Positions 1 through 64,000 of a DNA stretch of 64,000 nt are shown here, piece after piece; the stretch's first letter is position 1, and each line of letters begins with the position of its first letter. Location: NCBI GenBank assembly GCA_029936315.1, contig JAPYTD010000021.1, positions 1 through 64,000 of the forward strand. The letters run 5' to 3'. The position numbers and the translations under genes were made by a program. The notes beneath the pieces were generated by a model that was not told the origin of the DNA, did not search any database, and saw nothing but the letters and a program-made list of their open reading frames with translations. Source of the stretch: Planctomycetota bacterium (lineage in GTDB: Bacteria > Planctomycetota > UBA1135 > UBA2386).

Positions 1-257
1 GCTCCTTGCCTGCCGTGCCGCGCAACGCACCTCGAATCACCCGGGGGGCTCGCTTCGCATTGCCCCAAGATGTGCCCCAGAGATTTTTTGGGGTGGAATG
101 GATGGAGGGGCGCGGCTGATGGCGCTGGCAGCTGAGTTGCGCGCGAAGCGCGCGGCCGCCCATGGCGCCCCGCCGTCGTTGCGGCGCGCGAGCCCTATGC
201 GATTTTTTGCCGCGCAGCCATCGAGCAGCAACCGACGAAGAGGCTTGAAGAGTCAGA

Positions 258-300
258 TGCCAGGCAACTAGCCCGGCTCCGCCAGCCTAGTTGCCTGGCA
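258..300 (-). terminator. Perfect 14-bp inverted repeat (TGCCAGGCAACTAG / CTAGTTGCCTGGCA) whose stem is made of the last codons and TAG stop of the STAS gene
   Basis: Arms 258-271 and 287-300, 15-nt loop; no clear U tract after the stem. Confidence 0.6.
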
Positions 301-1054
301 GCTGAGTTTTCAAAAACGCCATGTCGTTCGCGAACTGCCCGAGGGCTTCGCGGTCGGCGTCACTGATCTTCGAGTACTTGGCTGTGATGCGTACGGTGTC
401 GTCATCGCCCGCGGGCTCGACGCCAGCGCCGGTCGCGGTGATCTCGAAGAAGCTCTTCTTGATCATCTTGACCTGGAACTTCATCGAGAGCTCGCCGCCG
501 TCGAAGAACAGGGACTTGGCTTGGTCGGCGTTGAAGCCAGCTTTGGAGCCGTTCCACAGGAACTGCATCCGGTTGCCGTCGAGGTTGGCGATCTTGCCGA
601 CGAGCACCATCTTCTTTTTGCTGCCGAGCATTTGGTTGCGCGTCTCGTCCGGGAACGTGACGAGCACCTTCTCTTGGTCGACGGTCGCTTCACCGGTCAA
701 TTCCCTCTTGTTGAGGTGCTTGATCATGGCCTTGGTCGCCGAGGCTTCGTCGTCGTGCAGCACGATGAGCTTGTCGATGCCGACCTTGGTCATCACGTCA
801 CGCACGAATGGCGATGGCTGCGCAACGACCAGTTCGCCGTCTTCGGCGCGGCAGCGCTTGTGCGCCTTGATCACGGCACCGAGCGCGGTCGAGTTGATGA
901 ACTTGACCAGGCGCATGTCCAGGATCAGGTGGGTGACGCCGCGATCCAGCAGGTCTTCCACCTCATCCATCAGGGCCGGGCAGTAGAATGTGTCAAATTC
1001 ACCCTTGAGCGTCAGGGTCGCGTATTCGTCGTGCAGGGACTTATCGATCTTCAT
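287..1054 (-). CDS. STAS-domain protein (anti-sigma factor antagonist-like) with uncharacterised C-terminal domain
   Basis: MKIDKSLHDEYATLTLKGEFDTFYCPALMDEVEDLL...LILDMRLVKFINSTALGAVIKAHKRC is STAS-like; start at 1054 preferred over the longer ORF. Confidence 0.8.
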   Translation of the reverse strand: MKIDKSLHDEYATLTLKGEFDTFYCPALMDEVEDLLDRGVTHLILDMRLVKFINSTALGAVIKAHKRCRAEDGELVVAQPSPFVRDVMTKVGIDKLIVLHDDEASATKAMIKHLNKRELTGEATVDQEKVLVTFPDETRNQMLGSKKKMVLVGKIANLDGNRMQFLWNGSKAGFNADQAKSLFFDGGELSMKFQVKMIKKSFFEITATGAGVEPAGDDDTVRITAKYSKISDADREALGQFANDMAFLKTQLPGN

Positions 1055-1213
1055 GGCATCCGGGGGGACTGTGGGAGAAATCAGTCCGCAAGGGGGTCGC
1101 GGGATTCTGGCCGGTCTGCCCCTTGGGCGCAACGTGGGGGATGGCATTCCGTGTAGCAAGCTTGCGATGCTATGGCGTTGCTTGCTCCGGCGTTCTAGAG
1201 TTGCCTGCGGCAC

Positions 1214-2563
1214 ATGAAATGGCCTTGGACCAAGAACATGGACGTTGGCCCCTCCGGCGGGAAGGGGGGCGGGGGCGAGGATTCGATGTCGGCATCGACG
1301 ATTCTGACCGGCAACGCCGAGGAGGATTCGAAGTCGCTGGAGATCCTCCTGGACACGATTGCGGCCGTCACGGCCAATATCGACCTGGATACGGTGCTGC
1401 GCGACATCGTCGACCGATCCCTGCAGGTCACCAACGCCGAGCGCGCACTGCTGCTGCTGGGCGATGATCCCGACGAGCTGACGGTCCGGGTTGCCCAGGA
1501 CAAGGAGGGGCAGACCCTTACGGGCGAATTGCAGTGGAGCCGCAGCCTGGTGCGCCGCTGCATCGAAGAAGGCGTCGCGGTGCGTTCGGTGGTGCAATCA
1601 GACCAGGAAGCGCTCGAGATCGGGCGTTCGGTCTACGACCTGAAATTGCGGGCGGTGATGTGCGCGCCGATGCGGTCGAAGGGTCGCACGGTTGGGGTCA
1701 TCTACGTCGATTCGCGCGCGGTCCGCCGCGAGTTTTCGGCCCGTGACTTGGCATTGTTCGGTGCGATCTCCGCCCAGTTGGCGATCTCGGTCGAAAACGC
1801 GCGCCTGCACGCGGACTCGTTGGAGAAGGTCAAGCTGCAGAAGGACGTCGAAATCGCGCGCCGCATCCAGCAGCACTTGCTGCCCGATGTGCCTCGTGAT
1901 TGGGGCGGCTTTGAAATTGGGTTGCGCTACGAAGCGGCCGAACAGGCCTCCGGCGACACCTATGATTGCGTCGAGATGCCGGGTGGTCGCTTCGCGATCA
2001 TGATCGGCGATGTCACCGGCCACGGCATCGGGGCGGCGCTGTTGACGCACGCGGTGCAAGCAGCCTTGCGCAGCTACCTCGAGTTGATCGACGACGCGGC
2101 GACGGTGATCACCAAGGTCAACCAGCGCCTGGTCGAGAGTGTCGAGACCGGCAACTTCATGTCGCTGCTGTTGATCATCCTCGATCCAGAAAAGCGCACG
2201 CTCGAGTACGTCAACGCGGGCCACCCGGGTCTCGTGGTTTGCCAGAAGGATGGCATTCAGGTGCTGGAGAAGACCGGCATGGTTCTCGGCGTCGTTGGCG
2301 ACCAGAAGTACGAAGCGAGTCCGACGATCGAACTGGAAGCGGGCGACGTGTTGTTCCTGCACACCGATGGCGTTGACGAGGCGATGTCGCCGGACCGCGC
2401 AGTGTTTGGCATCGAACGACTGCACAATCTCGTCGGCGACCAGCGCCGCGATGGCTCTTCTGCCAACGAGGTGCTGACCGAAGTCGAACAGCAGATCCGG
2501 GCGCACGTCGGCAGCGATTCGTTGGGGGACGACTTCACGATGATCGCGGTCAAGCTGACCTAG
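1214..2563 (+). CDS. GAF domain plus SpoIIE/RsbU-type PP2C serine phosphatase
   Basis: GAF-like N-terminus; KDVEIARRIQQHLLPDVPRDWGGFEIGLRYEAAEQASGDTYD...GDVTGHGIGAALL...LFLHTDGVDEAM. Confidence 0.88.
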   Translation: MKWPWTKNMDVGPSGGKGGGGEDSMSASTILTGNAEEDSKSLEILLDTIAAVTANIDLDTVLRDIVDRSLQVTNAERALLLLGDDPDELTVRVAQDKEGQTLTGELQWSRSLVRRCIEEGVAVRSVVQSDQEALEIGRSVYDLKLRAVMCAPMRSKGRTVGVIYVDSRAVRREFSARDLALFGAISAQLAISVENARLHADSLEKVKLQKDVEIARRIQQHLLPDVPRDWGGFEIGLRYEAAEQASGDTYDCVEMPGGRFAIMIGDVTGHGIGAALLTHAVQAALRSYLELIDDAATVITKVNQRLVESVETGNFMSLLLIILDPEKRTLEYVNAGHPGLVVCQKDGIQVLEKTGMVLGVVGDQKYEASPTIELEAGDVLFLHTDGVDEAMSPDRAVFGIERLHNLVGDQRRDGSSANEVLTEVEQQIRAHVGSDSLGDDFTMIAVKLT

Positions 2564-2640
2564 CTGGAACTGTTCCTGGGCTGGCGTGCCGGCCCGAGAT
2601 GCGGGCAAAGATCTCGGCATGCGCTGATCGATGCACATCT

Positions 2641-2700
2641 GGGGCACAGGGGGCCGGGGCACGAGTCTCTGGGGCACGAGTCTCCGGGGCACGAGGGGGC
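2641..2700. repeat. 15-bp period tandem repeat (GGGGCACGAGTCTCY), 4 units
   Basis: GGGGCAC recurs at 2641, 2656, 2671 and 2686. Confidence 0.85.
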
Positions 2701-2825
2701 CCGAGTCGCCCATGCGATGGCTAGGACCACGAAGTGATGGCAAGCTTTGCGGCGCTGCCTTAGTTGTTTACCCGCGCAACTGGCATCTCCTGAAAGTCGT
2801 AGGAACCCGTTGCCGTCCAACTGAC

Positions 2826-3809
2826 GTGAGCAAGTCCAAGAGCACAGGCCAGTCCGGTAAGACGGACAAGAAGGCGTCCCCCTTTGCCGACCGCCGGGTC
2901 ATCGCCCTGGCCGTTTTGATCGTGGCGATTGCGGGCTACTACATCTTCGGGTGGTGGAGCGGTGGCCAGGCGCGCGCCGCAGCTCGCAGCAAGCTCGTGT
3001 CGGACACGGTGGCCGAGCTCCAAAAGGACCAGCCGGCGTCAGACAAGCTCTCGAAGTTGATGGCCGGCATCGCGCGGCTTCCCGATGCTTTGACGGCGTC
3101 GGACCTGCTGGCGGCCCAGGCCCGCATTGAGTTGCATCGCGGCCGACCCGAGCGTGCCGAGAACCTGTTTGGCGCGATCGCCGCGAGTCCGACCGCGTCG
3201 GCCGAGGACCAGAGTCTCGGTTCGCGCATCCTGATGGCGAAGCACGAGGGCTTTGGCGGCGACAAGGTGCAAGCGAAGACCATGCTCGAGCAGGTGCTGA
3301 TCATGTCCGAGCGTGCCTACGGCGAGACCCGCGACGTGCAGGACCTGTTCCGTGCCTGGCAGGCTGCGACGCGGCTGTGGGATTCTCGTTCGGGCGAGCT
3401 GGCCGGACAGTTGCAGGCGAACCATGCCGAGTCGCCGGAGAGTCTGTTGGCGCAGTTGAGCAAGAACTTCGAGCCGGTGAGCGATCGTGACGTCGTCGCG
3501 CAGTTGATCGTCGACTTCGCCACGCAGCCTGCAGAGTTGCGTGCGATGCAGACCATTGTGACTGTGCACAATGACGATCTGCCGGGGGCGCTGAGTGACG
3601 CGCAGAGTCACTTGATCGCCTCGGCGGGGACCCCGTGCGTGCGCATTGCGTTGGCGTACGTGTTGCACATCTGTGCGACGGGGCATCCGGCGGAGTCGGC
3701 TGATCGCACGGTGTTTGTGAATCGGCGCAATGTGCAGCTCGATTGGTTGGATGCGCGCGCGCCGGTTGAGAAGCGGGCGAAGTGGCAGCCGATGCGCCAG
3801 CTTCGCTAG
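2826..3809 (+). CDS. Single-pass membrane protein with TPR-like helical region, unknown function
   Basis: GTG start; VSKSKSTGQSGKTDKKASPFADRRVIALAVLIVAIAGYYIFGWW then helical repeats. Confidence 0.65.
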   Translation: MSKSKSTGQSGKTDKKASPFADRRVIALAVLIVAIAGYYIFGWWSGGQARAAARSKLVSDTVAELQKDQPASDKLSKLMAGIARLPDALTASDLLAAQARIELHRGRPERAENLFGAIAASPTASAEDQSLGSRILMAKHEGFGGDKVQAKTMLEQVLIMSERAYGETRDVQDLFRAWQAATRLWDSRSGELAGQLQANHAESPESLLAQLSKNFEPVSDRDVVAQLIVDFATQPAELRAMQTIVTVHNDDLPGALSDAQSHLIASAGTPCVRIALAYVLHICATGHPAESADRTVFVNRRNVQLDWLDARAPVEKRAKWQPMRQLR

Positions 3810-3845
3810 ATTGGGGCGCCAGCTTCGCTAGATTGGGCGCCAGCT
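3794..3845. repeat. 22-bp tandem repeat containing the TAG stop codon, about 2.4 copies
   Basis: GCGCCAGCTTCGCTAGATTGGG at 3794-3815 and 3816-3837, then GCGCCAGCT; stop TAG 3807-3809 lies in copy 1. Confidence 0.9.
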
Positions 3846-3848
3846 CCC

Positions 3849-4724
3849 TTACTCCACAAACGGCCAACCGCCGCGCAACGCAACCACAGCTACCCCCGTC
3901 GCCAACACCGCAAACAACGGGGCCACGATCACCTTCTTGACCCCAAGGTTATGCACGATGTGCGTCAAATGCCGCCGGTCTCCGACCCACGGAGGAACCG
4001 CCAGCCAGACGCGCGCACACACGACTTGCACGAAGTCCACCAGCGGAATCGCCACCACCAGCAGCAGCAACGGCTCTTCACGCATCGTGTGTACGATCGC
4101 GTAGCTGGCGCAGAGTCCGAGGGCATAGGCGCCGCCGTCGCCGAGGAACAGGCGCGGTCGCGGCCAGTTCCATGGCAGAAAACCTAGCGCTGCGTAACCC
4201 GCCGCGGGGATCCAGTTCGCGGTTGGTTTGCCGAGGCCGAGACACAACAACGAACTGGCCGCGAGGCTGGTCGCGACGCCGTCCATGTTGTCGAGGAAGT
4301 TGATGGCGTTGGTCAGTACGAACGTCAGGCAGAACGCGATGGTGAAGTACCACGGGTCCGTCAACGGGTCCGCCACAGTTGCCGCAATCAAACCGGCAGC
4401 GATCGCCAGGCCGATGGCCTTGATTCGCCAGTCGACGCCGCCGTCATCGAGAGCTGCCGCCCGTTCTTTGCGTCGATCGTCTTCGAAGCCAGTCGCGGCC
4501 GCGATCACGATGGCGGCCAACGGCAACCAGGCGCGATCGACAATGCACCACGCGAGAATGGTCGGCACGATCAAGACACCCGCTAGCGGTACCGGCCGCG
4601 AGTGCACTTTGCGTCCCGGCCGCGGGGGGTCGTCCGGCAGCCAGCCGATCACGCGGCGGTTGCAGAACTCACCGATGGCGACGGTTGCCGTGGCAATCAG
4701 CACTGCCCAATAGGACTCGATCAT
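3849..4724 (-). CDS. Glycosyltransferase family 4 / WecA-MraY-like undecaprenyl-phosphate sugar phosphotransferase
   Basis: Multi-TM; NAINFLDNMDGVATS and LFLGDGGAYALG motifs; overlaps nadD. Confidence 0.82.
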   Translation of the reverse strand: MIESYWAVLIATATVAIGEFCNRRVIGWLPDDPPRPGRKVHSRPVPLAGVLIVPTILAWCIVDRAWLPLAAIVIAAATGFEDDRRKERAAALDDGGVDWRIKAIGLAIAAGLIAATVADPLTDPWYFTIAFCLTFVLTNAINFLDNMDGVATSLAASSLLCLGLGKPTANWIPAAGYAALGFLPWNWPRPRLFLGDGGAYALGLCASYAIVHTMREEPLLLLVVAIPLVDFVQVVCARVWLAVPPWVGDRRHLTHIVHNLGVKKVIVAPLFAVLATGVAVVALRGGWPFVE

Positions 4725-5369
4725 CGATAGAGGTCGTGCGCCTCCATGTAGGCGGCGACGGCGCTTGGCAGCTCGGGGAACTTGCGATCGCCTTTGCGCC
4801 AGCGGGTGCGGATGTCGGTGGCAGAGACGCCGTCGGCCGGCATCTCGAGTCGGTGCTTGAGCAGGGCGTCGCGTTCTTCCTGGCTGAGGTCGAGCCCGAC
4901 GAGGTCTTGGGGCGCGACCACGAAGCCGGCGCGTGGGAATGTCACGACGGTGGCGACTTCGAGTAGGCGATGGTGTTCGTGCCAGGTCGGCAGCAGCGGC
5001 AGGTTGTCGCTGCCGATCAGGAAGAATAGGGGGGTGCCGGGGGCCTCCTTGGCGATCTCCTGCAGCGTGTCGACCGTGAACGACCTGCCGGAGCGCTTGA
5101 GTTCGCGATCGTCTACGACCACACCTGGGACTTCGGCGAAGGCCAACCGGGCCATTTCGAGGCGGTGGGCGGCCGCAGCCATCTCCCGCTGGCCCTTGTG
5201 GGGGTGGTCCCCGGACGGAATTACGCGCAACTCGTGAACTGGCAACCGGGCCAGGGCCTGTCGTGCCAGGGTTACGTGCGTGCGGTGGGGAGGATTGAAG
5301 GATCCGCCCAGCACGGCGATTCCCCGGGGAGGAAGCTCGTTGTTGGTGTCGCCGGATGCCGTGACCATG
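4721..5369 (-). CDS. nadD: Nicotinate-nucleotide adenylyltransferase
   Basis: GIAVLGGSFNPPHRTHVTLARQAL...LFFLIGSDNLPLLPTWHEHHRLLE...SATDIRTRWRKG; start could be upstream at 5416. Confidence 0.9.
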
Positions 5370-5575
5370 TCTCGCCGGAGCGTAGGGGGCGAGCCCGGGC
5401 TGGCCAAGCATGTCACATCGGATGTCGAGGTCGTGGAATTGACGGTTGCGTCGTCATTTCCGGGTCGCTAGCTTTCCCCCTCGCGCTTTCTCCCAGCGCG
5501 ATTGAGACCCCCATCGCTACTCCCTCAAACGGGCTTCGGGCCCCACTGAGTCACCCAAACTATCTGGGCTATCCA

Positions 5576-5950
5576 ATGCGTAAGTTCGCACTCGTCCTTG
5601 CTCTACTCCCCATGGCAGCTTGCTCCACCTTCGGCTGGGAAGGCCAAGGCGCCGGCGTCACCCAGGAGCAGCAGCAGCGTGGCATCAAGGATGTCACCGC
5701 CCTCGCCAATGACTACGAAACGCAGGCGTTTTTCCGGAGCGTGCGTCGTCGCAGCGATGGTCGTAACAACGCGTTCGGTCGTGATCTGATGAACATCACG
5801 ACCTTCCTCGATCGTCACCTGTGGAACTACGACGCGAACGATCCGTACATGAACTTCCCGAGCAACACGACGAAGCTTGAGCATCTCGGCCGCTTCGGTC
5901 TGAACACGGCGGCGGGCCTCCCGTTCGTCGACGAGCTGACGACTCGCTAG
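5576..5950 (+). CDS. Small lipoprotein, unknown function
   Basis: MRKFALVLALLPMAACSTFGWEG lipobox; stop TAG sits in the loop of ACTCG-CTAGT-CGAGT. Confidence 0.7.
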   Translation: MRKFALVLALLPMAACSTFGWEGQGAGVTQEQQQRGIKDVTALANDYETQAFFRSVRRRSDGRNNAFGRDLMNITTFLDRHLWNYDANDPYMNFPSNTTKLEHLGRFGLNTAAGLPFVDELTTR

Positions 5951-6113
5951 TCGAGTAGGAGTACCCGCAGAGGTTCTCGCTGTGGGCCCCGAGTGGTTCA
6001 CGCAGTGCAGGGCTCGCCCATGTGGCGGGCCCGCGTTGTGTATGTGGCCTTGCTTGGGCGACTGTGTTGGGGCGGATGGATCCCTGATCCCAGCGATGGC
6101 CGACTAGTTTGCT

Positions 6114-6770
6114 CTAGAAGCGCTGCCAGATCGCTAGCTTGCGTTTGCGCGGGGCGGGCTCGGGCAGTTCATACTCGATCACGCGGCAGTCGCGAAACCT
6201 GCCGATCTTGTCCGGGGTTTCCGCGTCGATCTCGAGCCAGATCACCATGTGCCCGCCGGGTCGCACCAACGGTTGCGCCATCGACGCGATCTCTTGCGGC
6301 CGTGCGACCGCTCGGGCCGTCAGCAGATCGAAGCCATGGCGAAAGTCCTTTCGCAGCGAGGGCGCCTGTTTCGCATCCATCTGCAAGGTCTCGATGCGGT
6401 CGAGTCCGCTGGTAACCAGGCAGGTGCCGATGGCGCGCACCTTCTTGCCGGTCTTGTCCATCAGGTTGACGGTCGCGTTCGGATGCAAGGCGGCGACGCA
6501 GACGCCGGGAAAGCCGTTGCCGCTGCCGACGTCGAGCACGTGCTTTGGCGTCAAACCAGTCAGGCCAAAGGCGAGGCTGTCGAGTGCGTGCAACACGACG
6601 GCATCTTCCGGGTCGCGCACCGCCGTCAGGTTGATGTGCTCGTTCGTCTGCAGCATCGCGTCGAGGTAGCCGAGCACCTCGTCGGCGGTCTGCTCGTCGA
6701 TCTCGACACCGAGTTCCTTGGCTTTCTTGGCTAGCGCTTTGGGATCGGTCTGTTCGGGCTCAGTGGTCAC
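6114..6770 (-). CDS. rsmG: 16S rRNA (guanine527-N7)-methyltransferase RsmG
   Basis: INLTAVRDPEDAVVLHALDSLAF...VLDVGSGNGFPGV...LLTARAVARPQEI; GTG start inferred. Confidence 0.88.
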   Translation of the reverse strand: MTTEPEQTDPKALAKKAKELGVEIDEQTADEVLGYLDAMLQTNEHINLTAVRDPEDAVVLHALDSLAFGLTGLTPKHVLDVGSGNGFPGVCVAALHPNATVNLMDKTGKKVRAIGTCLVTSGLDRIETLQMDAKQAPSLRKDFRHGFDLLTARAVARPQEIASMAQPLVRPGGHMVIWLEIDAETPDKIGRFRDCRVIEYELPEPAPRKRKLAIWQRF

Positions 6771-6998
6771 GCCGGGATCTTCGCGGCTTTTGCTCCCGAC
6801 GCAACCGTGATCACGCGCATGCTTCAGTTGCGTTGTCGTCGCGTGGCGGTGGAGGCGCGTCTTGCGGCTTGCGGTTGCGCAACATCTTGACGGCGAACAC
6901 TGCGGCGACGTAACTCGCGTCGGGGGACTTACGTGGCGGCGGGACTTTGGGTCCACGATGGCAACTGTGCCCACGATGGCATTTGGATCCTATCGGGA

Positions 6999-8033
6999 TC
7001 ACGGCCGCTTGACTGGAGTTTCGAGAGCCTGCAGCAAGCCATCGACGCCGCCGTCCGGCGAGACCTGAATGATCTCCTGCAACCGGCGCAGCCAGGTCGT
7101 CTGTCGCCGGATCAATTTGTGGGTGTTGCGGCGGATTCGGTTGCGCAGTTCGGTGCGGTCCTTGTAGCGACCGCGCAGATAATCTCGGCACTCGGCATAG
7201 CCAATCGCCGCGCCCGAAGTATTCGAAAAACCACAGTCTTGTTCGATCGCCTCAGTCTCGGCGACGAGGCCCTGATCGAGCATGCGCTCGGTGCGCGCCT
7301 TGGCGCGTTCGTGCAGTTCGGCGCGGTCGCGAGTGACCATGACGACCCGGCAATCGCGCCGCCAGCCTTGCCGTTCAAAATGTTCCTGTTGGCTCGAGAT
7401 CGTCTTGCCGGTCACTTCGAGCACTTCGAGCGCGCGCACCAGGCGGCGCACGTCCTTGCGATGGATGCGCTCAGCCGCCTGCGGGTCGCTCCGCAGCAAT
7501 TCCTCGTGCAGCACCCCGGGTTGTTCGTGTTCCCGAGCGACGAGCGCCGCGCGCAGCTCGGGCTGCGCCTCGGGGCCCTGCATCATGCCCTTGAAGAAGG
7601 CCATCAGGTAGAGCGGCGTGCCGCCAACGAACAGCGCCTGCCGGCCGGTGGCGTGCAGCTGGTTGAGCTTGTCGTCGGCCATGCGGCACCAGCGAGCGAT
7701 GTCGAAGGTCTCGTTCGGATCGACGACGTCAATGAGGTGGTGGGGCACCCCAGCGCGTTCCTCTGCGGTCGGCTTTGCCGTGCCAATGTCCATGCGGCGG
7801 TAGACCGCCATCGAGTCCATGGACAAGACTTCCCGGCCGGTGCGTTCGGCCAGTTCGATCGCCAGTGCGCTCTTGCCGGAGGCCGTGGGCCCAGTCACGA
7901 CCCACAGCGGGAATTCGGCGCTGCGCCCATCCTGGCCCAAGCTGTGGATCTGGTTGCTCAACCCGCGCGAAGTTACCGGCTCCGCCCTTCCGCGTCGCGC
8001 TCTTGCCCGGTACGTTGGTCCGCTAACTTTCAC
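6999..8033 (-). CDS. miaA: tRNA dimethylallyltransferase
   Basis: VVTGPTASGKSALAIELAERTGREVLSMDSMAVYRRMDIGTAKP...VPHHLIDVVDPNETF; exact start uncertain. Confidence 0.93.
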   Translation of the reverse strand: MKVSGPTYRARARRGRAEPVTSRGLSNQIHSLGQDGRSAEFPLWVVTGPTASGKSALAIELAERTGREVLSMDSMAVYRRMDIGTAKPTAEERAGVPHHLIDVVDPNETFDIARWCRMADDKLNQLHATGRQALFVGGTPLYLMAFFKGMMQGPEAQPELRAALVAREHEQPGVLHEELLRSDPQAAERIHRKDVRRLVRALEVLEVTGKTISSQQEHFERQGWRRDCRVVMVTRDRAELHERAKARTERMLDQGLVAETEAIEQDCGFSNTSGAAIGYAECRDYLRGRYKDRTELRNRIRRNTHKLIRRQTTWLRRLQEIIQVSPDGGVDGLLQALETPVKRP

Positions 8034-8035
8034 CG

Positions 8036-8800
8036 ATGATTGCGTTTCTCTCAGATATCCATAGCAACATCGAGGCCCTGACCAACTGCCTCGCCGAAGT
8101 GGACCGCCTTGGCGCGGACCGCTTGATCTGCCTCGGCGACGTCATTGGTTACGGACCTCAGCCTCGCGACGCGCTGCGCACGATCATGGATCGCTGTGAG
8201 TTCTCGCTGCTCGGCAACCACGAGCACGGCGCGATGTTCTACGCCTCCGATTTTAACCCACGCGCTCGCGCCGCGATTGACTGGACCCGTGACCAGCTCA
8301 ACCGACGCGATTGCCCGCGCGAGGAAAACATGCAGTTCTGGAACTACCTGGACGGCATGAAGAAGGAGCACCGCGAGAGCAGCATTCTGCTCGTGCACGG
8401 TTCGCCGCGCGATCCGGTGCGGGAATACATGGTGCCGCGCGATGTGCTGGATAAGCAGAAGATGAGTGAGTGCTTCGCCAAGATGGGTGACTCCAAGCTC
8501 TGCTTCATCGGCCACAGCCACGTGCCCGGCGTCTACACGGAGTCAGGCAAGTTCTTGATGCCGAGTGAGATCGGCATGGAGTGGCAAGTGGATGAGCCAG
8601 CGATCGTCAACGTCGGTTCGGTCGGTCAGCCACGCGATGGCGACACCCGTTCGTCGTTCGTGACCTACGCCGGGGACGGCACCGACGGCACGGTGCGCTT
8701 CCACCGCATGGCCTACGACCACGAGGCCACGATGGCCAAGATCCGTTCCATCGAAGAGTTGCCGGACTACCTGGCAGATCGTCTTGCCCAGGGTCGTTGA
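8036..8800 (+). CDS. Metallophosphoesterase (YfcE/diadenosine tetraphosphatase-like)
   Basis: MIAFLSDIHSNIEAL...ICLGDVIGYGPQP...LLGNHEHGA...FIGHSHVPG. Confidence 0.88.
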   Translation: MIAFLSDIHSNIEALTNCLAEVDRLGADRLICLGDVIGYGPQPRDALRTIMDRCEFSLLGNHEHGAMFYASDFNPRARAAIDWTRDQLNRRDCPREENMQFWNYLDGMKKEHRESSILLVHGSPRDPVREYMVPRDVLDKQKMSECFAKMGDSKLCFIGHSHVPGVYTESGKFLMPSEIGMEWQVDEPAIVNVGSVGQPRDGDTRSSFVTYAGDGTDGTVRFHRMAYDHEATMAKIRSIEELPDYLADRLAQGR

Positions 8801-8946
8801 TCCTGTGTCGTTGCCCCTACCTCGCTGAAACCAATATTGAGTTGACCGAGTCGTTGCGTTGGCCCAAGGCGGCGCGCGGATTGGTCGCCAAACCCGCATT
8901 TGTCTGAACTGTTGGCCCGCACATCGACGCGGGCTCCTGACCCCTT

Positions 8947-10614
8947 ATGCCGAACGTGCTTCGCATTCTCTTTCTGGTCCTGGTCTTGCCTGCGCTGCTT
9001 GTCGCGCAAGGCGAGGGCGCGCCCGTCGTCAAAAGCTTCGGCCAACCCGGCGAGGTCGGCAGCTTCCGCGTCGGCTTCTCCAAGCAGACCGGAGGCATTG
9101 TCTGGTTGCAGGCGACGGATCACTACCAGTCGCTCGAAGCGGCGAACAACATCGACCGGACCACGGGCGACTACCTGCTGTTGGTGGATAACGGCAACCA
9201 TGCGCTGCGTCTGTTCCAGGCGGCGGGCGGAGTCTTCGGCAAGGACCCGGCCAACGCGGAATGGCAGATGGAGGACATCGACGGTGGCGTGAAGTTCACG
9301 TTGGCCGACGACAAGGGCTTGGTTCTTGAGAAGGTGTTCTTGCACGAGCCACAAGCGCGCGGCTTCACGGTCACGCTGACGCTGAAGAACGTGTCCTCGG
9401 ACGCCGTCGGCAACCAGGCATTCTCGCTCGCTGGCCCGTCGCTGGTATCACCGAAGCAGGCATCGTTGTTTGGTGACGTGTCGGTGGCGATTGCGGCACC
9501 GATCGGTGACGGCGAGGTCAAGATCGCGAAGCCGCACGAAGAAGGCCTCCCGCAGCTGGTGGAAGTCAACGCGAAGATGCTGTCGTTTGCCGGCAGCTCG
9601 AACCGGTTCTTCGGCGCGTTCCTGTTTCCCAAGGATGACGCATCGCGGCAGGCGCTGACGCAGCTCGCGGTTGAGACGGTGCCACCGCGACACGGGGTCA
9701 CGCCAGAGGATAACGCGTCAACGCGCGTCGTCTACGGCTTGCAATTGGCCGTTCCGTTCAAGGCCCTGTCGACGAGCGTCTCCTATGGCGTCTACTTCGG
9801 CCCGAAGTCGTACCGCGTCTTCGATACCCTGCCGGATCCCGAGCTCTTTGAACCGATCCTCGACAACGATCTCAGCCCGCCGTGCTGCGGCGGCATCACG
9901 ATCCCGGGCGGCAAGCAGATGGCCATGCTGCTGCTGGGCTTGCTTGGTTGGTTCTACGACTTCCTAGGCAACTGGGGCCTCGCGATCATCCTGCTGACGA
10001 TCCTCGTGCGCGGCGCGATGTTCCCGCTCAACTTCCGCATGCAGAAGGCGATGCGCAAGTTCGGCGCCAAGATGGCCAAGCTGAAGCCGAAGATGGACGC
10101 GATGAAGAAGCAGTACGCCGACGACCAGAAGGCGTACCAGCAGGCGATGATCGCGTTCAACCGTGAGCACAAGGTGATGCCGCCGATCGGTGGTTGCCTG
10201 CCGATCTTCCTGACGATGCCGATCTACCTCGGCTTGTTCACGGCGTTGCGCACGGCCTACGACTTGCGCCAGCAACCGTTCATGAGCTGGATCGACGACC
10301 TGAGCACCAGCGATGCCCTGTTCTCGTTGGGTTTCTGGCCAGACGACTTCAACCTGCTGCCGCTACTTTGGATTGGCTTGTTCGTGACGATGACGCTGCG
10401 CCAACCGCTGCCGACCGATCCGCAACAACGTCAAATGCAGATGATGATGCGCTTCATGCCGATCATGTTCGGTGTGATGCTCTACACCTACGCGTCAGCT
10501 CTGCTGCTCTACATGGTGACATCGATGCTGTGGTCGCTGGTCGAGAGCTCGATCGTCAAGAAGATCCTTGGCCCCGCCGATCCGAACGCCGGCATGGTGC
10601 CGACGCCGATGTAG
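8947..10614 (+). CDS. yidC: Membrane protein insertase YidC
   Basis: Large periplasmic domain then FLGNWGLAIILLTILVRGAMFPLNFRMQKAMRKF...MPPIGGCLPIFLTMPIYLGLFTALRTA. Confidence 0.93.
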   Translation: MPNVLRILFLVLVLPALLVAQGEGAPVVKSFGQPGEVGSFRVGFSKQTGGIVWLQATDHYQSLEAANNIDRTTGDYLLLVDNGNHALRLFQAAGGVFGKDPANAEWQMEDIDGGVKFTLADDKGLVLEKVFLHEPQARGFTVTLTLKNVSSDAVGNQAFSLAGPSLVSPKQASLFGDVSVAIAAPIGDGEVKIAKPHEEGLPQLVEVNAKMLSFAGSSNRFFGAFLFPKDDASRQALTQLAVETVPPRHGVTPEDNASTRVVYGLQLAVPFKALSTSVSYGVYFGPKSYRVFDTLPDPELFEPILDNDLSPPCCGGITIPGGKQMAMLLLGLLGWFYDFLGNWGLAIILLTILVRGAMFPLNFRMQKAMRKFGAKMAKLKPKMDAMKKQYADDQKAYQQAMIAFNREHKVMPPIGGCLPIFLTMPIYLGLFTALRTAYDLRQQPFMSWIDDLSTSDALFSLGFWPDDFNLLPLLWIGLFVTMTLRQPLPTDPQQRQMQMMMRFMPIMFGVMLYTYASALLLYMVTSMLWSLVESSIVKKILGPADPNAGMVPTPM

Positions 10615-10642
10615 CAGCGGGCCCGTGTAGCAGTGGGCCCAG
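10611..10642. repeat. 16-bp tandem duplication containing the yidC TAG stop, followed by a GGGCTGG-rich tract
   Basis: GTAGCAGCGGGCCCGT | GTAGCAGTGGGCCCAG; stop TAG 10612-10614 in copy 1, TAG 10628-10630 in copy 2. Confidence 0.8.
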
Positions 10643-10684
10643 TGGGCTGGGCGGGCTGGGGGCTGGGCGCCTTCGGCTGGCTGC

Positions 10685-11731
10685 TTAGCTTGTCGAGGCA
10701 GCCGGCAGCAGGAAGTCCAATTGCAGCGCGCCGTCTTGCAGGCGGCGCACCGTCGCTTGGCCGCGATGGCCCAAAATGACGGTCTGGGCGAGGAACAGGC
10801 CCAAGCCGTGGCTTTGGCCGCGCAACAAACGTTGCGGGTAGAATGGCTCGAACGTGTTCGGCAACTGCCACGTCGCCAGGCCTTGGCCGCGCGCGATGAC
10901 GCGCAGGCGATGCACGTCATCGGTTCCCGATAGTTCCAGTTGGCTCTGCGAGACGATCTGTGCGAGTTCGTCGGCGAAGCGCACGATCGCCGTCACCGCG
11001 AGTGCCAGTTGTTCGCGATCGCCGTCGACCATCTGCGGTCCCTTGGGCATCGAGACGCTCGCCGCCTCTGCGTCCGGTTGCCGCTCGGCAACGGCATGCG
11101 CGATCAACGCGGCGAGGTCGACGACTTCGGTGCGGTTGGGGCCATTGGCAGCCTCGGACAACAGCCGCAGTCGATCGACCGCGGTCTGGATGCGTTTTAG
11201 TCCCTGGAGGGCGGCGTCGACCTGATCGCGGGGGCCGTTTTCTGTATTGCCGTGCAGCGATGCGCGCAGCAGTTGCAGGTGACCCGAGACGAACAACAGC
11301 GGGTTGTTGATCTCGTCGGCGAGACCGTGCGCCAGGTCGACGAACAGCTCGGGACGCGGTCGGTCGCCGCCGTGCAGCATCTGCTCGAGAACGGCCGCGA
11401 GGTGTCCCGGCGTGTCCGGGTAGAGGATCAGTCGCGCCGATATGCGCGTCGCGATCGGACCAAAGGTCAGTTCCTTGCCAGTAGTTGTGATCACGGCGAC
11501 GCGCAGCGCCGGCCACAACCGCTGCAGCAAACGCACCGCGCCGATGTCTTCCCCGGGCTCTTCATCGAACTGGACCAGCAACAGGTCCGGCTGCAACCGC
11601 ATCAGTACTTCGGTGTCGCCGACCAACGACGCCAGTGGGCGCACCTCCGGTCGCATCGGCAGTTGCCGAAGCTCGCCGACGAGCCTTTCGTCAACGGAGC
11701 CGACGACAGCGATGCGAACGGGCCGATCCAT
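10685..11731 (-). CDS. Pseudo-receiver/histidine kinase-like protein with degenerate H, N and G1 boxes
   Basis: LAHGLADEINNPLLFVSGHLQLL aligns to HisKA but has D for the phospho-acceptor His; G1 reads ARGQGL; GLGLFLAQTV G2 box retained. Confidence 0.75.
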   Translation of the reverse strand: MDRPVRIAVVGSVDERLVGELRQLPMRPEVRPLASLVGDTEVLMRLQPDLLLVQFDEEPGEDIGAVRLLQRLWPALRVAVITTTGKELTFGPIATRISARLILYPDTPGHLAAVLEQMLHGGDRPRPELFVDLAHGLADEINNPLLFVSGHLQLLRASLHGNTENGPRDQVDAALQGLKRIQTAVDRLRLLSEAANGPNRTEVVDLAALIAHAVAERQPDAEAASVSMPKGPQMVDGDREQLALAVTAIVRFADELAQIVSQSQLELSGTDDVHRLRVIARGQGLATWQLPNTFEPFYPQRLLRGQSHGLGLFLAQTVILGHRGQATVRRLQDGALQLDFLLPAASTS

Positions 11732-11893
11732 GGTTCTCACCCGCACGCAAGTCTCGCGGAGGAGCCGGCGTAGCAGATGAGGCTAGGCTAGGGTGGAGAG
11801 CGTCCGGTGTCACCATACTTGGATGGATGGGGGGCGTCAGGTTGGCCACGATAGCTCCAGGGGTGGGGCAGCGGCGGACGATACATAGGTGAC

Positions 11894-12283
11894 GTGAGTG
11901 GTGATCATGACGACAATGGTAGGCCCGGTGATGCCGATGGCACGGCGCCTGCGCGGCTCCGTGTGGTGTCGGGACCACTCGCGGCCACGGACGCTGCGGA
12001 GCCCGTGCCAGAGGTTCGTGTTCGGCGAGAATTCAAAGGGCTGACGGTTGCGGACTTGCACCGCGAAGAGATCGCAAGCCGTCTACCCGGTCAGGTCCGT
12101 TCCGCTCTCCATCATCTAGAGGATGGCGATGTGGCCGCCGCCGAGCAAGCGATGCCAGGCCAGTTCGCGAAAGTGCTGACTGGACCCGGCCATCGGCCTC
12201 GCCACAGTTGGCGGTTGTTTATCATCATAGGCATCGTCGCCGTGGCAAGCGGGAGTGCGATCGCAAGTTGGTTGACGTCCTGA
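11894..12283 (+). CDS. Small protein with C-terminal transmembrane helix, unknown
   Basis: GTG start; ...HSWRLFIIIGIVAVASGSAIASWLTS. Confidence 0.5.
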   Translation: MSGDHDDNGRPGDADGTAPARLRVVSGPLAATDAAEPVPEVRVRREFKGLTVADLHREEIASRLPGQVRSALHHLEDGDVAAAEQAMPGQFAKVLTGPGHRPRHSWRLFIIIGIVAVASGSAIASWLTS

Positions 12284-12356
12284 TCGCTCTCATGCTGAAG
12301 CTCAAAAGGGCCTCGCAGAAGCGTCGCTTGCCGCGCACTATGCGTCTCTAGGATCT

Positions 12357-13400
12357 GTGACCGAATCCACCGGACAACCCCGTAATGCCAACCCCACGGC
12401 CATCGCTGTGGTCGGGGCGGCATGCGAAGTGCCCAACTTGAGCGTGGTGGTGCCGATCTACAACGAGCGCGACAACGTTGAGCCGCTGCACGAGGCGTTG
12501 AGCTACGCGCTGCAGGCCCTGAAGCGGCCTTACGAGATCGTGTTTGTGGACGACGGCAGTTCGGATGGAACCCGTGACGTGATGCGTCGGCTCGCCGCCA
12601 ACGACCCGCACCTTCGGTTGGTGTTCTTCCGGCGCAACTACGGCCAGACGGCAGCGATGGCGGCCGGCTTCCGCGCCTGCCGTGGCCGCACGATTGTCTC
12701 GATGGACGGTGATCTGCAGAACGACCCGGCCGACATCGGTCGCCTCGTCGAGAAGCTCGAAGAAGGCTACGATGTCGTCTGCGGTTGGCGGCGCAACCGG
12801 CAGGACCGAGTCGCGACGCGCCTGTTGCCGTCACTCATTGCGAACTTCATGATTTCGCGCGTTACTGGCGCCCACATTCACGATACCGGTTGCTCGCTGA
12901 AGGTTTATCGCAGTTGGGTGGTGCGCAGCCTGCACCTCTACTCGGACATGCACCGCTTCCTTGCGGCGCTTGGTGTCGGCCTCGGTGCGCGCATCACCGA
13001 ACTGCCCGTGCGTCACCACGCGCGTCGCGCCGGGGTGTCAAAGTATGGCCTCGGTCGCGTCTTCCGGGTGCTCGCAGACCTGGTCGGCATCAAGATGCTG
13101 ATCCAGTTCGCCGCGCATCCGATTCGCTGGTTCTCGCTGTTGGCGCTGCCGCTGTTCCTGTTGTCGCCGCTCATGTTCCTGCTTGGGTTCGTCAAGCTGG
13201 TGCGTTCAGAGAACGACCCCGATTCGTTAGTTTGGGATTGGTTTGGCGGCTACGACATGGCTGCGGTTGCGGCAGGATCCGTCGCCTTGTTGGTTGCGAT
13301 GAATGTTTTCCTGCTCGGCTTCCTCGCTGAGCTGCAGGTCAAGGTGTCGAAGTTCTTTCGTCAGCGCATTTCCGTAACGGCACGGGAGGCGATTCGATGA
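12357..13400 (+). CDS. Glycosyltransferase family 2 (dolichol/undecaprenyl-phosphate glycosyltransferase-like)
   Basis: LSVVVPIYNERDNVEPLHEAL...IVFVDDGSSDGTRDV...MDGDLQNDPADI plus C-terminal TM helices; GTG start. Confidence 0.9.
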   Translation: MTESTGQPRNANPTAIAVVGAACEVPNLSVVVPIYNERDNVEPLHEALSYALQALKRPYEIVFVDDGSSDGTRDVMRRLAANDPHLRLVFFRRNYGQTAAMAAGFRACRGRTIVSMDGDLQNDPADIGRLVEKLEEGYDVVCGWRRNRQDRVATRLLPSLIANFMISRVTGAHIHDTGCSLKVYRSWVVRSLHLYSDMHRFLAALGVGLGARITELPVRHHARRAGVSKYGLGRVFRVLADLVGIKMLIQFAAHPIRWFSLLALPLFLLSPLMFLLGFVKLVRSENDPDSLVWDWFGGYDMAAVAAGSVALLVAMNVFLLGFLAELQVKVSKFFRQRISVTAREAIR

Positions 13401-15658
13401 GTGCGGAGGAGACCAAGGCCAGTGTTCCTGCCAAGGCAACGGATGCGCCGCTGGTTTCCGTTGTGATTGCCATCACCGAGAGTGAGGCGCATCCGCGCAC
13501 GGTGATCGAGGGCTTTGGCGGTGCCTTGGCCGAGGCCGGCTACCCGTGCGAGTTCGTGATCGTCATCGACGGCCCGATCACACGCTTTGATGAAGAACTG
13601 CAAGAGCTCGGCCAAGACTGGACGGTTCGCGTGGTCTCGCTCGAAGGCGGTGGCTTGGGTGAGTCCATCGCGCTGTCTGCTGGCGTTGCCAAGGCCAAGG
13701 GCGTACTGGTCGTCAACGCGCCGCCGTACCTGCAGATCGAACCCGAGGATGTTGTCGACGTCGTCAAGGCGCTCGAGGCCGGTGCCGATTGTGTCGCGAC
13801 GTGGCGCGATCGCCGCGTGGACCCGTGGTTGAATCAGCTGCAGTCGCGCTTGTTCAATCGCATGCTGCGCCTGATCATGAAGGCGCCGTTCCACGATCTC
13901 AATTCGGGGACGCGTGGCTTCCGCAGCCATGTGCTCGAAGAGGTTGCGGTCTACGGAGAGCTGTATCGCTTTCTGCCGGTGCTTGCCGCCCGCCAGGGAT
14001 TCCGCGTCGTCGAAGTCCGCGTTCGTCACCGCGAAGAGAAGGGCCGTTCGGGCTTCTACGGGGTCGGCGTCTACCTGCGTCGTTTGCTCGACATTGTCGC
14101 GATCACATTCCTGACGCGATTCACGCAGAGGCCGTTGCGCTTCTTCGGCTACATCGGTTTTACCGCCGGGTTCATCGGGGTCTTGCTGACGCTGTGGCCG
14201 CTCTACGACAAGATCGTCTTGGACAAGAGTCTGTCCGAGCGACCGATGTTCGTCATTGGTGCGATCCTCGCAGCCTTCGGAGTGCAGTTGGTTGGCTTCG
14301 GCCTCGTTGGCGAGATCATCATCTTCACGCAGGCGCCAAACATGCGTGACTACAAGATCGGCGAAGAGATCGATGGTGCGGACGTCATCAGTGGCGACGA
14401 ACCAGATCCGGAGGCTGCGCTGCAGTTGGCGGCCGCTGGGGGCGGGCTCGTTGCTGGCGATCGCATTGGTGCGGCAACCGACAGCGATGCGCAACATGTC
14501 ATCGAGCCCGCACCCGAAGATGCGCCTGCTTCTGAGTTGGCGGTAGCCGTCGTCGAGAAAGCTGATGTCGTAGCCAAACCAGAAGAGTTGCCGATCCGGG
14601 TGCGCGCGCTGCTGCCTGGCGAAGACGCGCGTTGGGACTCGTACGTCAGTCGTCATCCACAGGGCACCTTCTTCCATCGCACCGGTTGGTCGCGCGCCGT
14701 GCAGGAGATGTTCCGGCACCAGTCGCACCACCTGGTGGTCGAGCAAGGCCGTCGCTGGCTCGGCGTCTTGCCGATGTTCTTGACCAAGAGTCCATTCCTC
14801 GGCAAGAACCTCGTCAGTGTGCCGTATTCGGTCTACGGCGGCATTCTCGCGAGTGACGAACGGGCTCACGAAGCCCTGATGGAACGCGCTGGCCAGATCG
14901 GCCAGGACCTCGGGGTCGGCTTTGTCGAGCTGCGCAACCTCGAGCATCGCACCGGCGACCGACCCGAGTCTGAACTCTACGTGACCTTCCGCTGTGACCT
15001 GCCCGAAGATCCTGCTGAGGTCATGAAGCGCATTCCGAAGAAGCGCCGCGCCGAGATCCGCGCCGCGCGTGAGCCCAAGGCCGCTGCCACAAAGAAGACG
15101 CGCGAGACGTTTGGCATCAAAGTCACGGCCGACGGAACGGTTGAAGAGCTGTTCCGGTTGTTCGCCGAAAACAAGCGCCGCCTCGGTTCGCCGACGCTGC
15201 CGCTGCGTTGGTTTGAGGGGCTGCGCGATGAGTTCGGCAAGGCCGCTGTCATCCACCGCGCCGTCGATCCGTCGGGCCGCACCATCGCGGCGGTGATGTC
15301 GTTCACGTTCAAGGACACCGTTTACGCGTACTACTCGGGCTCGCAGGCAACGGTGAACCACACCGGCGTCAACAACTTCATCTACTGCGCGATCATGGAA
15401 TGGGCAGTAGAGAACGGCTACCGACGCTTCGACTTCGGCCGCAGTCGCGCCGACTCGGGGCCCGCCAAGTTCAAACAGAACATGGGCTTCGTCGCGGAGC
15501 CGCTGCACTACGAGTATCTGCTGGTGGCCAAGGGCGCGCAATTGCCGCAGTTCCATCCGAGCAATCCAAAGCTCGCGCTGCCGCGACGCATCTGGGCCAA
15601 CCTGCCGATGCGCGTGTGCAACATGCTCGGTTCGCGGTTTTCGCGCTACCTGCCGTAG
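13397..15658 (+). CDS. Fusion: glycosyltransferase family 2 (TM) plus FemAB/GNAT-type C-terminal domain (XrtA/PEP-CTERM-associated FemAB-like)
   Basis: N-terminal GT2 fold with two TM helices; C-terminal WDSYVSRHPQGTFFHRTGWSRAVQEMF...DFGRSRADSGPAKFKQNMGF; ATGA overlap with preceding GT2. Confidence 0.82.
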   Translation: MSAEETKASVPAKATDAPLVSVVIAITESEAHPRTVIEGFGGALAEAGYPCEFVIVIDGPITRFDEELQELGQDWTVRVVSLEGGGLGESIALSAGVAKAKGVLVVNAPPYLQIEPEDVVDVVKALEAGADCVATWRDRRVDPWLNQLQSRLFNRMLRLIMKAPFHDLNSGTRGFRSHVLEEVAVYGELYRFLPVLAARQGFRVVEVRVRHREEKGRSGFYGVGVYLRRLLDIVAITFLTRFTQRPLRFFGYIGFTAGFIGVLLTLWPLYDKIVLDKSLSERPMFVIGAILAAFGVQLVGFGLVGEIIIFTQAPNMRDYKIGEEIDGADVISGDEPDPEAALQLAAAGGGLVAGDRIGAATDSDAQHVIEPAPEDAPASELAVAVVEKADVVAKPEELPIRVRALLPGEDARWDSYVSRHPQGTFFHRTGWSRAVQEMFRHQSHHLVVEQGRRWLGVLPMFLTKSPFLGKNLVSVPYSVYGGILASDERAHEALMERAGQIGQDLGVGFVELRNLEHRTGDRPESELYVTFRCDLPEDPAEVMKRIPKKRRAEIRAAREPKAAATKKTRETFGIKVTADGTVEELFRLFAENKRRLGSPTLPLRWFEGLRDEFGKAAVIHRAVDPSGRTIAAVMSFTFKDTVYAYYSGSQATVNHTGVNNFIYCAIMEWAVENGYRRFDFGRSRADSGPAKFKQNMGFVAEPLHYEYLLVAKGAQLPQFHPSNPKLALPRRIWANLPMRVCNMLGSRFSRYLP

Positions 15659-15902
15659 CCGCAGCTGTTGTTGCCGAACGATCGCTCTGCCGCGCTCAAG
15701 CTGCTACCGTCCTGCGCGATGGCGATCGTTGCGCGGCTGGATCCGGAAGGCCCCATTCCACTGCAGGTGTCGTGGGCACTGTGGTTTGCGCGCGCGAAGA
15801 ACGCGGAGTTGTTCCCGCCCCACGGAGGCTTGCGGCAGCGCGTTGACGCCCATTGGTAACAGACACAGGAAATTGGTACAGCCGCGCCGGGTTGCTATCG
15901 TT

Positions 15903-16148
15903 ATGGCCGCAATGTCGCAGACCCCGATCCCCGATGCTGAACACACTCGCTGGTCGCCCGGCCTGATCGGGTTCTACTTCAGCTGTGCCGGCGCTTCGCT
16001 CGGCGCCGCGATTGCCTTTGGCAGCCACTTCTTCTTCGGGTCGATCGGCGGCTTGATCTTCGGATCCGTGATGTGCAGCGTCAGCTGCGTGACGTGCTAC
16101 TACTCGTTGCGCGCGGCGCGCCGTCCGCCCGGCGAAGCACCCAAGTAG
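15903..16148 (+). CDS. Small two-TM membrane protein
   Basis: MAAMSQTPIPDAEHTRWSPGLIGFYFSCAGASLGAAIAFGSHFFFGSIGGLIFGSVMCSVSCVTCYYSL. Confidence 0.55.
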   Translation: MAAMSQTPIPDAEHTRWSPGLIGFYFSCAGASLGAAIAFGSHFFFGSIGGLIFGSVMCSVSCVTCYYSLRAARRPPGEAPK

Positions 16149-16180
16149 GCCGGAGTCGTAGCCGCCCGTAGGTGCTAGGG

Positions 16181-16753
16181 CTATTGCTCAAGCAGCCAGG
16201 ATACCGCTGCCGGCAAATCCGCCGCTTCGTGATCCGGCACGCAGCCTGCATCGCGGAGCTTCTGGCGTTCGGCCTCGACCGGCTTGCCACTCGCGACCAG
16301 AACCTTGGTCAGCGGCAGACCGTTTGCCATCAGTAGATCGCGGGCGCTGTCGCCGATGACGACAGAACCTTCGAGTGAGACCCCGAAGCCCTTCAGCATG
16401 GCGCAGGCTTGGTGCAGTAGGCCGGACTTTGGTTTGCGGCACGTGCAGTCGCGACGATAGGCCGGGTCGCCACCTTCGGCATCGGGGTGGTGGGGGCAGT
16501 GCAGGTAGGCGAACGGCAGACCCTGGACAAGTCCATGCAACCGTTCATGCACTCGCGCCAGGTCGCGCTCGGTGTAGAGGCCGCGCGCGATGCCGCTCTG
16601 GTTGGTCGTGATCACGAGCCGGTAGCCGCGGTCGTGTAGGCGTCGCAGGGCACCGGGCACACCAGGCAGCAGCTCAAGGCGATCAGGCGAACCGATGAAG
16701 CCGATCTCGCGATTGAGCGTGCCGTCGCGGTCTAAGAAGACCGTCTTGCTCAC
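16181..16753 (-). CDS. gmhB: D-glycero-beta-D-manno-heptose 1,7-bisphosphate 7-phosphatase (HAD, HisB-N/GmhB family)
   Basis: VFLDRDGTLNREIGFI...VITTNQSGIARGLY...CPHHPDAEGGDPAYRRDCTCRKPKSGLL. Confidence 0.88.
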   Translation of the reverse strand: MSKTVFLDRDGTLNREIGFIGSPDRLELLPGVPGALRRLHDRGYRLVITTNQSGIARGLYTERDLARVHERLHGLVQGLPFAYLHCPHHPDAEGGDPAYRRDCTCRKPKSGLLHQACAMLKGFGVSLEGSVVIGDSARDLLMANGLPLTKVLVASGKPVEAERQKLRDAGCVPDHEAADLPAAVSWLLEQ

Positions 16754-17232
16754 GGTTGCTTTGGCTGCGCAGCGGCCGCCGCTGCAGCTTGTGCGGCCAG
16801 CAAATCAAACCCGAGCAGTGGCGCGTCGTCCTTGTCCAGCTGCACGTAGAACTCGGCTGGCAGAATGGCGCCGCGGATGCCGAACGGAGTGGCCAAGTCG
16901 CCAACCGTCCAGAAGAAGGGTAGGGGCGGCATCGCCAAGTCGTAGGCGCCGTTGTTCCAGCGCGAGGTGTAGCCGTTCGTGTGTTGGTAGACGCGGCGCT
17001 GCGCCGTTCGGTAGCCGGGCTTGATGAGTTCGATGACGTGGTCTGTGCCGAAGTTGCCGCCGATCGTCAAGCGGGCGGGTGTCGTCATGCCCGAGTCCTG
17101 GCCGTCGACCAGGATGCGTGCGCCGAGCGGCTCGCTTGAGATCAGCACATTTTCGTGGCTTTGCCAGTAGGTGCACGCGGGCAGGCACGCGAGCAAGCAG
17201 GCAGCGAGGGGTGTCAGTGGGCGCCAAAGCAT
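16750..17232 (-). CDS. PEGA-like lipoprotein
   Basis: LLACLPACTYWQSHENVLISSEPLGARILVDGQDSGMTTPARLTIGG; GTGA overlap with gmhB. Confidence 0.65.
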   Translation of the reverse strand: MLWRPLTPLAACLLACLPACTYWQSHENVLISSEPLGARILVDGQDSGMTTPARLTIGGNFGTDHVIELIKPGYRTAQRRVYQHTNGYTSRWNNGAYDLAMPPLPFFWTVGDLATPFGIRGAILPAEFYVQLDKDDAPLLGFDLLAAQAAAAAAAQPKQP

Positions 17233-17401
17233 TGTCTACATCCTATCGGCTGGGGCCGCTGTGGAAACCCAAGGGACCTGGCGAGGACGGAGCTTCGTTC
17301 TGGTTGCTGGATCCGGTAGTATCGTGGCAAGTCGTCGGTCCCATGGGTCGGTGGCGGCATCGCGTTTGGTCACGTGATGTGTCTGTTAGATTCCGGTCAC
17401 G

Positions 17402-17427
17402 CCCTGGTCAGGTCAACCTGATCAGGG
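17402..17427. promoter_or_regulatory. 26-bp near-perfect palindrome CCCTGGTCAGGTCAACCTGATCAGGG, with further GGYCAGGTCAA(A)CC copies at 17467-17480 and 17491-17503
   Basis: One mismatch between 12-bp arms; core element repeated three times before the ATG at 17506. Confidence 0.5.
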
Positions 17428-17505
17428 CAACTCTTGGTGAGGGCGGCTCGTACGTGGGCAGGTTCTGGCCAGGTCAAACCAGTCCCCAAAGGTCAGGTCA
17501 ACCAA

Positions 17506-18708
17506 ATGGTCACTCGTTGCGCCGTGGGCGCTCCCGCGTCTCGTTCCGTTTTGTTCGCGTCGTTGTTGGCGGCGTTTGCTGTCTGTGCAGATGCGCAAGC
17601 GCCTGGTGTTCCAACGCCTGGTGTGTCGACGCCGGTAGCTGCCAAGCCGGCCGTCAAGCCAAGCGCCGCGCCGACTGGCAACGCGCAAGAAGCGGCGCCT
17701 GTGTTCGGCAAGATCGTCGCCGAGTCGGCAGCGGCACGCTGTTGGGCCAGCGCGGCGGCGACACCGCCCAAATACGAAGACGTTCTGAAGAAGGATCAGA
17801 TTGTGCGGCTTGGTCGCAGCGAGAATGGCTTCCGTGCCATCTTGTTGCCGATGGGGCCGATTGGCTACGTCAGCAAGCGCTTCACGAGCGAAGCCGAAGA
17901 TGGCAGCGCGACGTCCAAGGGTGCCAAGGTGGCGTTCCGCTACCGTCCGCGCACCAGCGAAGCACCGGTCGCGCAGATGCCCGAAGGCACTGCGCTGCAC
18001 ATCCTCTCGATTGAGGACGGTTGGTGTCGCGCGCGGGTCGCGGGCATGGAAGCGTGGGTTGCCGAGGCGGACGTGCAGGTTGTGCCGAGTGATCCCGAGA
18101 TCATCGCTGCGCACGCCGAGTTCGCTGGTCTTGCCAAGGCAGAGGTGCAGGTGCGACTCGACACGATCGCGACCGAGCACAAGCAGCAGGAGCAGGACCG
18201 CATCGACATGGAGGCTGTCAAGCTGGTCGAAGATGCGTTCGTCAAGGAGATGGCGAAGCCTGTCGAGGAGCAGAGCTACGGCCCGCTGCAGGGTGCACTT
18301 GCCAAGGTTGTTGAAGGACTCGTCGAAGGTGGCGCGGCGCGCACAGCATGTGCTGCTTTGAACAGGCGCATGGAAACGCAGCAGTGGATCGTCGATGCGA
18401 CGGCCACCACCACGGAGAAGGCACCGGTCACGGAAGCTGTCATCAAGAAGCCAGTGAAGGACCGCCTCGAGCGCTTCGAGTCGATTGGCTGGTTGCGCTA
18501 CGAAAGCCGCCTCGCCGGTCCGGGCGTCTACTACATCGAAAAGGGTGGTCGCCGTCAGTACCTGCTGTCGTGCAACACCGGTCGCTTCGACCTGTCGCTC
18601 TACGTTGGCTGTGAAGTTGGTGTGATCGGCCCGCGCCGCACGCCGATCGCGGAGACCCTGAGCGTGCTCGACGTCGAGCGCGTCGAAGTGCTCGGCTCCT
18701 CACGCTAG
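17506..18708 (+). CDS. Secreted SH3-like domain protein
   Basis: Signal peptide SVLFASLLAAFAVCADAQ; GTALHILSIEDGWCRARVAGMEAWVAEADVQ is SH3_3-like. Confidence 0.65.
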   Translation: MVTRCAVGAPASRSVLFASLLAAFAVCADAQAPGVPTPGVSTPVAAKPAVKPSAAPTGNAQEAAPVFGKIVAESAAARCWASAAATPPKYEDVLKKDQIVRLGRSENGFRAILLPMGPIGYVSKRFTSEAEDGSATSKGAKVAFRYRPRTSEAPVAQMPEGTALHILSIEDGWCRARVAGMEAWVAEADVQVVPSDPEIIAAHAEFAGLAKAEVQVRLDTIATEHKQQEQDRIDMEAVKLVEDAFVKEMAKPVEEQSYGPLQGALAKVVEGLVEGGAARTACAALNRRMETQQWIVDATATTTEKAPVTEAVIKKPVKDRLERFESIGWLRYESRLAGPGVYYIEKGGRRQYLLSCNTGRFDLSLYVGCEVGVIGPRRTPIAETLSVLDVERVEVLGSSR

Positions 18709-18914
18709 TAGCCGGCTGCATCCTTGATCATTGGGGCCCTGATAGCTGCGGGTGCGCTCACGACCGGAGCGCCCGCGTCTCAGTTGGGCAAAATGGAGGC
18801 GCCAAGTCGTCGCTGCGAACGGTGGTTCGCGACGATTGTCGGTGAGGCACAGGACCAACCGGCCTGATGCCGAAAAGGCATGCAGATCCCGCAATTACGG
18901 GATTCTCCTCCCCG

Positions 18915-20489
18915 ATGCCGCCGACACCCCGCTGGATGCTGACTTGCGTGACCGCCGTCGCCCTTTGGGGTGGCTCGTGGCTGTCGGCCCAGCAGGTGAA
19001 TGGTCAGAACCCGGCGCCCGGCGTGGAAATCGTCGATGTGCTGCTTCCACCGACGCCAATTGAGCGCGGCAATGCGCTGCTCGAAGTTGAGGATCCGGTT
19101 GCTGCCTGGCTCGCGTTTCGTGGTGTCGGTACGCAGGGTCTGGTCGCCGTCGATCGTTCGGTGGGGCTCGGCCGCGCCCACCTGATGCTCGGCCACAGCG
19201 AGTTCGCGATCGCCTACGGCGAGCACGCCGTTGTCGTAGCTCCAGGCCGGCAAGACGCGATGGCGTTGACGATCCGCGCGTTGATTCGCGGTCGCGAGTT
19301 CGATGAGGCGGTGCGGCGTTCGTTCGCGTTCACCAACCGCACGAACGACTTGACGCCTGGCTTGCTGGCCGCCCGCGGTTCGGCGTTGTTTCGCGTGCAG
19401 CGAACCAGCGATGCTGCGGCCGCCTACCGTCGGGTTGTGCGGCTCGACAATCGCCACGCCGAAGCCCACCTGCGCCTCGGCTCGGGCTTGCTCGATCCGG
19501 TCAAGGTCACGATCCCACCCGATCTTCGACTTGCCGTTGGCACCATGGCAGCTGGCGATCGGCAGCGCGCGATCGAGTTGTTGTTGCGGTTGTTGCGCCA
19601 GCAACCAGGTCATCCGATAGCGCACCGCTTGTTAGGTGAGGTTCTCTATGCCCAGCGCGCCGCAGTGAGCATGGCGCAGCAGGACGCGTCGTTCCGGGTG
19701 TTGGTCGCCGTAACACCAAGACCCAATGTGTTGCGTCTCCCGATCAAGGAGTTCGTGCCCGGTTACGCGGGGCTCGCCAAGGCTCGTCGATTGGTTATCG
19801 AACGAACCGCCGCGATGTTCGGTCGTCAACTCAACAAGTTGGTGTCGGTCGGTGGCCGTCACGACCTGCTGCACGAACTGGAGCGCACCACGGATGCGGA
19901 TTCGCGCGCCAACCTGCGTGGCCGACGGACCTTTGATGGGCGGGTTTGGGATGACGTGCGTGGCGTCGGTGGCATGCGCGCTGCGACCGGGATCGAAGCG
20001 TTGGATGAAGCCGCGACGTTCGGCTTCGATACATTCGCGCACGAAGTTGCCCACCAGGTGCACTTCTTTACGTTCACGCCGCTGCAGCGGGCGCGCATCC
20101 GTTCATTGTATCGCACCGCGATGCAGGAGAAGCGTTGCCTCGACTACTACGCGGCCACCAACGAGGCGGAGTACTTCGGCCAAGGCGTTGAAGCGTTTGT
20201 CAGCCTGGCCAAGCGTCCGGGTGGCGAGACGACACATGGCCACACGCGCTTTGAGTTGTTCCGGCTCGATCCCGAGTTGCACAACTTCATCGCGACTGTC
20301 GTGAGTTTTGATGTATTGGCGCAGACCAAGCATCGGGAAGCCATCCTCGCAGCCGCGGTTGCGGTCGCGATTCGTTGTGGGCGCAGTGACGATGCCGTGG
20401 TCGCCGCCGAGATGATGATGCCAGGGGCGCTGCGTTTGCGGTTGTTGGCCGAGGCTCGTCGGGCGCGCTCTGCCCAGCGCTGCTACTGA
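18915..20489 (+). CDS. Secreted TPR protein fused to a gluzincin-like (lethal-factor-type) metalloprotease domain
   Basis: Signal peptide; TPR-like repeats; FDTFAHEVAHQVHFF (HExxH) and NEAEYFGQGVEAF downstream Glu motif. Confidence 0.72.
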   Translation: MPPTPRWMLTCVTAVALWGGSWLSAQQVNGQNPAPGVEIVDVLLPPTPIERGNALLEVEDPVAAWLAFRGVGTQGLVAVDRSVGLGRAHLMLGHSEFAIAYGEHAVVVAPGRQDAMALTIRALIRGREFDEAVRRSFAFTNRTNDLTPGLLAARGSALFRVQRTSDAAAAYRRVVRLDNRHAEAHLRLGSGLLDPVKVTIPPDLRLAVGTMAAGDRQRAIELLLRLLRQQPGHPIAHRLLGEVLYAQRAAVSMAQQDASFRVLVAVTPRPNVLRLPIKEFVPGYAGLAKARRLVIERTAAMFGRQLNKLVSVGGRHDLLHELERTTDADSRANLRGRRTFDGRVWDDVRGVGGMRAATGIEALDEAATFGFDTFAHEVAHQVHFFTFTPLQRARIRSLYRTAMQEKRCLDYYAATNEAEYFGQGVEAFVSLAKRPGGETTHGHTRFELFRLDPELHNFIATVVSFDVLAQTKHREAILAAAVAVAIRCGRSDDAVVAAEMMMPGALRLRLLAEARRARSAQRCY

Positions 20490-20494
20490 GTTTT

Positions 20495-21220
20495 TTGCCA
20501 CCGCGCGGCACTTCGATGCCCCTACATGGCATGGGAGAATCGAGTTGCGACTTGGCTCCACTGAGCAACGGTCCCCGCCAACGCATCTTGTTGCTCGGGG
20601 AGCCACGCCTCAGTGACGCAGAGTGTCTGGCGCTGGTGTTGCGTACGGGGGGGCGCGGCGAGTCGGCGGAGCAGATGGCGCACCGGCTGTTGCGGCGGTT
20701 TGGTGGTCTGTCCGGACTTGCGCGTCGCGGTGTGCGTGAGGTCGCCAGCGAGGCGGTGGGGCCGGTGCGGGCGGCGGGCGTGCTCGCTGCGTTTGGCTTG
20801 GCCCGCCGTCTGTCCGAGGAGTGCTTTCGCCCGGGAACCCAGATCCGCCACGGCGGCGATGTTGCGCAAGTCGTGCGGCACACGGCGCGTGGCTCACGTC
20901 GCGAGAACTTCTTCGTGGTGCTGCTCGATGTGCGCAGTCGGGTCATGAGCATGCACGTGGTTAGCACGGGAGTCGTGGATTCGGCTCCGGTGCATCCCCG
21001 CGAGGTATTTGGCCCAGCCGTGCGCGAGTCGAGTGTCGCGGTGGTCATCGCCCATAATCACCCGTCTGGCGACCCAGCTCCCAGCAAGCAGGATCACGAC
21101 GTCACCGAGCGCTTGAAGAAAGCGGGCGCGCTGTTGGGCATCGATGTGCTCGACCATGTCGTCGTTGGGACCGATCGCTACTACAGCTTTTCCGAAGAGG
21201 CCTACTTCTCGTACCGGTGA
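20495..21220 (+). CDS. radC: RadC family JAB-domain protein
   Basis: LSDAECLALVLRTGGRGESAEQMAHRLL...HNHPSGDPAPSKQDHDVTERLKKAGALLGIDVLDHVVVG; start may be 20516. Confidence 0.92.
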   Translation: MPPRGTSMPLHGMGESSCDLAPLSNGPRQRILLLGEPRLSDAECLALVLRTGGRGESAEQMAHRLLRRFGGLSGLARRGVREVASEAVGPVRAAGVLAAFGLARRLSEECFRPGTQIRHGGDVAQVVRHTARGSRRENFFVVLLDVRSRVMSMHVVSTGVVDSAPVHPREVFGPAVRESSVAVVIAHNHPSGDPAPSKQDHDVTERLKKAGALLGIDVLDHVVVGTDRYYSFSEEAYFSYR

Positions 21221-21564
21221 CTCTAATCGACAACATGAAACCACCATGTTCGGTGCTTAGCCCATCGGCAAGGGCGGGCTCAGTGGCCGCTCGTGGCGGG
21301 ACTTGGGCTGGCAGCGAGATGGCGAGAGTGGCCGCTTGCGCGACAATAAGGATTGACCGTAGGGCCGGACCGGTTCCCATTGCGCGACACGCTACCGGAT
21401 TCGGGGCCAGCATCCGTCTGCACTCCCCCTGAAAAACAACTCCGGGTTGCCTGTGCGGGTGGTCGCGTGACCAATCAGCTTTGTGATGCGCCACGTTACT
21501 TCTAGTGTAGTGATGTCCGAGCGCCTCGTATTCCCGCGCTCTCCGAAACTGTTGCGCCCAGTCG

Positions 21565-23145
21565 ATGCCATCCGGTCCCGCTCCTGATCCACTGTTTGTG
21601 AACAAGCCGTTTGGCCGGCGCCAGTGGATAGTGATCCTGGTCGCAACCGTTGTCGCAGCCGCGCTGCGCATGTATCAACTCGGCGAGTGGTCCATGTGGG
21701 TCGATGAGGCGCACACCTGGCGGGACGCGACCATGCCGCTGACCGGCGAACGTGGTTTCATGGAGGAGCAGCGCAGCTACTACCCGTTGCCGTTTGTGTT
21801 GTTGCGCTTTTTGCTGGGAGTGTCGGTGATCGGCTACGACGAGTGGTCGTTGCGCTTGCCGTTTGCGCTGATTGGGATCGTCACGGTTCCCTTGTTGGCA
21901 CTCTGTGGCCGTCGACTTGTCGGCGCTTGGCCGGCGGTCATTGCGTCGTGCCTGCTGGCAATCAACCCGTGGCACATCTTCTGGAGCCAGAATGCGCGCG
22001 GCTATGGCATGGCGGTCCTGGGGTCCGTGCTGGCGATCCACCGGCTGCACAAGTTGTTTGCCGAGGGGCGAGCCTCGGACCTTCTGCTTGCGGTGTTGTT
22101 CGTGGTCTTTGCTGGAGCCAGCCATCCGACGGCCATTGCTCTGCTGATTGGCTTTGCCGGCTTCCTGATTGTGCGTCACGCGATGCGGCCAAAGGCTCGG
22201 TTTGGCAGGATCACGGTCTTGCTCGCCCTGGTGTTCTTGATGGTGCCGTTGCCTTGGCTAGTGCGGTACTACGAGTTGTTTTCGAACTTCCAGGACTCGA
22301 AGGGCAATCCGTCGTTTGTGCACTGGATAGAAACCGTCGCCTACTACTTCCGCCCCTCGGTGTTACTGCTCGGGCTGCTTGCGATGTTCTTGGCGCCGTC
22401 TGTGCTCGGCCGCAATCGTGCGCTGTATCTGACTTGCTTGGTGTTGGTGCCGATGCTGGTCATCAGCTCGGTCGGTGCGCAATTGGTGAAGGTTACGGCG
22501 CGCTATGCGATCTGCACGTTGCCAGCCCTGATGCTGCTGGCGGGCTTTGTCATCGCGGAGCTTGCGCGCCGCATGCGCGAGTTGCCTGACGTGGCGCGCG
22601 GTCGAGCGTGGTTATTGGCGTGCGTGCTGCCTGCGTTGGTGGTCGGCGACTACTTGCAACTAGACGTCGCCTACTATCAGGACCAGCACGGCCAGCGCGG
22701 CCGTTGGCGCGAGGCCTCGCAATTCGTTCGCGATGCGGTCGTCGAACGCGGCGCAGAGGGCCTGCGTGTCTTGACGACCAACCATCCGACGATGCTCTAC
22801 TACCTGCGGCAGCGGCATTGGTTTGTCGGCGAGACGGATCCGTATCCGCACATCCGCGTTGAGTCGGTTGAGCGTTGGCGCTTCGCGGATGGCATCGATT
22901 CCAAAGACAACGTGCTGCACGAACCAGGCGCGGAGAACCACTTGGCCTGGCACATGCGCTATGCGGACGAGAAGTCACAGCTGTTCGCCGTAGTCTTGAC
23001 CATGCCCGAGTTGCGTGAGCCGGACTTCGATGGCCATTTGGAAGCGGCCCTGATGCGCGACTTCGAGTTAGCCCTCTACCTGCCGACCTGGATTGGCCCG
23101 AAGGACGAGAGCATTTACGTCTTCCTGCCGAAGAAGAGCGAGTAA
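21565..23145 (+). CDS. Glycosyltransferase family 39/ArnT-like multi-TM protein
   Basis: Multi-TM; GEWSMWVDEAHTWRDA, WSLRLPFALIGIVTVPLLALCGRRL. Confidence 0.82.
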   Translation: MPSGPAPDPLFVNKPFGRRQWIVILVATVVAAALRMYQLGEWSMWVDEAHTWRDATMPLTGERGFMEEQRSYYPLPFVLLRFLLGVSVIGYDEWSLRLPFALIGIVTVPLLALCGRRLVGAWPAVIASCLLAINPWHIFWSQNARGYGMAVLGSVLAIHRLHKLFAEGRASDLLLAVLFVVFAGASHPTAIALLIGFAGFLIVRHAMRPKARFGRITVLLALVFLMVPLPWLVRYYELFSNFQDSKGNPSFVHWIETVAYYFRPSVLLLGLLAMFLAPSVLGRNRALYLTCLVLVPMLVISSVGAQLVKVTARYAICTLPALMLLAGFVIAELARRMRELPDVARGRAWLLACVLPALVVGDYLQLDVAYYQDQHGQRGRWREASQFVRDAVVERGAEGLRVLTTNHPTMLYYLRQRHWFVGETDPYPHIRVESVERWRFADGIDSKDNVLHEPGAENHLAWHMRYADEKSQLFAVVLTMPELREPDFDGHLEAALMRDFELALYLPTWIGPKDESIYVFLPKKSE

Positions 23146-23229
23146 CGGCCACCCCTTGGCCTGGCATATTTGCGGGGCTGGCGTTCTCGTGAGACGCGCG
23201 TCTTGAGATGTGCGCCCGTTCGGCCGATC

Positions 23230-24486
23230 ATGTCCACCATGCGCACGTTCCCGATTGCGATCCTGTCGTTGCTACCGATGCTTTCGTGGACTGCCTGCGT
23301 CCAGGAGGCGCAGGGCCAGCAGCCAGCGGCCGCCCAGAAGCAGGACCCCGTTGCCAATGAGCCAGATTCGAGCGACGGCCAGACGACGGTGCCGAGCGAC
23401 TTTGTGCGCTACGTCAAGGTTGGCGATGGCGGGCACCTCGACACCGCGATCACGACGTACGAGAAGGATGGCGTCAAGGTCATCTTCTACGGAGCGGTGC
23501 ACATCGCCGACTCGGTTTGCTACCAAGAGCTCAACGACCGATTCACAACATGTGACGCGTTGCTCTACGAGTTGGTTGGGCCCGAGAACTATCGACCGAC
23601 GAAGAACCAAGGCGGCAACGCGAGCCTCATCTCGATGCTGCAGCAGGGTCTCAAGCGCTCGATGGAGATGTCGTTCCAGCTCGATGAGATCGACTACCAG
23701 CCCGACAACTTCGTGCACGCGGACATGACGCCCGAAGAGTTCCAGTCGAGCATGGCTGCCAATGGCGAGAGCCTGCTGTCGATCATGTGGGACATGATGC
23801 TCGGGGGCATGGAGATGCAGCGGGATCAGGCCGAGAATGCCGATGAGTCCAAGCCGCCGGAGAAGTTCGATCTCGTCGAGGCGTTCCGCACTGGCGAGGG
23901 TCGTCACCTTATGCGTGTCACGTTCGCCCAGCAGCTCGAGCAGATTGAGATGTTGTCCGCCGGCGGTGACGGTTCGACGTTGCTCGAAGGCCGCAACGAG
24001 AAGTGCCTCAAGGTGCTGCACCGCGAGATCAAGAACGGCAAGAAGCGCCTCGGCATCTACTACGGCGCCGCGCACCTGCCGCACATGGAACTGCGATTGG
24101 TCAATGACCTTGGCTTCAAGAAGGTCGCGCACGAGTGGTTGGTCGCGTGGGACTGCAAGAAGCGTCCGGACCCCAAGCTCGATCGCGCGCTCATCAAGAA
24201 ACGCCGCGCCTGCAAGAAGCAGCTCGCCATGCTCGCCAAAGTCGGACGCGACCACCGTCGCAACGATGGCCCAGACACAATCCCGACCCCGCGTGAGCTG
24301 GCCGAGATCGTACGCAACGGCAGCAAGCTCTACTCTGGCGAACTCGTCGACCCGTGGGGTAGCGACTACATCCTGCGCAAGCGCAAGCGCGGCGTGCGCT
24401 GGGAAGCCGCCAGCCTCGGCCCCGACAAGAAAGCCGGCACCGACGACGACATCATCGTCGCCGAACCCCGCCGCGGCGGCCTCTGA
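23230..24486 (+). CDS. Fusion: secreted TraB/GumN (TIKI-like) domain plus GspG-like pseudopilin C-terminal domain
   Basis: GVKVIFYGAVHIADSVCYQELNDRF...LLYELVGPENY...GIYYGAAHLPHM then LVDPWGSDYILRKRKRGVRWEAASLGPDKKAGTDDDI. Confidence 0.8.
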   Translation: MSTMRTFPIAILSLLPMLSWTACVQEAQGQQPAAAQKQDPVANEPDSSDGQTTVPSDFVRYVKVGDGGHLDTAITTYEKDGVKVIFYGAVHIADSVCYQELNDRFTTCDALLYELVGPENYRPTKNQGGNASLISMLQQGLKRSMEMSFQLDEIDYQPDNFVHADMTPEEFQSSMAANGESLLSIMWDMMLGGMEMQRDQAENADESKPPEKFDLVEAFRTGEGRHLMRVTFAQQLEQIEMLSAGGDGSTLLEGRNEKCLKVLHREIKNGKKRLGIYYGAAHLPHMELRLVNDLGFKKVAHEWLVAWDCKKRPDPKLDRALIKKRRACKKQLAMLAKVGRDHRRNDGPDTIPTPRELAEIVRNGSKLYSGELVDPWGSDYILRKRKRGVRWEAASLGPDKKAGTDDDIIVAEPRRGGL

Positions 24487-24535
24487 GTTTTACCCCACGG
24501 CTCCAGCAGGACCGTACTGGCACGGTGCCGGCACT

Positions 24536-26089
24536 CTACCAGTCGGATTGGCGGCCCAGTTCTTTGGGCTTGCCCTTGGCGTCGGCGGTTTGCCAAGCGG
24601 TCCAGTAGGCGAGGCGGGTGATCGCTTCCATGGCGGCGTAGTCGAGCTTGTCGGCGTGGTCTGTGACCTGGTGGTAATCCGGGTGTTCTCCGTCACAGAA
24701 GAACACGACCGGGATGCCGAGCTTGGCGAAGTTGTAGTGGTCGCTGCGCCGGTAGTAGGTGTCACCGCTCGTGAACTCGATGCCGAACTGTGCGCCGGTG
24801 GTGACCGCGTTCTTGACGATTGATGAGTACTTCTGGTGCTCGTGGCTCGGCGTGATCTGCATCAGGATCTTCTCATCGCGCCGACCCGCACGGCCGATCA
24901 TGTCGATGTTGATGTTGGCTGTGATGCGATCCTTCGGCCAGGTCGGGTGGTCGGCGTAGTAGGCCGAACCCCACAGGCCCAGTTCTTCGCCGCTGACGGA
25001 CAAGAACACGATCGAACGCGCGGGCCGTTCTTTGCACCGGGCAAACGCCTCGGCGATTTCGAGAAGGGCTGAGGTCCCGCTGGCGTTGTCGTCGGCGCCG
25101 TTGAAGCGGTCGCCGTCGATGCGCGTGCCGACGTGGTCGTGGTGGGCGGAGATGACGACGGCCTCAAGCTTCTTGTTCTTGCCTTGCAGCACGGCAATGA
25201 CGTTGCTCGCCTTGGCCTTGCGCACCGCCTTGATCTGGATTGTCAGCTTGCCCTTGGCCTTCTTCTTGCCATCGTCGGCATGCTCCCCGGACTCGGGGTC
25301 CACGGTGATGCCCATGTGGGCAAGCAGGAGTTTGCTGGCCTCAGCTGACAACACCATCAGCGGCACTTTGACGATCGGTCGGTCGAACCTCTTGTAGGCC
25401 ATCACGCCGTGATCGCGCAGCAGCCCTCGGTAGTTGAGTGCGTTGGCGAGTGAGCCGCCGTCATCGAGCAGGCAGACGATGCCAGCTTTGGCGTTGGCCT
25501 TGTCGAGCTTCTTCGCGATCTGCGCATAGCGCTGCAATGCCTGCAGGTCGCCGGCGACGCCGCCTCGCGTACGACCGCTTAGTGTGATCACCGGAATGCG
25601 GCCCTTCAGCGAGCCCGACATCTCCGCGCCGTTGCCGCAGTAGGAGAACGCGCCCGAAGCAGTCAGCTTGTCCGACTTGCTCGCATGTAACACCGCGAAG
25701 CCGTCGGTGATCTTGGTCTTGCCGAAACTCAGGCCCGTCGACTTGCTGATCTCGAGCCGTTCAATCGGATAGTATTGGTAGAAGCCACGGCGGTCACCGA
25801 GTCCCTTGAGGCCGAGCGACTTGAAGTAGTTGGCGACGTACTTGGCGGTGGCGAGCTGCCCCGGACTTGCGGTCTGGCGGCCGTTGCGCGCGTCGTCGGC
25901 CAACCAATACGCGTGGGTTCGCAGTGCCAATCGATCGATATGGTGCATGCCGGGTGGGGCACCTTCGGGCACGCGTGCTGGTGGGCCGATGTCCGGTAGT
26001 TTTTCTGTCGAGGCCTGCGCCAAGGCCGGGCCCGACAACAACAAGCCGAGCGCGAACGCGGCGGTGGATCTGGATTGCAAGCCACTCAT
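24536..26089 (-). CDS. Secreted M28 family aminopeptidase
   Basis: SAHHDHVGTRIDGDRFNGADDNASGTSALLEIAEAF...FLSVSGEELGLWGSAYY; signal peptide. Confidence 0.9.
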   Translation of the reverse strand: MSGLQSRSTAAFALGLLLSGPALAQASTEKLPDIGPPARVPEGAPPGMHHIDRLALRTHAYWLADDARNGRQTASPGQLATAKYVANYFKSLGLKGLGDRRGFYQYYPIERLEISKSTGLSFGKTKITDGFAVLHASKSDKLTASGAFSYCGNGAEMSGSLKGRIPVITLSGRTRGGVAGDLQALQRYAQIAKKLDKANAKAGIVCLLDDGGSLANALNYRGLLRDHGVMAYKRFDRPIVKVPLMVLSAEASKLLLAHMGITVDPESGEHADDGKKKAKGKLTIQIKAVRKAKASNVIAVLQGKNKKLEAVVISAHHDHVGTRIDGDRFNGADDNASGTSALLEIAEAFARCKERPARSIVFLSVSGEELGLWGSAYYADHPTWPKDRITANINIDMIGRAGRRDEKILMQITPSHEHQKYSSIVKNAVTTGAQFGIEFTSGDTYYRRSDHYNFAKLGIPVVFFCDGEHPDYHQVTDHADKLDYAAMEAITRLAYWTAWQTADAKGKPKELGRQSDW

Positions 26090-26120
26090 GCCCGACAGCG
26101 TAGCGTGCTGCGCCAGTACG

Positions 26121-27629
26121 CTAGTCGCGAGAAGTTGCCGACGACGCCAGCAAGCGGCTGAGACGCTTGTCGTCGGCGAGCACAGTCACCGTCTTGGTCA
26201 GCGTAGGCACGACGGCGCCCGGCGGCAGCCCCTTTGGTTTCCTGACGTTCTTGCGGAACGTATAGACCACGTCAATGCGCGGTTCCCCGCGCGACTTGCT
26301 GTAGTAGACCGCAAGCGTTGCTGCATCGAGCAGGGTCTCCAGGCTGGCCGTCTTCTGTCTCGGCAGGCGCACCACCACGTGTGACCCTGGCCGGCCGCCG
26401 CCGACGTGCAGCCACAGGTCGTTGCCGTTGGCGAATCGCATGGTCAGCTCATCGTTCTGGTTGTTGTTGCGGCCGACGAAGATCGCGTAGCCCTCGGCCG
26501 ACGTGAACCGCCGGAACGGCACGTGGTCGTCCGGGCTCTTCTTGCGCGGCTTGCCCAAAGGCTGCGTGCTCTTGTCCTTCGGTAGCAGACCCCGCGAGAG
26601 CAACTGCGCGCGAGCGTGCTCGAGATCGACGTCGCTACCGCTTTGCAGCATGGCCGCGATTTCATCCAATGCGGCGAGGTCTTGCTCGGCGGTTGCTAGC
26701 CGTTGCTCGGTCATCTCGCGGCCATCATCGAGTCGCCGTGCCTTGTCGTACAGTTGGTTGGCCTGCACGGTCACCGGCTTGGCCGCATCGAGCTGGATCG
26801 TGATGTTGGCAGCACCATCGAGGCTTGGAACCTCCATGCTGCTCGCGCCGCGCGGCACACTGTGGGCATACGCGAGCATCAGGTCGGCTGTGTTGCGCAT
26901 CTCTTGCGAGCGTTCGACGTTGTCGAGTTGCCGGTGCATGCCCTGCACCTTGTTGCGCGCCTGCTTGTGAGCGCGCGCGGTTGCCAGGTGCAGCGCCTCG
27001 TGCGACTTCTGCTGCTCCTTGTCGAGGTCGAGCGACGTGAAGTGCTCGTCGATGCTGGTCAGCACCGGTGGGGCAAAGCGCGTTGTGGCGGTCGCGCCGG
27101 GCTTGGCAGCGTCTGCGACCGGCGGTGGTGGCACGTAGACATCGCCACGACGCAGCGTGCGAACAGCTGTCGTGACTGCGCGTGACATGGTCATCGCGAC
27201 ACCTTGTGCATCACATAGAACCCACAGCCCCCGCGCCGAGAACAGCTCGACAGCAAGTCGCCGTTCGCCTGCTGCGGTATCGAACCCAAACGTGCATCGT
27301 CGCTCGCCGTCAGTCACCTCGATCGAACGCAGCGTTGCGTCTTGTAGTTCGCGCTGCAGCAGGTCTGGGCCGGGGCCGCGGGCTCGAGCCTCCCGGCCGA
27401 ACCGTCGCTGCGTCGTAGTCACGCGGGCGCGGGTGCCACCTAGTGCGATGTGAACGAAGACCTTCTGCTTGTCGGCGTCAGGTTGCAGCACCAGCAGCAC
27501 ATCGTTGTGTGCTCCGGTGCCGATCAAGGCCACCGCATCGAGCACGGTGGCCGAGCACAAAACCCGCAGATCCTCGATTGCGAGGGCAAGTTCAGCGGCG
27601 GTGAGGCCGCGCGCTGCGGGTGTTGGCAT
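26121..27629 (-). CDS. NFACT family protein (RqcH/Tae2-like)
   Basis: NFACT-N-like start; C-terminal FRRFTSAEGYAIFVGRNNNQNDELTMRFANGNDLWLHVGGGRPGSHVVVR. Confidence 0.88.
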   Translation of the reverse strand: MPTPAARGLTAAELALAIEDLRVLCSATVLDAVALIGTGAHNDVLLVLQPDADKQKVFVHIALGGTRARVTTTQRRFGREARARGPGPDLLQRELQDATLRSIEVTDGERRCTFGFDTAAGERRLAVELFSARGLWVLCDAQGVAMTMSRAVTTAVRTLRRGDVYVPPPPVADAAKPGATATTRFAPPVLTSIDEHFTSLDLDKEQQKSHEALHLATARAHKQARNKVQGMHRQLDNVERSQEMRNTADLMLAYAHSVPRGASSMEVPSLDGAANITIQLDAAKPVTVQANQLYDKARRLDDGREMTEQRLATAEQDLAALDEIAAMLQSGSDVDLEHARAQLLSRGLLPKDKSTQPLGKPRKKSPDDHVPFRRFTSAEGYAIFVGRNNNQNDELTMRFANGNDLWLHVGGGRPGSHVVVRLPRQKTASLETLLDAATLAVYYSKSRGEPRIDVVYTFRKNVRKPKGLPPGAVVPTLTKTVTVLADDKRLSRLLASSATSRD

Positions 27630-27633
27630 TTGC

Positions 27634-28101
27634 TTACTTCTTCAGTTCTTCAACCGGATCGTAGATCCAATTGTACGCGGCGTAGTCGTACTCGACGAGG
27701 CCTTCGGGGAAGAACAAGCCGAGCTCGCGCTTGGCTGCTTCCGGCGAGTCGCTGCCGTGCACGAGGTTGAAGCTGCGGCTGACGCCGTAGTCACCACGGA
27801 TTGTGCCAGCATCGGCATCCGAACCAAACGTCGCGCCCATCAGTTTGCGGCAGATAGCGATTGCGCCGATGCCCTCGAGGGCGAGGGCGACCACTGGCGA
27901 GCTCGTCATGAACTTCACGAGGCCCGGGTAGAACGGGCGTTCCTTATGCGCTTCGTAGTGCGTGGCGGCGAGCTCCTGCGAGATCTGCATGAGCTTCATG
28001 CCAGCGATCTTGAGTCCCTTCTTTTCGAAGCGGCTGAGGATTTCTCCGGAGAGGCCACGCTGGACAGCGTCGGGCTTGAACAGAATGAGAGTGCGTTCCA
28101 T
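27634..28101 (-). CDS. ndk: Nucleoside diphosphate kinase
   Basis: MERTLILFKPDAVQRGLSGEILSRFEKKGLKI...GTIRGDYGVSRSFNLVHGSDSPEAA. Confidence 0.95.
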   Translation of the reverse strand: MERTLILFKPDAVQRGLSGEILSRFEKKGLKIAGMKLMQISQELAATHYEAHKERPFYPGLVKFMTSSPVVALALEGIGAIAICRKLMGATFGSDADAGTIRGDYGVSRSFNLVHGSDSPEAAKRELGLFFPEGLVEYDYAAYNWIYDPVEELKK

Positions 28102-28128
28102 GGTCGTGTGGGGGGTATTCGTGCTTGA

Positions 28129-28788
28129 ATGAGCGCGAAGATGTTAGCCAGCCGCCCCCCGCAACTGCACAGGTTTTCAGCCTCGCTCGTTCTGGCCCTT
28201 TGGTGCCCCGTGCTATCGCTGCTGTTGGGAGGCTGTGCCTCCGAACGGGAAACGATCCTGCGCCGCTCCAGCAGAGCTCGTGCGGTGGGGGAGTTGCGGG
28301 CCGAACGCCTGCAGCAGGAGCGCGAACTTGAGCTGTGGGAAGCCTCACGTGAGGAGGCGACCCGCGACATTGCGGCCGCGCGCTTGGAGTCGGTCAAGAT
28401 CAGTTCGAGCCTGCGCACGGTGCGCTCTGAGCGGTTGCGCCAGCTGGCGACACTGGCCGCCACCGAGAAGGAACTGCTGGCGGCCATCCAGCGGGCGCTC
28501 AAGATCGAGAAGGAACTGCAGCCACTGCGCGCGCTTGAGCAGCAACTGCGCGACCAGGAGGCGCTGATCAAGGCCGCAAACGTGCGGGTCAAGTCGTTGG
28601 CTGGCGAAGTCGCGAAGGCGACCGACAGCGCCGCCAAGCAGGAAGCAGTCTTGAAGCCGAAGCTGGCCGCGGTGCAGGCGCGGCTCGCCGCACTCAAGGC
28701 CGCGGGGGTTCAGATCAGTGAGGCGGAGGCGAAGATCGCGGCCGCCCAGAAAGTGCTCGCCCCGCCGCCTGTGATCAAGAAGAAGTAA
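28129..28788 (+). CDS. Coiled-coil lipoprotein
   Basis: LVLALWCPVLSLLLGGCASER lipobox followed by heptad-rich sequence. Confidence 0.65.
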   Translation: MSAKMLASRPPQLHRFSASLVLALWCPVLSLLLGGCASERETILRRSSRARAVGELRAERLQQERELELWEASREEATRDIAAARLESVKISSSLRTVRSERLRQLATLAATEKELLAAIQRALKIEKELQPLRALEQQLRDQEALIKAANVRVKSLAGEVAKATDSAAKQEAVLKPKLAAVQARLAALKAAGVQISEAEAKIAAAQKVLAPPPVIKKK

Positions 28789-28805
28789 GCCGATTTACGC
28801 CCACC

Positions 28806-31418
28806 ATGCTCCGCAACATTTCGATCCTCGCGCTCACTGCCGCGTCTCTGTTTGCACAGGAAGAACCCGCCACTGAGCGGGAGCCTGATGCCAAGAAAAT
28901 GGCGACGGTGCAGCCGCTGGCTCCGAAGGATGCCATCGCCGCGCTCGAGTTGCCGGCCGGCTACCATCTTGAGCTGGTTGCGAGCGAACCGATGATTCAC
29001 GAACCGGCGGTCGTCGCGTGGGATGGCAACGGCCGCATGTATGTCGCCGAGATGCGCACCTACATGCAGGACATTGATGGTACCGGTGCGCATGAGCCGG
29101 TCAGTCGCATCAGCCTGCTCGACGACACCGATGGCGACGGCCGCATGGACAAGCACACGGTGTTTGTCGATGGCCTGGTCTTGCCGCGCATGATCCTGAC
29201 CTTGCAGGACAGCATCGTCGTGCGCGAAACCAACACGCTCGACCTGCACGAGTATCGTGATACCGATGGCGATGGTGTCGCGGACCAGAAGACGCGCATC
29301 TACGAAGGCGGTAAGCGTGGCGGCAACCTTGAACACCAACCGAGCGGCCTCGACTGGAACATCGACAACTACCTCTACGTCACCTACACGAACAAGCGCT
29401 ATCGCTACGCGAACGGCAAGATCACTGCGCACAACCTGCCATCCGGCGATGGCCAGTGGGGCATCACGCACGACGATTGGGGACAGAACTACTACTCACG
29501 TGCCGGCGGCGAGGTCGTGGCGTCGAACTTCCAGCAGAACATGCAGTACGGCAAGCTCGGCTTGCCGGGGCAGCTCGCCAAGGGGTTTAATGTGTGTTGG
29601 CCGATCGATTCGATCCCTGACGTGCAGGGCGGTCTGGGGCGTGTACGTGACGACGCGACGCTCAATCACTTTACCGGGTGTTGCGGGCAGGTCGTCTTCC
29701 GCGGCGACCGCCTGCCAGTAGAACTACACGGCAACCTGTTCGTTCCCGAGCCTGTTGGGCGACTCATTCGCCGCGCGATCGTCAGCGACGATGGCGGCAC
29801 GCGCGTATTGACCAACCCCCATGAAGGCTCGGAGTTCCTCCGCACCAAGGACGCTAACTTCCGACCGATCAATATGTACACGGCCCCGGACGGCACGATG
29901 TACATCGTCGACATGTATCGCGGCATCATCCAGGAAGGCAACTGGGTGCGCCGTGGTAGCTACCTGCGCGGCGTCGTGCAGGAATACGGTCTCGATCGCA
30001 ACGTTGGCCGCGGTCGTATCTACCGGCTGGTGCACGATGACTTCAAGCCGGGTCCGCGGCCGCGCATGCTCGATGAGTCGACGGCGGAGCTGGTCGCGCA
30101 CCTGTCGCATGCGAACGGTTGGTGGCGTGATACGGCTCAGAAGCTGATCGTGCTGCGTGGCGATTTGAGCGTTGTTCCGGCGCTGCGCGAGTTGATGACC
30201 AGCTCGCCATCGGCATTGGCACGCAACCATGCGATGTGGACCTTGGAAGGCCTGTTGGCTCTGACCTCCAATGATGTCCTTGTCGGCCTTGGCGATGCGG
30301 ATGGCAACGTGCGTGCCTCGGCGATCCGCGCCAGCGAGCGATACTTGACGGGCGCGGCCAACAAGTCTGTGGTCGAACGATTCGTCGCGATGGCCGCTGA
30401 CCAGGATGTGCAGGTATTGCTGCAGGTCTTGCGCACGGCGATCTTCACCAAGCTGCCGGGCTATGAAGAGTTGGTCGAAAAGATTGTCGATTCCCACAAG
30501 GGCAATGACGGTGTTCGTCTGACAGCGAAGAAGTACTTCGATCGCCTCGCCAAGGAAAAGGCCGAGGCGGAACGACGAGCAGAAATCGCGAAGATCAATG
30601 CCGAGCTTGCTGCCGCGGTCACGCGTGGCGCGACGATCTACAAGTCGCTGTGCTTCGAGTGTCACGGCAACGATGGCGAAGGCATGCCCGTTCCCGGCGA
30701 CAAGGTGGCCAAGTTGGCGCCGACGCTGAAGGGCTCGCCGCGGGCGATCGGTTCGACCGACCGCGTGGCTCGCATCGTGCTGCAGGGTCTGATGGGGCCT
30801 GTTGACGGCAAGACCTATCCCGGCGTGATGGCGGCGATGGCGAGCAACGACGACGCATGGGTTGCCGACGTTCTGACGTTCATTCGTAACAGTTGGGGCA
30901 ACGAGGCAAGCCTGGTGAGCAAGGAGGAGATCGCCAAGATCCGCGGGTCCCTGAAACGTCGACGCATGCCGTGGACACTGAAGCAGCTCGAGCGCTTTGA
31001 TCCAGCGCTGTTGTCGCGTAAGCGTTGGAAGCTCAAGTCCAACCGCAGCCGCGGTCAGTTGAAGAATGCCGTCGATGGCAAGCCGTCGTCGCGTTGGACC
31101 AGCAATCGGCCGCAACAGCCGGGCACGTGGTTGACGATTGAGCTGCCGGAAGCCACGGAGCTTGCCGGCGTCGACCTGGATACACGCGGCTCCGCCAACG
31201 ATTTCCCGCAGAGCTACGAAGTGCGCACGTCACTCGATGGCAAGAAGTGGAGCGACCCGATCGCGACCGGTAACGGCAAGCGGGGCGATTCGGTCATCCG
31301 TTGGACGCCCGTGACCGCCCGCTTCCTCAAGGTCACGCAGACCGGCAAGAAGCCCGGGCTCTATTGGTCGATCCACGAGCTGAACCTGTTTGGGCACGGG
31401 AACACGCTACCTAAGTGA
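28806..31418 (+). CDS. PVC-type heme-binding CxxCH protein: beta-propeller, HEAT region, cytochrome c, C-terminal discoidin-like domain
   Basis: LPAGYHLELVASEPMIHEPAVVAWDGNGRMYVAEMRTYMQDIDG...SLCFECHGNDGEGMP...NAVDGKPSSRWTSNRPQQPGTWLTIELPEATELAGV. Confidence 0.92.
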   Translation: MLRNISILALTAASLFAQEEPATEREPDAKKMATVQPLAPKDAIAALELPAGYHLELVASEPMIHEPAVVAWDGNGRMYVAEMRTYMQDIDGTGAHEPVSRISLLDDTDGDGRMDKHTVFVDGLVLPRMILTLQDSIVVRETNTLDLHEYRDTDGDGVADQKTRIYEGGKRGGNLEHQPSGLDWNIDNYLYVTYTNKRYRYANGKITAHNLPSGDGQWGITHDDWGQNYYSRAGGEVVASNFQQNMQYGKLGLPGQLAKGFNVCWPIDSIPDVQGGLGRVRDDATLNHFTGCCGQVVFRGDRLPVELHGNLFVPEPVGRLIRRAIVSDDGGTRVLTNPHEGSEFLRTKDANFRPINMYTAPDGTMYIVDMYRGIIQEGNWVRRGSYLRGVVQEYGLDRNVGRGRIYRLVHDDFKPGPRPRMLDESTAELVAHLSHANGWWRDTAQKLIVLRGDLSVVPALRELMTSSPSALARNHAMWTLEGLLALTSNDVLVGLGDADGNVRASAIRASERYLTGAANKSVVERFVAMAADQDVQVLLQVLRTAIFTKLPGYEELVEKIVDSHKGNDGVRLTAKKYFDRLAKEKAEAERRAEIAKINAELAAAVTRGATIYKSLCFECHGNDGEGMPVPGDKVAKLAPTLKGSPRAIGSTDRVARIVLQGLMGPVDGKTYPGVMAAMASNDDAWVADVLTFIRNSWGNEASLVSKEEIAKIRGSLKRRRMPWTLKQLERFDPALLSRKRWKLKSNRSRGQLKNAVDGKPSSRWTSNRPQQPGTWLTIELPEATELAGVDLDTRGSANDFPQSYEVRTSLDGKKWSDPIATGNGKRGDSVIRWTPVTARFLKVTQTGKKPGLYWSIHELNLFGHGNTLPK

Positions 31419-31735
31419 CGGAGGGCTCAGTGATTCGGGTGGGCATCAGTCGGTGCACGCTGATTGGGCTCGACGCGATCCCGGTTGCGTTGCCGCTGGC
31501 TTGGCTGCTGGGCGAGCACGGCGACACCAGCATGGGGCCGAGTTTCGTCGTGCTCGGTTTGCTCGGGGTGCTGGCTGGTTGCAGCGTTGCCATGGTCAAC
31601 TGCAGGCGCCACCGATGCCTGCCGTGGCGAGGGCCCGCGCGGCGTTGGGCAATCGCTGCCGCCGCCAACCCGATCGTCGGGGTCCTGGCGGTCAGCAGAA
31701 TCAACTTCGGTGGGTTCGCCGGCGGCGGCCACTGA
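31415..31735 (+). CDS. Small membrane protein
   Basis: GTGA overlap with preceding gene; TLIGLDAIPVALPLAWLLGE...SFVVLGLLGVLAGCSVAMV hydrophobic helices. Confidence 0.5.
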   Translation: MTEGSVIRVGISRCTLIGLDAIPVALPLAWLLGEHGDTSMGPSFVVLGLLGVLAGCSVAMVNCRRHRCLPWRGPARRWAIAAAANPIVGVLAVSRINFGGFAGGGH

Positions 31736-31777
31736 GCGCATTGCCGACACGTATGGCCGTGGGGGCCGTAGCCAAGC

Positions 31778-31804
31778 GGCGAACAGTTCTGCATACTGTT
31801 CGCC
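31778..31804 (+). promoter_or_regulatory. Perfect 10-bp inverted repeat GGCGAACAGT-TCTGCAT-ACTGTTCGCC ending 3 nt before the ABC-F start codon
   Basis: Arms 31778-31787 and 31795-31804, 7-nt loop; ATG at 31808. Confidence 0.65.
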
Positions 31805-31807
31805 CCA

Positions 31808-33745
31808 ATGTTGACCCTGTCTGGAGTTTCGAAGTCGTACGGCGACCGTGTGCTGTTTGAGGATGCCGCCCTGCAGGTCAACCGTGGGGACCGAATTGGT
31901 CTGGTTGGCCCCAACGGGGCAGGCAAATCGACGTTGTTCTCGCTGATCCTGCGCGAACAACAGGCCGATGACGGCCAGATCGCGTTCGAGCGCGGTGCCA
32001 AGATAGGCTTCCTGCCCCAGGAAAGTGCGCCGATCGGTGACGAAACGGTGATCGAGATTGCGTGTGCCATCACCGACGACTTCGTGCAGCTGTATCGCAC
32101 CATCAAGTCGTGGGAGAACGGCGACTACGATGAGTTGAGCACCGGTCAGGACGACGTGCACGAGCGCTACAACGAGCTCAACGGCTACCTGGTCGAAGCC
32201 AAGGCTAAGCAGATCCTCGCAGGCTTGGGCTTTCGCGATTCTGATCTCGATCGTCCCGCGCGCGAATTGAGTGGCGGTTGGGTGATGCGCGCGCACCTCG
32301 CGCGGTTGCTGACCCAAGAGCCGGATCTGCTGATACTCGACGAGCCGACGAACCACCTCGACCTCGAGTCGCTGATGTGGTTTCAGGGTTACCTCAAGGG
32401 CTACTCCGGCGGGATCTTGGTGATCTCCCACGATCGCGAGTTCTTGAACGCACTGGTCACGGCGATCGTCGAGATCCGTCACCAGGGGCTTTGGCGGTTC
32501 ACCGGCAACTACAGCAAGTACCTGGTGCTGCGCGAGGCCACCGACGCGCAACTGCTCGCGTCCTACAAGACCCAGCAGAAGGAGATCGCGCACCTGCAGG
32601 CGTTTGCCGATCGCTTCAAGGCGAAGGCGAGCAAGGCAACCCAAGCGCAGAGCAAGCTGCGGCAGATCGAGCGCATGGACAAGATCCAGGCCCCAGTCGC
32701 CGACGGCAAGAAGGTCGGCTTTCGCTTTCCGCAGCCGATCCGCAGTGGCCAGCGCGTCATCAAGCTCGACAAGGTGCACTTTGCCTATGGCGATAACGTC
32801 GTCTACGCGGGCATCGATCTCGAGGTCGAACGGGGCGAACGCATCGTTCTGGTCGGCCCGAATGGTGCCGGTAAGTCGACGTTGCTGAAGTTGTTGGCTA
32901 CGAAGATCGTGCCGGACAAAGGTGAGTGTGGCCTCGGCCACAACGTAGTCGCAGGCTACTACTCGCAGTATCGCGTCGAGATGCTCGACCCGAAGCGCAG
33001 CGTGCTTGAGGAAGCGCTCGACACGCAGGCGTCGGTCACGGAGCAAGCGGTGCGCACGCTCCTTGGCTCATTCTTGTTCTCGGGGGAAACCGTGTTCAAG
33101 AAGGTGTCGGTGCTGAGCGGAGGCGAGAAGAGTCGACTGGCGCTGGTCAAACTGCTTCTCAATCCGCCCAACCTGTTGTTGATGGATGAACCGACGACGC
33201 ATCTAGACATCTCGAGCATCGATGCGTTGGTGGAGGCGTTGAAGCAGTTCGAAGGCACGCTCGTGTTCATCAGCCACGACGTGCACTTCATCAAGACGCT
33301 CGCCAACAAGGTCATCCATGTCGCTGGCGGCAAGTTGACGCCGTACCTGGGCGACTATCAGTTCTACCTGCATAAGACGCAGGCGGAGTCGGCGCGAGCG
33401 GCGTTGACTGCCGGTGGTGCGGGCGGCAAAGGCAAAGGCAAGGGCAAGGGCAAGGGCAAGTCGACGTCGAAGTCGGCTGGCAAGCAAGGTAAGGCGAAGC
33501 ACGAGTCGCCCCGTGCCAGGATACAGAAGCTGCAGAAGGCCGTCACCAAGCTCGAGCGGGAGATTGATGCGCTCGAAAGGCGTCAGGCGGAGATCAAGCA
33601 AGAGCTGGAGCTGCCGGAGACGTGGAACGATGGGGGGCGCAGTTCGGAGCTCAACAAGGAGATGACCGCCAGCCAGAAACGGGTGCTCGAGTTGACGAAT
33701 GCGTGGGAAGCCGAGGCCGCCAAGTTGGAGTCCATCAGCTCGTGA
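31808..33745 (+). CDS. ABC-F family ATP-binding protein with (GK)n linker and C-terminal coiled coil
   Basis: Two ABC domains: VGPNGAGKSTLFSLIL, LSGGWVMRAHLARLL, VGPNGAGKSTLLKLL, LSGGEKSRLALVKLL; no TM. Confidence 0.94.
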   Translation: MLTLSGVSKSYGDRVLFEDAALQVNRGDRIGLVGPNGAGKSTLFSLILREQQADDGQIAFERGAKIGFLPQESAPIGDETVIEIACAITDDFVQLYRTIKSWENGDYDELSTGQDDVHERYNELNGYLVEAKAKQILAGLGFRDSDLDRPARELSGGWVMRAHLARLLTQEPDLLILDEPTNHLDLESLMWFQGYLKGYSGGILVISHDREFLNALVTAIVEIRHQGLWRFTGNYSKYLVLREATDAQLLASYKTQQKEIAHLQAFADRFKAKASKATQAQSKLRQIERMDKIQAPVADGKKVGFRFPQPIRSGQRVIKLDKVHFAYGDNVVYAGIDLEVERGERIVLVGPNGAGKSTLLKLLATKIVPDKGECGLGHNVVAGYYSQYRVEMLDPKRSVLEEALDTQASVTEQAVRTLLGSFLFSGETVFKKVSVLSGGEKSRLALVKLLLNPPNLLLMDEPTTHLDISSIDALVEALKQFEGTLVFISHDVHFIKTLANKVIHVAGGKLTPYLGDYQFYLHKTQAESARAALTAGGAGGKGKGKGKGKGKSTSKSAGKQGKAKHESPRARIQKLQKAVTKLEREIDALERRQAEIKQELELPETWNDGGRSSELNKEMTASQKRVLELTNAWEAEAAKLESISS

Positions 33746-33969
33746 ACAACCAGCCGAACAACCCTCTGCACGGCGTTACGCTGAAGGTGATGCTCGAGTA
33801 TCTGATCAAGAACATCGGCTGGGCCGAGATGGCGCATTCGATCAACATCAACTGCTTCCACAACACGCCGTCCGTGAATTCGTCTCTGAAGTTCCTGCGG
33901 TCGGTACCATGGGCCCGCACCAAGGTCGAGAATCTCTACCTGCACGTGCGACGGCGCACCGGCGACTAG
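33742..33969 (+). CDS. VF530/DUF2132 family protein
   Basis: GTG start overlapping ABC-F TGA (GTGA); VNNQPNNPLHGVTLKVMLEYLIKNIGWAEMAHSININCFHNTPSVNSSLKFLRSVPWARTKVENLYL. Confidence 0.88.
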   Translation: MNNQPNNPLHGVTLKVMLEYLIKNIGWAEMAHSININCFHNTPSVNSSLKFLRSVPWARTKVENLYLHVRRRTGD

Positions 33970-34025
33970 CCCCAACGGTCCAATGAGCTCACGCCTTTTG
34001 GTGTCCGCTGAGAGCCTGCGACCCG

Positions 34026-35444
34026 CTAGGTCCACTGGTGGTGGAAGAACTCGCCTTCGGGCTTGTCCGTGCGTTCGAACGTGTGCGCGCCAAACAGGTC
34101 GCGTTGCGCCTGCGTCAGATTCTGCGGTAGCGACGCGCGGCGGTACGAATCGAAGTAGCTGAGGCTCGCGCCCATCGCCAACGTCGGTATGCCGCGTTGT
34201 GCTGCGAGAGCGACGACCTTGCGCCAGGCACCTTGGTGCTCCTGGATGAAGCCGCCGAGTTCGGAGTCGAGCAGCAGGTTGGCCAGGCCCTTCTGCTTGC
34301 CGTAGGCAGCTTGGATGCTCTTGAGGAAGCGTGCGCGAATGATGCAGCCGCCCTTCCAGATGCGTGCGATCTCGCTGAGGTCGAGGCCCCATTGCTTGTC
34401 AGCATCGGCCGTTGCCAAGAGATCGAGACCCTGTGCGTAGCTGCAGATCTTGCTGCAGTAGAGAGCGTCGCGAATGGCATCGATCATGCCCTCGACGGGA
34501 GTGTCATTGCTCGGTCCCGCGAGCTGCTCGCTAGCGTGTACTCGCTGGGTCTTCATCGCACTTAGATAGCGCGCTTCGACCGCGGCTTGCATCGTCGGCA
34601 CCGGCGTGCCATAGCGCAGCGCAATCTCACTGGTCCACCGGCCCGTGCCCTTCTGACCAGCCTTGTCGAGGATGATCTCGACCATCGGTTGCTTGGTCTC
34701 GGAATCAACTTCCCGAAGGATGCGCTCGGTGATTTCGATCAGGAACGACTCGAGGAAATCGGCGTTCCATTGCGCGAACGTGTCGGCCATCTGCGTGTGC
34801 GACATGCGCAGCACGTTCTTCATCAGGTCGTAGCACTCGGCGATCAACTGCATGTCGCCGTACTCGATGCCGTTGTGCACCATCTTGACGAAGTGACCGG
34901 CCGCGCCCTTGCCGATGTGGGTGACGCAGGCACCGTCGTCGACTTGCGCAGAGATCTTGTTGAGGATCGGCGCCAGCTCGTCGTAGGCACTGCGTTCGCC
35001 GCCCGGCATCATGCTCGGCCCGTTGAGGGCACCTTCTTCGCCGCCGGAGACGCCCATGCCAACGAAGCGGAAGCCCATCGCGGCAAGATCCTTCGAACGC
35101 CGTTCGGTGTCGTCCGGGTGCGAGTTGCCGGCATCGATGATCATGTCGCCCGATTGCAGGTATGGCAGGAACGTCTCGATGGTCGAGTCGACGGGTGCGC
35201 CGGCCTTGACCAGCAGCAGCACCTTGCGCGGTCGCACCAGCGATGCGCAGGCTTCCTCAGGCGTCTTCGCGCCGAACATCTGGTAGCCCTCTTCGCACCG
35301 AGCGAGCGTTGCCTCGGTCTTGCCGAAGGAGCGATTGAAGACCGTCATCGGGAACCCATTGCGGGCGATGTTGAGGGCCAGGTTTTGGCCCATGACGGCG
35401 AGACCGACGACACAGATTTGGGAGTTGGCTTGCATGCGGCTCAA
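34026..35444 (-). CDS. gnd: 6-phosphogluconate dehydrogenase, decarboxylating
   Basis: ICVVGLAVMGQNLALNIARNGF...VGMGVSGGEEGALNGPSMMPGG...HFVKMVHNGIEYGDMQLIAE. Confidence 0.95.
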   Translation of the reverse strand: MSRMQANSQICVVGLAVMGQNLALNIARNGFPMTVFNRSFGKTEATLARCEEGYQMFGAKTPEEACASLVRPRKVLLLVKAGAPVDSTIETFLPYLQSGDMIIDAGNSHPDDTERRSKDLAAMGFRFVGMGVSGGEEGALNGPSMMPGGERSAYDELAPILNKISAQVDDGACVTHIGKGAAGHFVKMVHNGIEYGDMQLIAECYDLMKNVLRMSHTQMADTFAQWNADFLESFLIEITERILREVDSETKQPMVEIILDKAGQKGTGRWTSEIALRYGTPVPTMQAAVEARYLSAMKTQRVHASEQLAGPSNDTPVEGMIDAIRDALYCSKICSYAQGLDLLATADADKQWGLDLSEIARIWKGGCIIRARFLKSIQAAYGKQKGLANLLLDSELGGFIQEHQGAWRKVVALAAQRGIPTLAMGASLSYFDSYRRASLPQNLTQAQRDLFGAHTFERTDKPEGEFFHHQWT

Positions 35445-35552
35445 GGGTTTACAGGCTGCATGCTAGCCGCGGGGATCTCCCACCCGGAGCCCTTTGCTAG
35501 GTTGTGTGGACTGCTTGGGGCTCTGGCCCGTCACCGGACGCGAGGGTTGGTG

Positions 35553-36782
35553 TTATCGCTTGCCAGTCTCAACGGGCTTCGATGGCGGTACGAGCTTGTC
35601 GAGCCACTCCGCCCAGCGGCGCGGGTCGCTGCCTGGATCGTTGTTGGTCAACTGCTTCAGCGCGCCGCGGTACGACTTGACGATCGTGCGAATCTGCGAG
35701 ACACCGGCCACGGTGACATCGAGAACTGTGCCGCTCATCAGCACATCGACCTTCGGGTCGGCGATGAACGCTGCTTGCGCGACCTCGACGTCGAAGTCGC
35801 GGATGTAGCTCGTCTGCTTCAAGAACGCGACGTGAGCTCGGGTCTGTCCGCCATCCGCGAGGGCGAGGCCGCTCGCGGCGTGTGGCCCCGCTTTGACGAG
35901 CAGGTTGATGGCATCACGGTGGCCAAGTCCGCCGAGGGCTTCGGCTGTGCGCGTGCGCACCTTCGGGTTGGAGTGCGCGAGGCCAGCCGCCATGTAGATG
36001 ATGTCTTGCGACTTGATGGTGGGCTTGCCGATTGATACGGCTGCCTGGCGAACCTTCTTGCTGCGGTCGAGCACCGTAGTGCGCAAGACGAAGCGTTCGT
36101 TGCCGGTGACGCGACGACGTTGTAGGGCCTCGAGTGACGCGATGCGCTGTCGGTCGTTGGTGCTGCGGCGGGCTTGTTGGCGCAGGTACTGGTCGGCGCC
36201 GGGTTCGCGCACGAGCAATTCTTGTAGTGCCGCGGCTTTGCCGGCCTTGGTGCTGGCGTGGAACTGGCGCAACATCGCGAGCACGCGCTTTTGCAACGGA
36301 GCCTGCCGCAGCTTGCGATCGAGTAGTTCTGGTTCGAGTTGCGCTAGGAAGTCGCGCAGGCGACGCTCGACGGCACCGACTTCGTTGCCGGTCTTGGTGG
36401 TGTCAAGCTTGGTGATCGCCTGGTCCAGTTGTTGCCACATCTGCTGTTCGAGACCGTAGTCCCGGGCGGCCTTGGCGAGGTTGACGTGGGCGAAGGTTGA
36501 GCTGCCACTCTTCTTGGCCAGGTTCTTGAACGCCGACATCAGCTCGCTGTGCTTGCGACTCGTGACGATGTCGCTTTCGGCGACGGTGACGTTGCCCTCG
36601 TGAGTCCTGACGACCCTGGTGTCGCCCTTCTTGACGACCTTGCCGACGAGCACGCGCCCATCTTTGAGGCGCAACTCCATCAGTTCTTGTGCGCTGGCAG
36701 GCAGGGCGAGGAGTAGGGCCGCGGCGCTGAGTTGCAGAAGGTTCAGAGGACGAAGGACTTTGGCTGGGTTGAGAAAAGCCAT
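35553..36782 (-). CDS. Secreted HEAT-repeat-like protein
   Basis: MAFLNPAKVLRPLNLLQLSAAALLLALPASAQELMELRLKDGRVLVGKVVKKGDTRVV...VRTRTAEALGGLGHRDAINLLVKAG. Confidence 0.7.
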   Translation of the reverse strand: MAFLNPAKVLRPLNLLQLSAAALLLALPASAQELMELRLKDGRVLVGKVVKKGDTRVVRTHEGNVTVAESDIVTSRKHSELMSAFKNLAKKSGSSTFAHVNLAKAARDYGLEQQMWQQLDQAITKLDTTKTGNEVGAVERRLRDFLAQLEPELLDRKLRQAPLQKRVLAMLRQFHASTKAGKAAALQELLVREPGADQYLRQQARRSTNDRQRIASLEALQRRRVTGNERFVLRTTVLDRSKKVRQAAVSIGKPTIKSQDIIYMAAGLAHSNPKVRTRTAEALGGLGHRDAINLLVKAGPHAASGLALADGGQTRAHVAFLKQTSYIRDFDVEVAQAAFIADPKVDVLMSGTVLDVTVAGVSQIRTIVKSYRGALKQLTNNDPGSDPRRWAEWLDKLVPPSKPVETGKR

Positions 36783-36849
36783 AGGTGGTCTAGAGGATCG
36801 CAAACAGTCAAATGGTGGGGAGAGGGGCGGCCCCAGGTATGATGTCGGA

Positions 36850-37854
36850 ATGAGCATGAACCGTACCATCGCGAGCTTGCTGATCGGCGGGGTCTCCCTC
36901 ATCGGGAATGCGGTCGGGCAGGAGACGCCCTCCAAACCTGTGCTGACGCCGCAAACCACTGCAGTAATGAAGCTTGTGGAGTCGATGGCCAAGGCTGAGC
37001 AGTCTCTGATGAGTCTGCGCATGACGATGGTGACGACGGGCAAGCTACCCGGCGGGCTCGATGTGGCGACTCGTGGCGAATTGCGTGTCCTGCGGGCGAC
37101 ACAGGCAGGCAAGAGCCCACATCTGTTTAGCCGGCTCCAATACTCATTTGGCGACGGCATGAAGGGCCGCCTGGAAACGGCCCATACTGACGAAGGCATC
37201 ATCATGTTCGAGGAGGATCCCGCCTTTGGCGCGGTGTTTCTCCGGATCGCACCGAGCGTCGTGCTCGACCTCGAGTGGGCTTCGAAGGCGCTGCGGAAGT
37301 CCGACCTGCCGGGCATGGTCGACAGCCGCGCCCAGTCGCCGTTGGGCAGTGGCATGGTGCGCGACCTGACCAGGATCTTTGATCTGGCAGTCGTCGAGGA
37401 GACGAAGCACGGCGAGCACACTGGCACGTGGTTGCGCGGTGCGCGCAAGGCTGGCTTGGATGCGCAGGACCCGGATCTGCCGTTGGCCGATCGCATTGAG
37501 ATCTTCGTGCGCGGCCGCGATCACGCGATGCTGATGGCGCGCTTCTTCGTTGGTGCCGATGTGGTGCAGGAGCTGAAGGTCGAGAAGCTGGAGGTCGGTG
37601 CCAGCCTTGGAGCAGAGGACTTCACGGTTGATGGCCACGGCGAGCGCATTCGCAGCGTGCAGGAATACGCGCCGATGTGGGAGCAGATCAACGAGGCGAT
37701 CTCCAACGCGGAGCGGAAGACCAATCAAAAGTCGCCCAGCAGCCTCCAGAAGGAAGCCGAGGCGAAAGCTGCCGAGGACAAGAAGGCTGCCGCGAAGAAG
37801 GCTGAGGACAACAAGGGCGCCGGCAACAAGCCAGGCGGGAACGGCGGCAAGTAG
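36850..37854 (+). CDS. Secreted protein, DUF2092-like, Lys/Ala-rich C-terminus
   Basis: Signal peptide MSMNRTIASLLIGGVSLIGNAVGQ; LolA-like strand pattern. Confidence 0.55.
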   Translation: MSMNRTIASLLIGGVSLIGNAVGQETPSKPVLTPQTTAVMKLVESMAKAEQSLMSLRMTMVTTGKLPGGLDVATRGELRVLRATQAGKSPHLFSRLQYSFGDGMKGRLETAHTDEGIIMFEEDPAFGAVFLRIAPSVVLDLEWASKALRKSDLPGMVDSRAQSPLGSGMVRDLTRIFDLAVVEETKHGEHTGTWLRGARKAGLDAQDPDLPLADRIEIFVRGRDHAMLMARFFVGADVVQELKVEKLEVGASLGAEDFTVDGHGERIRSVQEYAPMWEQINEAISNAERKTNQKSPSSLQKEAEAKAAEDKKAAAKKAEDNKGAGNKPGGNGGK

Positions 37855-37861
37855 CCGCGCC

Positions 37862-37906
37862 GACGAGGTCTTCTTAGGTGGGGTCTTCTTAGCCGAGGTC
37901 TTCTTC
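37862..37906. repeat. 15-bp tandem repeat, 3 units, spanning the end and stop codon of prfC
   Basis: Minus strand: GAAGAAGACCTCGGC | TAAGAAGACCCCACC | TAAGAAGACCTCGTC; stop TAA at 37891-37889. Confidence 0.85.
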
Positions 37907-39475
37907 GCTCGGCGGGGTCTCGAGCAGTTCGAGGCCCTCGTAGCGCGACTTCGCGTAGTCAATCTCGAACTCCGAGTTGAACAGCGCGACGAAGCGGCCG
38001 GCTTCGTCTTTGACGACCATCGGTAGAATCTCGAGCACTTCGTCGGTCACGTTCTTGATCCAACGGGCGCGGGTCCAACCCTTGCGGTTGAGCCGCAGAT
38101 CGACGTTGTACTCGGTCTCCAGCCGCGCCTGGAAGACCTGTAGCTGCAGTTCTCCGACAGCGCCGAGCACCGGTTCGCGCCCCCCAAAGCGCGGCCAGAA
38201 TATCTGCACGACGCCCTCTTCGCCGAGTTGCTTGAGACCCTTGCCGAAGCCTTTCGCCATCGAAGGATCGCGCGGCGCGACCTGCGCGAAGATCTCGGGC
38301 GGGAAGCGCGGGAAGTTGCGCACTTCAAACGTCGGGCCGCTGCTGAGCACGTCGCCGACCCGGAACATGCCGGGGTTGATCAGTCCGATGACGTCGCCGG
38401 GGAACGCTTCTTCGATCGAAACGCGCTCCTGGCCAAAGAAGCGGTGGGGGTGGGACAGACGCACATCGCGGCCCATGCGCAGATGCTTCGCAGCCATGCC
38501 GCGCTCGAATCGTCCGGACGTGACGCGCAGGAACGCGATGCGGTCGCGGTGCATCTTGTCCATGTTGGCGGCGACCTTGTAGACGAAGCCTGAGAAGAAC
38601 TTTTCGGTCGGCTTGATCTCCCCGTCAATGGTGGGCAGCGGACCCGGTGGTGGTGCGATGTCGATGAAGCTCTTCAGGATGGTCTCGACACCAAAGTTCG
38701 ACAGCGCACTGCAGAAGAACATCGGCGAGATCTTCTGCTCGAGGAAGTCGTTGAGTTCGAACGGCTGCACGCAGTTCTCGACCATCTCGAGATCTTCAAT
38801 GAGCTTGTCGTGGGCGCGCTCCCCGAGCGCCTCGCGCAGCTTGGGATCATTGGGGCCAGTCGTCTGCACGGCGGCGCGCGTGGCGTTGTGCGCAGTTTTT
38901 TCGAACAGCAGCACTTCTTTATCACGCAGCGAGTAGACGCCGAGGAAGCCGTCGCCCGAGCCGATCGGCCACGATGCCGGCACGATCGTGATGCCGAGCG
39001 TCTTCTCGACTTCGTCCATCAGATCGAGCGGTGAGCGCGACGGACGGTCCATCTTGTTGACGACGGTGACGATTGGGATGCCGCGGTCGCGACACACCTT
39101 GAACAGCTTGACGGTCTGCGGCTCGACGCCCTTGGCGCCGTCGATCAGCATCAACGCGGCGTCGGCGGCGACCAGCGTGCGGTAGGTGTCTTCGCTGAAG
39201 TCCTGGTGGCCGGGCGTGTCGAGTAAGTTGATGCAGTAGCCTTCGTATTCGAACTGCAACGCCGAGCTGCTGATCGAGATGCCACGCTTCTTCTCGATGT
39301 CCATCCAGTCGGAGGTGGCACTCTGGCCGCCGCGTCGCGCCTTGACCGAACCAGCTGCGCGGATGGCTCCGCCGTAGAGCAGGAGCTTCTCGGTCAAGGT
39401 CGTCTTGCCGGCGTCCGGGTGCGAAATGATCGCGAACGTGCGGCGGCGTTGGATTTCGTGATTCAGATCGGACAT
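37889..39475 (-). CDS. prfC: Peptide chain release factor 3
   Basis: RRTFAIISHPDAGKTTLTEKLLLYGGAIRAAGSVKARRGGQSATSDWMDIEKKRGISISSSALQF. Confidence 0.95.
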   Translation of the reverse strand: MSDLNHEIQRRRTFAIISHPDAGKTTLTEKLLLYGGAIRAAGSVKARRGGQSATSDWMDIEKKRGISISSSALQFEYEGYCINLLDTPGHQDFSEDTYRTLVAADAALMLIDGAKGVEPQTVKLFKVCRDRGIPIVTVVNKMDRPSRSPLDLMDEVEKTLGITIVPASWPIGSGDGFLGVYSLRDKEVLLFEKTAHNATRAAVQTTGPNDPKLREALGERAHDKLIEDLEMVENCVQPFELNDFLEQKISPMFFCSALSNFGVETILKSFIDIAPPPGPLPTIDGEIKPTEKFFSGFVYKVAANMDKMHRDRIAFLRVTSGRFERGMAAKHLRMGRDVRLSHPHRFFGQERVSIEEAFPGDVIGLINPGMFRVGDVLSSGPTFEVRNFPRFPPEIFAQVAPRDPSMAKGFGKGLKQLGEEGVVQIFWPRFGGREPVLGAVGELQLQVFQARLETEYNVDLRLNRKGWTRARWIKNVTDEVLEILPMVVKDEAGRFVALFNSEFEIDYAKSRYEGLELLETPPSEEDLG

Positions 39476-39533
39476 CGCTGTTTCGGCGCGAACAGCGTAG
39501 CGAGCGCCCGCCGGAATGCGAGTTGCGAGCTGC

Positions 39534-40187
39534 TCACGTGCTGAAGGAATGCAGCCAAGACAAGTAATAGTTGGCTACGTCCGCGCCCACCTTGAAGAAG
39601 CCGCCCTGGGTGTTGATCAGCAAGAAGAGCACGACGAAGGCAACCAAGAACACGCGTGGATCGCGCACTTCTGCAATCAGCCGTCGGTAACCCTTGTGCA
39701 TGCCTGCCAGCACGGTCGATCCGTCGAGCGGCGGGATTGGCAGCAGGTTGAAGATGCACAGCGCGACGTTTGCGTAGCCAAAGAACCAGAGGAATTGGTG
39801 CAAGTTGCCGCCGACACCGTCGGTCGGGCCGGCCCCGGCGATGTTGTCCCAAATTGCTAGCCCCGTAAGCGCCAGCAACGCCAGCAGCAGGTTCATCAAC
39901 GGGCCGGCGGCGGCCACGATCATCGCGCTGTGGCGGTGCTTGAAGCGCGTCGGGTTCACTGGCATCGCGCCGAAGCAAATGCCGACGAAGACCAGCATCA
40001 ACAGTGACACCATGCCCATGTGCACTCGCGGATCGGCGGTCATGTGACCTTGTTCGATCGGCGTGCGGTCGCCCTGCCAGATCGCCGCCCAGCCGTGCGC
40101 CAGTTCGTGCAAGACGACGCTGAATACCATCGTGACGATGGCGTAAACGAAGAACTGCGGGTCCTTGGTGATGTTCGTGATGAACAT
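39534..40187 (-). CDS. Site-2 protease family (M50) metalloprotease
   Basis: FSVVLHELAHGWAA; IPPLDGSTVLAG; multi-TM. Confidence 0.88.
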   Translation of the reverse strand: MFITNITKDPQFFVYAIVTMVFSVVLHELAHGWAAIWQGDRTPIEQGHMTADPRVHMGMVSLLMLVFVGICFGAMPVNPTRFKHRHSAMIVAAAGPLMNLLLALLALTGLAIWDNIAGAGPTDGVGGNLHQFLWFFGYANVALCIFNLLPIPPLDGSTVLAGMHKGYRRLIAEVRDPRVFLVAFVVLFLLINTQGGFFKVGADVANYYLSWLHSFST

Positions 40188-40324
40188 GGGCGCCGCAGAC
40201 TATCAGCTCATTCGACCGATGGCGCCAGCGCTTGGGCTAGCACACCCCCTGATCTGTCCTCTTGGTGGCGAGATTACGAGTTCCTCGGCGACTCTACCGA
40301 TGATTGTGGCGGTTAGTGAAAACG

Positions 40325-41518
40325 ATGCCCGTATCCTATTCGCCGCCGATTGCGCCGCAATTGGGCATCGCCTGCTTCCTACGCCCCAGAGTTTCCTTGC
40401 CGTCCTTCTTCGAGTTCTCGCTTCTTCCATCACTCAAGGCCAGCCTCAAAGAACAGGATCTGACGACGCCGACTGACATCCAGGCGCGCGCCATTCCACA
40501 GTTGTTGAAGCGGCGGTCGTTGCTCGCGGTGGCGGAGACTGGCAGTGGCAAGACCCTGGCGTTTGTGCTGCCGATGTTGCACCACATCAAGGAGTTGGAG
40601 TCGGCGGACTGTCCCGTCGCGGATGCCGGTCGACCGCGCGGTCTCATCATCGTGCCAACGCGCGAACTTGGTGAACAGGTTGGGCGCGTCTTGAAGGGGC
40701 TGACTCACGACACGCGCTTGCGCGTTCGGCTGGCGATTGGTGGCACGGCCAAGCAGGTCGCGCGCCAGAACGTCAAAGGCGACTTCGAGATCCTGGTTGC
40801 GACGCCGGGTCGGTTGCAGCAGATCCTCGTCGGGCGCAAGTTGCGGCTCGACGACATCCGCATGTTGGTCATGGATGAAGCCGACCAGTTGTTGGATGCG
40901 GGCTTTCTGCCAGTGGTCACCAAGGTCGTGCGCGATTGCCCCAGAGAAACGCAGTTGGTGATGTTCTCGGCGACCATGCCGAAGACGTTGGCGGCCGTCG
41001 TCAAGGACGTCTTCGGCGAGAAACCGTTGACGATCGAAACGCAGGGCAGCAACAAAGTGGTGCGCACGCTCCGGACCGACAACCGCGATGTGCAACACGG
41101 ACGACGCATCGAGGTGTTGCGTAAGGTGCTCCGCGAGAACCCCAAGGTTGGCACGCTGTTGTTCGCCAATACGCGGGCGCAGTGCGACGTCGTTGCCGAG
41201 TGGCTCGACACCGAAGGCATCCCCTACGTCAAGTACATGGGCCAGATGGATCGCACCGAACGCCGTCGCAACTTGGCGAGCTTCCGCGAAGGCGAAGTCT
41301 CTCTGTTGTTGACGACGGACCTCGGCGGTCGCGGCCTCGATATCGAACGAGTCGACCGTGTCGTCAACGTGCACCTACCCAAGGATGTCGACAACTACCT
41401 GCACCGCGTTGGCCGTACGGCGCGCGCTGGCCGCAAGGGCACCGTTGTCAATCTGGTCACGCAGCGCGATAACCCGTTGCTTGCCAAGCTGAAGAAGCGC
41501 GAATACAAGCCGCACTAG
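40325..41518 (+). CDS. DEAD/DEAH-box RNA helicase
   Basis: PTDIQARAIPQLLKRRSLLAVAETGSGKTLAFVLP...VMDEADQLL...MFSATMP...HRVGRTARAG; start codon uncertain. Confidence 0.92.
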   Translation: MPVSYSPPIAPQLGIACFLRPRVSLPSFFEFSLLPSLKASLKEQDLTTPTDIQARAIPQLLKRRSLLAVAETGSGKTLAFVLPMLHHIKELESADCPVADAGRPRGLIIVPTRELGEQVGRVLKGLTHDTRLRVRLAIGGTAKQVARQNVKGDFEILVATPGRLQQILVGRKLRLDDIRMLVMDEADQLLDAGFLPVVTKVVRDCPRETQLVMFSATMPKTLAAVVKDVFGEKPLTIETQGSNKVVRTLRTDNRDVQHGRRIEVLRKVLRENPKVGTLLFANTRAQCDVVAEWLDTEGIPYVKYMGQMDRTERRRNLASFREGEVSLLLTTDLGGRGLDIERVDRVVNVHLPKDVDNYLHRVGRTARAGRKGTVVNLVTQRDNPLLAKLKKREYKPH

Positions 41519-41550
41519 CGAGCGGCGGCCGATCCTGCATGCCGCCATCA

Positions 41551-41616
41551 GGGCCCTGTTGAACAGGACCCTGTCGAATAGGGCCCTGTCGAATAGGACC
41601 CTGTCGAATAGGGCGC
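41551..41616. repeat. 15-bp tandem repeat (GGRCCCTGTCGAATA), 4 units plus partial
   Basis: Units at 41551, 41566, 41581, 41596; lies between convergent stops of the helicase and TatD-like genes. Confidence 0.9.
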
Positions 41617-41620
41617 TTTC

Positions 41621-42502
41621 CTACAGCTTGTCCGGATCTTGGCCGCGCAGGACCGAGTTACCCTCAAAGGTCTCGCGAAGGTTGGCACTTGCCGGCTGCG
41701 CCAGCATCTCGGCATTGAGGCGCCCGCTCTGGGCGAAGAAGTCGATCGGGTTTTTCCATACCAACTGCTCGACCTTCTCACGCGGCACGCCGGCCTGTTC
41801 GAGCTTGACGCACGTGCGCGGCACCATCATCGGGTCGCTGACGCCCCAGTCGGCGGCGCTGTTGATGACAAACCGTTCGATGCCGTATTCGAGCACGATC
41901 GAAACCATGCGCGCCGGGTCCATCTTGGTGTTGGGGTAGATCGAGAAGCCGGACCAGCAGCCGAGATCGCGGGTGAGCTTGATCGTTTCTTCGTTGCCGT
42001 GATCGAGCAGCACGCGTTCCATCGGGAAGTTCGCTTCGCGCACGATCGCGATGCAGCGCTCGAAGCCCTTCATCTTGTCGCGGTGGGGCGTGTGCACCAA
42101 CACCGGTAGGTCGTGGTTGCGAGCCAGCTCGAGTTGCTCAGACATGAACTTCTCTTCGGTCTTGGTCTGATCGTCCAGGCCGATCTCACCAACGCCGATG
42201 CACGAGTCCTTCTCGCAGTAACGCGGCAACACCGCGAGCACGTCCTTGTTGACGCGGTCGTCGTTGGCTTCGCGCGGGTTGAGGCCCATTGTGCAGAAAT
42301 GATGGATGCCAAACTGCTGGGCGCGGTGGCGCTCCCAACCGATCAGGGTCTCGAAGTAGTCGATGAACGTGCCGACGGACGTGCGGTTTTGGCCGAGCCA
42401 GAACGCCGGCTCGAGCACGGCGCGTACGCCGGCGAGGCTCAGCTGCTCGTAGTCGTCGGTGATCCGACTGAACATGTGGATGTGCGGTTCGAAGATGAGC
42501 AT
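41621..42502 (-). CDS. TatD-like metal-dependent hydrolase, likely EboB-type
   Basis: MLIFEPHIHMFSRITDDYEQLSLAGVRAVLEPAFWLGQNRTSVGTFIDYF...GVGEIGLD...VLVHTPHRDKMKGFE; adjacent to an EboA-like gene. Confidence 0.78.
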   Translation of the reverse strand: MLIFEPHIHMFSRITDDYEQLSLAGVRAVLEPAFWLGQNRTSVGTFIDYFETLIGWERHRAQQFGIHHFCTMGLNPREANDDRVNKDVLAVLPRYCEKDSCIGVGEIGLDDQTKTEEKFMSEQLELARNHDLPVLVHTPHRDKMKGFERCIAIVREANFPMERVLLDHGNEETIKLTRDLGCWSGFSIYPNTKMDPARMVSIVLEYGIERFVINSAADWGVSDPMMVPRTCVKLEQAGVPREKVEQLVWKNPIDFFAQSGRLNAEMLAQPASANLRETFEGNSVLRGQDPDKL

Positions 42503-42503
42503 C

Positions 42504-42554
42504 GGTAGATTGGCGGGCTAGGTAGATTGGCGGGCTAGGTAGATCGGCGGGCTA
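42504..42554. repeat. 17-bp tandem repeat, 3 units, each beginning with TAG on the minus strand; unit 1 begins with the eboA-like stop codon
   Basis: Plus strand GGTAGATTGGCGGGCTA at 42504-42520, 42521-42537 and 42538-42554 (one C/T change). Confidence 0.95.
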
Positions 42555-43388
42555 GTTGGTGGCGAGTTGCTCCAGCTGTTTCTTGATCGCAGCACGCGGC
42601 TCACGCGGACTACGTTCCCTCGCGAACTGAGCGATCAGTGTCGCAGCATCGCTGTCGCTGGCGCGCAGAGCGAGCAGGCCGTCGGCGGCAGCTTGGCGCA
42701 CGCCGTCATCGCCGTGTTCGAGTCCGCCGAGTAGGCGGGCGAAGGCGCCGGCGCATGGAGCCAAGCCTAGCATGCGGTAGGTGTGGCGCCAAACCGAGCG
42801 GCCGGCGGCTTCACGTTCGGTCGCGAGGTCTTGCAGCATGGTCGACAGCGTTTCGCTGGCGTGGCTTTCGGCACCAAACGCACGCGTCAGGTCCATGTCG
42901 ATGAAGGCGAACTTCAGCAGCAGGCGGTTGGCGGTGTCGGCGTCGACGGCGCCTGCTGCGATCGTGCGCGCCAGCAGGTCGCTATCACACATGGCCGCTT
43001 CGAGGTGGAGCACGACGTTCGTGCGCAGCGCCTCGCCGAGCAGGTTGTTGGTGATGCCGCCGAGCGGCAGGAAGTTGAGGCTGCGCAGCAGCATCGCTCG
43101 TTCTTCGAGGTCACCGTGCGAGAACAGGTCGACCAGCTCGGCTTCGGTGGCGTCGATGGATGCGACCAGGTGTGCCGCGACCAGGTCGCAGGTGCGGAAC
43201 GCGTCGAGGTCTACTGTGGCGTCGCCGATCTTGCGCACGCCACCGCCGATCGCATTCTTGCCGGTGCGTCGCGGCAAACCTGGAAACAACACCGGCAGGC
43301 GCGTGCGGTCCTTCTGCAGCTCGTGGAGCAACTCGTCGGCCAGCGCGGCAGCTGGCCCCAGCAGATCATGCGTTTCGGACTTGGACAT
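42552..43388 (-). CDS. EboA-like protein
   Basis: LRTNVVLHLEAAMCDSDLLARTIAAGAVDADTANRLLLKFAFIDMDLTRAFGAESHASETLSTMLQDLATEREAAGRSVWRHTYRMLGL matches the EboA pattern as I recall it. Confidence 0.65.
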   Translation of the reverse strand: MSKSETHDLLGPAAALADELLHELQKDRTRLPVLFPGLPRRTGKNAIGGGVRKIGDATVDLDAFRTCDLVAAHLVASIDATEAELVDLFSHGDLEERAMLLRSLNFLPLGGITNNLLGEALRTNVVLHLEAAMCDSDLLARTIAAGAVDADTANRLLLKFAFIDMDLTRAFGAESHASETLSTMLQDLATEREAAGRSVWRHTYRMLGLAPCAGAFARLLGGLEHGDDGVRQAAADGLLALRASDSDAATLIAQFARERSPREPRAAIKKQLEQLATN

Positions 43389-43558
43389 TGGGCGACGCAC
43401 CATACCGGCAGCCGGGGCCGCCGTCATTGGCTGCGTTTTGGCGTTCGCTCCTTGTGGCGTTCGCGCGGCCACCCAAAGGAGTTGGCGACATCTACGTAGC
43501 GGCTTTTGCCCGGTTCCCGGCGAGACTTGGCCTGATGGCGCGGCTAGTGTGCTCGCAG

Positions 43559-44680
43559 ATGAACTTCCCCGCCTGGGACCCTGTTTTGTTCGACATCCCC
43601 TTCCTGCCGATCGACATTCGGTGGTACGGGATGATGTACGTGGTCGGCTTCGTATTTGGGCAGTGGATCTTCGTGCGGCTGGCGCGGCACGGCTTCTTCC
43701 CGGTTTCGCCGGAAGCGGCCCCGGACCTGATCTTCTACTGTGTCTTTGGCGTGATGCTGGGGGGTCGGCTTGGCTACGCGTTGTTCTATGACCATTCGTT
43801 GCTCAACCCGGTCAATTTCATCCAGGTGTGGAAGGGCGGCCTCGCCTTCCACGGCGGCCTCGGTGGCGTTTGCATCGCGATTTGGCTGTTCTGCCGTCGC
43901 CACAAGATCGGCTGGGGGCGAGTTGCCGACGCGACGGCGATGGCGGGCACGCCGGGCATCTTCGCGGTGCGCATGGCCAACTTTATCAACGGCGAGCTGT
44001 ATGGCCGTGTCACGGAGAACGGTCCGAAGACGTGGGGCGCGATGCAGTTCCCGACCGATCCATCGGCTTTGCGTTTGCTGCACCTGCACGAAGGCATGTC
44101 GATGCGCGACCGCGAACTTGGCGTCCAGGTCGCGTTTGGTCACAAGGAGTTCGCCGACGTCAAGGATCAGCTGAACGCGACCGACGTCCATGGCAACCCG
44201 ATCAACTGGGATGCGATCGAGCCGTATCTCGATTGGTCGCGCGTCAAGGACATGACCGACCCGATGTCCGGCGACTACCTGGTGCCATTCCGGCATCCAT
44301 CTCAGCTCTACGAAGGCTTCGGCGAAGGTCTGTTCCTTGGTCTGGTGTTGCTTGTCGTCTACATGCTGACGCGCAACAAGCCGCTGCGAACGGGCCGATA
44401 CGCGGCGATCTTCCTGCTTGGCTACGCGGTGATTCGCGGCTCGCTAGAGATGGTGCGACAGTGGGATCCGCAGTTTCCGCCGCAGGGTGTGCTGTTTGGC
44501 ATGACGATGGGGCAGACGCTGAGCGTCGGCATGGTCATTGGTGCGTTGGCAATCCTGTGCTGGCCGCGCCGCCCCGAGGCGTCGTCAGAGGCGGTGCCAC
44601 CGGGAGTTGCGGAGCCCAAATCAGACGGTTCGGCCCCAGCGGCCAAACCGTCCAAGAAGACCGGCAAGAATCCGGGCTAA
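43559..44680 (+). CDS. lgt: Prolipoprotein diacylglyceryl transferase
   Basis: IDIRWYGMMYVVGFVFG...VMLGGRLGYALFYD...GGLAFHGGLGG...GRVADATAMAGTPGIFAVRMANFINGELYGRVT. Confidence 0.93.
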   Translation: MNFPAWDPVLFDIPFLPIDIRWYGMMYVVGFVFGQWIFVRLARHGFFPVSPEAAPDLIFYCVFGVMLGGRLGYALFYDHSLLNPVNFIQVWKGGLAFHGGLGGVCIAIWLFCRRHKIGWGRVADATAMAGTPGIFAVRMANFINGELYGRVTENGPKTWGAMQFPTDPSALRLLHLHEGMSMRDRELGVQVAFGHKEFADVKDQLNATDVHGNPINWDAIEPYLDWSRVKDMTDPMSGDYLVPFRHPSQLYEGFGEGLFLGLVLLVVYMLTRNKPLRTGRYAAIFLLGYAVIRGSLEMVRQWDPQFPPQGVLFGMTMGQTLSVGMVIGALAILCWPRRPEASSEAVPPGVAEPKSDGSAPAAKPSKKTGKNPG

Positions 44681-44821
44681 GCTGTTGTAGCGCCGGAGAT
44701 GGACCAACTTCTTGCGCCGATCCGCAGGAACGGTGTCCCAACCCTGGTTGCCGGTCCGGTCCGCGGGAATAATGCGGTCTGGCCCCGCGTCCTGCTTGGC
44801 CCGCGAGGCTTCGAAACCCAC

Positions 44822-47725
44822 ATGTTGCGTAACCGACTGCTGCTCATCCTGCTACCGATTGTCGTCGCGGTAGGCTTCGCCGCCTGCGACAACATCGGCC
44901 GGGCGTTCGACCCCAACCTCAACCCCAACGAGCCGGGTACCGAAACCGGGACGTCGTCGATTCAGATCGTTCCCTTCGGGGGCGATGCCCGTGAAGGGCG
45001 GCCGGTCGTGCGCGAGACGTATCCCAGCGGCGATGGTTGGCCGTCGACTGTGCCGATCGTCATCGAGTTCAGCGAGAGCATCAACGAGGCCACGATCCTG
45101 CCGACGTCGCCAACCGCGTCCGATGCCCGCATCGGCGTGCGCATTCAGGGCACCGAGCAATTGCTGCCGGCGCAGTATGAGTTTCTCGCCCAGGGTCGCT
45201 TGCTCGTGATTCGGCCGATCAGTGGTTTGGCGAGTCAGGGCAACGCGATCTATGAGGTCGTGTTGTTCCCCGAGGGACGCGACGTCGACGGCGTTCGCTT
45301 CCAGGTGTCGGGCGGCGAGAAGATCCTGAGCGACTTCCAGGTCAACCAGGACGAGTCGATCACCGACGGTTCGATCGTTGCCGTCTACCCGCGTGACAAC
45401 TTTTCGCAGGCGACCCGCGAAAGCGATTTCTTTGTCGTGTTCGATCGTCCAGCCAATGCGGCGACGCTGTTGGAGAACGACATCTTCTTGCGTCCGCAAG
45501 GTGGCGTCGCAATCGACGTCGCTATCGATGTGCCGCTAACGACGGTCGGCGTAGGGGATCCGCGCGTCGTCAGATTGCGCCCCGATGCGACGCTGCAAAT
45601 TGCGCAGCAGTACGAGTTCTTCGCGACCAGCAACATCACCTTCGGGCAGGACGGCAACCTCGACGTCAACAGCAACGTGCCGGTCTCGCGCTTCACGACG
45701 ATTGGTCCGTCGGAGCCGACGTTGATCGAACTCGGTAACGCCGGTGACTTCCCCAACAAGGTCAACCTGGCTAACGCGCTCAACGTGATGCTCAACGTCA
45801 CGACGTCGGCAGATACGGCGGCGGGCGACCTCATTGTCGCGCGCATCTACGGCCGTGACGAGACGACGTCACAGACGTTCGATTTGACCTTTGTGGAACG
45901 AACGGCCCAAGCTCCAGCTGCTGGCGTACAGACCGTGATGCTCGACTTTGGTGGGCAGCTCGGCACGCTCCAGGCACCGAGATTCACGGAAGGTGACATC
46001 ACCTTTGCCGCGCAGATCCGGCGCGGTCAGGAAGCCACGGGATTCATCCACAACGACAGCGACGACGAGCCGATCTTCGACATCACGCCGCCGACGTTGA
46101 CACAGGCTGGGCCGCCAGGCGACGGCACCGACATCTTCACTGAAGGCGAGTCGTTGGCTTACTACGGAGTAGCTAGTGAAGCTCTCGCCGAGGCGTCGTT
46201 GGCCGATGGCGTCAACCCGATGGCTACGATGTTTGGTTCGAGTAAATCCGGCCGGTTCCTGATGCAGCCTGTGCCACTTGGTCTGTTGGGTGCGCCGCGC
46301 AACTACACGCTTACTCTGACCGATGCCGCTGGCAACCTGTCCGAAACAGCTGTAGCTGGTTCCATCACCCAGCGCGGATACGCGATTGGCACGCTCGGAG
46401 CGACCTTGACGGTAGAGGCGTACGACCAGACTACGTTGCTGCCGATTGCTGGCGCGACGGTATTGGTAGACCCGGCGACCCCGACGGTTCCAGCGACAGC
46501 TCAGCTTATGAAGACGACGGATCCCGGTGGGCGGGTTGTGTTTACGACCGGCCTAGGTAGCTCGAACACGATCACGATCATCCGAGCGGGATTCGATCTC
46601 GTGACCCTGTATGACACGCAGTCAGCGCAAGTCAGCTTGCCACTGAATCCAGTTGCTGCCCGCACGGCGACGCTTGCTGGCAATGCTGTGCTGCAAGCGG
46701 CACCAGGGACAACCGTCATCATTGGTAGTACGGAGTTGGCAGACAACTCGCCGATGGGTGTTCGCACGACCACCGCTGCGCCCACAACAATCCCGGCGAC
46801 GGAAATCGTGCCGAACCGCGCGCAGATCATTACGGCGTTCGGTGGCAGCTTCGAACCGACCGCGATGCCGACGTTCTCCTCCCAGGGATGTGAAGTCTGT
46901 GGTGTGACTCTGGTCTCGCCGACCGCACCAGTCGCTCCGCCAGCTGTTGGTGAGACTGCTTCTAGCAACGTTGTCTTGTCGCCGGCACCGACTCCGTTGG
47001 CTGGCTTAGTAGGGCCAGCCACAGAGGACTTTGGACTGGCTCTTGGGCTCGACTTGACTGACCTTGTTGATGACTCTCCGCGGTCGCGTGTGACGAGCTC
47101 TTTGGCAGGCTTCACGAATCAGGTGTTGACGGGCATCGGAGCCGTGACCCTGCAAGCCGGCATGGTCTACGAGGTCAACGCGAACTACTCCTTGCCGATC
47201 ATTGTCGGCTTGGACGACTTCTCACCGGCTTTCTGGACCTGGTTGGTCACCGAAGCTGAAGATACGTCCGGTCGCGTCAGTCGCGTTCGTGCGCTGCTGA
47301 ATCTAGTATCTGGCACGATCGCTCTGCCGAGTGCCGGCCCAAGCGCGATCCCGGAAATCACTGAGCCAGCTGTAACGTTCGATGGCTCGCCGTTGGTGTC
47401 GTATGCCGACACGCTCGACGCAGTAACGGTTACATTTGGTTTCGGTGTCGCGTTCTTCGATGTTACTGCTACAGACTCTGCGGGTCGTCGCTGGCTCGTG
47501 ATCCGGCCAGATCGTGATGGGACGGGAGCTGATTCGCTGCAGTTCCCGGACCTTGCGGCCCACAATGTGGCTGGGCTATCGACTGGGTCGTGGGAAGTGA
47601 TTGTCGAGGGTCGGATAGCATTGCCTGTGACGGGGAACGCAGTCGACGACTTCATACTGACCGAGCGCTTTCGCCAGGAAGTCAATTACGTGCGCTCGGC
47701 TCCTGAGACCTTCACGATCAACTAA
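44822..47725 (+). CDS. Large lipoprotein with bacterial Ig-like (SbsA-type) domains
   Basis: LLLILLPIVVAVGFAACDN lipobox; repeated VPIVIEFSESINEATI / FFVVFDRPANAATLLENDIFL patterns. Confidence 0.75.
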   Translation: MLRNRLLLILLPIVVAVGFAACDNIGRAFDPNLNPNEPGTETGTSSIQIVPFGGDAREGRPVVRETYPSGDGWPSTVPIVIEFSESINEATILPTSPTASDARIGVRIQGTEQLLPAQYEFLAQGRLLVIRPISGLASQGNAIYEVVLFPEGRDVDGVRFQVSGGEKILSDFQVNQDESITDGSIVAVYPRDNFSQATRESDFFVVFDRPANAATLLENDIFLRPQGGVAIDVAIDVPLTTVGVGDPRVVRLRPDATLQIAQQYEFFATSNITFGQDGNLDVNSNVPVSRFTTIGPSEPTLIELGNAGDFPNKVNLANALNVMLNVTTSADTAAGDLIVARIYGRDETTSQTFDLTFVERTAQAPAAGVQTVMLDFGGQLGTLQAPRFTEGDITFAAQIRRGQEATGFIHNDSDDEPIFDITPPTLTQAGPPGDGTDIFTEGESLAYYGVASEALAEASLADGVNPMATMFGSSKSGRFLMQPVPLGLLGAPRNYTLTLTDAAGNLSETAVAGSITQRGYAIGTLGATLTVEAYDQTTLLPIAGATVLVDPATPTVPATAQLMKTTDPGGRVVFTTGLGSSNTITIIRAGFDLVTLYDTQSAQVSLPLNPVAARTATLAGNAVLQAAPGTTVIIGSTELADNSPMGVRTTTAAPTTIPATEIVPNRAQIITAFGGSFEPTAMPTFSSQGCEVCGVTLVSPTAPVAPPAVGETASSNVVLSPAPTPLAGLVGPATEDFGLALGLDLTDLVDDSPRSRVTSSLAGFTNQVLTGIGAVTLQAGMVYEVNANYSLPIIVGLDDFSPAFWTWLVTEAEDTSGRVSRVRALLNLVSGTIALPSAGPSAIPEITEPAVTFDGSPLVSYADTLDAVTVTFGFGVAFFDVTATDSAGRRWLVIRPDRDGTGADSLQFPDLAAHNVAGLSTGSWEVIVEGRIALPVTGNAVDDFILTERFRQEVNYVRSAPETFTIN

Positions 47726-47736
47726 GCAAGGCGCAC

Positions 47737-48381
47737 GTGATTGGCATTGCCTTGCTGTCTGGCGGCCTCGACTCCGGAGTTGCCACTGCGCGCTTTGTGG
47801 CAGATAAGGCGAACGAGTTGCGAGTCGCCTTGTATTGCGACTATGGCCATCGCGCTGCTGCTCGTGAACGGATCGCAGCGACCGCGCTTGCGAGTCGCTT
47901 TGCGGTGCCGCTCGTGACCTACGAATTGCCCTGGTTAGCGGATCTGTCGCGTACTGTCGGCTGTCGTTTGGTGGACGGGACCGGGGATCTGCCGGTCGCG
48001 ACCAATGAAGCACCCGGAGATCACGACAGTGCTGCTGCTGTTTGGGTGCCGGCGCGCAATGCTGTGTTCATCAGCATCGCCGCTGCAGTTGCCGAAGCGC
48101 ACGGTGCGGATTGCGTGGTCGCCGGCTTCAATCGCGAAGAGGCAGCGACCTTCCCAGACAACTCCCAGGCCTTCTTGTCGGCCGCGACGGCGTTCTTGCA
48201 GCTTGGCACCCGCGACGGCATGCAGGTCGTCAGCCCGACGATCGATTGCACGAAGCATGAGATCGTCGCCGACGCCAAGCGGCTGGGCTTCTCTGCGGGC
48301 GACTTCTGGTCGTGCTACGAAGGCGGATCTGCGCCATGTGGCCAATGCGAGTCGTGCGTTCGCAGCCGCTGGCAGCGATGA
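47737..48381 (+). CDS. queC: 7-cyano-7-deazaguanine synthase
   Basis: IALLSGGLDSGVATARFVADKANELRVALYCDYGHRA...VWVPARNAVFISIAAAVAE...SCYEGGSAPCGQCESCVRS; GTG start. Confidence 0.88.
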   Translation: MIGIALLSGGLDSGVATARFVADKANELRVALYCDYGHRAAARERIAATALASRFAVPLVTYELPWLADLSRTVGCRLVDGTGDLPVATNEAPGDHDSAAAVWVPARNAVFISIAAAVAEAHGADCVVAGFNREEAATFPDNSQAFLSAATAFLQLGTRDGMQVVSPTIDCTKHEIVADAKRLGFSAGDFWSCYEGGSAPCGQCESCVRSRWQR

Positions 48382-49205
48382 TTGCCTCACCCATGGCGCG
48401 CCCCGACATCTTTGGCATCGTCAACGTCACGATGGATTCCTTCAGCGATGGCGGTCGCTACTTGCATGCCGATAAGGCCGTAGCTCACGGCGAACAGTTG
48501 CGGCTGGCGGGCGCGAATGTCTTGGACCTAGGTGCCGAGTCGACCCATCCTGATGCCGAGCACGTCGCAGCCACAGAAGAGATCCGCCGGCTCGAACCGG
48601 TTGTGGGGGAGTTGCTCGAGCAGGGTGCGACGGTCAGCATCGATACAACCAAGGCCGAGGTCATGCAGGCGATGGTTGCGATCGGTGCGACGTGGCTCAA
48701 CGACGTCAATGGCTTTCGCGACCCAGCGGCGCTAGCGGTGGCCGGCAAGTGCGACGAGCACGTGCGGTTCGTCGTGATGTACTCGCGCAGCAACACTGCG
48801 CGCGCCGAGCGTGCCTCAAAGGCGAGTCGTGGCCTGCTGGCAGAACTGCGCGAGTTCTTTGTCGAACGTCGCGCCGCGTTCGCCGCGGTCGGAGTCGCTC
48901 CCGAGCGGCTCGTGTTCGACCCTGGCATGGGGTTCTTTCTGGGCAGCGAGGCTGGACCCAGCCTGACCGTTCTGCGTTGCTTGCGCGAACTGACCGAAGA
49001 CGCGGGACCCATGCTGATCTCCGTGTCGCGCAAGTCGTTCCTCGGCGAGGTGACCAAAAGCTCGGTGGCGCAGCGCGGGCCGGCGACCTTGGCAGCGGAG
49101 TTGTGGGCGGCGCAGCATGGCGCTGGATTCCTTCGAACCCACGATGTCAAGGCGCTGCACGATGCACTGAAGGTGCTGCAGGCCATCGCTTCAACACCCG
49201 GATAG
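48378..49205 (+). CDS. folP: Dihydropteroate synthase
   Basis: IFGIVNVTMDSFSDGGRY...VLDLGAESTHP...WLNDVNGFRDP...VFDPGMGFFLG...VSRKSFLG; ATGA overlap with queC. Confidence 0.92.
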   Translation: MIASPMARPDIFGIVNVTMDSFSDGGRYLHADKAVAHGEQLRLAGANVLDLGAESTHPDAEHVAATEEIRRLEPVVGELLEQGATVSIDTTKAEVMQAMVAIGATWLNDVNGFRDPAALAVAGKCDEHVRFVVMYSRSNTARAERASKASRGLLAELREFFVERRAAFAAVGVAPERLVFDPGMGFFLGSEAGPSLTVLRCLRELTEDAGPMLISVSRKSFLGEVTKSSVAQRGPATLAAELWAAQHGAGFLRTHDVKALHDALKVLQAIASTPG

Positions 49206-49348
49206 GGGGTGCTCGGGGAGCCCCAGAGGGGACCTCCCTGAACCAGTCCCGAAATGGGGCTGGCGGTCCAACCGCGTTCTCAAGTTCGGCCCTCAGAGGC
49301 TCGAAAAGGGCTTGTCGGTTGTCGCAATCCGCTGCCGACACGAGGCCA

Positions 49349-50134
49349 ATGGAATCTGTCAACGAGATCAAGAAAGCGCTATCTCTGCGTTCGCGTACTG
49401 CGACCCTAGACGAGTTGCGCGGTGAGGGACGCAAGCGCGTTCGCCTGATCCGCGCGGAACACGTCGCACAGATGATCAGCGAGGCAGTTCATGCCGCGGT
49501 CGAACACTCAGGCCTGATTCCTCCGGACGAAGTCGATCAGCTGGTCGAGAAGAGTCGCCGCGAGTTCAAGAACATCCTGAAGGAGCGCGAGCAGGACGCC
49601 AAGAGCGCCCGTGATATCGAGGAACAATTCGAGCAACGGGAACACGAACTCGGTGAGCTTCGCACGCGTTCGTCCGAGTTGGGCAAGGCGCTGACTACGA
49701 CACGCCTCGAACTTGAGCAAACGCAGAGTGAGTTGCAAGCCGTCCGCGAGACGCCTGCGCCCGCCGCGGCGCCAGCTCAGCCGGTAGCTTCCGACGAGAT
49801 CATGATGACGTTGGTGCAGGAGCTGGCGACGCTCAAGGCCAACATGGCGAACCAACAGCAGCAGCCGGCTCCGGCCGCGCCGGCGCCCGACTTCTCGGAA
49901 GCGCTCGAAAAGCTGACCGGTTCGCTCAACGACCGACTCGAGAAGATCGGCAAGAAGATGGGTGTCAGCGCGGCGGTCGAAGATGACTCGCCGGTTGACT
50001 TCGGCGGCATGTTCGACGACGAGTCCGGCAGCGAGCTTGAGTCGAACATGGACAACATCCAGGTCAAGCAGAAGGCTGTGGGAGGCATCGCAGCCAACTT
50101 GGCCAAGCTTAAGAAACTCAAGGGCGGCGGCTAA
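49349..50134 (+). CDS. Coiled-coil protein, unknown, upstream partner of actin-like gene
   Basis: MESVNEIKKALSLRSRTATLDELRGEGRKRVRLIRAEHVAQMI... long heptad region, PA-rich linker. Confidence 0.65.
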   Translation: MESVNEIKKALSLRSRTATLDELRGEGRKRVRLIRAEHVAQMISEAVHAAVEHSGLIPPDEVDQLVEKSRREFKNILKEREQDAKSARDIEEQFEQREHELGELRTRSSELGKALTTTRLELEQTQSELQAVRETPAPAAAPAQPVASDEIMMTLVQELATLKANMANQQQQPAPAAPAPDFSEALEKLTGSLNDRLEKIGKKMGVSAAVEDDSPVDFGGMFDDESGSELESNMDNIQVKQKAVGGIAANLAKLKKLKGGG

Positions 50135-50185
50135 TCACCGACCGACGAGACGAACTATTAACTGGGGAACCTAAGGGCGAGAGCA

Positions 50186-51229
50186 ATGACTGAGCAATAC
50201 GACAACAATCCAAACATTGATTCGACGACTGAGACCGCCGTTGGCCTTGGCAAGGGCCTCGACATCGGCACCGCCAACCTTGCTGCAGCCGTGCAGAACG
50301 GCGAGGGCGGCATCACAGTTAACGTGGAGCGCAACGCGTTCCTGGACATCCCGAGCGATGTTTACAGCAAGAACATGCTGACCAAGCTGAAGGTGCCGTA
50401 CGTGGTGCACAACGGCAAACTGGTCGTCATCGGCGAAGCTGCGTTCGATCTCGCCAACGTGTTCGCCCGCGAAACGCGTCGCCCGATGGCCGATGGCCTG
50501 GTCAGCCCGAATGAGCAGGATGCTTTGCCGATGATGAAGATGATCATCCAGAAGATCCTGGGTGAGCCGCAGGTGCCCGGCGAGAACTGCTACTTCTGCG
50601 TGCCCGCCGAGTCGCTCGACGTCGACAACAACATTGTCTACCACCAAGGCCTGTTCGAGAGCATGGTTTCGAAGCTCGGCTACACGGCGCACGCGATCAA
50701 CGAAGGCCACGCGGTTGTGTTCGCGGAACTCGCGGAGAACGACTTTACCGGTATCGGCCTGTCGTTCGGCGGTGGCATGGCGAACGCTTGCATCACCTAC
50801 AAGTCGATCCCATGCCTGTCGTTCTCGGTGGCAAGAGGTGGCGACTGGATCGACAAGAACGTCGCCAACGTGCTCGGTGTGCCCCACAACAAGGCGGCGC
50901 ACATCAAGGAACGCGGCATCGATATCCGCGACCCGAAGAGCCGCGAAGAAGAAGCCGTCTCGATCTACTACCGCAGCTTGATCAACTACGTGCTGTCGAA
51001 CATCAAGGCGCGCTTTGAGTCCGGCCAGAACATGCCGAGCTTCAACGAGCCGATCGACATCGCGTGCGCTGGCGGCACGTCATTGGTCGGTGGCTTCATC
51101 GAAGTCTTCCGCGAAGAGTTTGCCAAGATCGACTTCCCGCTGCCCGTTGGCCGCATCTTCCGCAGCGAAGAGGCTTTGTCGGCAGTTGCGAAGGGCTGCC
51201 TGGTGGCAGCTGCGATCGGCGAAGACTAG
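50186..51229 (+). CDS. Divergent actin/MreB/Hsp70-fold ATPase
   Basis: GKGLDIGTANLAAAV (phosphate 1), GIGLSFGGGMANACI (phosphate 2), IACAGGTSLVGGFIEVFREEF (adenosine), SAVAKGCLVAAAIGED (connect 2). Confidence 0.78.
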   Translation: MTEQYDNNPNIDSTTETAVGLGKGLDIGTANLAAAVQNGEGGITVNVERNAFLDIPSDVYSKNMLTKLKVPYVVHNGKLVVIGEAAFDLANVFARETRRPMADGLVSPNEQDALPMMKMIIQKILGEPQVPGENCYFCVPAESLDVDNNIVYHQGLFESMVSKLGYTAHAINEGHAVVFAELAENDFTGIGLSFGGGMANACITYKSIPCLSFSVARGGDWIDKNVANVLGVPHNKAAHIKERGIDIRDPKSREEEAVSIYYRSLINYVLSNIKARFESGQNMPSFNEPIDIACAGGTSLVGGFIEVFREEFAKIDFPLPVGRIFRSEEALSAVAKGCLVAAAIGED

Positions 51230-51257
51230 CGCGAGACGTCAGACGCAATCATGCGAG

Positions 51258-51295
51258 CGGGCGCGACCAAGGCCGGGCGGTCCTGGTCGCGCCCG
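51258..51295. terminator. Perfect 12-bp stem (CGGGCGCGACCA / TGGTCGCGCCCG) between convergent genes, probably bidirectional
   Basis: Arms 51258-51269 and 51284-51295, 14-nt loop. Confidence 0.75.
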
Positions 51296-51320
51296 GTTGC
51301 GTTTGTGGCGTATGTGCCAA

Positions 51321-54296
51321 TCACAGCGTCAGCGTCACCCTGACCCAGTTGCTGAGTTCGCGTTCGATAGGTAGGACCGGGGACAGCGAGAAACCTGCGA
51401 CGTAGAGCGGCAGTCCTGCGAGGAATGGCAGAAACGGCGCCACTAACGTCGGGGATGCGTTGGCGCCGGCATCGAGCGTGCCCGTGAAGTTGACGAAGAA
51501 CGGGCTGCCAGGCGTGATGCTGGCAGCGAGGATGGGGCCGTTGTTGAGCGGCAGCAGAGAGCCTAGTGGCAGCGTTGTACCGTTCTGGAAGCCTTCGCTC
51601 AGCGCCACGATGTAGGGGAATCCGGCTTCGCCCGGCAGGGTCAGTTCGAATGCGGTGGGTTGGCCGAGTGTCGCCGTCGGTGGGCCACGCAACGTCATCT
51701 CGTCCAGCAAGAACAGCAGGCACTGCTGCAACAACTGAGAGCGCGCGTCGTCGGACAGCATCGCATCGAGCGGCAGACCGAGCGTCACGACGCGGCTGCC
51801 GGTGGTTGGGTTGTGCATCTGAACGCCGGCACCGAGGCCGTTGCCGTAGCGCAGGCAGAGCTGGCCTAGGGCGTTGCTCGGGGTCAGCACATCGGCATAG
51901 TCGACGTTGTAGGTCGGCCCCGTTCCGTTATCGAACGTGGACGCGGGCACACCTTCACTGACCGTTCCGGCGAGTCCTGCCTGCAGCGCGTAGGTGTTGG
52001 CGTCGTCAGCGACGTAGGTCGCGCCGAGCACGCCGCGGAAGAACGCGCGATCCCCGGTCGAGCCTTGCGCGTCGAGATCCCAGCCAACTTCGGCGCCGGT
52101 CACGAGCAAACTGCCGCCGTTGCTCAGATACGTCGTTACCAGAGATTGCTCGATCGAGCCGAACGTTTCGTCGGCGGTGCTCTCCTCGCCTAGCGACCAG
52201 ACAACCGCATTGTAGTTGGCCATCGCGACACGGCCGAGCACAACGGCTTCGTTGCTGGCGGCATCAAAGCCGACTGAGAAGTTGGCGTTCCGGCGGATCG
52301 AGTCGCCGAAGCGATGCAGGTAGTCGCCGGTGTTCTCCGGACCCTTGACGTTGCGGCCGAGCCGGTCGAAACCCTGCACGAGCAGTGCCTGCGCGACCGC
52401 GAGATGGTCGGTGCCGGCGGTCAGCACCTCGGTGGGGAACGAACGTCCGGTGGCATTCCATGCCCGCACCCGAAACGACGCCCACGAGTGATGCGGCAGT
52501 GGTCCGGTCGACCAGTTGTTCGCCGCGACGTTGGCCACTTCGTGGAAGCCCTTGCCATCTTGTGATTGTTCGATCGTGTAATGGGTCGCGTTCGGGACGA
52601 GGTCCCACGCAACGCGCAAGCCGCGCGCGCCATCTTGCGTGACGCGCAACGCAGCCGGTGGTTCGGGCGCGAACGGCGCCAATGGCGCGAAGTAGCGCAG
52701 CACCCCGCGGGCATAGGCGCGCGCGACCAGGTAGCGAAACTCCGGGTCGTGCAGTGAGGTGTGGTCGAGCGAGCCCGGGGAGTCATGGAAAGCCAGTTCG
52801 ACCAGGATGCCGGGCATCGTGCTCAGCAATCGCAGTTCGCCGAAGTTCGCCTGGGACTGGCCGCGATCGGTCCAGCCGGCATGCCACTCGCTTTGCAGGT
52901 CGGCAATGATCTGTGTGTGCACGCGCTGGCTTAGCGTTGCCGAACCGGCTGTCGCGCCGCCGCTGTAGATGAAGGTTGATGTGCCGCTACCGCCACCGGC
53001 ATTGGTGTGCACCGATACAAACGCATCGGCAGAACGCCATTCGGCGAAGCGGGGGCGCGCAGTGACGTCATCACTGTTGTCTTGGCCCGTGGCTACAGAA
53101 TTGTAGACGCTGCTCGGCGCGCCGGCGAACTGCGACCAATACCGCGCACATTCGCGCCACCTCGCCTGGTTGCTGGTGGTGCCGCCACGCACGATCGACC
53201 CGACCCCGCCACCTAGCCGCATCGCATCGGCGATGACGACGCCCGGACTCGGGGAGAGGTTGCTCAAGTCGATGCGCGCACCGTCTGCCGCCGCAAACCA
53301 AAACGTGCCGAGGTGCGCCCATGTCAGGTTGTCGCGGGTCTGGTCGACGACGACGTTGGCAATGCCGCCAGCATGGTGCACCCGGTAGTTTGCTTCGGGC
53401 GTGCGGTTGCTGCTGGCGCGGAACCACGCGAACACCGGATAGAGCCCGTCCTCGGCAATCGGGATCTGCCAGGTGGCTGTGGCTGTTTCTGCCACAGAGT
53501 TGCTGCCGACGAATCGATACGTCGAGTTCTGGTAGCCCGACGAACCCGAAGTGGACCACGCACCTGTCTCAACATATGCCGGCGCTCCGACATCGTTGTC
53601 GACCAGCCCGTCGACGCTCTGCTCGCCTGGTTCACGGCAAAACACGATGTCGGCGCCCATGTTCTGCAAGAACGGGATCAGGTAGCGATTGCAGATCTCA
53701 GCGGTGTGGATGTCCTCGACCAGCCCGTCGATGACGCCGCGCTGTGTGGTCCAACCAAGCGAGCTGTGCCAGTAGTAGCCGTGGCCCGGTGAGACCGCGA
53801 TGCGCTTGCCGCTCAGCGTGCCGAACGGTGAGACCAGGCTGGCGGTTGGCGGTGGTGCGCCCGGCATGGCCGATACGTTCGATGCCTGGCCTAGCGCGGC
53901 GCCGAGTTCTTGCTGCGTGCCGTTTGCGAACTGCACGAGGATGACCACTCGATCGACCCCCGGTACCGACAAGGTTGTTTTGTCGATCTGCTCAATGCCG
54001 TCTTCGAGGTTGCCTTGGCCGCGCAGGATGTGGTCGGAGAAGACGATCGTTGCCGTTTGGCCGGTGATTGCGGCTTGCACGCAACGAGTGCCAGCAGGCA
54101 GATGGCTGACGAATCCAAGGCTCGTTTCGCTCGCGGATGGGCCCGCGCATAGATGGCGCATCGCGTCTGTCAACGATCGGTGGTGCGGCGCGACGCGCGC
54201 GAGGTTGGCGTTACGGAAGAAGAGTACCTCCTGACTCATCAGGCAAGCACTGGTCGCTGCAAGGGCGAGTAGTGGAGCAACAATGTTGGGGCGCAT
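51321..54296 (-). CDS. Secreted N-acetylmuramoyl-L-alanine amidase (amidase_3) with N-terminal GerMN-like domain, inserted golvesin-like domain, FN3 and C-terminal domain
   Basis: EVLFFRNANLARV...; KRIAVSPGHGYYWH...FVSVHTNAGGGSGTSTF...GILVELAFHDSP; ETGAWSTSGSSGYQNSTYRF insert. Confidence 0.82.
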   Translation of the reverse strand: MRPNIVAPLLALAATSACLMSQEVLFFRNANLARVAPHHRSLTDAMRHLCAGPSASETSLGFVSHLPAGTRCVQAAITGQTATIVFSDHILRGQGNLEDGIEQIDKTTLSVPGVDRVVILVQFANGTQQELGAALGQASNVSAMPGAPPPTASLVSPFGTLSGKRIAVSPGHGYYWHSSLGWTTQRGVIDGLVEDIHTAEICNRYLIPFLQNMGADIVFCREPGEQSVDGLVDNDVGAPAYVETGAWSTSGSSGYQNSTYRFVGSNSVAETATATWQIPIAEDGLYPVFAWFRASSNRTPEANYRVHHAGGIANVVVDQTRDNLTWAHLGTFWFAAADGARIDLSNLSPSPGVVIADAMRLGGGVGSIVRGGTTSNQARWRECARYWSQFAGAPSSVYNSVATGQDNSDDVTARPRFAEWRSADAFVSVHTNAGGGSGTSTFIYSGGATAGSATLSQRVHTQIIADLQSEWHAGWTDRGQSQANFGELRLLSTMPGILVELAFHDSPGSLDHTSLHDPEFRYLVARAYARGVLRYFAPLAPFAPEPPAALRVTQDGARGLRVAWDLVPNATHYTIEQSQDGKGFHEVANVAANNWSTGPLPHHSWASFRVRAWNATGRSFPTEVLTAGTDHLAVAQALLVQGFDRLGRNVKGPENTGDYLHRFGDSIRRNANFSVGFDAASNEAVVLGRVAMANYNAVVWSLGEESTADETFGSIEQSLVTTYLSNGGSLLVTGAEVGWDLDAQGSTGDRAFFRGVLGATYVADDANTYALQAGLAGTVSEGVPASTFDNGTGPTYNVDYADVLTPSNALGQLCLRYGNGLGAGVQMHNPTTGSRVVTLGLPLDAMLSDDARSQLLQQCLLFLLDEMTLRGPPTATLGQPTAFELTLPGEAGFPYIVALSEGFQNGTTLPLGSLLPLNNGPILAASITPGSPFFVNFTGTLDAGANASPTLVAPFLPFLAGLPLYVAGFSLSPVLPIERELSNWVRVTLTL

Positions 54297-54414
54297 GGAC
54301 TGCAACGATACCCAGTCGGTGCGTCTGCTGTCCCTAGACAGTTCGCTTGGGTCATTCGCGTCTCCGCACACTTCCGTTGCGGCGAACGATGCGATGGCGC
54401 GTAGACTCGGTGCG

Positions 54415-55218
54415 ATGGATTCGTTGTGTGAGCGCTTTGCCCGAGATGGTTTCGTTGGGCCGGTGGATGTTTTGTCGGATGGCGAAGTAGAAGAGGTGCG
54501 CGCTGCAGTCGCCGAGGTTGTGCAAGACCTCGACCGTCACCGCGATCGTCTTTACGAAGTCGAGCAGGCCTTCACGGATCGGCCAGACGAAGTGGTGTGT
54601 CACTTCCTCGGTGGTTTTCGCGTGCACGAGACCTTGCGCAAACTGATCGCGAACGAGCGCATCACCAAGTTGTGCGCCGACCTTCTCGGCGTTGACCGCC
54701 TGCGATTTTGGCACGACCAGGTGTTCGCGAAGCCGCCGCACCACCGGGGGGTCGTACCGTGGCATCAGGATTATTCTTATTGGACGCGCACGGAACCGGT
54801 GTGCCATATCACCTGCAACCTGTTGCTCGACGACAGCGACGAGCAGAGTGGTTGCCTGCAGTTCGTGCCCGGGAGCCATCGTTGGCCGCTGTTGCCATCG
54901 CTACCGTTTGATTCGCCGTTGGATGCGATCCGCGAACACTTGCCGGCAGATGCCTCGTTCGAACCGGTCGCCGTGCCGGTGCGGGCTGGGCAGGCGACGT
55001 TCCACCACAGCTACACCCTGCACGGCAGCGACCAGAATCGCAGCGATCACTGGCGGCGCGCCGCCGTCTGCAACTACATGGGCGCCGACGTGCGCGTCGC
55101 TGATGGCTCAAAACCGCTGTTGCGGGGCGTGCCCTTGCTAGCAACGGGCGCGGTCGTTACCGGCGAGAACTTCCCAATCGTCTTCGATCGCGACCGTGCC
55201 TCCAGGCACCGTGCTTAG
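54415..55218 (+). CDS. Phytanoyl-CoA dioxygenase (PhyH) family protein
   Basis: FARDGFVGPVDVLSDGEVEEVRAAV...VVPWHQDYSYWTR...GCLQFVPGSHRW...HHSYTLHGSDQNRSDHWRRA. Confidence 0.88.
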   Translation: MDSLCERFARDGFVGPVDVLSDGEVEEVRAAVAEVVQDLDRHRDRLYEVEQAFTDRPDEVVCHFLGGFRVHETLRKLIANERITKLCADLLGVDRLRFWHDQVFAKPPHHRGVVPWHQDYSYWTRTEPVCHITCNLLLDDSDEQSGCLQFVPGSHRWPLLPSLPFDSPLDAIREHLPADASFEPVAVPVRAGQATFHHSYTLHGSDQNRSDHWRRAAVCNYMGADVRVADGSKPLLRGVPLLATGAVVTGENFPIVFDRDRASRHRA

Positions 55219-55496
55219 CTGTTGGGGGATGCGACGACGGCGCGGGATGCGTGCAAGACGGCTCGCAGGATGACTTCGAGGGCATTCTTGGAGAACCCAT
55301 CTGTGGGCGTGTCGCCCATCATTGCGGTGAGCATCGTTTGCTCGCGGTCCGGGTCGGTGGCCGTCATCCCGGCTGCACGCTTGACGACACCGATCTGGCG
55401 GGCGAGATGGGCACGTTCATGCAGGACATCCGTCAATCGTTGGTTCACGGCGTCCATTTGGGTGCGAAGGCGTGCTAGTTCCGAAGGGTTGCTCAT
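55215..55496 (-). CDS. Chorismate mutase (AroQ/CM_2 type)
   Basis: LARLRTQMDAVNQRLTDVLHERAHLARQIGVVKRAAGM...DPDREQTML. Confidence 0.8.
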   Translation of the reverse strand: MSNPSELARLRTQMDAVNQRLTDVLHERAHLARQIGVVKRAAGMTATDPDREQTMLTAMMGDTPTDGFSKNALEVILRAVLHASRAVVASPNS

Positions 55497-55500
55497 AGCG

Positions 55501-56397
55501 CTACTTCCTGAGAACGCCGCGAGTGATCAGCCAGCGGTGGCACAAGGCCGACCATCGCTCCGCTGCCATGCCCTTGCCGAGGCCGATGCCGTGACGGCCC
55601 TTCTCGAATAGGTGCATCTCGCACGGCACCTTGTGTTCCATCAGCGCTAGGTAGTAGGCGATGCTGTTTTGTGGCGGCACGGCGGTGTCGGCAGTGGTGT
55701 GCCACAGGAACGCCGGCGGCGTAGTCTTGTTGACCTGTCGTTCGCTCGACATCTTGGCCACGAGTTCGGCGGTGGGGCTCTCGCCGAGCAGATTGCGTTG
55801 CGAACCCTTGTGCGTGAACGGTTGGCCAAACGCGATCACCGCGTAGCAGAGCACGCTGAAGTCTGGTCGGCACGAGTGGCGGTCGATGGCATCGGTCGCG
55901 TCTGCGCTGCCGGCGTCGTGGTGTACGCTGACGCTCGACGCGAGGTGGCCGCCGGCCGAGAACCCGAGCACGCCAACCTTGTTGGGGTCGATGCGCCAAT
56001 CATCAGCATGATGACGAATGAGTCGGAACGCACGTTGCGCGTCCTGCAACGGAGCCGGGTGGCCATAGCCCTTGCCGCGATGCCGGTAATCGAGCACGAC
56101 GGCCGTGACGCCGATGCCGTTGAGCCACGCGGCGATTTGATGGCCTTCGTGGCCCATCGCAAGATGGCCGTAGCCGCCTCCCGGGCACACGACGATCGCC
56201 GGGTGCGTTGCGTCATCGGTCTTCGCGTGGAACACCAACACCTTCGGCTTGTCTTTGTCCTCAGTGCCGAGCGCACCCGAGGCCCCTTCGGGCCAAAGCA
56301 ACACTGTTTCAGGTTGCTGCGGCTTGGCGTTGTCTGACACTGCCGGAGCCGCTGCGCCGAGCGACCACCACGCACACACGAATAGGCTTGCGAGCAT
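55501..56397 (-). CDS. Secreted alpha/beta hydrolase (acetylxylan esterase/BD-FAE-like)
   Basis: HPAIVVCPGGGYGHLAMGHEGHQIAAWLNGIGVTAVVLDYRH...VGVLGFSAGGHLASSV. Confidence 0.87.
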   Translation of the reverse strand: MLASLFVCAWWSLGAAAPAVSDNAKPQQPETVLLWPEGASGALGTEDKDKPKVLVFHAKTDDATHPAIVVCPGGGYGHLAMGHEGHQIAAWLNGIGVTAVVLDYRHRGKGYGHPAPLQDAQRAFRLIRHHADDWRIDPNKVGVLGFSAGGHLASSVSVHHDAGSADATDAIDRHSCRPDFSVLCYAVIAFGQPFTHKGSQRNLLGESPTAELVAKMSSERQVNKTTPPAFLWHTTADTAVPPQNSIAYYLALMEHKVPCEMHLFEKGRHGIGLGKGMAAERWSALCHRWLITRGVLRK

Positions 56398-56587
56398 CGA
56401 TACACGATCCCGTTGTTGGGGATGTGCCGCAAGCGCTAACGACGCTATGCCTGGGCTAGGGACCGGTCTTGACGAAGATGATCGTCTCTCAGCACGAAGA
56501 TCTCTTCGCCGTCGCAGTGCCGCCGCCGCAGTAGCGGCTTTGCACCAGCCTTATACGGACCAGATGTGGTTGCTCTACACTTGCACC

Positions 56588-57934
56588 ATGGTGTTAGGCG
56601 TCGTTCGGTTCTTGATGGTGGTGTGCTTGGCTTCGCTGTTTCTGGCCACGAAGCCCTTGCTGGCGCAACAGCAGAACTGGTTGGCGTGGCGCGGCCCGCA
56701 TGCCACTGGCGTTGCTCCGGATGCGAATCCGCCGATCACCTGGAGCGAAACCAAGAACATCCGCTTCAAGCTGGCGTTGCCAGGCATCGGCTATGGCACT
56801 CCCATCATCAGCGGCGACCGCATCTTCCTGACGACTGCGATTCCTGTTGGTCCTGAGTTGCCGCCCGTTCCCGACAACGCGAAAGGCGCCCACGACAATG
56901 CGTCGGTGACCCACAAGCATGAGTTCGTCGTGATCGCCGTGGATCGCAAGAAGGGCGAGATCGCCTGGCAGAAGAAGGTGCACGAACAGGTTCCGCACGC
57001 CGGTTTCCACAAGAGCAGTGCGCTGGCGTCCGCATCGATGGTGACGGATGGCGAACTCGTGTTCGCGTACTTCGGTTCGTACGGTCTCTACTGTCTGGAT
57101 ACCGACGGCGAAGTGAAGTGGCAGAAGGACTTCGGCGACATGCAGATCAAGCATGGCCACGGCGAAGGCTGCTCACCGGTGCTGCATGGTGACACGGTCG
57201 TCGTCAATTGGGATCACGAAGGCCAGTCGTTCGTCGTTGCGCTCAATAAGAACACCGGCGAACAGATCTGGCGCAAGGATCGCGACGAAGTGACTTCGTG
57301 GGCCACGCCGATCGTCGTCGAGGTGGACTCGGTGCCGCAGTTGATCGTTAGCGGCACCAAGCAGATGCGTGCCTATGACCTGAAGGACGGCGAGCTGATC
57401 TGGTGGTGCGTTGGGCTGTCTAACAACGTCGTCGCGTCGCCGGTGTCGTCGCACGGCATGCTGTACGCTGGCAGCAGCTACGTGAAGCGGCGCATGTTGG
57501 CGGTGCGGCTCGCAGGCGCGAAGGGGGACCTGACCAAGACCGATCACATCGTCTGGCGCAAGCAAGTGCGCACGCCCTACGTGCCGTCGCCGCTTCTGTA
57601 TGGCGACTGGCTCTACTACCTGAACCACTACCAAGGCTTCTTGACGCGCGTGCACGCCAAGACCGGCAAAGAACCTGATCGTGCATTGCGCTTGCCGGAC
57701 ATGCGTGAGATCTACAGTTCGCCGGTTGGTGCCGCGGGTCGTATCTACATCACCGATCGCGAAGGCGCGACCCTTGTGCTCAGCCACACTGGCAAGACGC
57801 CGACCTTGCTCGCGCACAATCACTTGAATGATAGCTTCAACGCGACGGCTGCACTCGTTGGTGATGAGATGTATCTGCGGGGTATGCGCTACCTGTACTG
57901 CATCCGCGAACAGAGCGGCGAAGCGGGCAAGTAG
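56588..57934 (+). CDS. Secreted PQQ-like beta-propeller protein
   Basis: WLAWRGPHATGVAPDANPPITWSETKNIRFKLALPGIGYGTPIISGDRIFLTTA; propeller repeats. Confidence 0.88.
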   Translation: MVLGVVRFLMVVCLASLFLATKPLLAQQQNWLAWRGPHATGVAPDANPPITWSETKNIRFKLALPGIGYGTPIISGDRIFLTTAIPVGPELPPVPDNAKGAHDNASVTHKHEFVVIAVDRKKGEIAWQKKVHEQVPHAGFHKSSALASASMVTDGELVFAYFGSYGLYCLDTDGEVKWQKDFGDMQIKHGHGEGCSPVLHGDTVVVNWDHEGQSFVVALNKNTGEQIWRKDRDEVTSWATPIVVEVDSVPQLIVSGTKQMRAYDLKDGELIWWCVGLSNNVVASPVSSHGMLYAGSSYVKRRMLAVRLAGAKGDLTKTDHIVWRKQVRTPYVPSPLLYGDWLYYLNHYQGFLTRVHAKTGKEPDRALRLPDMREIYSSPVGAAGRIYITDREGATLVLSHTGKTPTLLAHNHLNDSFNATAALVGDEMYLRGMRYLYCIREQSGEAGK

Positions 57935-58005
57935 CAGGCCAACAGGGGCCAGAATCGAGGCCGCGATTGCCAGGTTGTGCTCGCCCGGGTACGACCGATT
58001 CCTTG

Positions 58006-60615
58006 ATGCCCGAGCAAGTCCACAAACCCGAAGTCCTTGCACCCGCCGGCTCGATCGAGTCCTTGCGTGCGGCGCTGTGGCACGGAGCCGACTCGGTCTA
58101 CTTCGGCTTGCAAGACGGCTTCAACGCACGGGCACGTGCCGCCAACTTCTCGCTCAAGGATCTCGCGGTTACCGTGGCGCGCATCCATCGCGCTGGTGCG
58201 CGCGCCTACGTCACACTCAACACGTTGGTGTTTGAGCCGGAGTTGCCGGCGCTCGAACGGGTCGTGCGCGCCATTGCCGAGTCGGGTGTCGATGCGCTGA
58301 TCGTGCAAGATCCTGCCGTGTGTCTGATTGCCCGTCAGGTGTGCCCGCAACTCGAACTACACGCGAGCACGCAGATGACGATTGCCGAACCCGCGGCGGC
58401 GGCATTTGCGACCGAACTGGGTGTCACGCGCATCGTTGTGCCGCGCGAGTTGTCGGTAGCAGAGATCGAACGTTTCGCCGCAGGCACCGATGCCGAGCTG
58501 GAAGTGTTTGTGCACGGGGCTTTGTGCGTGTCATGGAGTGGCCAATGCCTGACCAGTGAGGCGTGGGGTGGACGTTCGGCCAACCGCGGCCAATGCGCGC
58601 AGAGCTGCCGCATGCCGTACGAGTTGGTCGTCGACGGCAAGCTGCGCCCGCTCGGTGACGTGCAGTACCTGTTGAGTCCGAAGGACCTATCCGGGGCGCG
58701 CGCGGTGCCGGAGTTGCTCAAGGTACCGGTGCACGGTCTCAAGATCGAGGGTCGGCAGAAGGGGCCGCAGTATGTCGCGACGGCAACCGGTGGATACCGG
58801 CGATGGGTCGATGGCTTGACAGACGGCAGTGACAAGTTGGTGGTTGAACGGCAACTCGCCGATGACCTGCTCAAGATGTCGCTGTCGTACACACGTGGAT
58901 TCTCCGATGGCTTCTTCGGCGGCAGCGACCACCAGACTTTGGTGGAGGGTCGCTTCCCCAAACATCGAGGTGTGTTTGTCGGGCGCGTGCTGCGCGTCGA
59001 TGGCAACACCGTTGTCATTCGTGACGATGGCGATGGCCGGCCGTGGACTGGTGCCATTGGGCTTGAAGAACGGCCTTCTGCGCCGGTGGGTGAGCGCACC
59101 GAGGTGCTGCCCGAAGCCGGCGATGCGGCACCGCTACAGCTCGCGGCGGGCATGGGCATCGTCTTTGACCAGGGCCATCCAGAAGACAAACAAGAACCGG
59201 GTGGTCCACTGTTCTCGGTGGCGAAGCGAGGCAACGAAGTGCATCTGGGCTTTGCCCGACCCGGACCGGATCTTGCGCGTGTGATGGCTGGCGACCGTGT
59301 GTTCGTGACCAACGATCCGGCGCTGGCAAGTGCAGCGACTCGGCGTGCTCGGGAAGGTGCCGTAGAACCGCACGGTCGCAACGCCGTTGATTTGACAGTG
59401 CGCGGTACGCTTGGTGAGCCCTTGGCCGTCACGGCGCGGTGCCGCACCCACGCAGCGACGGCTAGCACGGAATCGGCGCTACAGGACGCCCGGCGTGGCG
59501 GCTTGGATGCCACCATTCTGGGTGACAAACTGGGCGGCTTTGGGGGCACGCCGTTCCGTTTGGGCCAACTCCACACGGACGGACTGGCCGAAGGTCTGCA
59601 TGTTCCTGCGAGCGAATTGAAGGACGTGCGCCGTCGCTTGGTAGCCGAGTTGCAGCCGTTGCTTGAGCGTGGGCCTTCGCGCGAGGTCTGTCGCGAACCA
59701 GCCATTCCACAAGTCGCAGCAACGTTCGCCGATCTGACAAGTGCTGATGAGACGGTGTCAGTCGTCGTGCCGCTGCTGCGTAGCGACGAGCAGCTTGAAG
59801 CGGCTATCGCCGCGGGCGTGGCCGAAGTCGAACTCGACTGGATGGAGTTCGTTGGACTTGGTCGGGCGGTCGAGCGGGCTCGCGCAGCGGGCCTGCGGGT
59901 CACGGTTGCGACGACGCGAATCGCGAAACCCGGTGAGCACGGCTTACTCGAACGCATCTTCAAGCTCGAGCCCGATGGCATCTTGATCCGACACTTCGGA
60001 GCGTTGATGCGTTGCCTGGAGCAGCGCAAGAACGGTCTGAAAGCCGTGCTGCACGGCGACTTCTCGCTCAATGCCAGCAACTCGCTGACGGCGCGCCATC
60101 TGTTGCAGCTTGGTCTCGAGACGATCACGGCGTCGTTTGATCTCGATGAGACGCAGCTGTTTGCGATGCTCGACAGTGTGCCGCAGAGCCGTGTTGCGGT
60201 GGTCGCGCACCATCGCATTCCGACCTTCCACACTGAGCACTGCGTCTACTCACACTTGCTCAGTAACGGGCGCGACTACAAGTCGTGCGGCCGGCCGTGC
60301 GAACAACATCGCGTCGCGTTGCGTGATCACGTTGGCCGTGAGCACCCCGTCATCGTCGACGTCGGTTGTCGTAACACCGTCTTCCACCACGCGCCGCAGC
60401 AGAGCGCTGGTTGGACCGGCCGCTTACAACAGGCCGGCGTTTGCCGCTATCGAGTTGAGTTCGTTCGCGAGTCCCGCAAGGAAGTGGCTCGGGTGTTGTC
60501 GGCGTGGCAGGACTTGCTCTCGAACCGAATCGACGCAGAAGAACTGTCGAGGCGCACTGGCGCGAGTGGTCAGATTGGGGTCGCGCAGGGCGGCATGAAG
60601 CTCTTGTCGGAATAG
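58006..60615 (+). CDS. U32 family protein (RlhA-like, large)
   Basis: PEVLAPAGSIESLRAALWHGADSVYFGLQDGFNARARAANFSLKDL...ELEVFVHGALCVSWSGQCLTSEAWGGRSANRGQCAQSCRMPYEL. Confidence 0.9.
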   Translation: MPEQVHKPEVLAPAGSIESLRAALWHGADSVYFGLQDGFNARARAANFSLKDLAVTVARIHRAGARAYVTLNTLVFEPELPALERVVRAIAESGVDALIVQDPAVCLIARQVCPQLELHASTQMTIAEPAAAAFATELGVTRIVVPRELSVAEIERFAAGTDAELEVFVHGALCVSWSGQCLTSEAWGGRSANRGQCAQSCRMPYELVVDGKLRPLGDVQYLLSPKDLSGARAVPELLKVPVHGLKIEGRQKGPQYVATATGGYRRWVDGLTDGSDKLVVERQLADDLLKMSLSYTRGFSDGFFGGSDHQTLVEGRFPKHRGVFVGRVLRVDGNTVVIRDDGDGRPWTGAIGLEERPSAPVGERTEVLPEAGDAAPLQLAAGMGIVFDQGHPEDKQEPGGPLFSVAKRGNEVHLGFARPGPDLARVMAGDRVFVTNDPALASAATRRAREGAVEPHGRNAVDLTVRGTLGEPLAVTARCRTHAATASTESALQDARRGGLDATILGDKLGGFGGTPFRLGQLHTDGLAEGLHVPASELKDVRRRLVAELQPLLERGPSREVCREPAIPQVAATFADLTSADETVSVVVPLLRSDEQLEAAIAAGVAEVELDWMEFVGLGRAVERARAAGLRVTVATTRIAKPGEHGLLERIFKLEPDGILIRHFGALMRCLEQRKNGLKAVLHGDFSLNASNSLTARHLLQLGLETITASFDLDETQLFAMLDSVPQSRVAVVAHHRIPTFHTEHCVYSHLLSNGRDYKSCGRPCEQHRVALRDHVGREHPVIVDVGCRNTVFHHAPQQSAGWTGRLQQAGVCRYRVEFVRESRKEVARVLSAWQDLLSNRIDAEELSRRTGASGQIGVAQGGMKLLSE

Positions 60616-60633
60616 CTCGCGGAGAAGCCTGCG

Positions 60634-61128
60634 CTATGCCGGCAGCACCCTCAGTAGCCGCTGCAAGAACATGCAGTAGCTGGCGCCAAACGCACACGCC
60701 GCGTGCCACAGCATGCGAAGTCCCCACGGCAGTTCGCTGGGCAGATAGTTCTGCGCAACTAGCTCGAGGATGCCGCCAACGACGCACGCCATTGCCGCGA
60801 TGATCGACGCGATCAGTGCCGCCAAGTGCATGGCCCGCGCGCCTTCGGGCAGGGCGGGCAACGGCCGGCGATGCCAGGTGCGCTGGGCGAGGATGTGTAG
60901 GGCGAAGCCGCCAGCGATCAGGATCAGCCACTCCGATGGTTGCAGTTCGTGGTTGCGAAATTTCGCGACGCCGGCAACCCACAGGATTGCGATCGCCAGC
61001 GACACCAGGCCGAGAACTCGCTCACTCCACATGGTGCCGAACGATGGTCTTGGCTTGGGGCGGGGTTGTTGCGGAGTCGCTGCCACTAGATCGATCTTAC
61101 CCTTGCCGGTCGGCCGGTTTCTTGCCAC
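60634..61128 (-). CDS. Multi-TM membrane protein, unknown
   Basis: RVLGLVSLAIAILWVAGVAKF...WLILIAGGFALHILAQ...LAALIASIIAAMACVVGGILEL. Confidence 0.55.
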   Translation of the reverse strand: MARNRPTGKGKIDLVAATPQQPRPKPRPSFGTMWSERVLGLVSLAIAILWVAGVAKFRNHELQPSEWLILIAGGFALHILAQRTWHRRPLPALPEGARAMHLAALIASIIAAMACVVGGILELVAQNYLPSELPWGLRMLWHAACAFGASYCMFLQRLLRVLPA

Positions 61129-61217
61129 GTCGTCCGCATCATGGGATCGTGCCCGGCAGTTACGCTTCGCGAAAGGCTTTCCCCTGAGGCGGGTCGTCTC
61201 GTACCGTGTTTGCCTCG

Positions 61218-62495
61218 ATGAAAGTCCTTGTTGTCGGCCAGGGCGGCCGTGAACACGCCCTCGCCTGGAAGATCCACCAGTCCCCGCTAGTCGACCGCGT
61301 ATTCGTGGCGCCTGGTAATCCCGGAACCGCGGCCGTCGGCGAGAACGTCGACTGTGCGGCCACTGATCTGCAAGGCTTGGTCAGTTTCGCGGTCGACAAT
61401 GAGATCGACCTGACCGTCGTCGGCCCAGAGGCGCCGCTGTGTGAGGGCATCGTCGACCTGTTCCGCGAGCGTGGGCGATTGTGCCTCGGTCCGGATAAGG
61501 ACGCTGCCGAGATCGAAGGTTCGAAACGGTTCGCGCGCGAGCTGTGCGAGAAGCACCGCATTCCTGGTCCATCGTTCTGGGTGTTTGAAAGCCCGGCCAT
61601 GGCGCGCTCATTCTTGGAGAACCGTCCGGATGGGCCAATCGTCGTCAAGGCATCCGGCCTGGCGGCAGGCAAGGGCGTCGTTGTCTGCAAGGACAACGAA
61701 GAAGCCCGCAAGGCGGTGACGCATTGCCTCGAGCAAGTTCAAGGTGGCGGCGATGGTTCGATCGTGTTCGAGGAGTTCCTCGAAGGGCCCGAGGTGTCGC
61801 TGATCACGCTGACCGATGGCGAGACGATCGTGCCGTTGGAGCCGGCGCGCGATCATAAGCCGGTGGGCGAAGGTGATACCGGCCCGAACACGGGCGGCAT
61901 GGGCGTGGTCACGCCGGTCACGTTGATGCCGCGCGTCTCGCAACAGATGGAAACACAGATTGTGTTGCCGACCGTACACGCGATGAACCGCGAGAAGCGA
62001 CGCTTCCGTGGCTTCCTCTACGCGGGGCTGATGCTGACCCAGCAAGGCCCGCGTGTGATCGAGTTCAATTGCCGCCTCGGCGATCCCGAAACCCAGCCGC
62101 TGCTCTTGCGGATGAAGAGTGACATCGTGCCGCTGCTGGTGGCGACGGCCGAGGGCAAGCTCAACACGGTAGATGCGCCCGAATGGGATCCGCGCGTCGC
62201 CGTTTGCGTGGTTGCCTGCAGCGGCGGCTACCCGGGGAGCTACAAGAAGGGCGTGCCAATCTTTGGCCTCGATCGCATTGATGCCGGGCCGGACCTGCAG
62301 GTTTTCCACGCGGGCACGCGATTGGCTGGTCGCGACCTCGTCACCAGCGGTGGTCGCGTATTTTCCGTCACTGCGCTCGGAGCAGACATCAACACTGCCA
62401 GGCAACGCGCCTACGATGCCCTTGAGAAGGTTGAGTTCGAAGGCATGCACTATCGCAAGGACATTGGCATCACGGCGGCGACCAGCCGCGCGTAA
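61218..62495 (+). CDS. purD: Phosphoribosylamine-glycine ligase
   Basis: MKVLVVGQGGREHALAWKI...TVVGPEAPLCEGI...VVKASGLAAGKGVVVC...NTGGMGVVTP. Confidence 0.95.
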   Translation: MKVLVVGQGGREHALAWKIHQSPLVDRVFVAPGNPGTAAVGENVDCAATDLQGLVSFAVDNEIDLTVVGPEAPLCEGIVDLFRERGRLCLGPDKDAAEIEGSKRFARELCEKHRIPGPSFWVFESPAMARSFLENRPDGPIVVKASGLAAGKGVVVCKDNEEARKAVTHCLEQVQGGGDGSIVFEEFLEGPEVSLITLTDGETIVPLEPARDHKPVGEGDTGPNTGGMGVVTPVTLMPRVSQQMETQIVLPTVHAMNREKRRFRGFLYAGLMLTQQGPRVIEFNCRLGDPETQPLLLRMKSDIVPLLVATAEGKLNTVDAPEWDPRVAVCVVACSGGYPGSYKKGVPIFGLDRIDAGPDLQVFHAGTRLAGRDLVTSGGRVFSVTALGADINTARQRAYDALEKVEFEGMHYRKDIGITAATSRA

Positions 62496-62498
62496 TCG

Positions 62499-62978
62499 AT
62501 GGCAACCAGTGGTCAATCTCAACGCGCTACTAAGTCCGGCAAGGAAGCGGCCATCGTCGAGCGGACGTTGCGTGAAAGCGGCTTCCGCTGGACCAGCCAG
62601 CGCGCGCTGATTGTTTGCGAGGCGTTGGCCACGCATGACCACTTCACGGCCGAAGAACTGCTCGACCTGTGCCGCAAGAAGGATCCGAAGGTGTCGCGTG
62701 CGACGGTCTACCGCACGTTGACGGTGCTCGAAGACAAAGGCTTCGTCGAAGGGCTCGATACAGGGGATGGCGGCCGCCGGTTTGAGCACGTTCTCGGCCA
62801 CGAGCATCACGACCACATGGTGTGTAATGAGTGCGAGAAGATCCTTGAGTTCCGTGATGACGAACTCGAACGGCGCCAGGAGCTAGCGGCGAAGCGGGTC
62901 GGCTTCCGCATCCAGCGTCACAGCCTGCGGCTCTACGGCACCTGTAAGCAATGCCAGAAGGAGCAGCGCAAGAAGTGA
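62499..62978 (+). CDS. Fur family transcriptional regulator
   Basis: GFRWTSQRALIVCEALATHDHFTAEELLDLCRKKDPKVSRATVYRTLTVLEDKGFVE...HHDHMVCNECEKILEF. Confidence 0.93.
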   Translation: MATSGQSQRATKSGKEAAIVERTLRESGFRWTSQRALIVCEALATHDHFTAEELLDLCRKKDPKVSRATVYRTLTVLEDKGFVEGLDTGDGGRRFEHVLGHEHHDHMVCNECEKILEFRDDELERRQELAAKRVGFRIQRHSLRLYGTCKQCQKEQRKK

Positions 62979-64000
62979 GCGAAGCGCGCGAACGTGTCTT
63001 GGTCGTCGATGACGAGCCGGACCTGGCAGAGTCGTGTGCGTACTTCCTGGAGCGAGCCGGCTACGAGGCGCGCACCGCCGTGTCGGCACCCGAAGCGCTG
63101 GAGCTTCTGCAGAAGGAATCGTTCGGCGTCGTGGTCAGCGATGTGCGCATGCCGCGCATGAGTGGCATGGAGTTGCTAAGTGCGATCCGCCAGCGCGACC
63201 CCGACATCGAAGTACTGCTGCTGACCGGCTATCCGGATTTGCAGATGGCGGTGTCGGCGATCAAGCAAGGTGCCTTTGACTACCTGGCCAAGCCATACGG
63301 CGAAGAAGAGCTGATCGAACGCGTCGGCAAGGCAATGGCGCACCGACGCGTCAAGGATCAGAACGAAGGCCTGCGCGAGCGGTTGCGCTCGGGTGTGGCG
63401 GGCCGGCGCTTGATCCACACTTCGAAGTCGTTCGGCGAGGCAATCGCGATGCTTGAGCGTGCCGCCCGCACGACAGCTTCGGTTTTGCTGATCGGCGAGA
63501 GTGGCACGGGCAAGGAGTTGCTCGCGCACCATCTGCATGATTCGAGTGATCGCGCGGACAAGCCGTTTGTGCCAGTCGACTGCGCGTCGATTCCGGCGGA
63601 CTTGTTTGAGAGCGAACTGTTTGGCCACAAGATGGGTGCGTTTACCGGGGCCTCGACCGACAAGCCCGGCCTGTTCCAGGTCGCCGACGGCGGCACCTTG
63701 TTCCTTGATGAGTTGGGGGAGTTGCCGCTCGAGTTCCAATCCAAGCTGTTGCGCACGATTCAGGAGCGCACGGTGCGGCCTGTGGGCAGCAGCAGCGAGC
63801 GGGCCGTCGACGTGCGCATCGTCGCGGCGTCCAACCGCGATTTGCAGAAGGAAGTTGAGCAAGGCAACTTCCGTGCGGACCTGTTCTACCGGCTCGATGT
63901 TGTGCGCATCGCCGTGCCGCCGCTGCGCGATCGCCAAGGAGACGTCGACGTGCTGGTCGCGCACCTGCTCGAGCGCTTTGGCAAGCAGGCAGGTATCACG
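62975..64000 (+). CDS. Sigma-54-dependent response regulator (NtrC family), truncated by window end
   Basis: GTG start overlapping fur TGA (GTGA); VLVVDDEPDLAESCAYFLERAGY...VLLIGESGTGKELLAHHLHDSS...GAFTGASTDKPGLFQVADGGTLFLDELGELPLEFQSKLLR; absent from ORF track because no stop in window. Confidence 0.92.
   Translation, partial: MSEARERVLVVDDEPDLAESCAYFLERAGYEARTAVSAPEALELLQKESFGVVVSDVRMPRMSGMELLSAIRQRDPDIEVLLLTGYPDLQMAVSAIKQGAFDYLAKPYGEEELIERVGKAMAHRRVKDQNEGLRERLRSGVAGRRLIHTSKSFGEAIAMLERAARTTASVLLIGESGTGKELLAHHLHDSSDRADKPFVPVDCASIPADLFESELFGHKMGAFTGASTDKPGLFQVADGGTLFLDELGELPLEFQSKLLRTIQERTVRPVGSSSERAVDVRIVAASNRDLQKEVEQGNFRADLFYRLDVVRIAVPPLRDRQGDVDVLVAHLLERFGKQAGIT

Follow-up and report, generated by a model that had tools for sequence, protein, structure and literature searches.

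A volactin-family actin in Planctomycetota and its upstream coiled-coil partner with a conserved, putatively volactin-binding tail

Introduction

A stretch of 64,000 nucleotides from a 4.98-Mb Planctomycetota MAG (the window; contig JAPYTD010000021.1, positions 1 to 64,000) encodes, one after the other, a coiled-coil protein and a divergent actin-like protein. What kind of actin is this, and what might the protein encode before it do for it? The original prediction, made from the sequence of the window, saw in the two genes a candidate undescribed cytoskeletal pair. Here we examine both genes through profile searches, comparison of loci from bacteria, huge phages and haloarchaea, and structure prediction.

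Results

Layout of the locus

The two genes are framed by folP and a converging gene, with the following features in window coordinates:

48312–49205: folP, preceding the partner and volactin pair
49349–50134, + strand: volactin partner (putative adaptor) gene, 261 aa, coiled coil, both ends conserved
50186–51229, + strand: volactin gene, open frame of 347 aa; PF25216 E = 5.7e-82; 38–40% identity with haloarchaeal copies
51253–51300, no strand: inverted repeat 3' of volactin, 23-nt arms, 83% complementary
51321–54371, − strand: amidase/Golvesin-domain protein gene, converging on the pair from the far side

A coding gene does precede the actin-like gene, as predicted, but it does not begin at 49206, a position just past the folP stop; the conserved start codon is the ATG at 49349, the point at which close relatives start MESVNEIK. 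The downstream frame is open over its 347 codons and contains all three motifs first noticed in it (GLDIGTAN, LSFGGGMANA and AGGTSLVGG), and volactin is a single-copy gene in its own genome. Partner and volactin are both on the + strand with a spacing of 51 bp, no terminator-like site was seen between them, and the inverted repeat at 51253–51300 is a possible transcript end. We rejected folP and queC as members of the module, since they are retained in close relatives only (18 and 16 loci). The converging gene, which carries Golvesin_C and Amidase_3 domains, also faces the pair in 21 related loci.

The actin-like protein belongs to the volactin family

The 50186–51229 product scored 276 bits with PF25216 (Volactin), whose cut-off is 35 (E = 5.7e-82; model positions 3–321 of 321), and haloarchaeal plasmid volactins aligned to it at 38–40% identity across 93–94% of the query. 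Judged by sequence, it is a full-length bacterial volactin and not a separate family of its own. Its membership of the actin superfamily is far beyond chance: the predicted volactin structure matched MreB (Foldseek E = 7.5e-14), and the family profile, compared with solved structures, found MamK (E = 5e-10), MreB (8e-5), FtsA (0.003) and BeeR (0.006).

The prediction of an actin-like protein other than MreB, FtsA, ParM or DnaK is borne out. The MreB and FtsA models all scored below their cut-offs: 22.2 versus 27 (PF06723) and 15.7 versus 365.75 (TIGR00904) for MreB, and 14.8 versus 175.85 (TIGR01174) and 22.9 versus 31.8 (PF14450) for FtsA. The protein is not the MreB of its genome either (PF06723 E = 7e-5, versus 6e-130 for the genome's best match), and MamK identity was likewise rejected (NF040964, 13.8 bits versus a cut-off of 400). 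A search for a PHROGs phage-family assignment gave nothing convincing, and a defence-system reading was set aside, with weak coiled-coil-type matches only.

Novelty, as originally claimed, divides between the two genes. A match to a named family with established function would speak against it, and for the actin half this is largely what we found, because the protein belongs to Volactin, whose founder forms filaments: volactin of Haloferax volcanii makes dynamic filaments that span the cytoplasm, with tips touching the membrane, and has a role in cell shape (PMC10869688). What stands is the pair itself, as neither the pair with its tail (see below) nor the tail as a common feature was found in the open-access papers searched.

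Three residues of the nucleotide site are of particular interest:

50261–50263, + strand: Asp26, phosphate-1 residue; Asp in 105/106 cellular and 80/80 phage volactins
50702–50704, + strand: Glu173, aligned by motif to the MreB catalytic Glu; 100/108 cellular and 80/80 phage volactins
50762–50764, + strand: Ser193, phosphate-2 residue, Asp in MreB; 103/108 cellular and 79/80 phage volactins

The serine in place of aspartate at phosphate 2 is real and conserved family-wide, not a peculiarity of this protein; given its frequency in cellular and phage volactins, Ser193 is therefore, on the alignments, a hallmark of the whole family. Since Asp26 and Glu173 are kept, the nucleotide site arguably still works, with the catalytic role of Glu173 presumed by analogy with MreB.

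Volactin is an extra actin in Planctomycetota

Volactin scored above cut-off in 112 of 294 Planctomycetota genomes. PF06723 (MreB) did so in all 294, so volactin is an extra actin in this phylum, and we rejected the idea that it replaces MreB. Many named relatives encode volactins 85–93% identical to the 50186–51229 product, and two Omnitrophota-labelled MAGs each encode two volactins in tandem, with 52–54% identity to it; of 58 genomes sampled from the phylum to which genome G295 belongs, 2 were above the volactin cut-off.

Several families depart from the simple layout. Loci of family f78 (L084:4147–6123 and L090:4525–6792, both − strand) contain a tandem second volactin whose N-terminal extension weakly resembles a ParB HTH (E = 0.02–0.03, below cut-off), and in family f27 (L080–L083, L218–L221) volactin itself is extended at its N-terminus by an acidic stretch several hundred residues long. 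In family f29 (L092–L096, L118), the volactin-like genes are very divergent and lie after, or overlap with, the gene of a large protein, which in L092 combines an SLBB domain with a single hydrophobic segment. A PilT-type (T2SSE) ATPase is fused to a divergent volactin domain in one ORF in two loci (L087:1221–4199 and L086:3841–7314, both + strand), the former confirmed by Pfam and the latter read from the sequence; in the tree, these fused proteins are divergent members on long branches.

The upstream protein has two conserved ends

The partner protein is organized as follows:

49349–49603, + strand: conserved N-terminal region, about residues 1–85 (85–90 residues); own HMM; fold low-confidence
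49523–49750, + strand: coiled coil, residues 59–134; one long helix, pLDDT mostly above 90 (AlphaFold2)
49988–50131, + strand: conserved C-terminal tail, residues 214–261, putative volactin-binding element; tail HMM E = 1.1e-20
50066–50080, + strand: tail segment QVKQK, residues 240–244; strand predicted only with volactin in the chain (AlphaFold2)
50090–50122, + strand: tail helix IAANLAKLKKL, residues 248–258 (AlphaFold2); portion shared with phage tails

The helix at residues 59–134 bears out the long coiled coil that had been read, with a basic N-terminal stretch, in the upstream gene. No Pfam family matched the partner above cut-off, no transmembrane segment was predicted, and a Foldseek search returned one, meaningless, match. 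A ribbon-helix-helix fold was possible from the sequence, but it gave no Pfam match and is unsupported by the AlphaFold2 model, in which the N-terminal fold is of low confidence. An HMM of the N-terminal region matched 85 ORFs in the volactin loci examined, every one a partner gene. Between the conserved ends lie the coiled coil and a Pro/Ala-rich linker, variable in length among relatives. The tail comprises the last ~47 residues (about 45–48), with the consensus LESNxxxVxVK...GGIxxNLxRLKKLKGG, in which the Asn of LESN is invariant and a Leu in the last helix nearly so; the tail HMM found a single copy in the genome, that of the partner gene, with the match spanning 49988–50128.

The tail is linked to volactin across genomes

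Of 126 volactin loci, 93 encode a partner homologue immediately before volactin (HMM, E < 1e-3; some loci counted twice), as do almost all canonical loci whose flanking sequence is long enough; the two Omnitrophota-labelled loci have the partner downstream of the second volactin. The tail HMM matched 97 of 11,496 ORFs, all within volactin loci. Across the 294 Planctomycetota genomes, the tail occurred in 72, all of them volactin-positive (hypergeometric P = 6e-40, with genomes treated as independent and relatedness ignored), and 71 of the 84 tail matches lay ≤2.5 kb from volactin. The predicted synteny of the two genes thus extends far beyond close relatives, and a lack of conserved linkage, which would count against the pair, is clearly not what we see.

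Volactin genomes without a tail match (n = 40) comprised the divergent f29, the paralogue-only f66, most of f27 and others. No tail neighbour stands beside volactin in f27; genomes of this family encode, at another site, a partner that retains both conserved ends. Family f20 (L214–L217) encodes TPR proteins (open frames of 845–1,078 aa; TPR by Pfam) whose C-termini bear 2–4 copies of the tail helix (GGVNAALARLKGLQG and similar), making them candidates, by sequence, for further volactin binders.

Structure prediction suggests docking of the tail

Partner and volactin were modelled with AlphaFold2 as one artificial chain, reading through 49349–51226 with Gly in place of the two in-frame TAA stops that separate the coding regions; this is a modelling device, and no read-through is claimed. 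The alignment had 22 rows, with 21 loci whose two genes share a frame. In the presence of volactin, pLDDT rose from 46 to 75 for tail residues 231–240 and from 55 to 73 for residues 241–250. A strand at 240–244 was predicted with volactin and was absent from the partner-alone control on the same rows, the helix at 248–258 was predicted in both, and the linkers flanking the tail stayed low in the fused model (mostly pLDDT <50). The simplest reading of the model is that the tail docks on volactin, and we infer that the strand may pair with it.

Volactins and related tails in huge phages

A scan of IMG/VR for volactin relatives yielded at least 514 coding stretches; the best 80 of these (L133–L212) showed 38–46% identity, many on contigs of 100–530 kb. 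Two large records listed as uncultured phage, LR745208.1 (485 kb; L213) and LR756511.1 (595 kb), also encode volactin, and a terminase profile matched 8 of 10 phage records tested, some weakly. Phage volactins formed one deep, fully supported clade of 42 rows and two small clades in the tree. When the fused model was compared with viral structures in Foldseek, mainly Hsp70-type proteins came back, from a library without huge-phage volactins. Phage volactins are apparently undescribed in the open-access papers searched.

The gene upstream of phage volactin, or one further, often ends (M/L)FIPxxI...(V/L)DxAxxALKALRKxK. On phage loci, the bacterial tail HMM, which was trained without any phage sequence, gave 17 matches above 6 bits, 14 of them upstream and C-terminal (Fisher P = 2e-10). 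Of 338 upstream ORFs, 41 had the full phage motif, against none of 1,402 others, a count that is descriptive only, because the motif was written after seeing those sequences. Alignment of bacterial and phage tails with hhalign, using phage rows picked by eye for the motif, gave a probability of 94 (E = 1.1e-7), and bridge phage tails such as AESNIKVREEEVDKGDIDDGVEALRRLRRG also have the ESN part in common with the bacterial tail. The same tail ends proteins encoded beside volactin in the Omnitrophota-labelled MAGs and on huge-phage contigs. Many phage loci (L163, L168, L169, L170, L193, L204 and others) have a conserved gene between the tail gene and volactin; its product ends in a GTDNLLxxIADKHEEFVYLLKQR-like sequence, and the L176 copy matches Ferritin just below cut-off.

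Haloarchaeal neighbours

On Natrinema and Haloarcula plasmids, a DUF7139 protein is encoded upstream of volactin (E = 6e-48 and 1e-40); these membrane-protein genes (L120:3980–4903 and L121:3926–4834) are directly upstream. The proteins combine hydrophobic segments with a long acidic tail containing SSGVDQQVAGLKGLKGG and SNDVDDAVDGLRQLQGG. Among 2,000 shuffles each, 1 equalled the tail match for Natrinema and 33 for Haloarcula, the two sequences being related and hence not independent, and hhalign gave a probability of 48 to phage tails and 13 to bacterial tails. Presence of the tail in the haloarchaeal DUF7139 proteins is therefore suggestive only. We found no literature on DUF7139, and no text on HVO_2014 or HVO_2016, the haloarchaeal chromosomal neighbours.

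Discussion

We consider it likely that this locus encodes a volactin filament together with a dedicated adaptor, which would grip volactin by its C-terminal tail, be made multivalent by its coiled coil and link cargo through its N-terminal part. The coiled-coil protein had been proposed as a polymer partner or anchor, and on the strength of a linkage reaching far beyond close relatives this remains the best reading. By extension from the archaeal founder, the second gene product would bind ATP and polymerize into dynamic filaments. Because the last 45 residues of the partner recur beside volactin in bacteria and giant phages, the tail is probably the part that grips the filament, whether on its side or at its end; binding would probably involve the short beta strand QVKQK, joined by the short basic amphipathic helix IAANLAKLKKL. 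As a coiled coil, the adaptor would present several tails at once, and its N-terminal part and lineage-specific body would tie the filament to a cargo or anchor.

The tail would then be the constant, volactin-reading part, and the body could be exchanged: Planctomycetota would use a soluble coiled coil, huge phages other small proteins and haloarchaea possibly the DUF7139 membrane protein. In its most general form, the volactins of bacteria, huge phages and archaea would share a universal C-terminal strand-helix docking tail, carried on unrelated neighbours and recruiting the filament to different cargoes, with DUF7139 as the haloarchaeal anchor; this we advance tentatively, as an idea that could well prove too broad. 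Envelope anchoring and DNA are the main cargo candidates, and the family's neighbours point both ways.

One alternative is a cell-shape or envelope system whose filament is tied to membrane or wall machinery, as MreB is by RodZ or Haloferax volactin by its tips. The Haloferax cell-shape role (PMC10869688) and the membrane proteins upstream of other volactins (DUF7139; SLBB with a TM segment) are consistent with this, but no transmembrane segment is predicted in the present partner, and shape is already served because MreB is present in all 294 genomes. We regard such a system as possible, though on balance doubtful.

ParR is a small adaptor whose C-terminal tail holds the actin-like ParM filament. 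A ParMRC-like DNA segregation system, with the partner as a ParR-like adaptor tying DNA to the volactin filament by its tail, is invited by this likeness, as here too an adaptor with a C-terminal tail adjoins an actin-like gene; the haloarchaeal actin salactin also affects DNA partitioning (PMC10746226), and the f78 paralogue extension is weakly ParB-HTH-like. That match is below cut-off, however, no centromere-like direct repeats were found in 49100–49400 or 50120–50200, the partner shows no DNA-binding fold by Pfam or in the AlphaFold2 model, and the gene is chromosomal with ordinary neighbours. Together with its different actin family and the position of its partner upstream of the actin gene, these differences from ParM–ParR make segregation of this kind unlikely.

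It would be rather surprising if the tail instead served oligomerization of the partner, or some other marking, with the linkage to volactin reflecting co-expression. The tail helix does form without volactin in the model, and binding of the tail to volactin is itself a prediction; yet among the 294 genomes the tail never occurs without volactin, unlinked cases included, the strand and raised pLDDT appear only with volactin present, and TPR proteins repeat the tail helix in volactin genomes only. A part in a type IV pilus or secretion machine, in a PilM-like use of the actin fold, is brought to mind by the two divergent volactin-like proteins fused to a PilT-type ATPase but is highly improbable, as these fusions are limited to divergent long-branch members and no pilus genes lie beside the pair here.

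The preferred reading, a volactin filament with a tail-bearing adaptor, can be set against known systems. Volactin itself (VolA, HVO_2015, of H. volcanii; PF25216) is of the same Pfam family over nearly its full length, and the haloarchaeal plasmid copies, with which our identity comparison (38–40%) was made rather than with VolA, have the same phosphate-2 Ser. The planctomycete volactin, known here from sequence, differs from that of Haloferax in being bacterial, in coexisting with MreB and in having a soluble coiled-coil adaptor. Salactin of Halobacterium salinarum forms dynamic filaments growing from the poles, and the published tree puts it closest to MamK, which is also where the profile puts volactin, but it is described as functionally distinct from volactin (PMC10746226); we set it beside volactin by description only. 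MamK, the nearest solved relative by profile, and Mad28 work together with coiled-coil proteins in the magnetosome (PMC12748827), a likeness to the pair here, but the MamK model falls far below its cut-off, and Mad28 is compared by description only. BeeR (PDB 8r2n), a bacterial actin from Verrucomicrobiota whose function is unknown, shares the fold but is distant in sequence.

The family of the actin half is known; as far as the searchable literature goes, what appears to be new is the tail-bearing pair, the occurrence of volactin in phages and the sharing of the tail among them. Planctomycetota are a phylum with unusual cell biology, and a second actin is widespread among them beside MreB (112 of 294 genomes). 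Huge phages encode actin too; the filaments usually discussed for these phages are tubulins (PhuZ). Encoded beside volactin in both bacteria and huge phages, the conserved tail is a concrete candidate for the binding element; it yields a list of candidate volactin partners, including a haloarchaeal one, and a short peptide open to direct testing.
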